Below, in pieces: positions 1 through 64,000 of a DNA stretch of 64,000 nt. Origin of the DNA: Lophium mytilinum (lineage: Eukaryota; Ascomycota; Dothideomycetes; Mytilinidiales; Mytilinidiaceae); contig MU004186.1 in the NCBI GenBank assembly GCA_010093605.1, forward strand, positions 1,716,616-1,780,615. The letters run 5' to 3'. Each line of letters begins with the position of its first letter. Position 1 is the first letter of the stretch. The translations under genes were made by a program, and so were the position numbers. The notes beneath the pieces were generated by a model that had not been told where the DNA came from, searched no databases, and worked only from the letters and a program-made list of their open reading frames with translations.

Positions 1-2
1 CC

Positions 3-335
3 CAGCGCGAGCCACCAGCGGGCGTTCAACAATGCAGGAACCCCTCGAAAGCCAGACCATCTGCTTCCACCACATCTGATGCTCAAATAACGGCTGCCAA
101 CCTCTCCACCCTCATGAGCCAGCTCGCACATGATTCCAGCGAACACAGGGTCGAAGATGCCAACGGCATACTGACCGCGGGGAGAGATCTTGGGTTCGGA
201 GAAGTTGCTGAAAGAATCGCAGGCGAACAAGAGAGCATTGAGGCTTCCAATGGGAAGCAACCGATGGAGAGATGGTTGGAGGGCCGTGATGAAAGGCTGG
301 TCGAGGCTAGCTATCGGAACAGCCCCACTTCTTGA
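3..335 (+). CDS. C-terminal end of an unidentified protein (partial)
   Basis: The frame is open from the left edge of the window to a TGA, giving about 110 residues with no stop. The composition is polar, with an acidic stretch (HRVEDANGILTAG) and Glu-rich helix-like segments. I recognise no domain. A reading frame open to the edge, followed by a convergent gene, fits the last exon of a gene lying mostly outside the window. It could also be chance; the first in-frame Met is at 114. Confidence 0.35.
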   Translation, partial: QREPPAGVQQCRNPSKARPSASTTSDAQITAANLSTLMSQLAHDSSEHRVEDANGILTAGRDLGFGEVAERIAGEQESIEASNGKQPMERWLEGRDERLVEASYRNSPTS

Positions 336-416
336 CGGATGAAGGCCCTGGTGAGAGGGTAGGTAGAGTGCTTGACGATTCTGTCCTTCAGACTATGACA
401 GGTGATCGCTGTTTCT

Positions 417-1738
417 TTACTTAATTTTGCGGCGCAGCAAGTCTACCATATCCCGTAGTCCTTTCAATCGTTCATCTCTTGATTCGCCGAGATACAAGGC
501 TGCCACAGGCCATGCGTGAATACCACCCTTTTCTTCACCAACGTGAACTTCTACGCCCGACTTCTTAAGCAGGGATATGAGAGCTCGTGTTTCGGGTGCA
601 AGGACCTCTTCGGAACCAAAGAGGAATGCCCATCCGTTGGTAGGAGTTGCTCTTGCCCACTTCTTCAAGTCTTTGCAGTGTCCAGGTGATACCATTGGGT
701 CGTCGATAAGCACCTTAGATCCACAGTACTGACGACCGTAAAGATCGAGGCTTTCCTTGTTCAAGTAGTCGCTAGTAGTGTTACGATTATTCTCCGAAAC
801 AAGAGTCACCCACGGCGATATCATCATGGCCAAACCAGGGAGACGAGACCGGTAGGTAGAATGATCGGCCATATACAGCAAGAGACTCAGTACGACTGTT
901 GCTCCAGCGGAGTCTCCCCCAACGCAAATCTTCAATGGGTCTCTTGCAATTGATAATACGTATTGGTAGCCAGCAAATGCCTGCTGAACCTGAGTGGGAT
1001 AGACGGCGTCTGGAACAAGAGTATATTCCAGAGTGAACAGAGAGGGGTTTTGATAGCCCGAATCTTTTAGAAGTGTCACCAACGCGAGTAGAAACTCCAT
1101 GTAGAAATAGCTGGATCCCATCGAGAATCCCCCTCCTAAATAAAGTCAGCACTGCCGTCTGCAGTACGGGGGGATACACACCATGACAGTAGTAGATGAC
1201 GATGTCAGGCTGTCTAGATTGGTCGTACGTAAGCCAGACACCACGGAAACCATCCTGAGCGTGTCAGCAAATATCGGATGCAATTCAGTCGCGCATTGCA
1301 CGTACTTTATTGACCTCGTGCCAGGTGATTGGCGACTGAAGATAGCCATGTCGGAGCATCCTAAAGCGAAGAAATGGTAAGGCAACGGCCTTCGAAAAGA
1401 AGACTCTACCCAGATACGCTGGCATAGAGGCAAAAGCATATCGCACGCATCTGACAACGAGGTCCTGAAATAACGTCGCCTGCTGCACGAACGGACTTCG
1501 ATTCTGAAACGACGTGAAAAACCTTTCCTTCACGAAATGGAGGGGTAATTTGATGGCTGCATTAACTGTTAGCATGGGGCTTTCCTATAGAGGGGAGGCT
1601 TTTCCAAATACCTAGAAATGGAAGTGCTCCAACAAGCCATCGTGCTGTTCGCCAGAGTCCGACGTGGATGAGCAGTTGCGGAGCCAAGAGAAGAAGAAAA
1701 ACCAAGCAATCAAGGTAGGAGATCTGAGTCAAAATCAT
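417..1738 (-). CDS. Alpha/beta hydrolase (HSL / fold-3 esterase type), membrane-anchored
   Basis: Exons 1738-1612, 1565-1306, 1254-1182 and 1135-417 give 392 aa; all introns are 46-51 bp, GT-AG. The N-terminus (MILTQISYLDCLVFLLLLAP) is a strong hydrophobic segment, so a signal anchor is likely. Splicing exon 3 to 4 creates the oxyanion-hole motif HGGGF. The nucleophile elbow is GDSAGA, the acidic residue probably lies near DDPMVSPG, and the catalytic His is in GGIHAWP near the C-terminus. This is the hormone-sensitive-lipase-like family that includes fungal steryl-acetyl hydrolases; it should cleave an ester, but the substrate cannot be told. The promoter is shared with the divergent RING gene. 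The gene looks intact. Confidence 0.88.
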
Positions 1739-2306
1739 TCTAACACTTTCGAGGGCTCTAAAGAGTGGTTACACAGGAAACAATGGAAATAAGGAAATGC
1801 AGCAAAGAAAAAGATAGATGGATGTTGATAGAAGTGTGGGAACTGCGCAGTCTTGGGCATGATGACGTCCGTGAGACTATACCTAAATTAGCCAGCACGG
1901 CTTAGTGAGATTTATTGGAATTTAAGGTAGCTGTGCTTGTGCCTGGCAAGAGATGTTCTCTTGCAATTGACGCCTACTAAACAGTTCGTCGATGTGAATG
2001 GGGCAGTTTGACGGTGAACCCTGAGGCAAGGGAACTTTACAGGTCACGTGCCTCGGGCGCCTTTCGTTCACTCCTCCAACGCCAGCTTAACAGAATTTCA
2101 CGCCGCCAACTCCCAACGACACGCCTCCTCCGACACCCGCAACCTCACCCCTTCCGCAGTCGCTGCATCCTCGCCTTCTTACCAGCTTCCCTTGGCTATG
2201 TCGTGAGCCCGCGACGGTCGACTCGGCTCTCTTGCGCTCTATTAGGCACAGGAGGCTCATCCTTCACCCACCCGCCAACGACAAAGTAGCTATCGCTCTT
2301 GTTACC
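1739..2306. other. Divergent intergenic region (568 bp)
   Basis: This lies between the start codons of the hydrolase (minus) and the RING protein (plus), so it should hold both promoters. A frame open at 2008-2289 upstream of the RING start has no recognisable content and is best read as 5' UTR. I see no further feature. Confidence 0.5.
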
Positions 2307-5300
2307 ATGGCCGCCTCAGACATCGCCAGGTAGGCTATCCTGCCATTGCCTCGCCCTGATTCTGTCTAACGTGTTCCTCGCAGCTCTTTCGCGCCAGGCG
2401 ACATACCCGTGAAGCTACGTTGCGCCATTGACAGCAAGCTGGTCGTCAACGCGTTCCGTCTCCCATGCTGCGATCAAAATATCTGCGGATCTTGTAAGTT
2501 CTCACTACAGCCTATCTTGCTTGCTTCCATTGCTAATTATTCCAGGTCAAAGCGCTCTGCCAGAATCGTGTCCCGTCTGCGCCCACAGTCCTCTTTCTGC
2601 TGACGCATGTCAACCGAGCAAAGGCCTCCGCCTGACGGTCTCCGCTTTCATAAAGAAGGAAGAGAAGAAGCGTGAGAAGGAGCGCGCAGCAAACAACACG
2701 CCCAAGCCTGCAGCCGTAGCTGATCCAGTGCCCTTGGCGACCGCGTCGTCCAGTGAGCAAGCGCCCGATAACTCGGATCAAGCTGTTCAGAGCGTTGAAA
2801 CCTCCTCAAGCCAGCAGGATAACTCCAATCTGAATGGAGCTTCAGCGGCGGAGGTAGGGATTGCCGGGTCAGAAGCTCCGGTTGATGATAATCAGGCACT
2901 AGAGCAGCAAACGCTCGAGGTACGTTTCTCCACGCATGGCACTTGTGAATTCTTACTCATGGCGCCTAGTCAACATCGCTGCCCCAACCTCTTGATGCTC
3001 GACGGGGTAGTACAGCACAAGCTCCGGTCTCAACCCAGAGTGTAGAGCGTACCTCTGCTGCTCCTGAGAGCCAATCCCAAGACGCGCAAAATGGTGTCCA
3101 GAGCGGTTCGAATACCGAGGGACAAGACCCATCCGCAATGTGGAACATGAACGGAGGCCAAGGTCAGATGTATCCTGGCGCCTTTGGAAACTTCAACAAC
3201 GGCATGGACTGGAGCGGCACCACCGGATTTAACCCCATGATGCAAATGCCAAATGGCATGAACAGCGGCGACTGGAACAATTATTCTTCAATGATGGGTA
3301 AGTTCTTCTTCCAACAATCACCAAGCGAATTGAAGCTAACGGTTGTTTAAGGCATGCCGGGCATGAACATGGGGCCCATGTCGCAAGGAATGTTCGGAGG
3401 ATTCGGAGGACAAGGCATGGGCATGAGTGGAATGGCGGGAATGAACATGGGCATGAACTATGGCGGTGGTTATGGGACAGGTTGGAACGGGCAACAGATG
3501 AGTGGCGGTGACTTTGGTGGCGCGAATGCAGGATATTATCCCGGTGGTGGATATAATCAATCATCGCAGGGAAATTTCCCACATCAGATGCACCAGCAAC
3601 AGTTCCCCAAGAATAATTTCCAGAACCAAAATCGTTTCCAGGGCCAGGGAGCGTATCCACAGAGGGGTGGTTTTGGTCGAGGTCATCAAGGCAATCTTGC
3701 CACTCAAAATCAGGGTCAGGCCTACGGCCAGAACCAGGTTCCCACCAGTCAGAATCATTCCGAACAAAAGCACGACGACACCACCGACAGACAGACTTCC
3801 TCAGGGCTACAAGATTCATCAATTCGAATGACTGTGGAGCAATCACAAGCTCCTCCAGATACTGAGGCAGACGGGGTAGAAGGTGCGCCAGAGAAGGCAT
3901 CTGATTCAGCGGAGAACCCTGGGCTTGACGCGTCCACCGGAAATAGTGATATCAAGGCAGAAGGTGAACAAAACGCTAACAGTATCAATGCATCAGGTTC
4001 GGAGCTTGAAACCAACGAAATTGTAGACGCGACCGCATTGACTAGGCCAGCAGAAGAGTTCGCCGAAGACACCTCCATGAATGCCAATATGGATACGCCT
4101 ACCCAACAATTCCAGCCTATTGCCACTGTCGATACGTCGGAACCGTTTTCGCAACCGTTTGACCATCAAAACATGAACATGAACATGAACATGGGGATGG
4201 GAATGGGCATGTCACATGATATGATGGGTCAAGTGTATCCCGGGCAGCCCCATCAAATGGGGATGATGGACCCATACTCGCACAGAGGCCGCGGGGGTGC
4301 ACGGGGCGGATTTGGACGCGGCGTAGGACATGACTTTCGCGGTGGTTTTGGCGGACGAGGTGTTCAAGGTGGGGGATTCATGGCTACGGGCGCTTTTGGT
4401 GGTAGTAATACAGCCGTTCTACCGCATAGCGGAGATGTGACGGTCTTGACTCCTGGAGAACCACGAGGCCTGGGTGTTGAAGGAGCCCCTACTGGTCCGA
4501 AGGCCATGCGTGAAGGGCGCCCCAATACGGGATTCGCAAGCCGTGGACGATTCTCTGGACCTCACGTATCAGGAGCTCCACACGTAACCCCCGATGTATC
4601 TGCGACGGGATCACAGACCCGACCCAGGAGGTAATATAGGCCAGCTTCTAACATTTACCATCCGACTAACTCGAGTAACAGCAAAACACCCATGCGGGAC
4701 GACTCGCTACGAGTCCGCTCCAAGTCGCGATCGAAGTCACCCGTGAGAGAAAAGCCAAAATCCAGGTCTCCCTCCCGATCGAGGGAAAATCGACGACATC
4801 GGGACCGCTCCCTGACGCCTACTACCGAAGATGGATCACGTGAAAAATATCGGGAGTACGATAACCGTCGCTCTTCCCGAAAGTACAACGACGATGAACG
4901 GGAAGACTTCCCGGAAGAGTTTTATCGAGAAGAGTTAAAGGAGAAGAGCAAGGAAGACCCATCTCGAGGCACTTCAGTTGAGTCGCGATACCGCAGCCGA
5001 CGTGATCGAGAAAAACACCGCTCATCACGATCTCACCGGGATCGAAGTCGCGAACACCGACGCCACAGGCACAGATCTCGATCAAGGAGTCCCGTGGTTG
5101 ACGAAGTACTCGAAGGGGATGAGAATGGCAACGACCTCCCAAGCGAATCCAGCAGCCGACGTAAAGGGCGCAGTGAAAAGTACAGGGACCGAGAACGAGA
5201 CCGTGAACGGGAGCGAGAAAGGGATAGGGACCGTGAGACCGAACACGACAGAGATAGGGATCGAGGGAAAGACAGGCGTAGGGACCGAGAACGAGAGCGC

Positions 5301-6113
5301 AAGCACTCACGACGGGACCGCTCTAAATCCCCGCGAAACGCTTCGGACGAGGAACGTCACCATCGGTCATCAAAACCAAGCCACAAAGAGCGTGAACGGG
5401 ATCGTGAATATACGCGTGGTCATTCACAATCCAGAGACCATTCTCCCCCTATCACCGCTCCCACCGGACCATCCAAAGCCCCCGCCGCGGAAACAGAGTT
5501 CAAGATCCAAGGGCGCTCCAGAGGCCGCGGCTCGTCGACCGTCGCGCCCATCGCAACAAACATGCCGCCGCCTACGCAGCCCAAATCTTCTCAGGCCGTC
5601 TTCCAGCCCCCCAAGGGCCCCGCTGCTGAACGCTCCAACGACCGTGACCGCGACCGCGATCGTGGCTCTCGACGCCGTCCCTCATCCTCCGTCCCTTCAA
5701 CGCCCATCACGCCCACGACGCCAACTACTCCTGCAGTCGACCCTCACACTCTCGAGCGTGAGGCCCGCAACCGCGAGCGCATGCTGAAAGAGGCGCAGCG
5801 CCGTGCTTCGCTGCAGAACCCCAAGTCTTCTTTCTCGTCCGCAGAGAAGAAACGCTCTAGAGACGCTGTTGAGGATGAGGACGACAAGCCGTTCACTCCG
5901 CCGACAGGCCCGAGCTCGCAGCGGCGGAAGCGCCGGCGCGAGAGCGACACTGGCGGCAGCTCGAAACTGGAGGATCGAGTCGGCGGGAAGGGGAAGAAGG
6001 GCAGGGAAGGAAGGCGGATGAGTTACAAGTACGAAGACGAGGAGAATGATGAGGCGAGGGCGAGGCGGCTTGAAAAGATGGAGCGGGAGAGGGAGGAGAG
6101 TCGGTGGAATTGA
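2307..6113 (+). CDS. RING-finger protein with Met/Gly-rich centre and RS-rich tail (RBBP6/Mpe1-like RING)
   Basis: Exons 2307-2329, 2384-2493, 2546-2919, 2970-3297, 3352-4630 and 4682-6113 give 1181 aa. Residues 14-56 form an RBBP6/Mpe1-type C4C4 RING: C21-x2-D24, then PCCDQNICGSC (36-45) and CPVC (53-56). The second ligand is Asp rather than Cys. A basic KKEEKKREKE helix and acidic Ser/Gln linkers follow, then a long Met/Gly/Asn-rich region (MNMNMNMGMGMGM near 4170-4210) with RGG-type repeats (GRGGARGGFGRG). From about residue 705 the protein is an SR/RE/RD-dipeptide domain with basic nuclear signals. Such tails suggest a nuclear RNA-processing role, possibly as an E3 ligase; that is inference. 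The DWNN ubiquitin-like domain and CCHC knuckle of canonical Mpe1 are absent. Confidence 0.85.
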
Positions 6114-6551
6114 GGGATCCGCAGAGTGTGTATAAATCCATGCACTCTGTTGCAACTCCCCTGATGCAATTGTCGGTCTCGGATTTCTCATTGGCGTGGG
6201 TTGCTTTGCCTCTTGGCTTAGTAGGAGGCTCTGTCAAGCACGTTGGCCTCACGAGCTCATCTCCACTTTGCGTTGTAGGGCTGCTTCTAGGGCGAGGTCC
6301 TGGGCATTGGTGGTTCTGGCGTCTGGGTCCATGGAAAATGCCATAAGGTACATAACATACAATCAAGACAGATGATCTTCATAGCTTTGGTATGGTCTTT
6401 GCGTGATGTGTGCGAATGTGGAAATGTATCATAGAATAAGGACTGGCCTAGCTTGGTGAGATTTCACGCGAACTAACGTTGCACCTGGGAGCGGCAGCTT
6501 TGGGAAACGTTTGCAACAAGAATACGAATCAACTAATTTACAATCACTAGC
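6114..6551. other. Convergent 3' intergenic region
   Basis: This lies between the stop codons of the RING gene and the CLC gene. Short frames here have no domain content. It presumably holds both polyadenylation regions. Confidence 0.5.
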
Positions 6552-9496
6552 TTAGCCCAGTCCTTCTCGACCACCATCACTCCCTTCTCCATCTGCCTCA
6601 TCTCCGAGCAAGCCCCTCTCCTCAGCGCTACCTTCTTGCCTCAGAACACCTTGCCCGGCCCCGGTCTCGCCTTTCTCATCCGCCCCATTCAGGATGAACC
6701 ATACATCCTTCTTCGTCAATAGGCCTTTTAGCGTGCCCCGATCAACAAAGAGAACGTAGCGAAGTCCTAACTTCTGAAACATGCTAACAGTGAGTTGAAA
6801 GCTCGCCTTCGCATTGAGAGTGATTGGTGTATGGTCCATCCACGGTCTGAGATCGAGGCTTGTCGTAGGATCCGAAAGCGGTTGGTGGGAAAAATACGCT
6901 TCAGTGTCGGCTGTGAGGTTTCGAGAATCTGACAAAGCGGTAGAAAGAGCGAACGAAAGCTCGGCACGAGATATATAACCTAGGAGAATAGCATCCCGAG
7001 GGTTGTCGATGACGGGGAAGCCACGGAAGGCGTGAGCGCTCAAAAGATTTCGGAGGCTTTGGATGGTGTGGCCAGTGGCTGTGATGACCATCAAATCCTC
7101 GATTCGTGTCATGACCTGAGATGCGGGTACATCGGGGATGGACGAGCTGTTGTCGTCCCGATTGTCCAAGAAGGGATAGCCGTTGAGGTGAATCCATGAT
7201 TCGTATATCCCTCTTGGGGATATCGCGTCGCCGACCCATTTGCTTATCATAACCGCAATCATAATGGGGAGGACGTAGGTGAGAGCGCCTGTGAGCTCGA
7301 ACATGATGACTACGATAGACACAGTCATGCGAGTTGCGCCGCCAAGCGCGGACGCAGCACCGATGATAGCGTAAGTGCCGGCCGTAACGCAAGGGACGTC
7401 AGGCTCGCACGATGCGAACGCGATGAAGTTGGGATGATTTGCTTGCCAGACTTCGACAATGAGACCAATGGCTCGTCCGTAAAGAGCTCCGATAGCCATC
7501 GATGGAAGAATGATACCCGCAGGTATTTGAAGGCCAAATGTGATGCTTGCCAACACAAATCCTAGCAGGGCAGAGATAAGAAGAAGCGCGACGACGCCAG
7601 TATTTGCTTTCCCACTTTTGCAAAGACCCAACGTGTCGTCTGTCAGATCCACGCATTCGGCGAACAAAAAGTAGACCAGCTCAGAAGCTTGTGCGCGCAT
7701 GAACTTGATCGGAAAATTTATGAGTGCTGTAATCAAGGTGACAACTGCCACTTCTACGATCGGACCTTTGAAGATCGGATTCGTCTTTCGCCATTCGGCA
7801 ATCCGCATGTTGAGCTTGATGAACAAGCCGCCATAGAGTCCTCCGAGGATGCCTAAGAGGGCAAAAGGTATCATTTCAAACCCGTGCCATCCAGAGTGGT
7901 ACGTGACTTGGTACAAGACTAGCTTGCCAGATCTGAATGGATTGAAGGCCTGAAGAGTGACAGCCGCCACCATGGCGCAAACGAAGCTTTGCCACATGGT
8001 TTTATCTGGAAAATAATATGACAGTTGCTATTTAAAGTTAGCAGTGTCAAGATCAAAGTCAAAAATGATTGCATACCTCGAGACTGAATAAAACACCACC
8101 GATAGGAGAACCAAACGCCACTGATATACCTGCCGCAGCCGCGGCGGATAAGATTTCTCGCTTTCGTGCTAGGGAGATCATCAGCTAGATCCTGGATATG
8201 GACGGAGAAGCACGTACCCTCATTACTATTGACGTTGCTGAATAACTTCATAAAAAGATTTGCACAGCAGCAAGCAACATGGACGAGGGGGCCCTCTTTG
8301 CCTAACCACAGACCAGATGCAACCGCAAGACACTGCACATTTTGTCAATAAACAATCCTACAATAAGAGCAACACTACTTACCAGACCTAGCGATTTGAC
8401 AATCAAAGTCCATGTTCCCAAGAAACGCCTGATGACGAAGCCTCCCAAAACGGTCTTTATTTCGGGTATACCGCTATGCTTTGAGTAGACAGCAAAATTC
8501 AAAACCAGTACACTAGCACAAACAGCAAAAAGAACCTAGTTCGATCAGATTCGCTCATGAAAGTACTGGGTCAATAAACATACCGAAAATATCACAAAGA
8601 AAATGTACTCGACGATCCAACTTCCGCCAATCGAGTGTACACCAAGAGCACTGCTCCAACTATGCCAATCTTGACATTGTGAAAACTCTGGAGGTCTGTT
8701 AGTTTGTATTACGCACCTCACTCTCCTAACTCACCATTATATCCCCAACAGCAGAACCCTTTGTTCAGATAAAACTTCCCGTCCCCATTGACATTGCTGC
8801 AATAACCTGTCTTCAAATCACCTAACCAATCACTAGCCACATCGATGAAAGCAGCTATAGCCCCACTTGCTATCCCAGCGGCTATGAGTATAAGCCATAT
8901 CTGACTAGCGTCTGCTAGCTGACGGATGTATCCAAGTATACCGGGAGAGTTCGAGTATAAAAAGCGCAGTCGTTGTCGTTCCTTGGCATACTCAAATATC
9001 CAGTCGATGGCTGTGAGATCGTCGTACCCAACGCGGCGGCCAGGGCCCTCGACATACCAGTCTAATCCTGTGGCATCTTTTGTATCCTGGATCTGCCCGC
9101 CAGCATCCCCGGGGCCATCTAAGTAGTTCAATATGCGCTCGGTGGACTCATTGCGGGTATCGATGTCTCTTAAGCGTGACACTGGAGTCCTTGGTAATGG
9201 TGAATTTTGCCGACTATTGCCTGAGAGTGGAGAGGAGAGGAATCGCGGTATGGAGAAGGGAGAGCTTGCGGTTGCTTTCTGCTTGCGCTTGAAGGATAAT
9301 CTACATTGAAAAGCATTAGCTCAGCAACACGGTAGAGATACCGCAAGATGGACCTCTCTGGAAGCGAATGCTCTAGTGGATCGGAAGAAAGCAGGGTCTC
9401 TTCGTTATCGCTGATGTCGTCCTCGATGGTAGGCTGCCTGCTGGAGGAGGGTGCGGCCCGCCCTTGGTTGGAATGGTTCGATGACGAGCTGGACAT
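6552..9496 (-). CDS. CLC-family chloride channel/transporter with two CBS domains
   Basis: Exons 9496-9342, 9300-8735, 8687-8584, 8535-8383, 8332-8218, 8168-8077 and 8027-6552 give 886 aa. The cytosolic N-terminus is followed by the fungal CLC block [20 protein letters not shown] signature motifs are present: HSGIPEIK (Cl- site), GKEGPLVH with gating glutamate E339, [16 protein letters not shown], and [21 protein letters not shown]. Two CBS domains occupy roughly residues 695-755 and 800-850. The family relation is to CLC-3/4/5 and yeast Gef1, which act in Golgi, endosomal and vacuolar membranes. The residue at the proton-glutamate position is Gln396 (see findings). The Ser/Pro-rich N-terminus may be phosphorylated. 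Divergent from the D-amino-acid oxidase. Confidence 0.95.
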
Positions 9497-10174
9497 CCCC
9501 TCGGTTTATGCGCGACGGCTTGTATAGTATCATTCTTCTAGGCAAACATGGTCCAGTGTAGCTCCGAGAGCTTCGTCAGATGTTGATATTGAGGCTGTGA
9601 ATACGATAGGTACGGTTGGCTGCATAGGTACTCAGCGCATGAAACAAATTGCCAAGACATGACTAAGTCGACCTCGAGGTACTCCTTCGCCTTTGCAGTA
9701 TTGATCTCCTTCAACCTCCATTTTCAACGTGGTCGAATCCTGAAGTAGTGTTTCCCTCCTCGTTTCGAAGTTGGCCCTGGCAAAATGAAATTCTCTTACC
9801 GATAGTCCCACTACATGGTCAATAAGGCTCAAAACACAAAGGACTATGTTCCTTGAATGTTGCATCAGCGAATGCCGGATATCAGCGGTAGCGGTCCTTA
9901 CATCACGAACTGCGTATTTCTCGTCACAGACTTGAGCCGAGAGTCGTCCTCTAGAAGACGTATATCTACTCGCCGTAAAAAAGCGACGCCTTGCTACCTA
10001 TCTCAAAACCGTCTCAGAATCTTCTCCGGGCGATGGCCTGAGTGACCGTAGATATCCGAGTATCCCAGCTTACGTACTGCAAGATGTAATACATAAATAT
10101 GCAAAGTGATCGATGACTCCTCTCTCCTCATCCCAATCATATCTTTGTCCTCTTTCTTCAAAGTACTTCTCAGC
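9497..10174. other. Divergent intergenic region (678 bp)
   Basis: Promoter region between the CLC and D-amino-acid oxidase starts. Short frames on both strands (near 9632-9865 and 9857-10045) look like chance. No TATA box or operator could be assigned. Confidence 0.45.
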
Positions 10175-11489
10175 ATGTCTCATATCGTAGTGATCGGGTA
10201 CGTTTCTCAAGATCTCAGTAAATGCCACCTCCAATTCTAAACTCTGATTCTTCTCCAGCGCGGGCGTGATAGGCCTTCAGACGGCAGTATCTCTGCTGGA
10301 AGCCGGGTACAAGGTCACGATCATAGCAAAGCACTTTCCTGGAGAAGGGACAATTGAATACACCTCGCCTTGGGCAGGAGCCCAATGGAGAACCCACGCA
10401 ACGGCAGACCAGAAAGACGAATGTGAATGGGACATTGCAAGCTACAAGCAGTGGGCAGACGTAGTTCAAAGCGATCCAGAGAGGGCTAAAGAGATGGGTA
10501 TTGAGGTAGGATTTCCAGCTTCTATCTGAACGTGCTCCTTGGGTCTATATACCATAAACTGACCATTCTTCCTTACCAGGCTTACCCCTCCTACTTCTAC
10601 TGGTAAGACCCCCATCACAACGCACCCCAGCACTCACAACCACCCACTCACATACTCCAGGGCAACTGAGACCCCCGAATCCATATCCCCCTCTCAAATC
10701 TGGTTCGGTCCCCACATCCTCAACTTCTCCGTCCTCCCACCCACCTCCCTTCCCCCAAACACTTACGCCGGGATCCGCTACACCTCGATCGCCATCAACG
10801 CCCCCAAGTACATCTCCTACCTCCTCCACCGCGCCACCTCCCTCGGCGCAACCCTCATCCACAGCACCCTCCCAACCCCGACCCTCGCCGCCGCTCTCAC
10901 AGCCGCAGAAGCCCTCCTATCCCAACACTCCCCCGACGCCCCTCCCATATCGGCCTTCGTCAACTGCACCGGCCTCGGCGCCCGCACCCTCGTGCCCGAC
11001 GCGCTCGTACATCCGATCCGAGGCCAGACTCTCCTCGCCAAGATCACCGGCGTCGACTCCCCGGCTCAGAAATCCGAGATTCTTGAGTTCGATCCCAGTC
11101 TCTCTGTGCCGGCGATCCACACCCGCGAGGATGCCACCACGCCGAGCGTGACCTACATCATCCCGCGCCCAGGCACGGACACATGGGTGCTCGGCGGGAC
11201 GAAGGAGGTGGGGAATTGGAGCGCGGAGGCGGATGCTGGGACGACGGAGGGGATCTTGAGCAGGTGTCGGGAGCTGTGGCCTGCGCTACAGGCGCCCGGG
11301 GTGGAGATCGATGTGCTAGCGACACAGGTGGGATTACGGCCGGGGAGGACTGGGGGCGCGAGGGTGGAGGTGGAGGAGGTGGAGGGGAGGGTGGTGGTGC
11401 ATGAGTACGGGCATGCCGGGGCTGGGTTTCAGAACTCGGTTGGGAGTCCCGCGAAGGTTTTGGGGTTGTTGAGGGGGAGGGGGATCTGA
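10175..11489 (+). CDS. D-amino-acid oxidase (FAD-dependent, DAO family)
   Basis: Exons 10175-10197, 10259-10505, 10580-10602 and 10661-11489 give 373 aa, normal for DAO. The N-terminus VVIGAGVIGLQTAVSLLEAG is the Rossmann FAD-binding motif, completed by splicing exon 1 to 2. Further family motifs are SPWAGAQWRTHA, FVNCTGLGARTLV, HPIRGQTLL and the C-terminal YGHAGAGFQNSVG loop. The enzyme oxidises D-amino acids to keto acids, ammonia and hydrogen peroxide; D-aspartate oxidase belongs to the same family and cannot be excluded. The C-terminus (RGRGI) is not a PTS1 signal, although many relatives are peroxisomal. Two exons are only 23 nt long. Confidence 0.93.
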
Positions 11490-12653
11490 GAGTGTTAGTC
11501 TAAGGCTCAGGAGGCATTGTTGCGGTTGAGTGCTAGATAGCGTCGTCTGAGGATGTTAAAGAAATCTACGATAGTAATGGCAAGAGTGTGTAGATGTGGA
11601 TCCTGAGTAGCGGTGTACCGAGTTGAGGGCGGTGAACCATCTCTTATCGTACATTAATTGGTGGCGGGTATCTGCAGACCGGTGAAAGAAGTTGATAAAA
11701 TCAAGTTGAATTTGTAATATGAGACCGCTTCCAGAGTTTCAGGTGGGTCGCCCAACATTCAAGGAATAAGCATGGGAAGAGAAATGGAGGACTAAATCAG
11801 CAAATGAGAGCAAACAACGAGCACTTTTCCTGAATTTCGTGGTCAATCGTGGCGAATAGCATGAGATTCGTGGAACCACTGCTGCCTAGCCACGCGATAT
11901 TACCTTTTCTTGCCTCACCAAAGCGGAGTGGTACTGTCCACCATGCGGTCCGAGAGAACAGGGCGAACCGCATATCAAGCGTAGCGTTGAGGTTGCACTT
12001 ACCAAATTCGCACGGGTAGTGCCGGGTAGTGAGGTAGTGAGGGGGCGAGGGGGCTGGCAAGGCAGACACGTCGGCCAGGACAAGGCTGAAGCGTTGGGCT
12101 CAACGCCATATACGAGGGGCTGGGAGCTGCACTGGTCGAGTGGCATTCAGCAAGCTGTCCAAATCATATAATAGAAAGATCCCGAATCCGCTTTTTTGAA
12201 ATTGAACTAGATGCGATTTGTGTTCTAGGCGGTTTTTGCATTCTGATGCCTGTCCATCCAACCCTTGTCCAGTCTGGGTATCCATACGCCAATAGTCATA
12301 AGTTTAATACAGCAGAGAAGGAATGGAATGAAACGAGTCGAAGCGGCTTCCGTACTCCGGCTATGCGGTCATGATGTCGTGGCGTCGTGGAGTCGTGAAT
12401 TAGGTGAGAAGGGGTCCGAGATCCGAAGAAATGCGCAAAGTCCTAGGAAATAAACGTCGAATCCGAAATGGGAATCCAAATCCTATCCAATCCATCAAGC
12501 AGTCTATATTTCGTCGAGTGTTGGGCATGCGCCTGCATATGCCGTCTCATTATCGAGTCTCATTTTCTGCTCCACGTGAGGAGCCATGCACGCGATGGCA
12601 TCAATGGTACCAATAGAGTACACCGAACGAACCACTTCGACCATTTAATCAGC
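11490..12653. other. Gene-free convergent region (1.16 kb)
   Basis: Between the D-amino-acid oxidase stop and the stop of the zinc-finger gene. Only short overlapping frames on both strands. There is a small G/T-rich imperfect repeat around 12020-12050 (gtagtg units). Nothing else was recognised. Confidence 0.4.
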
Positions 12654-13442
12654 TCAGCGTCTCCTCGCCGCCCCGAGTCGTTGTGTCTGGGACTCCCTCC
12701 TACCCGGCCGACCTCTCCCGTTGGTGGTTACGAACGGTTGTGGCGCTCTAGTAAGATTGTGGTTGCCACCCTTCAGCTCCTTCAAGTCGGCGTCATCAAT
12801 CAGCCGCTTCTGCCAGAGATGCTGGAACAGGTGAAAGTCTGGACGGCTCGTCTTTAGTGTCTGTCCTAGTTCGTGGTGCCACGCGACATGTTCCATGCGC
12901 GCATTCCATGCGTCTCGGCCGTCCTCATACGTTGTTTTGAACTCTTCGCACAACGGGCACTGGACGGACTTAGGTGGCTCTTCTCCGCGGAAGTGTGACG
13001 CACAGTGAGTCCGCCATTCCTCCTTGTCTTGTGATATATAAGAACAACTGAGGAACCAAAAGGCGCACTCGTAGACGGGACTGCGCAGATTCGGCCGCAA
13101 CTCTAGCACGCCGTCAATCTCCTCTAGTAACTGGAAACCCGACAACCTACTCGCCAGGCCCGTACTGACGGAAGACTCTGTAGGTGTCGCTTCGGAGTAG
13201 AGGAGGGAGGGCGCGTAGGCAGAGGCGGTCGAGGGCAGGTGTAGTTGGGTGCGGGCCATCGAGGAGCTCATGGACTGTGGATATGGGCTTGTGGGGGTCT
13301 GGGGCATGCCCGGGAGTGAATAGTATGCGGCAAAACGATCGTGGAGGTCCCTGCTGGGCTGCTGGATCCAGTCGTCGAGTTGCTGGCGGCCTTCAGAATT
13401 TGCTTGTTGGAGCTGCGAGATCAGGGACGACGCGGGGTCCAT
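12654..13442 (-). CDS. C2H2-like zinc-finger hypothetical protein
   Basis: Single exon, 262 aa, starting at the in-frame ATG encoding MDPASSLISQ. The first half is Ser/Pro/Gln-rich and probably disordered. The second half has two zinc-ligand clusters resembling degenerate C2H2 fingers: YECAFWFLSC...WRTHCASHF and VQCPLCEEF...MEHVAWHH. The C-terminus is basic and Arg-rich (GRGRPGRRE), fitting nuclear localisation or nucleic-acid binding. Similar fungal proteins are generally uncharacterised, so a regulatory role is inference only. Confidence 0.72.
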   Translation of the reverse strand: MDPASSLISQLQQANSEGRQQLDDWIQQPSRDLHDRFAAYYSLPGMPQTPTSPYPQSMSSSMARTQLHLPSTASAYAPSLLYSEATPTESSVSTGLASRLSGFQLLEEIDGVLELRPNLRSPVYECAFWFLSCSYISQDKEEWRTHCASHFRGEEPPKSVQCPLCEEFKTTYEDGRDAWNARMEHVAWHHELGQTLKTSRPDFHLFQHLWQKRLIDDADLKELKGGNHNLTRAPQPFVTTNGRGRPGRRESQTQRLGAARRR

Positions 13443-15178
13443 GTGTCCCTGTGGCACTGTGTGGCGCAGTCATCAGCCTCCCTGCAGGAAACTGGCAGAG
13501 TGCCAATCAGGTGAGTTCGATTCTTACTCTTTCATATCACTGTCTTGAGTCGCTGTTCGTTATGTTTCGTGGTGTTGTCTTTCGTCTCATATAATTGCGG
13601 GGACCTTCGGTGCCGCTCCGAGCTTTGGTTTCAGGATGACGACGTCGTTCGAGCACTCTTCTTAAGTATCCGTCCTCTGTCACAAGGAACCACCATCAAT
13701 CCTCGATTATTACCTGGCATGCGGCTCTGCGAAACTCATTGGATGTCGATCGAGGACGTCGTCAAGTGGACTCGTCGAGATGGCCTCCACGGTCCCATAT
13801 GCAGTATGGTGACGGCGTGTTGGCTGCCGGCTTGTCCGAAGCATCAACGTCCCTCCATCCTCTGGAACTCCACTGTTCGATATATTGGCTTCTTGACCAC
13901 TCCTCATTGGTCTCGTCAAGATCCGAGTGCATGAGCTCGCAGCGCCTGACGACGTCGCTAGGAGCGGGGAGAACTATTGGCGCGAGCGCTACACAACCCC
14001 AGGAAGCGGGTGCTGCCCGCCAGACAGTCACGACCCACACTCCGGGGTTGCCGACCGCTATTATATGCGGGCTTGGGGGCTGTTTGTATGGGAGTCTGTC
14101 GGTGTGGGCATCCATGTCTCCGGGATACCACGGCCGGAAAGCCCCCCTTTGCTTTTGCCTGTGGACACTTTCTGCCGCCAACCGAGTCCCTGACAGTGTG
14201 TTCATTGAAACAGGATTATCTCCTCGCATAGCGGCGGCATTGACGTGGGAAGTGACACGACGTGCGTTGGTCTAGCTGCGATTTGGGATACCTTCTCCTG
14301 TAACTTCGATTGGAATGGCATTGACGATGAGGCATAATTACCCCATGATCTCTGTGTGAGGGGAGTCCTCCATTGGAGCATAATTCTTTCACATACTCAG
14401 GCTACTTTACCTGTATGCCGCGCAGATTATGGAGAAGGCTGTCCAGCCTTGCCGGTCAACGTGCCGCGAAGCGCTAAAAGCAGGGGACAAGAGACGATCA
14501 GTCTCAGTCAGCCGACGGAGTGTCCTCGAGCCAATGCTAATGTTCTAGATAATATCAGCCTGGAGCAACGTTGCGTCAATTCGGCCAAGAATGTCACTCC
14601 TCCCGATTTCCTCCAATTCAACTCCAACCAATAACAACACCGGACTCAATCAAAGGCGTAGGTAGTGACACTGTCTGAAATATTGATAAAGAACGTTGCG
14701 ATCGATAGTCGTAAGTGGTGAGTAGTGGCAGCCGAAGTGGAAATGGCGACGTTTGATCGTACTCGTTGTGTCCTGTATTTCACATCAGGGGTATGAAATT
14801 ATGGTAAGCTGGATATCTGTTTGCGGTAAACACGCTTAGGTGCCGCATTAATAGCTAAGACTGAAGAATTATGTATGGGCGTTAAAGAGATAGTTGTCTG
14901 TAGTCCGTAAAATGAGACACAAAGATAAAACAATGATGTAGATTCCCACGTTTCGCACTTCTCCGCCAAAGTAACAATCAGCTCCGCGTTCGTTAATACC
15001 TTTGTAACAAAAGTGCATCCCAATTACCTTTGTAGCCTACTAGCCCCTAGTAAAAACAAAAGGCGATCGAGCGCAGCGCCCTGTGCAATAGCGAAGTGAG
15101 CTTCTGTTAAGTATCTTACAATATTCCACGAAAAAATCAAAAAAGAAGGTTAGATGAAATGATTTCACCGGGAATTGA
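13443..15178. other. Gene-free region (1.7 kb)
   Basis: Long frames exist on both strands at 13739-14275 (plus) and 13762-14229 (minus). They overlap almost completely, have no recognisable motif and no supporting splice structure. I do not call either; part of this is presumably the 5' region of the zinc-finger gene. The last 40 bases hold the tRNA terminator. Confidence 0.4.
15131..15144 (-). terminator. Pol III terminator of tRNA-Lys
   Basis: Two runs of six T on the minus strand (A-runs at 15139-15144 and 15131-15136) lie 35-48 bases past the 3' end of the tRNA. T-runs are the standard RNA polymerase III stop signal. Confidence 0.65.
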
Positions 15179-15277
15179 GCCCGATGCGGGGGTCGAACCC
15201 GCAACCTTGAGATTGCAATCGCTGCTAACAGAGCTGTGAATAAGAGTCTCACGCTCTACCGATTGAGCTAACCGGGC
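15179..15277 (-). tRNA. tRNA-Lys(CUU) with a 27-nt intron
   Basis: Exon parts are 15277-15241 and 15213-15179; the intron is 15240-15214. The mature 72-nt cloverleaf has acceptor GCCCGGT pairing with ATCGGGC (one G-U), D arm GCTC/GAGC, anticodon stem TGAGA/TCTCA, anticodon CTT and T arm GCGGG-TTCGACC-CCCGC. The intron sits directly after position 37, the canonical site for eukaryotic nuclear tRNA introns. The A box (TTAGCTCAATCGG) and B box (GGTTCGACC) are intact. Confidence 0.97.
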
Positions 15278-16544
15278 GAATTTGTTTATTATAAGATTTA
15301 CAATACCTATATCGTATAGGCAATTGGGAAGTCATTGAGCTTTTCTCAAGCCCCACCGTCGGCAAAGCTGATTTGCTAATTCGAGGGCCTCGTCCTTCAG
15401 GTGAATATGATTGGTGCGAACACGAAGGAGCGGGGAGACGTCACCCTTCCAAGGCTGACAGTTCCCGAGAACCCCTGTTTCAACAACCAAAGACAATACA
15501 GCTGTCAGAGAGTGTCTCCTTCATGGCACTTTGACGCTTTCTGACTGTGATTGAATGATCGTCATACGGCTGCATGAGAATTAGGAGAAGTGTTGTAACT
15601 TGCAAGCTCCTAAAGTATTTGCTTGCATTCTATGTAGGCTGGAGCCAGCAATCATTCGTTGAAATGGTCATGGTTATAAAGAAAGATAATGCTCGGTACA
15701 AATGATTAGCCACCTTCTCTTACGCTAAGACTGGAAACGGAAAAAGCCCAGGTATTCCCTCTACGATAAAGAAAAGATGAACTATAAACTCTCGCGAAGT
15801 CAACTATGAAGTTTTGCATCCTCACCCTCTCTGCAATAATGATAAGGCAGAAACAGGACTGCGGGAGAATTGAATTGACAAGGAAGAGCGTCCTCCTGTT
15901 GTGCTGCGGTTGTGCTTCAGGAGTTAGGGATATTCGTATTGCGTTGCTAGCTAGGCGGTGCTGTGAAGCGTGCAGCGTGGCTATTCTTAGACATTATCTT
16001 CCTGTACATTTGTATCGTAAGAGAGAACGGCGGGCCCAGTACCGAAGGCAGTGAGAGATATGTCTATCTCTAGGCTAGGATAACTATAGAATAACTCAGA
16101 GTTCGTAATGTTGTTGTTGGAAGTAAGACCACCTGACACTTGAGCATCGTCGGGATGGATCGCAGCTGGCGCCGCTCAGCCACTTTGTCCCCAACCTCAC
16201 CTCTTAAGTCAGCTTCTATTCCACCCTCCGCATAGCACCCCCCTCCCACCGTATTCCCCGACCTCACGATCCTTTGGAAGGCGCCGAATCCCCCGTGTCT
16301 TTGCGCTTTGAGCTCCCCGCCACGATCCAACAGCTTGCGTCTCGAAACGGCGGCCAAGCTCCGGCCGGGGCTGTGCTGAGGAAACGCTCACGAATTCCTT
16401 CACCACGACGACATCCACCACGCGGCGCATACATACACTCACCGAGACGACTACTATTATCAGGAAGATAATCTACCTGGATGATTCTGCGGTCTAGGAC
16501 AGCATTGCACACGGACAAGCTCCCGGTCAAGGTACCTGGCCGCA
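15278..16544. other. Gene-free region upstream of the flippase (1.27 kb)
   Basis: No convincing coding region on either strand. The last 300-400 bases should hold the flippase promoter and 5' UTR. Frames at 15806-16054 and 16209-16545 have no recognisable content. Confidence 0.4.
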
Positions 16545-19500
16545 ATGGCCGGTAGGCCTCCTGGTCAACACGCCTCGGGCAATAATGACGACCTCCTACT
16601 CGATTTTGGCGACCCGCAACCTACATACTACTCGGGCCAGCGGGCTCCAGCGAATGATGAAGACCTTCTACGAAACTACGACATAAACGACTCCGACACG
16701 CACCAGCCCGCTCCTCAACACCGCCCCTCAGAATCTTACGATGACTTTGTTGGAGGCAGACCAGCCGCGGGTCTACCAGGAGGGCCAGGCACCCTGCCTG
16801 TTGGGTCGACCCCGTACGCTGCGGGAGGAAACAGGCTGTATTCACAGACCTCAGATCTCCACAATTATCAACGGTACTCAGACGTCGACGACGTTGATCA
16901 CGATGATCACTCAGTCTCCGGCTACTACGCCTCTGGAGGTGCCACCGACGAACCCACGCCGGGCCTTGCGCGACATGCTTCGGCGCCGAAAAATAGGAAT
17001 AGCATAATGAGTCTGGGAGGAGGCCTCATGGGTCGGGCCAAACACATGCTTGGACGGGGTCCAGAGTACTCAGAGATGGATCTACCTTTGACGGAAGCTG
17101 GCGCTCGGGAGTCACGAATAGACAGTGGAGGGCTTGATGGTGCAAAGTACCCTCCACCTAAGAGGCGCAGCTCTGGAAAGTTCAAGTTTGGTTTTGGACG
17201 TGGAAAGCCAGACCCTTCGACGTTGGGACCACGCTTGATACATCTGAACAATCCACCAGCAAATGCGACTAACAAGTACGTCGATAATCACATATCGACC
17301 ACCAAGTACAACATCGCTACCTTCCTACCGAAATTCCTATACGAGCAGTTCTCAAAATACGCCAACCTTTTCTTCTTATTTACCGCTATTTTGCAGCAAA
17401 TTCCTGGTATCTCGCCTACCAAAAGATACACCACCATTGTTCCCCTCGGAATTGTGCTTCTAGTATCCGCAGTCAAGGAATACATAGAGGATTTTCGCCG
17501 CAAGACATCGGACAAATCTTTGAACAATGCCAAGGCGCGGGTATTGAAAGGATCAAGCTTTGAGGACACCCGATGGATCAATGTTGCAGTTGGAGATATC
17601 GTGCGTGTAGAGTCCGAGGAGCCGTTCCCTGCCGATTTGGTGCTTTTAGCCTCATCAGAGCCCGAGGGACTCTGCTACATTGAGACTGCCAACCTGGACG
17701 GAGAGACCAATCTTAAGATCAAGCAAGCTATTCCTGAGACGGCCGATTTGGTGAGCCCTGCGGAGCTCAGCAGGTTGGGCGGGAAAATCCGATCGGAGCA
17801 GCCCAACAGCAGTCTCTACACCTACGAGGCGACACTGACGATTCAAGCTGGTGGAGGAGAAAAAGAATTGCCCTTGGCACCAGATCAGCTCCTGTTACGA
17901 GGTGCTACTCTCCGGAACACGCCTTGGATCCACGGAGCTGTTGTTTTTACCGGCCACGAGACAAAGCTGATGAGGAACGCCACGGCTACACCGATTAAGA
18001 AGACAAACGTGGAACATACAGTCAATTACCAGATTCTCATGCTTGGAGGTATTTTGATCACCCTCAGTCTGATTAGTTCCTTCGGCGATTTGGCGATACG
18101 ACTGAAGGAAAGCGGCCAGCTAGGATACCTCGAGTACGACGGTTTCAACGCTGCGAAGCAGTTCTTCTCTGACATCTTCACATACTGGGTGCTCTACTCC
18201 AATCTGGTTCCAATTTCGCTTTTCGTCACCATTGAAATTGTCAAATATTACCAGGCTTCCCTCATCGATTCCGATCTCGACATCTATTACGACAAAACTG
18301 ACACTCCAGCCAATTGTCGGACGTCGTCGTTAGTTGAAGAGCTAGGGCAGATTGAATACATTTTCTCCGATAAGACAGGCACTCTGACATGCAACATGAT
18401 GGAGTTCAAACAGTCCTCTATAGCTGGGATCCAGTACGCTGACGAAATCCCCGAAGACCGGAGAGCTACCATCGAGGATGGCGTAGAAGTTGGCATCCAT
18501 GACTTCAAGAGATTGGCAGAAAATCTCAAGAACCACTCTTCGGGCGACATCATTGACCATTTCCTGACTCTGCTAGCAACCTGTCATACCGTTATTCCCG
18601 AAAGAGGTGATGAGAAGTCGGGCGCCATAAAATATCAGTCAGCGTCTCCTGACGAAGGTGCCCTAGTTGAGGGTGCTGTTCTCCTAGGGTACAAGTTCAT
18701 TGCCCGCAAGCCTCGTGCAGTCACTATCCTCGTGGATGGTCGCGAGCTCGAGTATGAGCTTTTGGCAGTCTGCGAATTTAACTCAACTAGGAAGCGGATG
18801 TCAACTATCTTCCGTTGCCCAGATGGCAAGATCAGATGCTACTGCAAAGGCGCCGATACTGTTATCTTAGAGCGTTTAGCTGCAGACAACAATCCGTACG
18901 TGGAGACGACTCTCCAACATCTCGAAGAATACGCCTCTGAAGGTCTCCGAACACTCTGTTTATCAATGCGCGAAATTCCCGAGCACGAATACCAAGAGTG
19001 GCGGCGCGTTTACGATACCGCTCAAACGACTGTCAGCGGAAATCGAGCTGAGGAAGTCGATAAGGCTGCCGAGCTCATCGAGCATGACCTTACTCTCCTC
19101 GGGGCAACTGCTATCGAAGACAAGTTGCAAGACGGTGTTCCCGACACTATTCACACTCTTCAAGAGGCCGGTATCAAAGTTTGGGTTTTGACCGGCGATC
19201 GCCAAGAAACCGCGATCAACATTGGCATGAGTTGCAAGCTGATCAGTGAAGACATGACTCTCTTGATCGTCAATGAAGATAACGCGGAAGCCACCAGAGA
19301 CAACCTCTCAAAGAAACTCAATGCCATCAGAAGTCAACAATCAGGGGCCATGGAAAAGGATGTGCTTGCGCTAATCATTGATGGCAAGTCACTTACTTTT
19401 GCCCTAGAGAGAGACATGGAAAAGATGTTCTTGGATCTTGCCGTAATGTGTAAGGCCGTGATTTGCTGGTAAGTGATGCGATAGTAATTTGAATCTACCT

Positions 19501-20842
19501 TCGCTAATACAACTTTAGCCGTGTCTCACCTCTTCAAAAGGCTTTGGTTGTGAAGCTTGTCAAGCGACACTTGAAAGCTATCTTGCTCGCCATCGGAGAC
19601 GGCGCTAACGACGTCTCTATGATTCAAGCAGCCCATGTCGGAGTGGGTATCAGTGGAGTGGAAGGGTTGCAAGCCGCTCGAAGCGCAGATATCGCTATCG
19701 GCCAGTTTCGCTATCTGCGCAAACTTCTTCTTGTCCATGGCGCTTGGAGCTACCATCGAGTTAGCAAGGTCATTCTGTATTCTTTCTATAAGAATATCGC
19801 CCTGTTCATGACTCAGTTCTGGGTATGTATTGCACTTGTTGCTCAATCTCACATCTCTAATCAGGAACTAGTATTCCTTCCAAAACGCCTTCTCTGGTCA
19901 GATTATCTTCGAATCATGGACACTCACCTTCTACAACGTCCTTTTCACCGTCATGCCTCCATTCGTTCTCGGAATATTCGATCAGTTTGTTAGTGCCCGG
20001 CTTCTGGATCGCTATCCCCAGCTTTACCAACTCAGCCAAAAAGGTGTATTCTTCAAGATGCATTCCTTCTGGTCGTGGATTGGCAACGGTTTTTATCATT
20101 CCCTAGTTCTCTACTTTGTGTCACAAGCTATATTTCTTTGGGACGGGCCGCAAAGTGACGGCAAGAACGCTGGTCATTGGGTTTGGGGAGCAGCACTTTA
20201 CACCGCCGCCCTAGGAACTGTACTAGGTAAAGCCGCCTTGATTACCAACATCTGGACAAAGTATACCTTCCTTGCCATTCCAGGGAGTATGGTTGTTTGG
20301 ATGATCTTCCTTCCGGTTTACGCCACTGTCGCCCCGAAACTCAATATATCACTGGAGTACCAAGGAGTAATTGCTCGGCTGTTCCCCAGCCCGGTTTTCT
20401 GGGCCATGATTGTAGTTCTGCCGGTTCTGTGTCTTCTCCGAGATTTCGCATGGAAGTAGTAAGTGGTTTCACCTCACGGAGGCTGCCTGCCAGGTTCAAT
20501 ATCGGCGCATGCTAATCTTCGTTGTAGTGCCAAGCGAATGTATTATCCGCAAGCATACCATCATATCCAAGAGATTCAGAAATTCAACATCCAGGATTAT
20601 CGACCAAGGTCAGTCCCACCGCCTAAGACCTCATTAATTATATCACCTCTTTACTAACGTATCGTCGCAGAATGGAACAATTCCAAAAAGCGATTCGCAA
20701 AGTCCGCCAAGTCCAGCGCATGCGCAAGCAGCGTGGCTACGCTTTCTCACAGACGGACGAGTCGCAGGCGAGAGTGCTACAGGCGTACGACACAACGCGG
20801 GAACGTGGGCGGTACGGCGAAATGGCCAGCTCAAGAAAATGA
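16545..20842 (+). CDS. P4-type ATPase, Drs2-like phospholipid flippase
   Basis: Exons 16545-19468, 19519-19822, 19872-20458, 20528-20608 and 20671-20842 give 1355 aa. A disordered N-terminus precedes the P4 core: actuator loop NLDGETNLK (DGET), phosphorylation motif DKTGT with D609, nucleotide-binding motifs SPDEGALV and [14 protein letters not shown], and the hinge [14 protein letters not shown] and [13 protein letters not shown]. Membrane segments lie on both sides and the tail is basic. The C-terminal KIQ-type basic region ([17 protein letters not shown]) resembles the regulatory tail of Drs2. It should flip phosphatidylserine/ethanolamine from the lumenal to the cytosolic leaflet of trans-Golgi/endosomal membranes with a Cdc50 partner. 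No Cdc50 gene is in the window. Confidence 0.96.
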
Positions 20843-21741
20843 TCTGGGTTTTGACGGTTTTTATATGGGAGACAGGGCGTTCTGAGGCGCTGTAGGGACT
20901 CGCAACGAGGTGTATTGTATAACTCCCCTTCAGCGGTTCTGCAGAATATTACGAGAAAGCGTGTAGTTATGGGTAGCGTGCACGTACGACGTTGAAATGG
21001 ATCAGTTCTACCAACGTCTCTAAGAATCGGTCCGGTTCTCAATGCTGTCTGGTGACACGCTCAATTAGTGCTTTACAGCTACCCATTTCTCCACTCGAAC
21101 TCTAGGCTTCGGGGATCGGAGATCGGGACTCAAAACGGGTCGCGCCCTAGAACTAGCTTCTTCTCCGCCACTTATACCATTCTCCTCGCGAATTGCTACT
21201 AACAAAATGGCCTCAAGCTCTCCGTTTAGCGAAAGAGGCTAGACAGTATTCACAGGTTTATGTTCATCAACGCCTTCTAACTAAACACATCTAGAAGCGA
21301 GGGATTCTGCCAAGTCTCGACCAAAAAGTACGATATCTCGCTCGTCCCTAAACTCCGATAGAATCTTGATATGAGCACATATACACGAGGGATTCACATG
21401 AAACTTTCCACAATGGTACTAATCTGCTGACTGCAAGTCTAAAAGTGGTCCCGCTTTATCCACTCAACGTACCTAGGCAGCCAAGCCGCGTCAGAAACCG
21501 GGATCCCGCGCGAGGCTTCTGGGCTATATATATATATATATATATATGGTCAAGTAGTCTTGCTCCTGAACGTATACACATTCGTAGCTTGCCTGGCGAT
21601 TACCCTGCAGAGGGTCTCATTTGATTTCGTCTCAATCTTCACTTGCATCCCACCGTCCCAAGTCTTACTTACGCCCACTACCACCATCAAGCACCCTAAT
21701 CAACACTTTCAACCTCAACCACTCCCCACGCTCCGCAAACA
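20843..21741. other. Intergenic region with TA microsatellite
   Basis: The 3' region of the flippase and the promoter region of the next gene. Apart from the TA repeat near its end, nothing was recognised. Confidence 0.4.
21525..21547. repeat. (TA)n microsatellite
   Basis: An uninterrupted TA run of 23 bases, about 195 bases upstream of the following ATG. It could double as a TATA-like element, but its length points to a simple repeat. Confidence 0.9.
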
Positions 21742-22416
21742 ATGACCATCACCGAACTGGCCCTCCTCCGCCTCCTCCCCCCAACCACCTCCACCACCCC
21801 CTCCCTCCTCTCCGCCCTCGCCAACGCTAAAACAGTCATGGAATCCTACACCCACCACCGCTTCCACATCCTCCAGCAAGTTGAGGACCCCACACTTCTC
21901 TACATCCTTGGCGAGTGGGACAGTCTCACTCAGCACATGGAGGGCTTCATCCCCAGCGCCACGAACCAGGCCCTCCTGACTTCCCTCCATGGCATCGTCG
22001 AGGTCGTTTCGCTGACACATTATGACGTCCCGCTGACCCAGCTGCCCGTTCCCGACGCTGTAGAGAAAAAAGGGAGGCGGGGAAACGGAAACGGAAAGGG
22101 GGTGGTTAGTATCGCGCGGCATTTCGTCAAGGCTGGACAGAAGGGGAAATTTGAGGAGGCGTTTGAGGCGAATAAGGGGGAGTTGCAGGAGTATGTAGCG
22201 CCGGGGGTTTGTGGGTGGGGGTGGCGGGTTGATCGGGAGAAAGAAGAAGAAGGGCAGGGGGAGCGGGAGGAGTTTGTGCTGTTTTCGCCGTGGGAGAGCG
22301 TGGATGCGCATGTAGGGTTCGGGAAGACGGAGGCGTTTGAAAGGTATGCGGGGTTTAGGGAGTGGATTGATGGGGCGGATGTGAAGCATGCAAGGGTGTT
22401 GGAGTTGGGGGTTTGA
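21742..22416 (+). CDS. Two-module ABM-like (dimeric alpha-beta barrel) protein
   Basis: Single exon, 224 aa, no signal peptide. Each half looks like an antibiotic-biosynthesis-monooxygenase (ABM) fold unit. The first contains ILQQVEDPTLLYILGEWDSL; the second ends with EFVLFSPWESVDAHVGFG and a helix ending FREWIDGADVKHARVL. This strand-then-W-S/D pattern is typical of ABM proteins, which include cofactor-free oxygenases and haem-degrading enzymes as well as proteins of unknown function. No activity can be assigned. A low-complexity KKGRRGNGNGKG linker joins the halves. The downstream half is notably G-rich in sequence. Confidence 0.75.
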   Translation: MTITELALLRLLPPTTSTTPSLLSALANAKTVMESYTHHRFHILQQVEDPTLLYILGEWDSLTQHMEGFIPSATNQALLTSLHGIVEVVSLTHYDVPLTQLPVPDAVEKKGRRGNGNGKGVVSIARHFVKAGQKGKFEEAFEANKGELQEYVAPGVCGWGWRVDREKEEEGQGEREEFVLFSPWESVDAHVGFGKTEAFERYAGFREWIDGADVKHARVLELGV

Positions 22417-22638
22417 GGAGGACGATGGGGGTGGTGAAGGTACTGGGGAGACAGTTTGAAACAGTGCGGAAGCGCTTTGGGCGGCCTTCAACGATGTGGG
22501 GCAACGTGAATTGAGAATCGAAGTTGCTTATACTTGATTAATATTATTCATACGTGATAAGTAGTATTTACATGAGATTAGTTTCCACATCATAGCCATT
22601 CGACAGATTTTGACTGATTGCACCATATCTTGCTGGAA

Positions 22639-24575
22639 CTAGGTAGAGGCACAAGGTCCAGCTCCACCAGCTAGATAGCTGGGTCCACCGGTCCCAAGCT
22701 CGTAGGTCCCGAGGCCATTGGGGCACGTAGTAGAGTCCGGGGCCGTGTTCGGCGGTGCGCCAAATGCGGCAAAGCAGTAGTTGGCTCCGAGGAACGCCCA
22801 TCCATTGCACCCAGGGGTGTTATAGCAATAAGAGCAGCATGCTGGTGCGTCTTGTGCGCTACCGCCTGAGCGGAGCTGGCCAGGGGGTGAGACTGCAATT
22901 CCGGAGATGCCATACGTAGCGGAAGGGCACACGGACACGGTCTTGGTGGACGTAGTTGTCGTCGTCTCAGTGGCTTGGATGGTCAAGGTCTCCGTAAGAA
23001 CTGGAGTCGTAGTGGCAAACGAGGTGCTGGTCTCCGTGTGGAGATAGACTGATGTGGAGGTAATGTATGCGGTAGCTGTCAAAGTAGCACTAGTGAAAGT
23101 CAGCATTTGTTCATAGAGTCTGCGGCCTAGAGGTTCCATCAAAAAGTAGCTTGTATAGAGCTTAGGTAAGTTGAATATGCTTACGTCTCCGTGATTGTTA
23201 AGAGATCTGGAAAAGGTCAGTATTCGGCCTTCGAACATGAAACCTGCCAACTCTCCGAAGAGCCGATAGGCGTAGATTTACTTACCAGTCTGTGCTGTCG
23301 TTAGAGTCGCGGCTGGAGGCGTGCTTGTGACGAGATGAGTGACAATTGCAGGGACGCTTGTGAAAGTCCGAACGTGCGTAGAAGAAATAGTCTTGGTATG
23401 CGTCACAGTTATGGTCTTTGGCGGCGGCTTGTTGAGGACCTTGCACGCGGCTTCAATCTGGTTTGCTCTATAGCCGCGGAGGTAGGGAGGGTATTTGACG
23501 TCCCTCTCGGCGAGCGTCGCAGTTGCACTGGGACCGAAGTTTAGGGTCGATGTGGTTGTTGCCGTATCAGTTTCGGTAACGTAGCTCGTCTCAGTGGTGT
23601 ATTCAGTGGCTGTTGAGCTATCAAGACTTAGATTATGCGATTGAAGATAGAAGCGAGGGAAACTCACGGATCTGCAGTGATAGTGGCGTCCTGCTCTTCA
23701 GTAATAGTGGAATCGGCGGACGCAGCAACGGTCACGCTCTCCACGGCCGTCAAGGTAGTCAATTCCGTCGAGATTACTACAGAAAGTTACGGTTTAGCAT
23801 GGTGTTGCTAAAAAGGCCGATACGGTAACAGGCCATAAGTCTGTGCACACTGGTTCGTCACTGCTTGGGGTACTCTCATAGACTTTCGAAGATCCTAGGC
23901 CGATGTTGACTTTCAAGCATTGCAAATTAGACTGCCTCTTGACTAAACGACTGCTCAGCAGCCAAGCTACCTCTTTGGCAAGCAGTGATAAGTCCGTGTG
24001 CCCAGACTCATGGTCTAGTACTATACTGTGGATTGGGGGCAATTCTTACCTGTCGTCGTTGTTGTAACAATTGAGGGTGCGAGGGAGGCGCCCTTTACAG
24101 TTCGCACTGTTGTCTTGGGCACACACTTGTTCAAGCAGCTTGTAGTGGACTTGGACACCGCGACAGTCTTGGTGGCGCTCTTCGTCTTGGTGACTGTTGA
24201 TGGCTTCTCACCAGTGCAATATGCCTTGCAGAAGCCATAAGCGTTGTTACGGCGGAGGAGCGCGACGAGCGGGTCCTCATAGTAGCTTTCTGTCTACCCG
24301 TCAACTGTGTGTTCTGAACAAATTCATCGTTTGGGCATTGTGGTCCCAACCTCTATGAATGAAGGGAATTGCTTACGTCCGCGCTTGGAGACGTTTGGGA
24401 TGCTATCTTCCACAAGCTTATGAGTATCAGGATTGATGTATACGACACTGTAGTCGCCCGTGGGAGGTAGTGTTCCTAAATTGGGGAAGATCTCCGAGAT
24501 ATCGGACGAATTAGAAGCATTGGAGCCAAGACTCAATAGCGACAGGGTCAACGAAAGGATAGTGGTGGTTCGCAT
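22639..24575 (-). CDS. Secreted Ser/Thr-rich cell-surface protein with C-terminal Cys-rich PAN/apple-like domain
   Basis: Exons 24575-24377, 24289-24050, 23776-23668, 23617-23286, 23206-23185 and 23089-22639 give 450 aa. A signal peptide (MRTTTILSLTLSLLSLGSNA) is followed by a short domain ending in a possible KR processing site (VSKRGR). Long Thr/Ser/Val tracts suit heavy O-glycosylation. The C-terminal about 70 residues are Cys-rich (CCSYCYNTPGCNGWAF...YCFAAFG), resembling the PAN/apple-like domain of fungal surface proteins. It is probably a cell-wall or secreted adhesion-type protein. Intron 3 is 273 bp because it carries a MITE; the others are 50-95 bp. Exon 5 is only 22 nt. Confidence 0.8.
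23821..24025. mobile_element. TA-flanked MITE, copy 1 (inside an intron)
   Basis: 205 bp including a TA at each end. Terminal inverted repeats of about 28 bp contain GGCCATAAGTCTGTGCACAC at one end and, reverse-complemented, GACCATGAGTCTGGGCACAC at the other. Both TIRs and interior match copies 2 and 3. A TA target duplication with CAGT-like ends suggests a Tc1/mariner-superfamily non-autonomous element. It has no coding capacity. It lies wholly within intron 3 of the secreted-protein gene, which stays spliceable. Confidence 0.8.
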
Positions 24576-25714
24576 GATGAATACTCAAACACAAGTAAAC
24601 GAGTGAGATGTGAATTGAGCTGCAAGGAGATGGACAGCAACGTGAGCGAGTGATGGAGCTGTGAAGACGAAGATTTGAAAATTCAACAGGGGAATCGGAA
24701 CATTTGTATTCTTCTCAACGCCTCCATCCGTGGTGCGCGCGTAGGAGTTCCGATGTGCCGTGTCCCTTTCTACTAAAGCAAGCCATTTGCCTGGACCTGA
24801 CCTATTTCACTCAGAAGCGACTCAATGGGGAGATGCTAGTCATTTTGACGGTATGGAGCGGCCCGCTAGGCTGTTCACGGAGCAGCCCCGAGGCCAATTG
24901 CACGTGAAAATCAGTCGAGACCGTTTGCTGTAACGAAGAGGCTAGAAATGCTAACGTGCACTGCACTAAAGTTTTGGCTTCCGTCTGGTTGGAGGTACCT
25001 GCTTGATGCCTCATTTTCTAGCTAAGGGGTTCTTTGAAGGCATGCTGCGTAGCGACTCCTCGAACCATCCGGGACGATGCTTGATTGTTGGAGACTTAGC
25101 GGGCGCGTGCAAAACACCAAACCTAAGCAATGCCAGTATTAATTCAGGGGTAACAGGACAGGGTTTGACGAAAAAGTCGGGTAGTATTGTAAACTAGCTT
25201 TTATCTGACAGGCCCTGGGCCCGAAAAGGTTGGCCCCGTAAGCTGATTTAACCGACTCCACTCTTTAAGCTACAAACCAGTCGACAGAGACCTCACCTCG
25301 GCGATGCCCGAACACCTGGCAGGGCTCGTTGAACAAAAAGTGGCAGTGTGTCTTGACTCTGTGAGGTGGTCTGGACAGCGATCAAGCCCATGCCTAGAGC
25401 TCCTCAATGGCAGGGCGTCTTCAGCCTAGAAGTCGTCTTAATCTGTTGGACTATGAAGCTCAGGATCTACGGAGTGGCATTTATTTTACGTTACGCTGCA
25501 GAGTGCTCAATCATTATGCACCCTTTCGGGCATTAGATGATGCCGGCGTGAATCAAATGCGGCCACTTCAGACTCTATTCGCATGAGTAATTTTTTTCTT
25601 GGAATGATTTATTTTAGAATGCCCTCTAATGAAACTTGCGAAATGACCGATTTTTGTAATGCTCAACATGCAACCGTCCGGTTGTTCCTCAATTCACCTA
25701 CACCTCCATAAGCA
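24576..25714. other. Gene-free region between two secreted-protein genes (1.1 kb)
   Basis: It holds the promoter of the upstream (minus-strand) secreted protein near 24576-24900. Short frames have no recognisable content. The 25571-25690 part is AT-rich. Confidence 0.4.
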
Positions 25715-26336
25715 CTAGTAATGGATGACCTTCGTCTGTTGTTCGGGTATAGTGTCGTTACCAGCCAACAGAACCGTGATTGAAGAAGTAGCATAGTACG
25801 ACTGAATACCATCCGGGGAAATGCCTATGATATTGACGGGATATGCTGACGCCTTCGGAGCTAGAGAAGATAGATTGAAGGCGAACTCGTTGCTCATGGA
25901 GTTGACTGCGACATCTGACCAAGCCACCAGCGTCATGCTGTCCAAGGTATTGGTGATTTGGATTTTCATAGTTGTGAAGGGCACGGAATCGATGCGGCCG
26001 GGGGTGAAAGTTTTGTTGGTAAATGGACTTCCTCGATGTTCGTAGTTGACCGAAGTATCCACGATGAATGAGGCCGTTGTTTCGTTTTGATAGTAGAACT
26101 CGTTTCGTGGGCGGAGCTCGAGATTTAGATATGCCTCTTTTGATGTTGCGATCAAGGATCTATAAAACAGTATCAGTGGACCTCGAATTCGCTGTAACTT
26201 GAGAGAGAAGGGAGACTCACAAACGGCGAGAAGGCTGGATGTAGCTCTTCTCTACACTTGAAGGGATATTTAATGCTACTGCGATCTGGAGAGCGGCCAG
26301 CGCAGTAAGAATGCGGCATAAGATACTAACCGCCAT
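25715..26336 (-). CDS. Secreted N-glycosylated protein, unrecognised (possibly truncated)
   Basis: Exons 26336-26221 and 26159-25715 give 186 aa. The N-terminus has a clear signal peptide (MAVSILCRILTALAALQIAV, cleaved about residue 22-25). The mature part is strand-rich with several NxT/S sequons (NETT, NKTF, NLSS, NDTI), like a beta-sandwich extracellular domain. No catalytic motif was seen. It ends abruptly at PEQQTKVIHY; it may be complete or the surviving N-terminal domain of a larger secreted enzyme. I saw no matching continuation downstream. Confidence 0.68.
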
Positions 26337-27254
26337 AGCGATGTTAGGTGAGAGCAATGAGAAGTCAGAGTAGCGTCTGTATGGCGTGGAGTGTTTTTAG
26401 GCTGCTTCTATTACTTAAATAATCTGGAATCTCCAAGCATTTGGCGAAGGACTATCAGCTGGTGAAGGGCTATCGTTATGCGGTCGGTGAAGCGGTGAAG
26501 CGAGGCAGTCTTGATGGTGTGACGAGGGGCACCGTTGCAATCGCCATGCAGACCCTGCTTCTGTCATACTGAAAGGCCATGTTCTATGGTTGCAGTTTCA
26601 AACAGCGTTTGATGTGCACTGATGATTTGCTGCTTAAAAGCTCCTGGCAGCTGCACCAAAGTGTTTGCCAGCGTCAGGTCCGATGCCAAGCCGGGAACAC
26701 CGAAACAACTCCTTGTAGAACATTGGACGTTGCAGCGATTTTAGAGTTTGGACTATTGGAGAATCAGGATGCCCACTGACGAAGGCTTCTAGCGTTTGCG
26801 CGGAGTGGCGACAGTTTTGATAGTATATGATCGCACTGTATAATTCAGGGAGTGTCACAAACAGGGGGGAGATTTCTAGCCCCGACATAGAAGCGCTATT
26901 TATGGGCGAAAAGTGACACAGCAATAACCAGTCGCGAGAGTATCAATAGAACTCGGAAGAGGATCCGGAGATGATGTGGAATGTCAAGGTGAGGTTGCGG
27001 AGCTTGCGAGGAATGAATACATCTTGTACTAGGTGGTATAAAGCTGTAGATGAAAGATTCTGGATGGGATTTTATATCTCCTCTGTAGATCGGTGGTGCG
27101 TGGAAGGTGATGGATGGGGAGAGGTATTGAGGTTCGCCTTGCCCGCGCCAAGGCCAAACTCACAGTCCGATTTTTTTGAGTGGAACGCGATTTGAGCTCG
27201 ACGCAACGCGACACCAGGCACCACACCTTCACCACCCTCTACACACCCGCAATC
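26337..27254. other. Divergent intergenic region (0.9 kb)
   Basis: Between the starts of the secreted protein (minus) and CCT8 (plus). It presumably contains both promoters. No coding region was supported. Confidence 0.4.
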
Positions 27255-29019
27255 ATGTCTCTCACAATACCGAACGCTCCGAATGCGGGCTTGTTCAAGC
27301 CGGGCTATCAAAAGTACCGTCCCCTAAATTTACCCAGCCCCTCCATGTGGTGCGTAGCTAAACAATACCCCACAGCTACGACTCCGAAGATGGCGCCGTT
27401 ATTCGCAATATCGAGGCCTGCAGAACGATTGCACAGACTGTCCAAACCTCACTAGGGCCGTACGGTTGCAACAAGATTGTCATAAACCACTTGCAGAAGA
27501 TGATCCTGACCTCGGACGCGGCGACGATACTACGGGAGCTCGAGGTGATGCACCCGGCGGCGAAACTGCTCGTAATGGCGAGCCAGCAGCAAGATGCGGA
27601 GATGGGCGATGCCACAAACATGGTCATTGTGTTTGCGGGAGAGCTGATGAAGAAGGCGGAAGAGCTGATCAGGATGGGTTTGAAGACTAGTGATATCGTG
27701 CAAGGGTACGAGAGGGCACAAGAGGAGGCTCTGAAGCAGTTGGAAGGTACGGTTTGATTCTGGCTTCTACACGTGACGGTATCGAGGTCTAACAAATGGT
27801 GACAGATCTCGTTGTTGACAAGGTCGAGGACATAAGATCACAAGAAGAGCTCAGCAAAGCTATCCGAACTGTTGTGGCCGCGAAGCAGTCCGGCAACGAA
27901 GACTTCCTTGCCGACCTGGTGGCCGAAGCAATCCTCGCAGTTCTCCCAAAGAACCCCATAAATTTCAACGTGGACAATGTGCGGGTGGTCAAGATTATGG
28001 GTGGCAGCCTCGAGCAGAGCAGGGTCGTCAAGGGTATGGTCTTCGCTCGCGAGCCTGAAGGCAGCATCAAGAAGGCACAGAGAGCGAAGGTGGGAGTATA
28101 CTCATGTCCGATCGACATCAGCCAGACGGAGACCAAGGGAACTGTTCTTTTGCACAACGCCAAGGAGATGCTGGACTTCACCACGGGCGAGGAGCATCAA
28201 ATCGAGAACATCATCAAGGAACTCCACGATTCCGGCCTCCGCGTCGTCGTTGCCGGGTCCACCATTGGCGAACTCGCCATGCACTACCTCAACCGCTACA
28301 ACATCCTCGTCATCAAGATCCTCTCCAAATTCGAACTTCGCAGACTCTGCCGTGTTGTTGGCGCTACACCGCTTGCTCGACTAGGGGCTCCTATGCCGGA
28401 TGAAATGGGCACAGTCGATGTCGTTGAGACATTAGAGATTGGCGGTGACCGCGTCACCGTCTTCCGACAAGAGAACGAAACCACCAGGACCGCAACCCTC
28501 GTGCTCCGCGGCGCTACTCAGAACCACCTCGACGATGTCGAGCGCGCAGTTGACGACGGTGTCAACGTCGTGAAAGCCATCACTCGCGATCCCCGTCTCG
28601 TTCCAGGAGCCGGCGCCACCGAAATGCAGCTCATCGAGCGCATCACCAACGTAGCCGAGAAGACCCCTGGTCTTTCTCAATACTCCATCAAGAAGTTTGG
28701 CGAAGCTTTCGAAGTCATCCCCCGCACGTTAGCAGAAAGCGCCGGCCTCGATGCGACCGAGGTGCTAGCCAGATTGTACACGGCACATGCCGCTCACAAA
28801 GGCGCGTCGATGGGTATCGATATTGAGAACGAAGACAAGACGGGCACCCTCGATGCCACGGAGGAGGGCATTTTGGACCTTTACATTACGAAGAGCTGGG
28901 CAATCAAGCTGGCGACCGAAGCGGCCAGGACAGTGCTGAGCGTAGATCAGATCATTGTGGCACGGCAAGCGGGAGGCCCTAAAATGCCCCAGAACAACCC
29001 CAACTGGGATGAGGACTGA
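27255..29019 (+). CDS. cct8: T-complex protein 1 subunit theta (CCT8)
   Basis: Exons 27255-27313, 27376-27746 and 27806-29019 give 547 aa, the usual CCT8 length. The group II chaperonin signatures are TSLGPYGCNK (ATP site), the theta form DAEMGDATNMVIVFAGELM, and GGDRVTVFRQENETTRTATLVLRG in pieces. VPGAGATEMQLI corresponds to the conserved GGGA-type motif. It is one of eight subunits of the cytosolic TRiC/CCT ring that folds actin, tubulin and other substrates with ATP. The start is fixed by the theta-family N-terminus MSLTIPNAPNAGLFK. Confidence 0.97.
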
Positions 29020-29239
29020 TCGCTCTGCAGGTCGAGCAGGCATTGTAGAAAATCCATAGATAATGAAGACTTCATGAACCTTGACAAGCCTTGACAAGCC
29101 TTGACAGGTTCCAAAGACATAAAATGCTCAACGTCTTCGTTTTGGAAGAGACTCCCTCCCTTACATGTATAAGCTACCTTTGTATGCCTACCTACCAACT
29201 TTACCAACATTTTGTTTGAAGATTCGGAACCTTTGAAGC

Positions 29240-29469
29240 TACAGTACTAGGCCATAAGTTTGGGCGCACGGAAACCACTGCTTGAGTGCCGCTTTTATAA
29301 CCTGAACGCCACTGTCAGGGGTGGCCTGTCGCAAGGATTTCTCTTGGTCAAAAGGAGGCTTAGATCACGCAGTCAAAAACTTGACATGACGCCTGCGTTG
29401 TGGTCTCCCCACGGGGGTCCTCCTGGCAGTGGCATCCGAGTGTGCACAGAGTTCCGACTTATCACTGTA
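29240..29469. mobile_element. TA-flanked MITE, copy 2
   Basis: 230 bp including the TA duplication. The left end reads CAGTACTAGGCCATAAGTTT; the right end, reverse-complemented, reads CAGTGATAAGTCGGAACTCT and continues to the GTGTGCAC block shared by all copies. No coding capacity. The TIRs are eroded relative to copy 3. Confidence 0.8.
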
Positions 29470-29900
29470 GAGCAGAGAATTCGTCTGAATGTTTGTCTAT
29501 CGTATACCTCGCTGATTTGGGGTCTTCTTGGCGTCGAATCCTATGTGCCATGCAACTTGTTTATGTTATAGATTATCAAGGTCAGAGCTTATTTAGTTCG
29601 AAGCTTTTTTAGCCCTCGGCCCTCGACACTTTCCAGGCTTACGGGCCAAGACTTGCCCAAAGAGGTGACAAGCAGGGGGTTGTTTTGGGGACCCTCGTCG
29701 CGGGCAGTTTATGCTCTTCTTTCGCAAATGTGAGTATGAAGAACAGTAAAACAGCAAATTGTTAAGATGTTTTGGGATTCATGATTTGTTTGGGTTACGT
29801 CACGTGTTCTGGAGTCCTCATGATAATAGGCACAGAATCGCCACCGAATACTGATTGAAGAGTGGAACTTGTTATTACATATCGGATATCTAGTGATATG

Positions 29901-30117
29901 TACAGTACTGAGCCATAAGTCTGGGCACACTCGGCTCCAACTTGCCTAATCAACACCACTGTTAGGGGTAGCCTGGCTGCTGAGCAGGCAATTAGTCAAG
30001 AGGCAGTCTAATCTGCACTGCTTGAAGCTTGACATCGCCCTTGAGCCTTCGAAACCCTGCGGGGGCACCCCAAGCAGTGGCATACCAGTGTGCCTAGACT
30101 CAAGGCCTGTCACTGTA
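29901..30117. mobile_element. TA-flanked MITE, copy 3
   Basis: 217 bp including the TA duplication. The left TIR is CAGTACTGAGCCATAAGTCT, continuing to GGGCACAC; the right TIR, reverse-complemented, is CAGTGACAGGCCTTGAGTCT, continuing to AGGCACAC. The interior tract ctgctgagcaggc...gtcaagaggcagtctaat is shared with copy 1. It starts about 430 bp from copy 2. Confidence 0.82.
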
Positions 30118-30273
30118 TGTATCTACAACGCCGAGGCTCCTTGTGCCGATAGTTATCTTTTTGTACAAGTAAATGGCGTGCCTCACGCTGGGTACGCTAT
30201 AAGCTCTACCTCTTTGACGCCACAAATGCCTAGATGTACAACTTCACGATATTTTACAGCCATGGAGGGGAGT

Positions 30274-32399
30274 TCATTCCCCTCCTGGTCTTCTTCGAGC
30301 TTTCATACTCTTCATGCTCGGTCTTGGTCTCACTTTCTTATCGTTCCGCCCCTTGACTCTCGGTCCTCCCAGCACCGATGCGCTCATGGGTCTACGGACG
30401 TCCACGAATTTGCCCTCTGGACTGAATACCTCAACCTCTGGGACTTCGATATCTACCTCCTCTGTAACCCCATCCTCGCCCTCTTGACTTCCCTCCGTCA
30501 AAGCACTCCTATCCGCCCTAGACTTCCGTACTTGGGCCACCAACTCCACCCATCCACATCCTTCGACCAGAATATCCGCCGAGTATACCGTAAAGGGCAA
30601 CTGGTCCGCCTTCATCTTCCCTGCCGACTTCGACGTCAGTGGACCCGTTTGTTTCTTGGTAACATCCCACTTGAGCTTGAACACGCCCGCCGACTTCATC
30701 TTCTCCCCGATCCCCGGCGCCGCAATAACAGAGACACCCGACTCGCGCGTCTGGGCTTGGATGCCCTCCGCCTTCTCCGTACTGGTCACGTGTGGGTCGA
30801 TGGGCACAAAGGGGTGCGCGATGAAGACGAGATCCGGTGTCCTGGGCGTGATGCGAACGAGGCCGCCGAGGAGGAGCGACTGGCCTGGCTTGAGAATGTG
30901 CTTTTGCGCAGAAATTCGTTGATTCATGACGAGGTCGAGGCGGTGTTCCGGGCGGACGTAGGATTCGAGGTCTGAGCGGGCGAGGCCGGGGAGGTCGATG
31001 AGCTCGCCGCGGCCGTTGCCGAAAGGGACGCGAATGGGGGAGGCGGTGGTGCCCGGGAGGGAGGAGATGATAGGCATGACGGGGAACGCAGTTTCGATTT
31101 GGGGTGGAGGGAGGAGGGCGTCATCATCTTCGAGTGCGGCTTCTGCTTCTTCTCTAGCTTTCTCTTCTGGGTCTATTTTTGCTTCTTCGTCTTCTTGCAC
31201 TAGTTGTTCTTGAATTGCCATGAGTTCGTCAACGGATTGGGCAGCCTCTTCCATTCTCACACGCTCCTCGGCGGAGCGGATTCTGCGGACGTTCATGTCG
31301 AGGCCTCCTCTTCCCTTGGGATATACAACTTCGAACAGATTACTTTTGCCCACGTTGACTTTTCCGACCATCCAGCCGCCACCTCCCCGCTCCCAGATAT
31401 CTGCTTTGACCTCTTTTGTCCACCATCCTCGCTTCGCGCTCACGAGGCGGACATTTCCTAGTCGGAACCTTTTCCCAGATCGGCCCAATGCGTCTCTTAA
31501 TACCTCCTGTACATATGGCATCAGCTTGTCTACCTGCTCTTTCAACGGCGCCAGTAAATCTGACCGTGTGATAATGAAGCTGACCTCGGCCACACGGTCT
31601 CCGCTCTGCCATCTGGTGTGCTTCGAGCGGCGATTCTGGGTCCGTAGTTGAGGAATTTGTAGGGCTGATTGTAGCTTCGGGATAATGGACATGGGAAAAT
31701 CGGCCGCATCGATGACATGGTATATGTGGTTGTGCTTGTGGGGAGACTCGGCAATGGTGTCGCTGATGGCTTCGATTGAGGGGTGGAAGATGGACGTCCC
31801 CGCATGGTGGTGTATTAGTTTGTGGCATCGATCGCAGACGGGTGTAGAGGGCGCTGTCCTTTCTGGAGAAGATGCTAGACCGCACGTGGTCAGCCATGGA
31901 GGACGGAAGCAGCAACGGGGAGGGTCTTACTTAGGATGTCCCTGTCCAGACCGAGTTCACCGAGCACCTTCTGGTCTACTCCTTTGATTGCTCTTGTGAA
32001 TATGTTCTCTTCTGCAGCACCCTGGCTGTTCTTGTCGTAGTTGATATATGACCGTACGGCCCCTCTTTGCAGCGAGAAGAAGCCTGCTTCATTTTGCTCG
32101 ACGGTCTGGGTCGGAGCCCCACATCCAGGACAGCATAATGGAAGGGGGCGTCTCGAGGGCGTTGCGACAGTGTTCTCTTGAGTTGATGGATGCGAGGGAC
32201 TAGTAACAGCGACTTCTGGTCTACGTCGTTGTGAAGAGGTGGAAAAATTGGGGTTTTGAGAGACGCTCCCCTGGCAAGAAAACGATGGCCGCGCAGGAGC
32301 ACTTAGAAGAGCGGGACAGAGAAAAAGAGGTATTGAGGCATGCGACACAGTCGCATCGCGTTGCAGCAGCTTGCTGGCCTGGCGCAGAGCTGGGCGCAT
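30274..32399 (-). CDS. gep3: Mitochondrial YqeH-type circularly permuted GTPase (GEP3-like)
   Basis: Exons 32399-31931 and 31874-30274 give 689 aa. The Arg/Ser-rich N-terminus fits a mitochondrial presequence. A zinc-binding pair CCPGC...CDRC, as in YqeH, precedes a GTPase with permuted motif order: G4 (ITRSD), G5 (SAKRG), then G1 (GKVNVGKSNL) and G3 (DLPGLAR). This matches Gep3, a factor for the mitochondrial small ribosomal subunit. Acidic EE/DD-rich inserts lie between domains. The start is the only suitable in-frame ATG; the frame upstream has only non-ATG codons. Divergent from the mitochondrial aspartate aminotransferase. Confidence 0.88.
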
Positions 32400-32734
32400 T
32401 GCGTGGTGGTGAGGTTCGAGATGCACAGTCAGGCACGGTTCTGGCAGACGCGACGAAATAATTTCTGAATCAGATTCCGCTGCAGTAATTCCGCGCGCTC
32501 GGTGCAAAGGCGCCGAATACCGATGGGCTACTCTTAGGCGGTGAGGCGGTATTTACTGTCTCAAGCTCAAGCTCAACCGCTCCACCGGCCGCACTAACCC
32601 CGTTTCTCAGGCCATTCTCTCGGAAACTAGGAAAGAAGACGCACATAAACGCACATATAACTCATCCTCTGCAGAACTTCCTCCATTCTTCTTCCCTTTG
32701 AATAGCCCTACACACCTGTCCTCACATCGCCATC
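32400..32734. promoter_or_regulatory. Bidirectional promoter region, GEP3 / aspartate aminotransferase
   Basis: 335 bp between two divergent start codons. The stretch upstream of the aminotransferase is CT-rich (ctccattcttcttccctttg near 32681-32700), a common core-promoter feature in filamentous fungi. Both neighbours are predicted mitochondrial proteins, so co-regulation is possible but not shown. Confidence 0.5.
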
Positions 32735-34351
32735 ATGCTCGCTACCTCGAGAACCGCTGTGCGCCGAGCTGCCTCGAAGCAGTACTCGCTCAAGAATGGG
32801 GCAAGAGCGGTGTCGGCGTGGTCTAGTGTTCCCCAGGGACCTCCTGTGAGTGCAGCACTGCAATTGCTATACACTGATGCTAATGACGATTGTAGGATGT
32901 ACGTATCCTCTCACAAGTCTGACCTGAGCTTCTACTCACCACAGCTCTGCGTCATAGGCGATTCTTGGTTAGTATCATGGCTTTATTTTTTGTGGCACAC
33001 TGAATTTTATTAACATGCTCCAGGTATCACCGAAGCATTCAAGGCCGACAGCAACCCAGAGAAGATCAACTTGGGTACCGTGCCCCGCAAACTCGACGTG
33101 ATGATGCAGAGGGGACACAACTGACAGCGGCAGGCGTTGGTGCATACCGCGATGACAAGGGCAAGCCATTCGTCCTGCCTTCGGTGCGGACAGCGGAGAA
33201 GAAGATTGTCGACTCCTCACTGGACAAGGAGTACGCAGGCATCACCGGTGTCCCAGCATTCGCAAAGGCTGCGGCCATCCTCGCATACGGACCCGACTCT
33301 GCAGCCATCAAGGAGGACCGCGTGGCCATCACGCAGTCCATTTCCGGTACTGGAGCTCTCCGGATAGGTGGTGCGTTCCTCGAGCGCTTCTACCCTGGCT
33401 CGAAGACCATCTACATCCCGAATCCCAGCTGGGCCAACCACACTGCTGTCTTCAAGGACTCGGGGCTGAAGGTGGAGAAGTACCGCTACTACAACAAGGA
33501 CACCATTGGCCTCGACTACGATGGTCTGCTTGCCGACATCAAGGCCATGCCAAAGGGCAGCATCATCCTCCTCCACGCCTGCGCCCACAACCCCACAGGC
33601 GTTGACCCCACCGACGAGCAATGGGTGGCCATTGCAGAGGCCGTGAAGGAGGGCGACCACTTCCCGTTCTTCGACATGGCCTACCAAGGCTTCGCCAGCG
33701 GAGACACCAACAAGGACGCATTTGCCCTAAGACACTTCATCAAGGAAGGTCTCCGACCCATTCTCTCGCAGAGTTTTGCGAAGAATATGGTAAGTGTGCA
33801 GCAGGACGTGACTTGTGCATTGACTGACCTCGAAACAGGGCTTGTATGGCGAGCGTGTCGGAGCTTTCTCAGTTGTGTGTGAGTCTGCCGAGGAGAAGAA
33901 GCGAGTAGATTCCCAGCTTAAGATTCTCGTGCGACCACTCTACTCCAACCCACCGGTGCACGGCGCGCGCATCGCGTCTTCCATCTTGAATGACGAGGCG
34001 CTGAACAAGCAATGGCTGGGCGAGGTCAAGGACATGGCGGACCGCATCATCACGATGCGCGCGCTGCTGAAGGAGAACCTCGAGAAGCTGGGGAGCAAGC
34101 GCGACTGGAGTCACATCACGTCGCAGATTGGCATGTTCGCATTCACGGGACTGACGCCCGAGCAGATGGATGTGCTCGCCAAAGAGGTAAGCTTCCTGAT
34201 CTACAATGCTTAGCACAACCGATATAGAGAAGAAGCTGACACGCGCCAGCACTCGGTCTATGCCACTCGGGACGGAAGAATCTCCGTAGCGGGCATCACG
34301 AGCGGAAACGTCAAGCGCTTGGCGGAGGCAATCTACAAGGTAACAGGCTGA
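32735..34351 (+). CDS. Aspartate aminotransferase, mitochondrial
   Basis: Exons 32735-32845, 32896-32898, 32958-32967, 33024-33074, 33134-33789, 33839-34186 and 34250-34351 give 426 aa. The N-terminus ([20 protein letters not shown]) is a mitochondrial presequence. Family motifs are [39 protein letters not shown], the PLP lysine in SFAKN (K275) and RISVAGI near the end. It interconverts aspartate/2-oxoglutarate and oxaloacetate/glutamate in the malate-aspartate shuttle. Exon 2 is only 3 nt (GAT, Asp38) and exon 3 only 10 nt; both are needed to give the conserved PPDAILG sequence (see findings). Confidence 0.95.
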
Positions 34352-36508
34352 TCTGTGAGGAATGGCTCGCATTCTCACCGCTTCTTTGCATATGAGGCTA
34401 TTAGACAGACGAACTGTACTTTACTGTAGAGCATTGGTGAAGTTACTCGTGGTAGGATACAAAATAAGCCTTCATCTTCCCTCTATTTCTCAATCATCTT
34501 CAGTTAGTAGCGTGTGGAGGCAATGCTTCAAGCTGCATTCTCGTCTATCCATCTAATTAAGCCGGCTTGGCTTGTGGGGGTGCTGCTCAGGTGGACTGGG
34601 TCACATCGCTCGCTTAGGCGCTGTCCATCAATCTGCACGCACTACGGTACCACTGGCGTACATCTTCAGGGTCCAGTCCGAGGTGCCGATCCCGAGTAAG
34701 GATGCTTGGCCGGGTGCCCCTCACGGTACGGTGCGAGGCACAAACGGCACTTTTGTTCCGATGCCATCCGCCTTTTTGGAGAAGGCGTCGATCGCTGCTC
34801 CATGGGGCTTGCTGCTTTTCTGGAACGTCGCCAACACTTGCCCTCCACCTTCCTGGTCTTACTTGACGATCTAGTATTCCTACGCTGTCCCATCCGTGGT
34901 GGAGTAGTGCTGTGGAGTTTCTTTTGGCGGATCATCAGACCACGCTTGACGCTACTGGGTGAAGCGAAGACTTCGAGTCTACGGAAAGGCTGACGGCTCC
35001 TCTAGTCACTGGAGAAGATGTTCACCTCAACTTTGATCGTCGGGCGATTCAAGTACAAGTAGGCTATTTCCATTTTTCCTACTGTACCGTGCCTGAGGGC
35101 CATAGTTCAGGCCCGCCAAGTCGAGTCTCATCAAGTCAGCCAGCAGGTTTCGGGAAGCTTCTCGGGGAGCTGCTGCACTATGCACGATCAGGGCGCAGTT
35201 AGTACGGATGGCGGCCTGAGTGGTGCGAGGGGCTTTCGGTTTCGTCGACTGCTAGAAATGCCCGCATCGGATTCGGGGTGCGCCAGTGGCTTAAAGACAC
35301 CCGGTAGTCCGCCTGACGTTTCGGTCGTCCGTCTGGGTCCGGGGTCGACAGCGTGGATCCCCTTCACGATGGCTTCATCAAGTCGGGCATCCGCTGGCAG
35401 AGCCCAAGGGTCCATGGGTGTCGTGGGGTTCGCAGCCATTACTCAGCGACGATGGAGGGGCGGTATCGGTACGGGTGGCCCACGATGCTGGCGGCAAGGA
35501 CTCGAGGTGAGGTCGCCAGCGACACGGCACGAGGGCTCCTTTTAGCCCCAGCTGTACGTACGATGACGCAGTGGCGCCGCCGACGTAGTGTGCGTGTTGA
35601 TTGCGCTGCATACGCATACGTTGGACCACGAACGGCGCCGGGGGAGAGGCTACAAAGACCGGCCACCGCATCTCGAAGACGCGTCCAGGCCAGCTTGGCA
35701 TCTAAGATGTCGCGGCGTGTTCAGTAATTGATGCGCCCTCTCTCTGCCGCCTCCGCGTAGCCTTGCGGATGCTCAGCCTGTGGGCCACCATGCCGCCATG
35801 CTACTCCCGGTTTCTGCATCATGGCCCCACGAAAGCGCGTGATTTACAGCCCGATTGCCGCTCCGGGCCCTAAGTCACACGTTTGAAGCGAGTGCTGGCG
35901 CGCGGTCCCAGTATTTTGTCTTCCCACGGCGTTTGCCCGTGAAGGCGTGGTATTTCCGGCAATTAAGCCCCACCCTTGAGCTCTGCCCGGGTGTGCTGTG
36001 ACAATATATGTGTAGCGGGTGTCTGCGAGCATTCACTCTGCTGGCCGCTCCCTGCCTCCAAATCATCTTATCATATCATCAACAACTAGTGTGCGCTTTA
36101 GCACGTTGCAAAACCCTGACGCCCCTAGATCTACGCGCTGCTCCGCCGGCACTCATCCGACTCTCAACGCGGGGCACTATCACCACTACTGCCCCTCACA
36201 TCCTTAGTTTTTTTTCCAAAATTTCACCTCATCCACCAGCCAAGCCCCGCCGTGCTCGTTTGTGAGAAGCCTCTCTACCCTCTAATTGACGTCCTGCGGC
36301 CCGGCCCTCTCTTGCCCACTCGGCTGTCGTCATCCCGCATTGCTAAAACACCAAACTTTGCCCACCTCAGCAGGGCCACCCGCAAAGCGCATCCAAGCCC
36401 GCCGAATTCTGCAGGCCTCAGCTGCCTGAGTGCGCGCGCAAGCCAGACAGAGGCGTCCACCAGTCCAGTAGCGACGACGAGATCGCGGGGATCGAAGACT
36501 GATCCAAC
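34352..36508. other. Gene-free region (2.2 kb)
   Basis: Frames on both strands overlap each other between 34.5 and 36.0 kb, but none shows a domain, splice structure or plausible protein composition. The last 500 bases are C-rich and probably the YPD1 promoter/5' UTR. Confidence 0.4.
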
Positions 36509-37274
36509 ATGGCTAAGCCCATCGAGCCCGAGCCTACCGATGACAGGGTTTGTGTTCCCCCTCCATCCCTCCTGCCTGCCGTCATCTCCCACCACCAGCA
36601 CGACCTCGCGCATGGTCGTAGCCCCGAGGCGCACTTCTAACCGCACAACACTCCATTATTTCGCTGCTTGTTTACACCCTGAAAGCCTCCTTTTGCACCT
36701 ATTCTCGATTCCCTGAAAGACTCCCACGGCTGATCTTGTGCGACCGCGAACTACAGTCCGAAGCGAGCATCATGGGGCTCCCCGACGCCGGCGACATGCT
36801 CGACACGGCCACCTTTGAGCAGATCCTCGAGATGGACGATGACGAGGAGGAGAGAGAGTTCTCAAAGTCGATAGTCTTCGACTTCTTCACCCAGGCCGAT
36901 AACACGTTCAGCAAGATGGACTCGAATATGTAGGCACCACCCCGCCCCCGACTACAAGCGCTTTCCCGGGCGCCTGTCTCTTTTCAAATCCAATAACTAA
37001 CCATGGCCGTGTCTGCAGCGCGAAAAAGGACCTTGCGCAGCTATCCGCTCTCGGCCACTTCCTCAAGGGCTCGTCGGCAACGCTTGGCCTGACCAAAGTC
37101 AAAGACTCGTGCGAGAAGATCCAACACTTCGGCGCCGGCAAAGACGAGACCGGCACCCACGACCTGTCCGACGAAGCCTGCCTCGAAAAGCTCAAAGTGA
37201 CGGTTGAGCAGGCGAAGCAGGAGTTCAAGGATGTCGAGAAGGTGCTAAAGAAGTTCTACCATGACGAGCCATAG
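36509..37274 (+). CDS. ypd1: Histidine-containing phosphotransfer protein YPD1
   Basis: Exons 36509-36547, 36757-36929 and 37019-37274 give 155 aa, the usual size. The HPt four-helix core has TFEQILEMDDDEEEREFSKS followed by the phosphorylated-histidine motif LGHFLKGSSATLG (H84). YPD1 relays phosphate from hybrid sensor kinases to the response regulators SSK1 and SKN7 in osmotic and oxidative stress signalling. I prefer the start at 36509 (MAKPIEPEPTDDR) because a 208-bp GT-AG intron joins it in frame to the core. The next in-frame ATG is at 36772 (MGLPDAGD). Confidence 0.9.
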
Positions 37275-38349
37275 GAGCCGCCGAAGCTGTGGCGGATGTG
37301 CATTTCTTAGGGGCGACACGAGATTGATGGACAGCTCTACATTCTTGCGGCAGAGCTCTATGGGCTGAGCGGGGCAGCGGAGAGCTTGGATATGGATACC
37401 TGCATGGGGAGTTGTCTACACTGGTGGGTTTTCGGTATCTCATAGGGACGAGACTTGCGGTTTCAGAGGGGATGCTGCATAGCTGGTGCAGGAATCACGG
37501 TTCATATGTATGCAGCCAAGCGCTTCTTACGGCCGCTGCTGCACATACTACCCTAGCTCTACTTCTATGGCACTCCTCTTGACAAAGCTCTGTCCATAAT
37601 GCCAATGCACATTTGAAATGATCACATATGTTCAGTATTTATGTTTGGGACCCACGCCACGTTCTGCCCCGCATGCGGCCCCAGCAGCACGACGTTGAAA
37701 GAAGAGTATCGAGGCTAAGCCAGTTCCTTGTCTACGAGCTCTCCGGCCCTGCAAGCGTTATGAGGCTCTGCTCATCGCGGGCTCGGAGACCGTTCCGTAG
37801 TGCAGCCTGCGATGCTGGTACATCTGGGAAGTTTCCCATGCTTGGGATCGATGAGGTCACTGGTCGCGCACAGACGTTTATAAAATGTCTGTGCGTGAGT
37901 TAGGCAAGGCTTAATTGAACCAACATCGAACGCTTAGGTAACCACGTCTGATGCTCAACACCGCCACATTTTGGATCAAACAACCTTCACACGAGGACTG
38001 TACAGCTGAAATCCGTCTTTTTCTGGTAAGTTTCTTGTCTGGCTTCCCATCAAGCACTTAATTCATACGCTTAGCAGGGTCCAGTCATACTTCTTCTCAA
38101 TTTCAGCCCATGCGTTTTCCTCCCTTAGCTGTAAGCACACAAATTTCCAAACCGAGTGTTCTTCGAGCAAGATTCCTCTACTTTCAGTCTCCTCCTGTAT
38201 TTGTCCTTTCGTCGGTAGCAGGCAGCCTACCTCACTCTCGCGTCTGCGTCTGCTCTTTCATCAGCCGTTTCTGCATCCCCTCGGTAGCCCTCAGTCCATT
38301 CTCCGACCACCAGACTATCAGCGGTAAAAATCACTTCTCTGCCGCTACG
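37275..38349. other. Intergenic region (1.1 kb)
   Basis: No supported coding region. The frame of the next gene is open from 38110, but its upstream part (Phe/Ser/Cys-rich) looks like translated CT-rich 5' UTR. Confidence 0.4.
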
Positions 38350-39390
38350 ATGCCAGGTCGTAAAGCCAAAGCCCCAAACAACTTCTGCGATCCCAAGGCT
38401 GACGATGTTCCGGCGTCGACGTCTTCATCGATTACCCCTATTCCATCAAAATCAAATCCCGAGAGCTCGAATGCTACGCCTAACTCCAACCCGACTTCAT
38501 CCCAATTTACATCCAAAGCCGCAAAGCCCGGGGCCAGACCACCCCTAACCCACTTCCTCTGTTTCCCTCTCGTAACTCCTGCGTCACGGCCCCAACTTCA
38601 AGAAACGCTAGCGAGGTTCAAAGAGGATGTCTGCGCGACCGAAAACGTGCCTGAGAAAGCAATCAGACCGCTAGGCACGCTACACCTCACGCTCGGCGTC
38701 ATGAGCCTAGACGAGGAAAGCTTGGAACGAGCAATAGCCATGCTTCAAAGCCTAAACATAGCGGAACTCCTAAACACAACTAGCGCCGAAACCACCACAC
38801 CCTCAGCCGCCCATCCAACCCCATCAGACCCCAAAGAAACCCCAAATACCGCCACAAAAGCATCCCTCGAAACCGCCTTCGCAAGTAGCGATATCTCAGC
38901 CACCACATCCGCTTGCTCGAGCGGTCAAACTGGCGCCACCGCACCAACCACCCTACCTGGGCCTCTCGTCATCTCCCTCCAAGGCCTCCACTCCATGCAT
39001 CCGCCCGCTCGCACGTCTATCCTCTACGCGGCCCCCGAAGACCCGACTGGGCGGCTCTACCCCGCTGCCACCAAGCTTCGCGACCTCTTCACGCAAGCGG
39101 GCCTGATGGTGCCGGATGACCGGCCACTGAAGCTGCATGCCACGATCATCAACACCATTTACGCGAAAGCAAGCAAGGGGGGGAGGGGCGCGGGACACGG
39201 GGCGAACGCAAAGGCGTTGTTGAGGTTAGATGCGCAGGAGATGGTCGAGAGGTATAGGGGCTTCGTGTGGGCCGAGGGGGTAAGGGTGGAAAGGGTAGCG
39301 ATTTGTAAGATGGGGGCTAAGAAGGTGGTAGATGCGGGGGGTGTAGTGGTGAGGGAGGAGTATGAGGAGGTTGCGGGGTTGGAGGTGTGA
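38350..39390 (+). CDS. 2H-phosphoesterase-like protein (AKAP7/ASCC1 NLS-domain family)
   Basis: 346 aa, single exon. I start at MPGRKAKAPNNFCD, which is basic and family-like, rather than at the upstream in-frame ATG at 38110. Two H-x-T motifs, LHLTLGVMS and LKLHATIINT, are the paired catalytic motifs of the 2H phosphoesterase fold. They are preceded by THFLCFPLVT and a helix as in the AKAP7 NLS-like domain. A Ser/Thr/Pro-rich insert of about 70 residues separates the halves. Relatives act on cyclic phosphate or RNA ends or bind AMP; the role in fungi is not known. Confidence 0.82.
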   Translation: MPGRKAKAPNNFCDPKADDVPASTSSSITPIPSKSNPESSNATPNSNPTSSQFTSKAAKPGARPPLTHFLCFPLVTPASRPQLQETLARFKEDVCATENVPEKAIRPLGTLHLTLGVMSLDEESLERAIAMLQSLNIAELLNTTSAETTTPSAAHPTPSDPKETPNTATKASLETAFASSDISATTSACSSGQTGATAPTTLPGPLVISLQGLHSMHPPARTSILYAAPEDPTGRLYPAATKLRDLFTQAGLMVPDDRPLKLHATIINTIYAKASKGGRGAGHGANAKALLRLDAQEMVERYRGFVWAEGVRVERVAICKMGAKKVVDAGGVVVREEYEEVAGLEV

Positions 39391-39966
39391 GCGTTGGGGT
39401 CTATGAAACCCAGTCGTGTACTTCAAGCACTCGTGGACGTCACATTGGATGGGATTTAACGTGATACTAAGCAGTGGTGTGGCCATGTGGTAGATATCAG
39501 GATGCTTGTTGACTAGACTATCGCCTGCCACCTAAGCCACCCCCGACAGCGATATCGAGCAAGTAAAAGCAGAGCCGGAGCAGTAGCGTGCCCGTGCAGC
39601 GTATATCAGGATGCCTCTTGTATGGACGACCGCCTGCTTGCTGAGCTACTTCTGACAGTGGTATCGAGCAAGCAAAAAGCAGGGCCGGGGTCTTCAACAA
39701 GAACGTATGCGACAAAGTGAACAGATGTAAGTGCTGTGCCGCGGTGTTCCAGAACGCCGCATAATTGATAGAACGGGGTCTAGCCTTGCGTTTGTATGAG
39801 ATGGCCCTCGATAGGAAACTGGACCGATTCTCTTCTCTTCTGTAGCAAATTGCTGAATCGCTTTAGGTGTATAATCAAGAACGGTGGTGCACGTGTTATT
39901 GTCTGTTGCCGGGTTGCCGGCTGCAGCCCTCCACAGCTGTCGCACTAGTAAAGCGGTAGACTACAC
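39391..39966. other. Start of the repeat-rich island
   Basis: Gene-free. It contains the 110-bp repeat described separately. The remainder (39700-39960) has no recognisable content. Confidence 0.4.
39488..39690 (-). repeat. 110-bp tandem repeat, locus 1
   Basis: Nearly two copies of a unit of about 110 bp. The blocks gacagcgatatcgagcaag and gacagtggtatcgagcaag are 109 bases apart, and tatcaggatgc recurs at the same spacing. The same unit occurs at 49594-49832 in the opposite orientation. Confidence 0.8.
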
Positions 39967-40963
39967 TCATCTGCTTCTCCTTCTACACTCATCTGCTTCT
40001 CCTTTCCGATAGATGTTCTTCTTGAGGGCTTCCTTCTGTCCTGCCTGATTCAATAGCTCTTGAAGATTTACAGCTTTGGTTGGACTTCGTTTCTCTTCTC
40101 TAGGTTCCCTTACTTCCTCTTCTCTGGGCTTTCTTAGTTCCTCTAGTCCTAGGCTCCAGGATAGGCATTGATCGTTAACTGGTCCTGATTGGGAGCTGCA
40201 ACTGCCACAGGCAGTAATCCATGTGAAGGTAGTTGCAAATATCTCCATTACAACTGCGAATCTTGAAGTCTGTAGCGCCTCATACCATAGTTCCAATTCT
40301 AACGTTGGTGTCAATGGCAGAGAGATTGTATTTCCCTCGCGGCGAAGGGTGTGGAATAACGCCTCTACAATAAACACGAGGAATTGATGACTATCTTGTT
40401 GTTTCTTGGGCGGCCATTTTCCTAGCTGCCTATATGCCTCCAGGAGCGGAACGATATTACCGGGCTGAAAGTTTCCAGGTTGGGAGTTTCCAGGCAGGGA
40501 GTTTCCATACGTGTCGATAAGAAGCTGTGAAAGGAGCCCTGGACATTCTAACAGCTCCTTTTGGTGCTCGCGAAAGAGTAGTGAAATAGAAGATGGTAGG
40601 TCCAGTTCGTTGTCATCCATAACTCTAGCGAACTTCCATTGTCCTGTCGATCATTAAGTTCTGGAGGGGTCTTCGTAAAACCTGAAGGACTGCGCTGGCG
40701 TACTAATCATGCTAGTTAGCTACCGCAAGTTGCGTAGACTTTGTTCCACTTACGCTTGTGTTGCATTCGTTCTTGATGCCTGAGACGGGAAGATCGTTTA
40801 CAGTGAACCCGCCTTCGCTGCCTATCACCGCGATATGAGAATTCAGTCTCCCCGAATATATTTTACGAATCCCCGCTCTTGAAGCTTTGTGATCTGAAAG
40901 ACGAATAGGCTCAGGGGGGCTATCTATTGCTCCCGCCACTATCAAAACGTGCGAATGTTTCAA
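39967..40963 (-). pseudogene. Ubiquitin-specific protease (USP/UBP) relic, truncated
   Basis: The main frame (40620-39967, 217 aa) holds the middle of a USP catalytic domain: a QQDSHQFL motif (QQDAHEF box), IFATTFTWITACGSCSSQSG (zinc-ligand-like) and a LxLxLEEL strand. The C-terminal His box is missing. Upstream at 40963-40712 another open piece ends in GIKNECNTS, resembling a worn GxxNxGNTCY Cys box, but frames between the pieces do not connect. The tail is low-complexity; a 22-bp unit is duplicated at its 3' end (39961-40004) and LPGNSQPGNFQPGN is a short protein repeat. A catalytically dead remnant is most likely. Confidence 0.6.
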
Positions 40964-43010
40964 TCAATTTCAAAACATCAAGATTATGAGATACAGATCT
41001 CGAGTCTCTTTCCCTACCTCCGGCTTACAAGATCCCGCCCTTAAGATCTTCTAATTTGAAAAATACATACATCAAGGGCGCCATCCAGTGCTTCCACTAC
41101 TGTCAAAATGGATGGCCGTTCCAAATGAGTTCGAGAGTTCAAAATCTTGAACCCAAATCTAAGCCTCGTGCGATGTCAAGGGCTTCGACAGCATGTTTGA
41201 GGAGGAATGGTGCCGTTGTGGGGAGGGTTTTCGGCCTGCTCATGGTTACGAGCTCTCGCTCCTAACATCTCGTGATCTGAAAGATTAATAGGTCAAGGGG
41301 ATCATCTAGTGCTTCCACAGCCATCAAAACGTACTGATGTTCCACTTGGTTTCGAGACTTCAAAACTTTGGAATCCAAATCTCGATCCCCTTTTCTTGTC
41401 TCCAGCTTGAGAGCTCCCGCTCTTGACATCTCGTGTTTTCACAGTCGTATAGGCCAGGAGGGCCATCATGTGCTTCCAATACCGCCAAAATGTACTGCCC
41501 TTTAGATCCAGTTCACGCTTTGAGATTTCCACACTCCCGAGCGCGACGTCTTTCCCACACCTTCAGATCACGACCTCCCGCTCTTGACATCTCGTGATTT
41601 CAAAGTTGTATAGGCCAGGGGGACTATCCAGTGCTTCTAATACTGGCAAAGAGTACTTCCCATTTATTCCAAAATTAAGCATCGTGACATTTCAACCTCC
41701 GGGTCGGAACCTCTCCCGCATGGCCTCAATCTACAGCCTCCAGCTCTTGACATCGTATAAACCTTTACGCTAGATAGGCCAGGGGCGCCATCCAGCATTA
41801 TTCCCGCCCGCAGCAGCAATAGCGACACCTTGTCGATTCATAAAGCCAAGTTTCTAAGCCTGAAAACACGTCTCCTTTGCCACTCCCGTAATTTACACCT
41901 TCCAGCCCTTAACATCTTGTGATCCTCGAAGCCAGATAGGCCAGGAGCGTCATCCAGCCCTATTACACCCTGCAGCATCGAGAGCAGAATCCTTCCGACC
42001 TTCCCGAGGCTGTCCAGGAAGCGGCATCACTTTGCCGTGGAATTGAAACCACTCGTCGGGCTGGAGAGTCAGTCCGAGACGACCTTCTGCACTTCGGTTA
42101 ACTATAAGTGGCTTCCTATCTGTTGCCCTCAGAGTCGCACACAGCCACTTAAGGCCCGTTTTCGTTTTCGCCTCTTCAGCCGCTTCCGCCTGTAAGTACC
42201 ACGGATGTGCGGTTTTCCCTTTCTTTGCCTGTGTCTCCATGTTCAAGTCGCCTGTCAAGAGACGATCTCCTATGGCCAGTAAGAGGCCTTTCTGCATGCC
42301 CGGCAATTCAAGAAGCCAAGCCTCTGGGCCTGGAAAACGCGTACCCCTTTTCCACACCCCTAATTCACACCTTCCAGCTCTTGACATCTTGGAAACCTTG
42401 AGGCCGAATAGGCCAGGGGCACCATCCAGCACTATTACAGGCCGCAGCAGCAATAGTAACACCCTTCTGATTCACGGGCCTATGTCTCCGGGCCCGAAAA
42501 TGCCTTCCCCTTTTCGCACACCTAATCTACAGCCTCCAGCTCTTGACATCGTCTACTTCTCGAGGCCAGATAGGCCAGGGGAGCCATCCGGCACTATCAC
42601 ACCCCGCAGCAGCAATGGTAATAGCCCTCCAATTCTTACCTTGAAGCAATCCGACCCCAAAACAGCCCCCCCTTTTCCTCACTCCAAGGTTACACCCTCC
42701 AGCTCTTGACATCTCGTAAACCTCAAGTTCGAATAGGCCTGGAGCGCCTCCAGTACTATCACACCCCGCAACGGCAACAGCAATAGCCCTCCAATTCCCA
42801 CCTTGAAGCAATCCGACCCCACAACACCTATCCCTTTTCCTCCCTCTAGACTCACAGCCTCACAACCATTACATCACGCATTTTCAAAGCCGCATACGCA
42901 GGAGGTACCACGCAAGACTATCACTGCACGCAGCAGCGACGGTCCTACTCTCAGATTTCCATTATCAAGCCCCCAGAACTCCGAAAACACCACCCAAATC
43001 TCACCCCTCC
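40875..43010 (+). repeat. 162-bp degenerate tandem repeat, cluster A (about 11 units)
   Basis: The core (a)gctcttgacatctcg...ataggccagggg.gccatccag recurs at about 40875, 41037, 41258, 41419, 41580, 41743, 41905, 42377, 42539, 42702 and 42863. Spacings are 162, 221, 161, 161, 163, 162, 472, 162, 163 and 161. Units from 41743 on share a cgcagcagcaatag tail; earlier units differ there, so two subfamilies exist. The 472 gap equals one unit plus about 310 bp of unrelated sequence. Some units are open on either strand for more than 150 codons, but others carry stops, so I do not call a gene. Confidence 0.85.
41975..42330 (-). other. Unique insert within the repeat array, coding-like on the minus strand
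   Basis: About 310 bp of non-repeat sequence interrupts cluster A. It lies in a minus-strand frame that stays open at 42462-41950. The insert part reads like an ordinary globular protein (TGLKWLCATLRATDRKPL, LTLQPDEWFQFHGKVMPLPG) rather than repeat. It has no flanking start or splice structure that I can defend. It could be a captured exon or the unique part of an ancestral longer unit. Confidence 0.35.
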
Positions 43011-43281
43011 CAGTACCGAATTTTCCGCCCACCAAAACCTCTCGAAGCCGCCCCAATGCACCGTCCCAGCACCCAAAACTCCGGAAAAACCCCCCCAAAT
43101 CAGTCGTCGGTAGTCGTTGTCGTCGTCAGCGTTGTTCAAATCGTCCCCAATTCCGCAGTAGTTTTCCGCACACCGTCAATCCGTTGAATCCCCTCCAATG
43201 TCCGAAACAGCTTTCAAAACTCCTCCCCCAGGCTCCTGATCTCGGCCCTCTTTCCTGATGTCGTCGGCAGCACCCTTCGAA

Positions 43282-43752
43282 TCACTCGTCGTAGCTCCAG
43301 TCACTGCTGCCTTCGCGGGTGGGGGCCGAGGGTTCGTCCCAGTCGCGGCGGCGGCGGGCAGGGGGAGGGGACTGATGCTCTGAGTCGCGGCGGACTGGCG
43401 AGCGCGAGCGGCGGCGGCGGTTCTGCAGCTGGGCGCGGAGGCGGCGAACCTCAGCCCGCAGGGCCAGGCGATCTTGGACGAGGCGCCTAATCTCGGCCTC
43501 GCGGTTTCGGAGGGCAATGGCCATGCCTTGCCTCTCGTACTCCCGCGCGGCTGCGAGATAGGCCACCGCGTCCAAGCGGTCCCTGAGCCCTGCGAGCTCG
43601 GCCTGGATAGGCTCGCGTCCTGGTGGCGGCGGTGGGAGCTGCTGCTGCTGCTGCTGCTGCTGAGGAGGAGGCGGTGGTGGCGGCGGCGGTGGTGGTGGTG
43701 GCGCGCCGGCGGCCTCGTCCACGGGCTCTTGCTTGATTGGACGGCCCGTCAT
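43282..43752 (-). CDS. Low-complexity P/Q-rich, coiled-coil, RS-tail hypothetical protein
   Basis: Single exon, 156 aa. The order is MTGRPIKQEPVDEAAG (sumoylation-like KQEP), a run of 13 Pro, a run of 8 Gln, a 55-residue Arg/Leu/Glu-rich helix likely to be a coiled coil (IRRLVQDRLALRAEVRRLRA), and a basic RRRRSRSPVRR segment. The acidic end is DWSYDE. The architecture fits a small nuclear coiled-coil protein. The poly-Q/poly-P run is visible on both strands as a GC-rich microsatellite, so the gene call depends on the helix being real. Confidence 0.6.
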   Translation of the reverse strand: MTGRPIKQEPVDEAAGAPPPPPPPPPPPPPQQQQQQQQLPPPPPGREPIQAELAGLRDRLDAVAYLAAAREYERQGMAIALRNREAEIRRLVQDRLALRAEVRRLRAQLQNRRRRSRSPVRRDSEHQSPPPARRRRDWDEPSAPTREGSSDWSYDE

Positions 43753-46700
43753 CTTGAATTGGGCGAGCTGGGCGTGTGGGTTGGTGTGGTGTTGCGCGGT
43801 GGGGGGTGGCTGGACGAGGTTCTGTACGTCGCAGTGATGTTGTGATGGCGCGAAGAAGAGAAAAGTAGCAGCAGAGGCTTGGAGAAAAGGGACACAAAAC
43901 GCACGGACCTCGGTCCAGTAGCGACTTTGCTGCCTTCAACCCCTCAAAGCAGTAGGAAAACCAGTGTCCTAGAGCTCGTGAAGCAGGAGGCAAAACAGAG
44001 CAGCTCCTCCAGATGAAGCCAGATCAGATAAAATGTGACCCTGCAGCGTGAACAGGGTTACACCGTCAGGATGGCCATGAGGGTCCAAAAACAAAAACAA
44101 AAGAGAATTGGACCCCCAGGGAGTTGAACCCAGGTTCTTCCATGTTATCCAACTGGCTAACCAACTGCCCATGGATATGCTAACCGACTACACCAAGGCC
44201 CTTGCATTTTGAATTGGGAGCCTGCCAGAAAATGACGGTATATGCATATGTTATCCCGGAAGTGTCCTGGATTCCCAATGGATTTTGTATAAGACGGCGG
44301 GCGGTCACCTTGGGCTTAACCACCTCTCCTCCACAACACCAACACATCAACCACCTCTTGCAGCTCTTCAACGCCACGCATGCTGCGCTCGTGTGGCCCA
44401 CCCCGTCAACACAAGACAACGAACATCCTCACCTTGTCTGCACAAGGCCAGCACCGGGTGCTAGAGCTACCAGGACCACCTCAGACCCGAGCCACACGCT
44501 ACGGATGCTCAACCCCGCATCAAGTCTTCATATCGCGTGGACCGTGTTGAAAGTCTGCAGGGGCAGTAGTGCTTCCTAGGGTCTCCTGGCCATTGCGAGG
44601 GTAGAGGTTTCCGGGTGTCAAGGTCCAAACTCTTCATATGGCGCTCAAGGCTGCTCCATGAAGCATTGGACGGATTGAATATTTCTTACTCTCCTGAATC
44701 TCCTTTGCGTTTCTGTTCCGGAATTTCTTCCTTATCCGATGCTTCTTCTTCCACTCGTCAATCTTTCTGTCTTTCTTTCTTTCTTCATGAACTTCTAACT
44801 AGATTGGATGGAAGTGGATGTACGGGAATTGTCTGTATGACATGAAGAAAGCTGACTCAAGGAAGATAGAATTGAAGGTAAAAGGAAATCAACTAAAGAA
44901 AATGTATACCTATTGCACAGCGTACTAAGGGGATTTCAGACTAAAAGCATTACTAAAGCAGCGAGTTCTAAAGGAGTATTGCTTGATCAAAGTCATTAAA
45001 TGAGACGTCGGCTGCAATTTCAAACCACGGATGTTACAGTGGCTACGAGAGGTTGGGGGTCGAGGTCCAGGGGGTCTACATGAGCGACCCCTCATTGTCC
45101 TAGGGATACGTTGGGCATACCACAATAAAGCTATGCCATGCATGAAATGGCCATCCATGACAAGCTGTGGTTATCCCGAGCCATATGCTGTCCAGAGTGG
45201 GTCCAATCCTAAGGACCGTGTCGAAGATTTATTTCAGCGACCGCTTCTTGGGGTCCCCTGCGTCGTTCCGTAAGAAACTCTTGGGCACCACATGTAGAAT
45301 CTTGTACTTGACTTGAGTTTCGCGTCTCGGAAGGCACGGTGCCACGGGTCGGTTCGCCATTATGGAAGCATGCTTAGAGCATCGCATGTCATACTCACAA
45401 TCTCACCTGGGGCGAGAACGCTTGCGCGCACAGCAGCTGATGGAAGACATGCTGGAAGAGCGGACTAGCAAACATTGCGCAGATGAAGGCCCCGAAGAAA
45501 ATAATGATGGCCCATCAACGCGTTGCGGAATGCAAAACAGTCGGACAGGCCGCCAGGGTTGTCTAAGGCAGTTGCCCTTTCGCATGTGGTCATCCAAGCC
45601 AATCTACAAGTGCTGGTGTGGCCATGGTGGCCTACGACGGTCGTCGCCCACAAGCCTAGCCGATATGGATGACACAGTGCGACCGATGTCGAAAAGCGCC
45701 GCACATTCGTTATATCGCATAGCCCCAGGCCCTTGTTGTAGATGTCTTCCTCGCGTTGTTGTCGATGCTATCGGTCGGCGGGCATGGCGGAGAGAATCAT
45801 GGCTAGCGCGGTCGCAGTCGCAGCATTGAATCGGTAGGGAGCGACCAGTATTGTGAAGTTCGAGAGGGGTAAATCTCTATGGACACAGAGCTTTTCTAAC
45901 GTCAGTAGCTGGGGTGTCTTTGCGATGGTGTTGTGGCTCTGGGCAGCGGACGGAAGTCGTCGATGCTGGGGCTCATCGCCACAGGACTTCAGCATCGTTC
46001 GACCATGGCCCGCTGGGAGCTGGCGCGCTGAGGATGCCTTCTTAGGTTGTTCCTGGTACAGTGAGGCGCGCTGCTGCTGATGTTTAACGAACAGCTGAGA
46101 CGCGCAAGAGCTGCGAGCTGGGTGTTGTTCGCCTCAAAGATCAGTCAGGGAGGGGCATTATATGGCTACGAGATGGATGACTGCCACGGGATCACCGTAG
46201 GCAAGCCTTGACCCTCATCGTAATGATGGGAGAATAGAGAAGGATGCTGGATGTTGGCGAGCGGAGTGGTGTTGAGTGAGAGGTTGCGGGAGAGAGAGTG
46301 TCGACGTTGATTTGATGCTTGGCTCCCCACCCCTGTTTTTGCTTCTCCCTAGTACGCGAGACCCAGCAGCGGACTTCCAATCGACATCAAAGTCAAAGGA
46401 AGCATCATGTACGCTTTATCATGATGGACATTCATGGGCGCGCCTGCCTGTATGCTAACAGTGCTGTTCCTTTAGGCATAACGCGACTGAGGTCATCAGC
46501 ATGGCACCCGCAAGCTATCTGCGGCTTCACAGCATGCAGCCATCGCCACCCCTTGCCGGTCTCTTCAGAGCATGGGAAATGGTATCCGGATCCATATCAG
46601 GGAATGACAGAAGCAGGCGGGCATGCTCCTGCAGCTCTTACAGAAGATAGCTGAGCGGCCGTACTCTACGGGCATCGCGCAGCGAAACTTGAACCAGAGC

Positions 46701-46881
46701 ATCGGCTGCTTCTGGTAATGGGAGAGGATGATTGCGCGCACCCCCCCAGGAGGAGTTTGACCAGAAGATCTCAAATGCACGCATTGTTACAACGAACCAT
46801 TTTCTGATTGCTCCAGATTTCGAGCTAGAGCTACATATTTTCGAAATGACAGTGTAGATCCGCCTTTACCATATCCCCAAA
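43753..46881. other. Gene-free part of the island (3.1 kb)
   Basis: Apart from the tRNA-like sequence, no gene is supported. Minus-strand fragments at 45.4-46.0 kb contain hydrophobic stretches in shifting frames (IIFFGAFICAMFASPLFQ) that may be a worn membrane-protein gene. Overlapping plus-strand frames at 45362-45829 and 45853-46080 have no recognisable content. Confidence 0.35.
44110..44201 (-). tRNA. tRNA-like sequence, probably a pseudogene
   Basis: The 92-nt minus-strand sequence has an A-box-like block (TGTAGTCGGTTAGCAT), a B box (GGTTCAACTCC) and ends GGGCC.../...GGGGTCC that pair with G-U wobbles. The middle contains a second D-arm-like block (CAGTTGGTTAGCC). No anticodon loop with T33 and a purine at 37 can be drawn for all constraints. 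A tRNA with a duplicated D arm, an unusual intron, or a tRNA-derived SINE head are alternatives. Confidence 0.35.
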
Positions 46882-48833
46882 TCATTCGAACACGTCGCTC
46901 ACATACCGCTCCTCCCTCTGCTGATCCAGCCACTCCCCGGCATCCTCCTGAGTCTTCCCAGGGTTCTTCTCCAACCAGATCTTTTTACAAACATCCCCCG
47001 TACTCTTCGCCAGCTTGTCCGCACTTCCGCACAAGAGAATCTTCGCGCCATCACGGAACAAGTTCGCCAATTCCTCCCGCTCATTCCATATCCTCTCCGG
47101 AACATACTCTTGATGCCCCCATGGCCCTGCCTTTGAGAACGCTGGCCGTACCGACATGACCCATGCATCCTCCCACGTCTTCAGCTCGTCCGAATATATG
47201 AGATCTTTCTCGTAATGCCGACATCCGAAATACAGTATGGCAGGACCTAGCTCTTGCTGCTTTGCCGCGGCGATAGCGGCTCGCTCTTGGATGAATCCGC
47301 GCATTGGGGCGATACCTGTGCCCGCGGCGATCATGATAACCAAAGTCTTTGGGTCCGGAGGGAGGTGGAAAGCGACCTGGGTCGGCTTCACATAGCAGCG
47401 GATCTTGTCGCCTGGCCCATCACCGAATGCCTTGAACGAGTTAGGAGGAAGTCTTTCATAACCTCCATCGAGGAATCTTTCCGGTCTGAACTTGTCAGCA
47501 CCATCACCCCAGACCCTTCGATCGTGATGGAATGTTTTCAAATTGCAGAATATTTGCATACTGGGGTCCACTTGGTATTTGCCTCTAAGCTTTGTTGGCT
47601 CAATTGCGTGTTTTACGAGGAGACCGATAGGTCCAAGGTAGCGCAGAGTTTCAAAAATAGCAGCTTTGACATATTTGAGCTTTGGAAGATGCTGAGCTTC
47701 CAGAGCGTTATCTCCAAGCACTTCATCGATTTCTTTCTGCGCAGCTAGAAGCTTGCCCGGGTGGCTCAAGAGGTTGTAAAATAGGAATGCTAGGGTGCCA
47801 CTTGTGGTTTCATGTCCAGCAACCTTCTATGCATCAGTTTCCCAAGGATAGCCAATTTGAGATCTAGGATTATTACCAAAAACGTGACCATGTTGTAGCG
47901 AATATTCTCATCAGTCATTCCCTCGCCAGTCTCGGGGTCTTTTCCGTTCAACATGGCATTCCAAAGGTCGTTCGCGTTTGGCTGAGTATGCGCTTTCCTG
48001 TCTGCAATAATGTCATCACATACCTTGTGCATAGCAGTGATATTTTCTTCTGTATTCGCAGCCGACCAAATTCGCAGTTTGTTGCCGTTGGAAAGCCTGT
48101 TCGCCCGTTTGCCAGATTCGACCAGACCATCCACCATTTGATGGGCAAATGGATGCATATCTTCGGAATAGAACTCGTTGAAACGGTACCTAAAGGCGCA
48201 AAGTCCGATGGTATCCAGAGCGGGCCTGTACTCAGATGTTAGGTCACAACAGTTTAGCCACAATCTTGGAGTACTTATTGTGAAGTCATCGGCCGTCAAT
48301 ATGTCATGATCCCGGCCGAGACGGTCCCATTTTAGGATCATTTGAGATGCTATGTCCATCATTTCGGGGAGCATCTATGTCGGTCAGTAAAAACAGCCGA
48401 ATTGCCTAGGAAAGAGTACGTATGTACCTTCCGAATGCCCATAGGACCAAAGACAGGCATCAGAATGCGGTGTGCAACGCCCCAATTCTATAATGGTCAG
48501 ATACAGTGAATTTGCGACTGTGCCAATTGAAGACTCACATGTTCGCCGGGATAAGCAGTGAAAAGGCCATCTTTGTCAAGGCACGAATTTCCTCCAAAGG
48601 GCCCTTGACTACCTTTCGAACCTATTCAGATCACATAGCTCGTTGACTAAGTCATGCGAAGAACAGACGACAACCTTGCGGCCTGGAAGGTCCAGTTGGA
48701 AGATGTCACCATAGATCTCTGCAAACTTCCAGAAAGAACTGGTCACAAAGGTCGGATCAATATCGGCTGCGTTACCAATGATGAAACGACTAGGAGACTG
48801 TGGAATGGGTTCCGTCATCATCGAGAGGATCAT
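46882..48833 (-). pseudogene. CYP505-type P450:reductase fusion gene, internally deleted and decayed
   Basis: The N-terminus MTEPIPQSPSRFIIGNAADI and the order of motifs match self-sufficient CYP505 (P450foxy) fatty-acid hydroxylases. Present are the I-helix AGHETTSGT, the K-helix ETLR, and FRPERFLDGG. The sequence then runs AFGDGP-GDKIRCYVKPTQ directly into the NADPH-binding end (IMIAAGTGIAPMRGFIQERA ... ERYVSDVFE). The haem-cysteine loop, FMN domain and most of the FAD domain are absent, about 500 residues. Near the N-terminus the frame shifts after NRFER and again after RALTK. One intron donor at 48289 reads ATAAGT instead of GTAAGT. Other introns still look spliceable. Confidence 0.85.
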
Positions 48834-49593
48834 TCAGATCTCATAGCAAATTGAACTAATAGAATAGATAGGAAAGACAAGCAAAGATAATAGGCAGAGC
48901 GGGGCTGTTGACCTTACGCTACACAGTCTACATTCCCACTGGGCATTCCAGTGCTCAAGCTACGGACTCGTCTAGGTTGATCCTGGTACCATTCTCGTAC
49001 GATGATCGTCTATGCATACTCCTCCCCTTCGATCAATAGAATGGCAATGTCCACGACGTTACTTTAGCGGCGGTGTCATACAGCTGGGTATTAATAGCCA
49101 GTTAAAGCGTAGTTGGGCATGGCACTGCTGATTAAACGCATCGACGAGTTCAAACTTTCTTAGTAATGATATGCAAGCTGGGAGTCAGCTCAAACCTTGG
49201 GCCTCAGCGCAACGACCGGGACCCGTAATAGGCCCCTGCAGACTTACAGATGTGTCAACGTATTAATAACATGCATGTAAGAGATTCAGGTCTCATCTCT
49301 AGAGCTTCGCTGGTCACCAGTGGAGTCGTAGAGCCTTGAAATTCACGTTAGCTTGAAGGATATAAGGGCTAACATGGTTACCCTTGACATGATCTAACTT
49401 ACTTTCATCGGATCCTGCCATCTAAGACAGCGTAGGTGACACTATTCAAAAGCTTGGAAATAGAACACATACTCTTGTGGGGCATTACAGCTGGCTCTCT
49501 ACTTACATCTCACTACAATCTCAGTTGAATTTCCTTTCCGGACGCCAGGTAGGAGCACCCGAATATCAAGCTACATGAGCTTCACTTTTGCCT
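48834..49593. other. Gene-free region
   Basis: No coding region, repeat or RNA gene recognised. Confidence 0.4.
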
Positions 49594-49832
49594 GCTTAAT
49601 GCCGCTGTCGGGAGTGGTCGAGCTGGCGGGCGATCGTTTTGTCAACAGGTATCCCAATCGCCATTGCTTGGCCCTACTATTGCCTAGGCTTTGCTGTTGC
49701 TTGCTCAATACCACTGTCAGAAATAGTTTAGCTAGCAGGCGGAAGTCCAATCAAGAGGCATCCTGATATACGCTGCATGGACCCGCTACAGCTCAGGCTC
49801 TGCTTTGCGTGTTCGATAACGCTGTCGGAGCG
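49594..49832 (+). repeat. 110-bp tandem repeat, locus 2
   Basis: About 2.2 units with period near 110: aatgccgctgtcggg, aataccactgtcaga and ataacgctgtcgga mark successive unit starts near 49598, 49708 and 49816. Interior blocks (aagaggcatcctgatatacg, gctctgctttgc) match locus 1 reverse-complemented. Confidence 0.8.
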
Positions 49833-49889
49833 GATAATGATATCCACCTCTCTTTACACGAATCCTTGGGCCGTCAGGGACAATCACAG

Positions 49890-51110
49890 TGACTGACGCC
49901 CCAGGCCTATCTGATGCATGATGTAAAAATTAGAGGTTCGAAACGGAGCTCGAGTATTCGGGATTGGTGTTTTGTTACTAAAAAGACTCGACTCATGGAT
50001 TAGACTGTAACTGCCGTGGAACTCAACAGCATCGAAAGCACCGGATAGTCCCCCCAGTCCATTCATCTTTGCATCGACGCGATGTAAAGAGCTCGAGGCT
50101 GGAAAATATTTGAGGAGGCGTGATTTTGCTAATGGGGCTGGTGAGGATGAGGACAAGGATGACGAGAACAAGAATAATGACGAAGAAGCGGAACCCTAGA
50201 CCTACGAATACAAACTTCTTGATGTAGAAAAGGGCCAGCTAAGCATGAAAGGGCAGCTTTAAAAGAAGTACGCGGAGATCCTAAGTCTTCGTCCGGCGTT
50301 CAAAGCGGAAGAAGCCTATCGTTAAAAGATCATCAGGTTTGGCGCCGGAGCTGCTAGACTCAACACCGCTATGGCAAAACATGCCCTGGGTCCAGAAGCA
50401 CACGGTCTCGATAAGTTCCTAGGCGAAGGCGGTCAATTATTCCACTGTCCCGGCGGTGTTCTAAAAGCCTTAAAATTTATGATTCGAAGTCTGTGTTTAG
50501 ATACCTTAACAATTCGAGCAGTGATTCTGACGATATGAAAGGCGCCGGATGACCCCCCTGGCCGATTAATCCTTACACTTACGCGATGTTACAAGCTTGA
50601 GACCGGAAATCGAGCTCTAAGATTCTGAATTAGGATGGCGAAATCTAAAGGTTTGGGACTATGAATAGACAAGGAGAAAAGTGCATTTTGAAAATCGGGA
50701 ACCAGTCTATAGGACCCATAGCCTAACGAATCTGGGAGAACGAGATGTAAAGAACCAAAGGCTAGGAATTGGCGGTGTGGCAAAGAGTGCTTGGGGCAAG
50801 ACTTGGTAAGCCTTCGAGATATGCAAATGATCGATGGAGACTGTGCAAACTAGGGTGTGCAGCATTGTGTTACTATGGAGCTTGAACTGAGTCAGAAAAG
50901 CGGGAATTCTGACAGTAACGATTACCAGATGGCCCCCTTGACCCTCCCGTCGTTAGACATGCATGATGTAAAGGACTTGGGGCTGCGAACTGAGCCGCTC
51001 TGGCTTTCCAAATCGGCCCCTTAAGTGGAACCGCGCGGCGTTTCCGCAGTGTAGTGAAGAACCCGAAACCCGATCGGGAAACATGAGTCAGCAAAAGCGA
51101 CACGCGAGAC
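49890..51110 (-). repeat. 162-bp degenerate tandem repeat, cluster B (about 5 units, inverted)
   Basis: Reverse-oriented cores (ggcctatc...gatgtaaag.ctggaggct type) lie near 49919, 50081, 50584, 50745 and 50963. Spacings are 162, 503, 161 and 218; the 503 gap equals about three units too worn to recognise. The core is the reverse complement of cluster A's. Short frames here are by-products of the repeat. Confidence 0.7.
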
Positions 51111-51244
51111 GCCACTTAGTGCGGGATCGACACAGGGATGTTAGCCATAGGGCTGCAAGCGAACGATCGAAGAGGAAACAGGACCTCAATGATTATAAAT
51201 TATAGAGCTGCAAGAGTGGTGACGCGGATTTGAAGTGCTGAGAG

Positions 51245-51252
51245 TATATAAG
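51245..51252 (+). promoter_or_regulatory. TATA box of the SDR gene (candidate)
   Basis: tatataag lies 134-141 bases upstream of the SDR start codon, a usual TATA-to-ATG distance when a 5' UTR of about 100 bases is allowed. Followed by a CT-rich leader (cattctctctcaattgac). Confidence 0.5.
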
Positions 51253-51385
51253 GTGCTGGAAAGTCAAGACATCTAAAGCAACAATCTCAGTCCACTCTTC
51301 TAGGAATCAGCTCGATTCGAACAACCATTCTCTCTCAATTGACTATCTAAAAATCAGATCTAAGAACCTATTAATTCACCTCAAG

Positions 51386-52221
51386 ATGGCTTCATACGTG
51401 ATTGCAGGGGCTTCTCGAGGCCTTGGGGTATTCCCCCCTTCCTCCTCGTATCTCCATCAACTTCTCTGACCAAAGCCTAGTATCAATACCTCCAAACCCT
51501 CAGCTCGAACCCCTCCAACACTGTCATCGGCCTCGCCCGGAACCCCTCCGCGGTGAAATCACAGCTCGCTAGCGATGGCATCACAAACGTGCACATTTTC
51601 GCCGGCGACTTGACCTCTCCCTCGTCCCTCTCCGCCGCCGCGACCGAAGTGTCTAAAATCGCAAACGGCAAAGTCGACCACCTGATCGTCAACGGCGCCT
51701 ATGTTTCCGACAAGACTAGTAGTCTCACGCCCACCGGCTTCATTGGCAACGAAGAGCTCCTAAAATCTGACTTCGAGGCCTCGATCAACACGAACGTAGT
51801 CGGTGTGATCTACACCATCAACGCCTTTCTCCCCCTTATCAAAGCTGGTTCCGTCAAGAAGGTTGTTGTGATCTCAACTGGAATGACTGAGCCTGATCTG
51901 ATCAAAGAGGCGGAGGTTGCGGCGAGCGTGACGTATGCAGCGAGCAAGGCCGCGACGAACGTAGTTGTGTATAAGTACGCAACTGAACTGAAGAGCGAGG
52001 GTATCATCTTCCTTGCGCTGAGCCCGGGGCTTGTGAGGACGGGGCTGCCCGAGGAGATGTATGATTATCTGGCCGAGGTGTTCCGGAAGTATGAACCTGG
52101 CTTCAAGGGGGCTATTTCGACGCAGGAGAGCGTGGAGGCACAGTTGAAAGTTATCCAGGGGGTGGGGATTGAGCAGAGCGGGGAGTTTCTGTCACATCTT
52201 GGGACGAAGAGGTGGCTCTAG
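51386..52221 (+). CDS. Short-chain dehydrogenase/reductase (SDR)
   Basis: Exons 51386-51427 and 51481-52221 give 260 aa, typical for a classical SDR. The N-terminal cofactor motif is VIAGASRGLG (TGxxxGxG type, with A for T). Next come NGAY (NNAG-like), the catalytic Ser in VVVISTG, and the YAASK catalytic Tyr/Lys pair, then LSPGLVRTGL after strand 6. It resembles fungal SDRs for small carbonyl compounds, with NADP(H) more likely than NAD(H). The substrate is unknown. The intron falls inside the cofactor motif region. Confidence 0.9.
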
Positions 52222-52431
52222 GAAATGATTAGTGATGAAAAGGGAATGCGGCTTCAAGTTCGTGACATTGCCTTAGTGTAAGGATGGATGGACTAGGGGG
52301 AGTTCAAATTGTTACCTATTCAACTATCTCTTGGGCGACTCTCGAACTATTACCTTCGATCTCTTGCATGTCACTTCTTTTCATCCTTCATGGGCCCGCG
52401 GTATCATATACCGCTATCTTCATATGCACAG

Positions 52432-52758
52432 CTAAAACACCGGTTCAGACAACTCATCTGCAGCATCGAACACGTCTTCCGGTAACACCGCGTTCACGTC
52501 CTTAAGGACCTGGTCACTGTGGCAAGCAAGCAGCGTCTCGAAGCGGGTCGTCGCGTTCTCGTATTTGGAGGGGATGTCCTTTACCTCGTACCCCAGCGTG
52601 GCGTTGATGATAGCCGTCAGGGCGTCTTTCGGCTCTTTCGCAACGTCGGCGGCGTCCTGCGTTATAACACAGATAAAGGTGAGTGTGAGCCGAGCGAGCT
52701 CCTCGAGTCTCTCGCGGTCGTCCTTGAACAAACGGGCAGGGCGGACCTGCCGGCAGGC
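52432..52758 (-). CDS. Hypothetical protein, 3' exon only (5' end unresolved)
   Basis: A 109-codon frame starting directly after a good acceptor (tcctag at 52764-52759). It encodes a helical acidic protein (FKDDRERLEELARLTLTFIC, DALTAIINATLGYEVKDIP, VLPEDVFDAADELSEPVF) with no Met, so a first exon must lie upstream. No clear ATG exon with a matching donor was found in the 300 bases upstream. The 15-mer gccggcaggtccgcc occurs twice around the acceptor. It could be a real gene with a distant first exon or a 5'-truncated remnant. Confidence 0.45.
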   Translation of the reverse strand, partial: ACRQVRPARLFKDDRERLEELARLTLTFICVITQDAADVAKEPKDALTAIINATLGYEVKDIPSKYENATTRFETLLACHSDQVLKDVNAVLPEDVFDAADELSEPVF

Positions 52759-53126
52759 CTAGGACTGGTGCGGCGGACCTGCCGGCGGCTTGGGAGGAGC
52801 AGCGATGTGTGGGCGACCCAGTAGCGAGAGTGTAGATTGGGGAGCGGTGGAGCTGGTGGGTATGGTAAAGGTGGTAAAGGTAGTAAAGGTGGTGAGCGAT
52901 GGTTGAAGGGAGAGCTGTCGTAGCCGTTAGATATACCTCACATCTCAACCAGTATATTCAAGGAGGCCTCCCAAAGCCCTCTACGTTTACACATCGTCTA
53001 CGACTACTAGCCGGATCTTTATCTCGAATTTAGTACATTTTCTTAGCTTCAGGCCATTTAGAGGTGACTTACACGGTGTATGCGTCCCTATCCTCCACTC
53101 CTCGCTAACCTCTCTCAACCACCCAA
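52759..53126. other. Region between two minus-strand genes
   Basis: Contains a trinucleotide-like run (ggtaaaggtggtaaaggtagtaaagg, broken here as ggtaaagg units, near 52860-52892). It should hold the missing 5' exon of the gene to the left, if any, and the 3' end of the F-box gene. Confidence 0.35.
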
Positions 53127-54200
53127 CTACCCCAAGATCTCCACTTCCGCACCACCAGGAACCCGTGGCCCCAAACTCGTCTGCGCAAGCCACACGGCCT
53201 CCGTTGCTTTCCCCTCACAGTTTCTTATATTTTTCGGCCCATTGACTCCCAAAGTGAACTCACACTTCGCCGCCAACTTCCTCCAAACCTGCATCACCAC
53301 ATCCCCCTCCCAGCGATACAACCTGCAAAGCGTCCAACAGTCCTCCTGCTCACACCGCACATCGAACAGAAACACGCTCCTCCACGTCCTGACCGCACAC
53401 GGCTTGGTATCCACCCACTCCCCACAAGCGCTCATGTGCGCACAGAAGATCGCCGGCCTACCAAGCGCCGTCAACGCCGCACGGAGCGTGTTTTTAGTGA
53501 GATCCTCGCCCTGCGCAAGTTTCAGCACGCCGATGTGTTGAAACATGACCCATTTGTGGATCTGCGGCGGGTGGAACCAGGCTGGCTCCCGCGTGGACCA
53601 GAAAGCGCCGTAGAGATGAGAGGGGTGCCGGCAGAGCGTCGGCCGGTAGATTTCTGCGGCGGCCGCGAGCTCGGCGTGAGAGAAAGTAAAGTGGGCGCAA
53701 AGGCGGACGCGGGTGGTTGGTTCGGCGCCTTTGCAGAGTCGTTCTTCGGGTGGTTTGGAGAGCTCCGTGGGGGAGAATGCGGTGGAGAGGTGGTCGAGGC
53801 GGCAGTATGAGCAGTAGAAGTTGGTGGAGACTGATAAGCCTTCGATGGTCCAGCGGCTTTCTCTTTCGCGTCTGCAGCTGGCGATCAAGGCGCGTTCTTT
53901 GGCTTCGGTTTTGGCGGTTGTTTTGTCGTCGCGGAGGGACTGCTTGAATCTTTCTTTTGCTTCGTGGCTGCCCATGTTCGTGGAATGGGGTACGGTGTGC
54001 CAGAATTTGGAGCACGCTAAGCGGAAAGACTGTACTTCGAGGTGGGCTAGGTGCTCTATCACTATGAAGATAAGTTCCGTTGGTAGGTTATGCAGCTGGC
54101 TAATCGTCATGTTCTTTAATCTTTCGGGTTCTCCGCGAGGCTGATAAAGGCAGTCGGGGAAGTCTTTGGGTGGTCCTTGCGGGCGACGTCGAGGAGTCAT
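53127..54200 (-). CDS. F-box domain protein
   Basis: Single exon, 357 aa. The F-box is near residues 32-75: MTISQLHNLPTELIFIVIEH followed by FRLACSKFWHTVP. The rest has conserved Cys/His/Trp pairs (FYCSYCRLDH, RLCAHFTFSH, CRHPSHLYG) and is like other fungal F-box proteins that lack LRR or WD repeats. The protein should be a substrate receptor for an SCF ubiquitin ligase; targets are unknown. The C-terminal half is rich in Trp and Cys. Confidence 0.85.
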   Translation of the reverse strand: MTPRRRPQGPPKDFPDCLYQPRGEPERLKNMTISQLHNLPTELIFIVIEHLAHLEVQSFRLACSKFWHTVPHSTNMGSHEAKERFKQSLRDDKTTAKTEAKERALIASCRRERESRWTIEGLSVSTNFYCSYCRLDHLSTAFSPTELSKPPEERLCKGAEPTTRVRLCAHFTFSHAELAAAAEIYRPTLCRHPSHLYGAFWSTREPAWFHPPQIHKWVMFQHIGVLKLAQGEDLTKNTLRAALTALGRPAIFCAHMSACGEWVDTKPCAVRTWRSVFLFDVRCEQEDCWTLCRLYRWEGDVVMQVWRKLAAKCEFTLGVNGPKNIRNCEGKATEAVWLAQTSLGPRVPGGAEVEILG

Positions 54201-54768
54201 TGTGTTATTGGTGGTTATCCGCTGGTATTATTTGAAGCAGTTGTCGAAGCTGGAGTTGGAGAGACGTGGAGCTCGAAGGTGGTGGGTGTGGATGACTTTA
54301 TATACATAATCTTCAACCATGGTTCCGATTGAAGCTATTGTCCGATGATTCACGTTCTCGTCAAGAGCTGTGACTAGAACATCAAGATACCCAGAGAATG
54401 TTTTCATATCTCGTATAACATTTTCTGTCATTGCTTGCAGTGCCTCGCAGTGGTAGAGAAAAGTAGGCGAATCAGACCTGTGATCTGTTGTCCTATCTAT
54501 CTATTAGTACGTCAAAAGCCTCTAAGGAGGGGCAGGAAGCTGTACCGAAATCTCCAACAAGGCACTTATACCAAAAGTAAGTCGATGCGACGGACCGCAC
54601 CTCCCACCCGTAACACGTTCATTTGCCCTAACTACCGGTTGCTCAAAACTGGAGCTCACAAACATAAGAAACACATCAAGGCACCCTCAGACAGCGCCAG
54701 GAAACTGCATACAGAACCATGACAAAGCGTCAAATAACTGAGTTTTCCAGAGTGTACCTTGAATCCGA
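54201..54768. other. Intergenic region (568 bp)
   Basis: Promoter region of the F-box gene and the 3' region of the MYND gene. Short frames have no recognisable content. Confidence 0.4.
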
Positions 54769-55492
54769 CTAAGTCTCAATCTTAAAGCCATACTTGACCG
54801 GTCCAAGACAAACCTTACTATGCGTGCTTCCATGTGCCCTCTGGCACTCCACCGAGCAATACTTCGTAATCTCGCACTGTAGACACTCCGTGAACCTCCT
54901 CAAAGGACCCTCACCACAGCAGCCACACTGGCTAGGCGCCCACAGCTCCGGGGGCATCGGGAGCTTGCCTTTCCTTAGATACAGATACTCCAGCCAGCGA
55001 TCCAGCAGCGAGGCGTAGGGCATCGTGGAAACGAGCGTAGATCCAACCTCGATGTCGTTGTATTTCTTTGGAAGGTCGAAGACTGGTGCAGACGCCCTGG
55101 CCGCCCATAAGACCCTGGAGTGGATTTTCCAGCGATAGCCCTGGCATTCAAGTCTCAGGTCGCCTGGGTCGCGGTCTATGTAGAGGCCGACCTTTGCAAT
55201 GCGGGCAGGGGTTCTAGACTATATGAGCGGGAACACGGGGAGCAGGCTGTCAGAACTGACAGTTGGACCGTGCGAGGGATGCCGTATGCGACGGGGTGTT
55301 TCCATCGGAAATCCCCATTCCTGAATCTGCACATTCTGCGCCAGCTAGGTTCAAGTCGTCGGCGGGTGTACTGGAATGCTTGCTTCAACTTCCGCCCATG
55401 TCTGAGTGGCATTAGCGAAGCCACCACATAAGGGGGGTTTAGTTTGGATATACTTACATACTGGTGTCGTTGTTTATGGCTTCAGAAGCCAT
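54769..55492 (-). CDS. MYND-type zinc-finger protein
   Basis: Exons 55492-55458, 55401-55261 and 55213-54769 give 206 aa. The C-terminal MYND finger has CGCCGEGPLRRFTECLQCE, YCSVECQRAH and HSKVC, matching the C-x2-C ... C-x2-C ... C-x3-C ... H-x3-C plan. The N-terminal part (LRLECQGYRWKIHSRVLW, VFDLPKKYNDIEVGSTLVS) looks like the small BTB-like start seen in fungal MYND/BTB proteins. That is inference; the region is too short for a complete BTB. The second intron has a GTCAGT donor. MYND fingers mediate protein-protein contacts. Confidence 0.8.
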
Positions 55493-56340
55493 CGTAGCGA
55501 TGTGTGTCGAATAACCTTCAATGACAACAGTCGATTTGGAGGCCCGCGTCGAATTTGATAAGAGTAGCGATAGTCGATGTGGATATCCACGTAAGAGTGA
55601 AGGTGTACTCGTTGTATGACTGTAGAGCGAATGGATGGTGGAGTGGAATCGTTTTAGCTGGTGCAGCGTAGGTTCATAGACACTGCCGGCGCCTCCTTCC
55701 TTGCTTATAAGGAAAGCCAGTTGCTACATTTGTAGCACCATAAAGTCCATCGTCGTAACTTCTAGTGGGCGCCACTCGCCACTTTAGATAGCGGCTAATA
55801 GGCGTACATACACCGGACATGTGAACTATGGCTCCAGCCCTTTTCGTCGATGGATTGAAGGTCCATTTGCAACGGGAGAAGCGAGTATATGCCTTGATAA
55901 GGAAAGCACTCGAAATAGGAATGCGAGTGTCTCCAAGACTGTGGGGGCTTGAGAGCGGATGTCACAACAGTGAAAGAGCACATTGAATGAAGCAGATGAG
56001 TTTGTCGCGAAAGTCAAGCTCACCTTTTGGAAGGTCAGATTCTACAGTTACGAACCGGACGCTCTTCCAGCGCCCGTCACTTCCGCCACAGTGAGTTCAG
56101 AATGCCCCCTCGGGCTTCGTGCTTGTTCACTACAGGAGCCCAGGTGAATCCACTCATGCCTCATGCCAACCATCCAATTCCAATGCCCTGCCCATACCGT
56201 GTTTGCTCCAAGACCTCGTATACCTAAACACCTCTGGAAAGCACAATATTCAAACATCCCTCACTTCCAAAAAGCGAAGCCGTTCATTCCAACGTATGAA
56301 TGACGTCTCAACACTCCTTCTGTGCGTATCAAGAATAGGT
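55493..56340. other. Intergenic region (848 bp)
   Basis: Upstream region of the MYND gene and 3' region of the HbrB gene. Nothing recognised on either strand. Confidence 0.4.
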
Positions 56341-58740
56341 TCACGCGCCAACCCCCAAGGCGCCCCTCCTAGGGCCCACGAAACCTCTCCGTTGCCTACC
56401 AGTCCTACCTCTACCCAGCCAATTGTACTTCAGCTCTTTCGTGAGGCGTTCCATTTTAGCTTGAGATTCATCTCCACTCTGTACGCTGGCTAGCACACTG
56501 ACGCATTGCAGCATCCTGCCAACAATCTCCGTCACCTTTGCAGAATCCATAGGCTGTGGTGGCGGTGGCAATGGCTGCGGCGCAGGAGAATGCGTTGACT
56601 GCGCTGAGAAAGAACCTGCTGAGGTATTCGAAGTTGCTCGTGAGCGAGAAGAGGGGAATGAGGTTGAGGATGCCGTGGATTCAAGTAGCCCAGAAGAGTT
56701 GTATGAGCTCATAGGACCATTCGCTCCATCGGAACCAGAAGTAGCTGTTCCAGGACGGAAGTCTGGGATAGGATTGGGGCTTTCGAGTCCTGCGTTCAGA
56801 TTCTCCAGGGACAATCGTGAAAATATGGCCATAAGAGTATCGTTGCGAGGAAGGACTACCGTGTCGCGGAAGGTGAGAAGAATGATTCTTCGCACATCCA
56901 AGCCTTCTCCTAACGTAGGGATGTTTTTATTGGCCGTCGACATATCGCTGTCTGGCATGGCTGTACCCCAAAAATCTGCTGCCGCCGGAGCAGTCATGAG
57001 TGGCCCTCGACCTTTGAACTCCAGGTCCAGCGGGAGTAGAACGGCTTGAAGGAACGGTAATATGGTGGTGAAAACAACGAGCCACATCTCGACCAAGTGC
57101 GGAATGAGGCGGTCATCCGGAATATGCCGAAGTGTTTGATCTAATGATGAAAATCCAGTCTCTAATAGCTCGCCAAGGTCTTCGATAAGAACTGTTGGTG
57201 CGCGCTTTTGAATGCATCTCCTGATGTGCACGGATACTAGAGCGTTGAAGTCTTCAATAGGCGGTCGTGGATCCTCGCCTTCGAATATAAGTAATAGCCG
57301 AGCTTTGAGCAGTGGCCAAGCGTCGTCTGGTGACATTCCTGGAATACCAAATGCGGCACCCAAAGTACTCATATCGCTTAAGTACCCTCCAAGGGCAGTT
57401 CCAGGAGAGGGCCCTCCGATCGACAAAGCGTTGCCAGGAGAGCTGCTTATGGGCCACTCAGAGCGCTCTGTGCTGAAGGACTGGTTTCTTTCCCTATATG
57501 GAGCTTCTAGCTCTTTCAAATATGGCGCTAAGGAAGCCACCTTCTCTTCCTTTTTCTTTTGCCTGAGTGCTCTTCCGCCATGTCTCAGATCAAGACCGCT
57601 TGCGAAGGAGCTTGAGTGCCCTGGTGACGCAGGGGCCGCAAATGAATATAGTGGCTGGGGCGCGTTTGGATCCGTCGGCCTCGAATTACTTGAAGCGGAC
57701 GATAAAGGTAGATGATGGTCGTCTTTATCCTTCAGCTTATTCTTTTGTCGTGACAGAAAGTGGTGCTTATGCTTCTCCTTTTCCTTCTCTCTCTCTGGTT
57801 GGAATGTCGTTGATCTTTCTAGTGGAACCAAAGTTGAAGTAGAAGCGTTTGCGGACGAGTAGATTGAGCTTGCGCCGGACATATTCGAGTCTACGAGACT
57901 GGTGGTGGATTGATTCATCATCAGTCGGTTCAGTGCAGTTGTGCTATGCATACCTATTTTATTCGGCGAGGGAAGCGCGGGGTGCTTCTTATCGAAGTCC
58001 TTGTCCTTGACGATGCCGATGCTCTTCGGCTTGGAGAACAGCTTCATCTTCGACTTTGACTTGTCTGGCTTCTGCATGTACATCTGTTGGTCCTGCGCTG
58101 CCGGCCTTGGCGATCCGTGCTCTGGCGGCAGGCCCGGAGAGTGCATAGGGCTTCGAGGGAATGCGACGTTCGCAGCTGTCGTTGCGGCCATCCTATGTCC
58201 CCCTACGAGGCCGTTCTGATATGTCACGCCGTTGGTCGCAAACGTCATCTTCGGCACTGGCGGCGGGGAAGCGGGCTGGCGCTTTCCCGTCGGCTGGCCA
58301 TTTCCTCCCGGGTCTGGTATTGTGGTAGAGCGCTTCCGCATGTGCTGGGGATTCTGGACATGCATGGCTGCTTGGGCCGCGATCTGGGAGGCCGTGAGGT
58401 GGTTCGTGTTCGACATGGTGGGCGTGGAGGAGAGGGTGGGCTCGAAGTAGCCCTGCGATCGCTGGCGGGGCCGATGGCCAAAGTGTGCAGGAATGGGCGA
58501 CTTCTGTTCCACGACGGATGTGTTGCTGTGGTTGCGCAGAGGGAGGTCCCGCGCGGGGAGGGGGTCCCGCGACGGCCGCGAGAAGTTGGGGCCTGAGGTG
58601 TCCAATAGCGACGGCGGCACTGGCGATCTGGAATCGATGCGCGGAGGCAATGGCGATAGGCGCTGCGTGGCCTGCGAGTCCTCCGAGTCGTCGTCGTCGC
58701 TGCTGGGCGTGACCACTGGCCGCGGAGGTGAGGGTGGCAT
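56341..58740 (-). CDS. HbrB/Bit61-like TORC2 subunit
   Basis: Single exon, 799 aa. The N-terminal 430 residues are Ser/Pro-rich and disordered, with basic patches (KHKHHFLSRQKNKLKDKD). The HbrB domain, about residues 460-660, contains PDDAWPLLKARLLLIFEGED, FNALVSVHIRRCIQKRAP, a helix ending LGELLETG, and LVEMWLVVFTTILPFLQAVL followed by LDLEFKG and RRIILLTFRDTVVLP. HbrB proteins are the fungal counterparts of Bit61 and human PRR5 (Protor). They bind Avo3/Rictor in TOR complex 2, which controls polarity and sphingolipid signalling; hbrB was named for a hyperbranching phenotype. Confidence 0.92.
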   Translation of the reverse strand: MPPSPPRPVVTPSSDDDDSEDSQATQRLSPLPPRIDSRSPVPPSLLDTSGPNFSRPSRDPLPARDLPLRNHSNTSVVEQKSPIPAHFGHRPRQRSQGYFEPTLSSTPTMSNTNHLTASQIAAQAAMHVQNPQHMRKRSTTIPDPGGNGQPTGKRQPASPPPVPKMTFATNGVTYQNGLVGGHRMAATTAANVAFPRSPMHSPGLPPEHGSPRPAAQDQQMYMQKPDKSKSKMKLFSKPKSIGIVKDKDFDKKHPALPSPNKIGMHSTTALNRLMMNQSTTSLVDSNMSGASSIYSSANASTSTLVPLERSTTFQPEREKEKEKHKHHFLSRQKNKLKDKDDHHLPLSSASSNSRPTDPNAPQPLYSFAAPASPGHSSSFASGLDLRHGGRALRQKKKEEKVASLAPYLKELEAPYRERNQSFSTERSEWPISSSPGNALSIGGPSPGTALGGYLSDMSTLGAAFGIPGMSPDDAWPLLKARLLLIFEGEDPRPPIEDFNALVSVHIRRCIQKRAPTVLIEDLGELLETGFSSLDQTLRHIPDDRLIPHLVEMWLVVFTTILPFLQAVLLPLDLEFKGRGPLMTAPAAADFWGTAMPDSDMSTANKNIPTLGEGLDVRRIILLTFRDTVVLPRNDTLMAIFSRLSLENLNAGLESPNPIPDFRPGTATSGSDGANGPMSSYNSSGLLESTASSTSFPSSRSRATSNTSAGSFSAQSTHSPAPQPLPPPPQPMDSAKVTEIVGRMLQCVSVLASVQSGDESQAKMERLTKELKYNWLGRGRTGRQRRGFVGPRRGALGVGA

Positions 58741-59072
58741 GGTTGCAGATGGGCGTACAAGGTCCAGGCCGCTATAATGCAGGCATCCGGCTAGTATACG
58801 ATGTAAGAGGGCAGTTAGGAATGGAGAGCGAGGTCATGGCCAGCATGAAGCCAGTAGGTTTGAGGTATGTCTTAGTTGAGGAACTTGAAGGAGCAGCTGA
58901 GATTATAGCCGGCATTGACCTGAAGGGCGATCGTGCCTGCCAAGGGCAGTTAATCTTAGCTGGAGATCTCTCCGCAATCGTAACCCTCAACTTTCTCTCC
59001 CCGCCATACCACACCCTCTGCTTCTCGCCTTCACGATACACCTTGGGAGAAGAAGAAATCTACTTCGGCACC
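58741..59072. promoter_or_regulatory. Bidirectional promoter region, HbrB / Gon7
   Basis: 332 bp between the divergent HbrB and Gon7 start codons. The right part before Gon7 is CT-rich (accctctgcttctcgccttc near 59009-59028), as in many fungal core promoters. Confidence 0.5.
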
Positions 59073-59345
59073 ATGTCTCCCCAACTTACCGCCCACTACG
59101 CCGCTCCCGCTCTCGAGACCCGCAAATTCACTTCCCCGCTTCCAACACTCCCGCCGTCGCCCACGACCTCCGACCGCACAGCCTTCCTCGAGGTCTTGCA
59201 GAAAGGCGTGGTGGGCCTACAGCTCGATATAAACGAGTTCCTGACCAAGAAGATGGACGAGGACAACAAGGCCAGCGGTAAACTAGCCGCCGAGGAGGCT
59301 AAAGAGGAAGAAAATTACGGCGAAGAGGTTGTGGAGGAAGATTGA
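59073..59345 (+). CDS. gon7: EKC/KEOPS complex subunit Gon7
   Basis: Single exon, 90 aa; fungal Gon7 is a similarly short protein. The pattern is family-like: an N-terminal LTAHYAAPALETRKFTSPLP strand pair, then a helix FLEVLQKGVVGLQLDINEFL and a Lys/Glu-rich tail ending NYGEEVVEED. Gon7 binds Kae1 in the KEOPS complex, which makes the t6A modification at position 37 of ANN-decoding tRNAs; tRNA-Lys, encoded in this window, is such a tRNA. I use the ATG at 59073 (MSPQLTA), since the frame upstream of it is promoter-like. Confidence 0.82.
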   Translation: MSPQLTAHYAAPALETRKFTSPLPTLPPSPTTSDRTAFLEVLQKGVVGLQLDINEFLTKKMDEDNKASGKLAAEEAKEEENYGEEVVEED

Positions 59346-60112
59346 TATTTCGAATTCACTTCGCTAGCTTTGCTGCCATGGAGGCTATTCAAAGGCTCAG
59401 CCTATCGAATCACGCCGTAGAAACCTCGCTCCGGTCGCCGAGCAATCCCGATTCCACTTCCCAAGCTCTCCGGTATCTTATTCGCGTATCGATAACTGCA
59501 TCTGAATCCATTATTTTGGATCCTATTAGGGGAGAACGTAACCTAAACGGAGGCCGCGGGGTCATCGGCAGCAGAAGAAAGGAGAGGCTTTCACGGAGCG
59601 TAAAAGTCTGAGGCGAAGCGGGATCACGAACATAAGGAGGTGATGAAGGAAGGACGATTGGCAAAAATCATGGAGGTGTAACAGACGGCGCCGTCAGAGA
59701 GGGTCCAGCAAATCAACAGATTTCATCAAAGTGCGAGATTATCGTCTCCCTCAGATCCAAGACATTAAAGCACCAAAGCCATGTACCCTATTCGAGGACT
59801 CTCACTGCGCACCTTCGGCTCCCGGGATCACTTCACTGATAATGACAGATCCTATGCCAGCGCCGAGCTCATGAACAACATCCATATCACAAGTGCCCAG
59901 GGAGCCAGTTGTCCACCCTACCACAACCACTATTCAGTAGCGACGTCCTAAGACCACAACTACATACATAAATTCAAAACACGGTCTCCTCAAGACCAAC
60001 CTCATTCCCACCTGCCTGTTTTGTTCTGAAGAGGGTCTAAAGCCGAATATCCAAACCTTGTCCCCGCCTAACACTCCCCCTGACTACTTACATAGCTGCC
60101 AGAGCCACCAAC
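59346..60112. other. Intergenic region (767 bp)
   Basis: The 3' region of Gon7 and the promoter of a small gene. The frame at 59342-59611 has no support. Confidence 0.4.
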
Positions 60113-60343
60113 ATGTGCGTCGAGATAACAACCTACTTCAAGACCTGCCGCCACGATTTCCGCCAAATCGTAGCGTGCAACCACTACCCAATGGACATCA
60201 CCCGATGTCCGCAGTACCGGCTCCGACGCGGTCACTGGCGCTACGGAAGCTGTCCGAACTGTCTCCCTGGCGATGACGCGCCGACGTTCCAGCGGCCAGG
60301 GCAGGGGGATGTGGAGGATTTGTATCGGAGGACAGGGGTCTAG
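60113..60343 (+). CDS. Small Cys-rich hypothetical protein
   Basis: 76 aa, single exon (start at MCVEITTYFKTC). Six cysteines and several histidines are arranged TCRHDF...ACNHY...RCPQY...SCPNCLP, like a small zinc-binding module; no signal peptide. Similar small fungal proteins of this make-up are uncharacterised. The composition is far from random, which supports it. Confidence 0.6.
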   Translation: MCVEITTYFKTCRHDFRQIVACNHYPMDITRCPQYRLRRGHWRYGSCPNCLPGDDAPTFQRPGQGDVEDLYRRTGV

Positions 60344-61206
60344 AGGTCTCCTCGTAGACTGGCTGGAGGGTCGTATATACGGGACGCAGATATTAGATCA
60401 CAAATTTACACATATGAGCACGTTTCAAAGAAACAGAGACACACCACAAGCAACCTAGTCAGGTATTGGCAAAGGGATCCATTACGCTCTTCCCAAGCGT
60501 CGCTCGCCGACCGGCAAGTGTCTACGACTCGAATACACCTACGCTACAAATGACCCCTCCGCGGGCTTGCCCATCCATCCCTCCATCCATCCAACCTGTC
60601 GCCTCTCCCGATCACCCCCTCATCCAAAAATCCCTGCACCCTTCAGCTTCCTACTCTTCCGGCAACAGCCTCTCACCAACAACGGAAGCTCAGCCAAGCG
60701 CGCCGCATATTTTTCCCTATCGCAACCAAAAAAGCACAAGCGCAACAAACAAAAGAGAAGGGGATTGAAACGTAGGTAGTAAAACAGAGACTAATGTCAC
60801 AAATTGGGTGGTAGTGCGAGAGCGACGAACGGTCCATTCGGAGTATTAAGGAGTTTAAAAGTAAGTAGTGAGTTGGGGTCCGCAAAGCAAAGCAGAAAAA
60901 AAGAAACGTGAAAACCGCGGTGGCCGAAAACTAGCTCACACAACGCATGACCAAACAGAGGACCCCAGATATACTACTAGAAAAAGGGAAAGCAAATATA
61001 CGCGCCGAGGGGACCGGGATAAACCAAAAGATGCAGGGAAAGCACAAAACCACAATGATATCACAAAGACCCTAGATGCAAAGAGGGAAAACGAGAGGCA
61101 AGGACAACTAAAGTGGGTAAGTGGAGCAAATACAGACAGTGAAGCGGAGAAGAGAAAAACAGCTGTCAGGGGTGTTTTCAGAGGACTGCGGACGAGGGTG
61201 GCTCTG
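60344..61206. other. Convergent 3' region (863 bp)
   Basis: Between the stops of the small Cys-rich gene and the Nrd1/Mrn1 gene. A C-rich run is seen at 60570-60620. Plus-strand frames (60868-61452) are Lys/Arg-rich but run into the antisense of the next gene. Confidence 0.4.
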
Positions 61207-63729
61207 CTACTGCGCTCCGATCTCTTCTTCGGCCCAGCCGGGGAGGCCGCCGTCGCCCTGGATCGCGAGACCGTAGCCGCCGTTGCCGCTGCCGAAACCA
61301 CCGATGCCGGAACTCAGGCTGCCAAAAGCGTTTTGTTGCTGTTGTTGCTGCTGGGCGCCTTGAGATTGCTGCAGGGGCTGGGCGAATGGTCCTTGAGAAA
61401 ACACAGGCAAACTCACCGCACGCGCGTGTTGAGCCCGGGCGTTGAGGTTTGATGGTGCTAGGAGACCGCCAACGGTGGTGGAGCCATTGCCGTTCGACGA
61501 AGCACCATTCACGAGGCTGAAACTGGAGGTGCTGTTGTGGGCTGTGTGGGATGGATGTTGTGGTGGCCCAGAGTTCATGTCAGCTCCGTAGAACGCAGCC
61601 TGCTGAGAGGCGAACGCCTGTTGCTGTTGCTGCTGTTGTTGTTGGAGGTTGACTTGTTCTTGCTGTACCTGCTGTTGCTGGTTCTGTTGCGCTTGTTGGA
61701 GATACATCATCAAGGGGTTGTTACCGCCGGTGTTCAGGATGTTCGCGGGCGCGGAACCTTGCATTCCCTGGTATTGGCCGTTCGAGCTCGCACCAGCCGA
61801 TCCTGGGGCTCCAGAGCCAGTCGGTGAGACCGAAGGTCCAGTTTGGCTTCGGGTAGGCTGGAGTCCGTTGATTGGAGATGGTGATTGCATACCATCGTGG
61901 CTTCCAGCCTGCTGGTTCTGTTGGTTCTGGTTGGCATTGATCTGTCGCGGCGGGTTTCCGCATCGATCTTTGCCGAAGTTGACCTTGAACCTCTTGTACT
62001 CCTCGCGTCCACGGACAGCCTCGATCGCCTTGATCGCGTTGGCGATGTTGGTGAAGTTGACGAATGCACAGCTCTTCTCGCGCAGGGCGTTCACAAGCTC
62101 GATTTCGCCGTACTCGGAGAAGTCCTGCCTTAAGCGCTCCTCACTCCAGGATTCGTCCAGATTGCCGATGTACACGTTCCGGGAAGCGCCACCACTGACG
62201 GCCAGAGCGATTGCAGGAGGCAGAGCACCGGAGTGTTTGCCCCATCCAATCTTCAGACGACGGTTGTGGATCATCAAGCCTTGAAGGTTGCTTAGAGCGT
62301 AGAATGAAGCTGCTGATGTCGGGTCGATGAATGTGACGAAGCAGATATGCTTATCCGGAATGTAGCGAATATGGTGCAAAAGACCCCCACGGACTACGTT
62401 GCAGATTTCCTCAATAGTCGTCTCGGGATGGATGTTTCCAAGATACACGGTCCGGTTGCCCAGGTTGTTCACTCCACCAGCAGAGGTTGCAACGGCAGCC
62501 GCCGCTACAGACTGTTGTGCAAGCGCGTTCGAGATCAGGTCCCGGTCGGCACCGTTCAACACGTGCGCGTATCCTGGGGCAATTCCAAGGTACTGCGCAG
62601 CGTTCTGCTGCTGTGTCTTCGAAACATACGCGCATCTATCCTTGCCGTAGTAAACACGTCGCGGGGCTTGCCACTTCGGCTCTTGTGGTAGTTGCGCAAC
62701 AGCCTTGATAGCATTGCCGATGGACAGGAAATGGACAAATCCGATGGCCTTCTCCCGTACAATCTTGACGGTATCGATAGGGCCAAATTTACCCAGGTCC
62801 TCACGGAGCTCGTCCTCGCTTACGTCCTCCGGCAGATTTCCAAGGTAGACGTTGCGCGACGCACCAGACTGCTGCACGGCTAGGGCAACAGAGGTGGGCA
62901 CCTGGGAGGGCTTACCCCAACCAATCTTGATATCCTGAGCTCTGATGGACAACTTTTTCAAGATTGCATCAGAGTGGAAGTGCGTTGCAGAGCTACTGTC
63001 CAAGAAGGATATGAATGCGCAGTTCTTGTCCGGGAGCAGCCTCACAGACTCAATCTGCCCACTTCGAACATGACCAAGTATTTCCTCCGCAGATGTCTCG
63101 GGAGGAATGTTGCCAAGATAAACAGTGCGACTGGTTCCAGAAACTAATCCAGGGGCCATGTGCATCTGTCCTCCGAATCCCATCTGTTGACCACCCATGC
63201 CAAACCCAGTTGTTGGTGATTGTGGTCCTCCATAGAACTGCGGCGCGTTCATTCCAGTCGGCGATACCAGGTTCTGGTAGAGCTGGGGTGAAAGAGGTTG
63301 ATGCATCTGCATAGGACTACCCATCTGGTTCTGCTGGTTCTGTTGTTGCTGCGAGTTCTGGTTCTGACCGGTAAAATTCGAAAAGCCTTGGAACTGCGGT
63401 GAAGCGAAGGCAGACGGAGAACCAGGCTGGAACGGGCTACCCAGGAGAAGCTGCGAAGGAAGTAGTGGAGTGAAGTTCATGTCAAACGCGGTGCCAGGTG
63501 TTTGCATGTCGTTTCCGTTTTGGTTGTTTTGCCCTAATCGTCCTGTGTTGATGCTGGGGATGTTGGATCGCTCAGGGTGTCGGTCCGAGTAGCCTCCCAG
63601 GGATGGCTGGTTTGTGTGGAATGCACCGTGGGAGAAGCCCGTATGGCTGCCGTTCACGGAGTGCTTGGAGAAGCTGGTCTGTAGGCGGGGGCCGCTGGGC
63701 CCGGTCGGGGTCGAGTCTTGATGCTGCAT
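61207..63729 (-). CDS. Four-RRM RNA-binding protein (Nrd1/Mrn1 family)
   Basis: Single exon, 840 aa. A Gln/Asn/Met-rich N-terminus precedes four RRMs near residues 198-270, 290-365, 425-500 and 516-590. Each begins with an RNP2 of type TVYLGNIPP or NVYIGNLDE; RNP1-type strands are CAFISFLD, GFVHFLS, CFVTFID and CAFVNFT. The C-terminus is Gln-rich (QQQQVQQEQVNLQQQQQQQQ). Architecture and order match S. pombe Nrd1 and S. cerevisiae Mrn1, RNA-binding proteins acting in differentiation and stress granules. The repeated IKIGWGK/LKIGWGK after RRM1 and RRM3, and the YYGKDRC/NFGKDRC endings of RRM2 and RRM4, show a duplicated two-RRM unit. Confidence 0.93.
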   Translation of the reverse strand: MQHQDSTPTGPSGPRLQTSFSKHSVNGSHTGFSHGAFHTNQPSLGGYSDRHPERSNIPSINTGRLGQNNQNGNDMQTPGTAFDMNFTPLLPSQLLLGSPFQPGSPSAFASPQFQGFSNFTGQNQNSQQQQNQQNQMGSPMQMHQPLSPQLYQNLVSPTGMNAPQFYGGPQSPTTGFGMGGQQMGFGGQMHMAPGLVSGTSRTVYLGNIPPETSAEEILGHVRSGQIESVRLLPDKNCAFISFLDSSSATHFHSDAILKKLSIRAQDIKIGWGKPSQVPTSVALAVQQSGASRNVYLGNLPEDVSEDELREDLGKFGPIDTVKIVREKAIGFVHFLSIGNAIKAVAQLPQEPKWQAPRRVYYGKDRCAYVSKTQQQNAAQYLGIAPGYAHVLNGADRDLISNALAQQSVAAAAVATSAGGVNNLGNRTVYLGNIHPETTIEEICNVVRGGLLHHIRYIPDKHICFVTFIDPTSAASFYALSNLQGLMIHNRRLKIGWGKHSGALPPAIALAVSGGASRNVYIGNLDESWSEERLRQDFSEYGEIELVNALREKSCAFVNFTNIANAIKAIEAVRGREEYKRFKVNFGKDRCGNPPRQINANQNQQNQQAGSHDGMQSPSPINGLQPTRSQTGPSVSPTGSGAPGSAGASSNGQYQGMQGSAPANILNTGGNNPLMMYLQQAQQNQQQQVQQEQVNLQQQQQQQQQAFASQQAAFYGADMNSGPPQHPSHTAHNSTSSFSLVNGASSNGNGSTTVGGLLAPSNLNARAQHARAVSLPVFSQGPFAQPLQQSQGAQQQQQQQNAFGSLSSGIGGFGSGNGGYGLAIQGDGGLPGWAEEEIGAQ

Positions 63730-64000
63730 GCCGAGCAGATGAGGGGGCAGGACAAAGCTGTCCCGCGCACTTTGAGAAAGGACAGCCGTGGTGATGGATT
63801 ATCGGGTCCGGTCCTATACGTACCGGACACTGCAGACTGTAGAGGGATGGTTGAATGTAGATGCAGCAGAAACGAAGATGATGGCGTCGAAATTAAAACA
63901 GTAGGGCAACCTGAAGGCTTGCTTAGTAGCTGCATCCACGTGGGGGCTGCGGTGTAGGGGAAGACGTACAGTCAAAGCCAATTCGTTCCAAAACCTAAAT
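63730..64000. other. Upstream region of Nrd1/Mrn1 gene
   Basis: It should hold the 5' UTR and part of the promoter. No in-frame ATG with coding content extends the gene. Short frames are not supported. Confidence 0.4.

Follow-up and report, generated by a model that had tools for sequence, protein, structure and literature searches.

Aspartate aminotransferase locus and its predicted micro-exons

In the window, i.e., the complete analyzed stretch of 64,000 nucleotides, a gene for a mitochondrial-type aspartate aminotransferase (AAT) can be deduced on the plus strand (32735-34351). The gene model consists of seven exons and encodes a product of 426 residues which is intact throughout and, judged by eye, Arg-rich at its N-terminus. 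Introns 1 to 6 have lengths of 50, 59, 56, 59, 49, and 63 bp, respectively. The features are:

32735..32845, plus strand: exon 1, encoding MLATSR...VPQGPP and ending with GGACCTCCT in phase 0 (translation and alignment)
32846..32895, plus strand: intron 1, 50 bp, donor GTGAGT, acceptor TGTAG
32896..32898, plus strand: exon 2, predicted 3-nt micro-exon GAT encoding Asp38 (only enumerated GT-AG chain giving PPDAILG; Asp in seven displayed homologues)
32899..32957, plus strand: intron 2, 59 bp, donor GTACGT, acceptor CATAG
32958..32967, plus strand: exon 3, predicted 10-nt micro-exon GCGATTCTTG encoding A-I-L and the first base of a Gly codon (gene model and chain enumeration)
32968..33023, plus strand: intron 3, 56 bp, donor GTTAGT, acceptor CTCCAG
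33024..33074, plus strand: exon 4, starting with GTATCACC and encoding the remainder of this Gly, 16 residues and the first base of the next Gly
33075..33133, plus strand: intron 4, 59 bp, atypical donor GTACCG
33134..33789, plus strand: exon 5 (gene model and protein search)
33839..34186, plus strand: exon 6 (gene model and protein search)
34250..34351, plus strand: exon 7, with the TGA stop codon at 34349-34351 (sequence, gene model, and protein search)

A preliminary description of this DNA had already proposed an aspartate aminotransferase, and this identity is borne out by the comparison of the whole product with the PDB. There, 81 chains were matched, the best 60 of which were considered, with five alignments inspected. 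The solved mitochondrial AAT 3hlm_A aligns with residues 27-425 without net gap (E 4.9e-169), i.e., the homology is full-length. In addition, the product scores 305.2 bits with Pfam PF00155 (cut-off 19.7), and its best NCBIfam model is NF006719 (473.2 bits, cut-off 377), which is named for an aromatic amino acid transaminase subfamily. In the genome of 43.2 Mb on 24 contigs, which includes the window, the gene was found once by protein search. Four of the six matches, a count representing a lower bound, are pieces of the gene itself, and the remaining two belong to another AAT gene, located on contig C19 (50 and 45% identity). A Pfam scan of 10 open frames of the window left three without a match, while matches outside the AAT gene were obtained for frames at 27796-29016 (plus strand, Cpn60_TCP1), 38110-39387 (plus strand, AKAP7_NLS), 16545-19469 (plus strand, phospholipid-translocating P-type ATPase), 6552-7994 (minus strand, voltage-gated chloride channel), 56341-58737 (minus strand, HbrB), and 61207-63726 (minus strand, RRM).

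The coordinates and letters which the preliminary description gives for GAT and for the adjoining exon of 10 nt agree to the base, and the canonical splice signals proposed there can be read directly from the DNA. Intron 1 contains a branch-like TGCTAAT whose A, placed by eye, is found at 32883, 12 nt before the intron end. Two branch-like sites, TACTCAC (32933-32939) and CTGAC (32919-32923), are present in intron 2, which also shows AGs ending at 32944 and 32957, the former being a competing acceptor. The A of TACTCAC lies 19 nt before the intron end and, likewise by eye, is separated by a mere 6 nt from the end of the AG at 32944, a spacing that might account for the latter being passed over; CTGAC, on the other hand, suits this wrong AG better. 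Use of the AG at 32944 would give a frameshifted transcript and might be a source of unproductive mRNA. Among the six donors of the gene, GTACCG of intron 4 (33075-33080) is the weakest in a rough matrix. As the annotation-free intron training sets are small (27, 26, and 48) and capped in length by design, site-strength percentiles are rough and were not relied on.

Instead of two ordinary introns around a micro-exon, the interval might hold a stwintron or a U12 intron. Stwintrons have been described in filamentous fungi (e.g., PMC6616335), and intron 2 includes a string resembling a U12 donor, beginning at 32903. However, with the patterns used, no internal intron removal within 32840-33024 rebuilds a donor or an acceptor, leaving neither a donor-type nor an acceptor-type stwintron candidate in this range, and the string at 32903 is not accompanied by a U12 branch site. 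This reading is therefore considered highly improbable. The same holds for the possibility that the interval was misassembled or contains miscalled bases. While the sequence comes from a single assembly, a 211-bp stretch matches the genome once, at the window itself, and the product is intact over all 426 residues, so that an error appears hardly credible. Moreover, a recent introner-like origin was dismissed, as a genome search that ignores simple repeats and highly frequent words gave no match of the 211-bp stretch other than the stretch itself.

Reading frame and alternative splicing chains

In the modelled transcripts, skipping of GAT keeps the frame and solely removes Asp38, confirming the earlier statement that only the Asp of PPDAILG would be lost. 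In contrast to this, skipping of the 10-nt exon shifts the frame, and a frameshift or an early stop also results when both micro-exons are skipped, when intron 1, 2, or 3 is retained, or when the AG at 32944 is used. For a systematic comparison, splicing chains with at most three introns were enumerated from 32800 to the anchor ITEAF, each intron having a GT donor, an AG acceptor and a length of 35 nt or more. Just one out of 72 open GT-AG chains yields the family block PPDAILG, and this chain proceeds via the 3-nt exon, as had been predicted. Canonical splice sites border GAT on both sides, and the conserved motif depends on its inclusion. When GC donors are allowed, the number of open chains increases to 656, but DAILG is still obtained from the same single chain. 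A GC donor at 32852 or 32855 gives four further chains that arrive at ILG but carry two or three additional residues; GAT is included in two of these chains and absent from the other two.

Otherwise, PP and ILG can be joined by GT-AG splicing in one way only, via a single 112-nt intron (32846-32957), resulting in PPAILG and loss of Asp38. Accordingly, GAT might be nothing but a chance sequence inside this intron, and the enzyme of this species might simply do without the Asp. This chain is open, the frame is kept and the remaining protein is unchanged, but the residue given up is present in all seven relatives whose residues were displayed. The frequency of usable signals by chance and the typical intron lengths also bear on this reading and were analyzed as follows.

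Chance expectation and intron lengths

The 112-bp interval was subjected to 20,000 dinucleotide shuffles with the first 6 and last 12 bases fixed. A usable AG/GAY/GT leaving both introns at 40 nt or more appeared in just 30 of these, and when YAG and GTRNGT were additionally demanded, in 2 of 20,000. Not one shuffle (0/20,000) equalled or exceeded the real sequence in both site scores. In a second approach, 264 kb (the window and 20 stretches of 10 kb) were scanned on both strands, together with eight Markov replicates, for two introns of the pattern GTDNGT...CTNAY...YAG, each 44-75 nt long and separated by 0-15 nt. With this strict pattern, the place described here was the only one found, versus 0.5 per Markov replicate over all 16 spacings, and GAY at spacing 3 was absent in all eight replicates. 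With a looser branch site, 8 tandem pairs were found versus 3.5 expected, and with no branch rule 33 versus 27.1, including 4 versus 0.62 at spacing 3. Since tandem signals thus occur near chance rates under loose criteria, the splice signals are weak evidence by themselves, and the argument for the exon depends on a codon being required at precisely this position. A scan with open-frame flanks again retrieved only this place, albeit with the acceptors 32944 and 32972; 32957 was missed because the next exon has only 10 nt.

Intron lengths were estimated from the same 264 kb in an annotation-free manner, considering candidates of up to 300 nt and keeping the shortest candidate per cluster. Among the 43 candidate introns obtained, 2 are shorter than 46 nt, 21 fall into the range of 46-60 nt, one has 69 nt, none has 70-100 nt and 19 have 101-299 nt. 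Consequently, lengths of 50 and 59 nt are typical, whereas 112 nt lies outside the cluster. The 19 long candidates are evenly spread and probably represent false chains, but an intron of 112 nt is possible by length. Taken together with the rarity of a usable AG/GAY/GT among the shuffles and the conservation of the residue, the interpretation of GAT as intronic chance sequence is regarded as quite improbable.

Asp38 in the protein family

An N-terminal 57-mer was compared with the PDB, considering the best 60 of 76 matches, many of which are variants of one bacterial enzyme. With Asp included, query and chain spans are of equal length in 60 of the 60 matches listed, and the best score is 78.7 bits compared to 70.6 bits without it. 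The Asp-less 57-mer needs a one-residue gap in the single alignment displayed. Likewise, the score with NF006719 drops from 473.2 to 465.9 bits when Asp38 is omitted. Among the relatives with displayed residues, all seven of which possess the Asp, the block PPDPILG is found in the five PDB chains 3hlm, 8skr, 5ax8, 9yb6, and 1ama, the last presumably being the chicken mitochondrial enzyme. Four of these chains are named mitochondrial, and as they are near-identical in the block, the five are not independent. The corresponding block is PPDALFG in 1yaa, which we take to be the enzyme from baker's yeast, and PEDPLFG in the C19 paralogue, where the Asp codon GAC (L006 1522-1524) is located inside an unbroken exon. 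The Asp is not universal, as vertebrate cytosolic AAT has a different residue at that position. None of 17 pattern stretches from the viral collection encodes a relative, and of 42 such stretches from the prokaryote collection just one does, in a Colwellia record; a fungal AAT orthologue was not found in either collection.

Proposed splicing of the micro-exons

What can be shown directly is the anatomy of the DNA, a parse that is unique among the enumerated GT-AG chains, and a product that fits the protein family, and from these observations we conclude that the predicted 3-nt exon is very probably real. With the same high confidence, the Asp38 codon is considered to be a free-standing 3-nt exon placed between two ordinary short U2-type introns, with the following three and one-third codons being carried by the 10-nt exon. 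Introns 1 to 3 would each be recognized across themselves, i.e., by intron definition, which would allow for a tiny exon without the need for an exon-bridging complex. As factors would not be able to occupy both sides of 3 nt simultaneously, the introns would have to be removed successively. In the simplest order, intron 1 would be spliced first, joining GAT to exon 1 to form a normal exon that retains an intact donor (GAT/GTACGT), and removal of intron 2 and then intron 3 would follow. Because the Asp is conserved, GAT is expected to be usually included, while occasional skipping, using the 112 nt as one intron, would give an in-frame product lacking Asp38. An unusual RNA fold bringing the exons together was not detected (z of 0.59, with 134 of 200 shuffles folding at least as well).

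For the AAT of S. pombe, domain closure has been linked to the N-terminal arm and helix alpha1 (PMC6715241). An enzyme lacking Asp38 would therefore probably be impaired. The same structural link, however, might also speak for a regulated cassette exon, providing AAT with and without Asp38 and thereby tuning active-site closure. Such a cassette would fit an exon of 3 nt which keeps the frame both ways, and fungal micro-exons that are switch-like (PMC11121469) or, at 3 bp, alternatively spliced (PMC10197012) are on record. Against this, a housekeeping enzyme, canonical splice sites and the ordinary fold (z of 0.59) give no sequence sign of regulation, and the regulated cassette is deemed unlikely, bearing in mind that it is compatible with a real exon and overlaps in this respect with the interpretation favored here. 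In a broader formulation, GAT would be either a conditionally skipped one-codon exon switching AAT between forms with and without Asp38, or part of a recursive splicing process that obligatorily proceeds from 5' to 3'. In the former case, Asp38 would adjoin the arm and helix closing the active site, and in the latter, GAT/GTACGT would serve as a near-recursive site. This broader alternative is considered rather unlikely.

Returning to the favored interpretation of a usually included micro-exon, confirmation by transcripts would establish a 3-nt exon in a housekeeping gene with a 10-nt exon directly after it, and thus a compact natural substrate for studying how intron definition handles exons too small for two-sided binding. 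In that case, automatic fungal gene models would be prone to error at this place, with one conserved residue being silently deleted.

Comparison with known ultra-small exons

In our literature search, a published report of the AAT pair of 3-nt and 10-nt exons was not found, and a search directed at Dothideomycetes gave no micro-exon term among the matches listed. Micro-exons of 3 bp in Tuber melanosporum were reportedly described by Iotti et al. 2012. The preliminary description had placed the 3-nt exon close to the smallest known, which is a fair statement, but exons of 1 nt have been published for Arabidopsis (PMC4674806) and Fusarium (PMC12940212) and exons of 3 bp for Tuber (PMC10197012). 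Hence, the AAT exon is no size record but a case of a rare, yet known kind of gene structure. Before the constitutive 1-nt exon of Arabidopsis APC11 was described, the smallest known exons had 6 nt when constitutive and 3 nt when alternatively spliced, according to PMC4674806. Like the AAT exon in its expected usual inclusion, APC11 represents a constitutive ultra-small exon, though from a plant and RNA-verified. Two adjacent micro-exons, as in the AAT gene, are known from rice, where exons of 5 and 12 nt have been reported (PMC8831610), again in a plant and RNA-verified. One codon making up an exon is also found in Drosophila homothorax, where micro-exon 8 comprises 3 bp (PMC7392893).

Among fungi, exons as small as 6 bp occur in P450 genes of Phanerochaete (PMC1184071). 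According to PMC11121469, functional micro-exons in filamentous fungi had not been described before that of Xlr2 from Trichoderma virens, which resembles the AAT case by its position in a conserved domain, but has 20 nt and is glucose-dependent. The 3-bp micro-exons in NLR-type genes of Tuber melanosporum (PMC10197012, PMC4986451) are codon-sized and from an ascomycete as well. However, these are alternatively spliced and diversify receptors, whereas the AAT exon encodes a conserved Asp of a housekeeping enzyme and is expected to be usually included. Another fungal gene with an ultra-small exon inside a conserved motif is CYP621A from Fusarium, whose 1-nt exon is supported by RNA reads and was missed by most gene models (PMC12940212, 2026). 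There, skipping breaks the frame, and the evidence comprises transcript reads and orthologues, in contrast to the 3-nt AAT exon predicted from DNA; unlike CYP621A, the AAT gene has a second micro-exon directly following the first.
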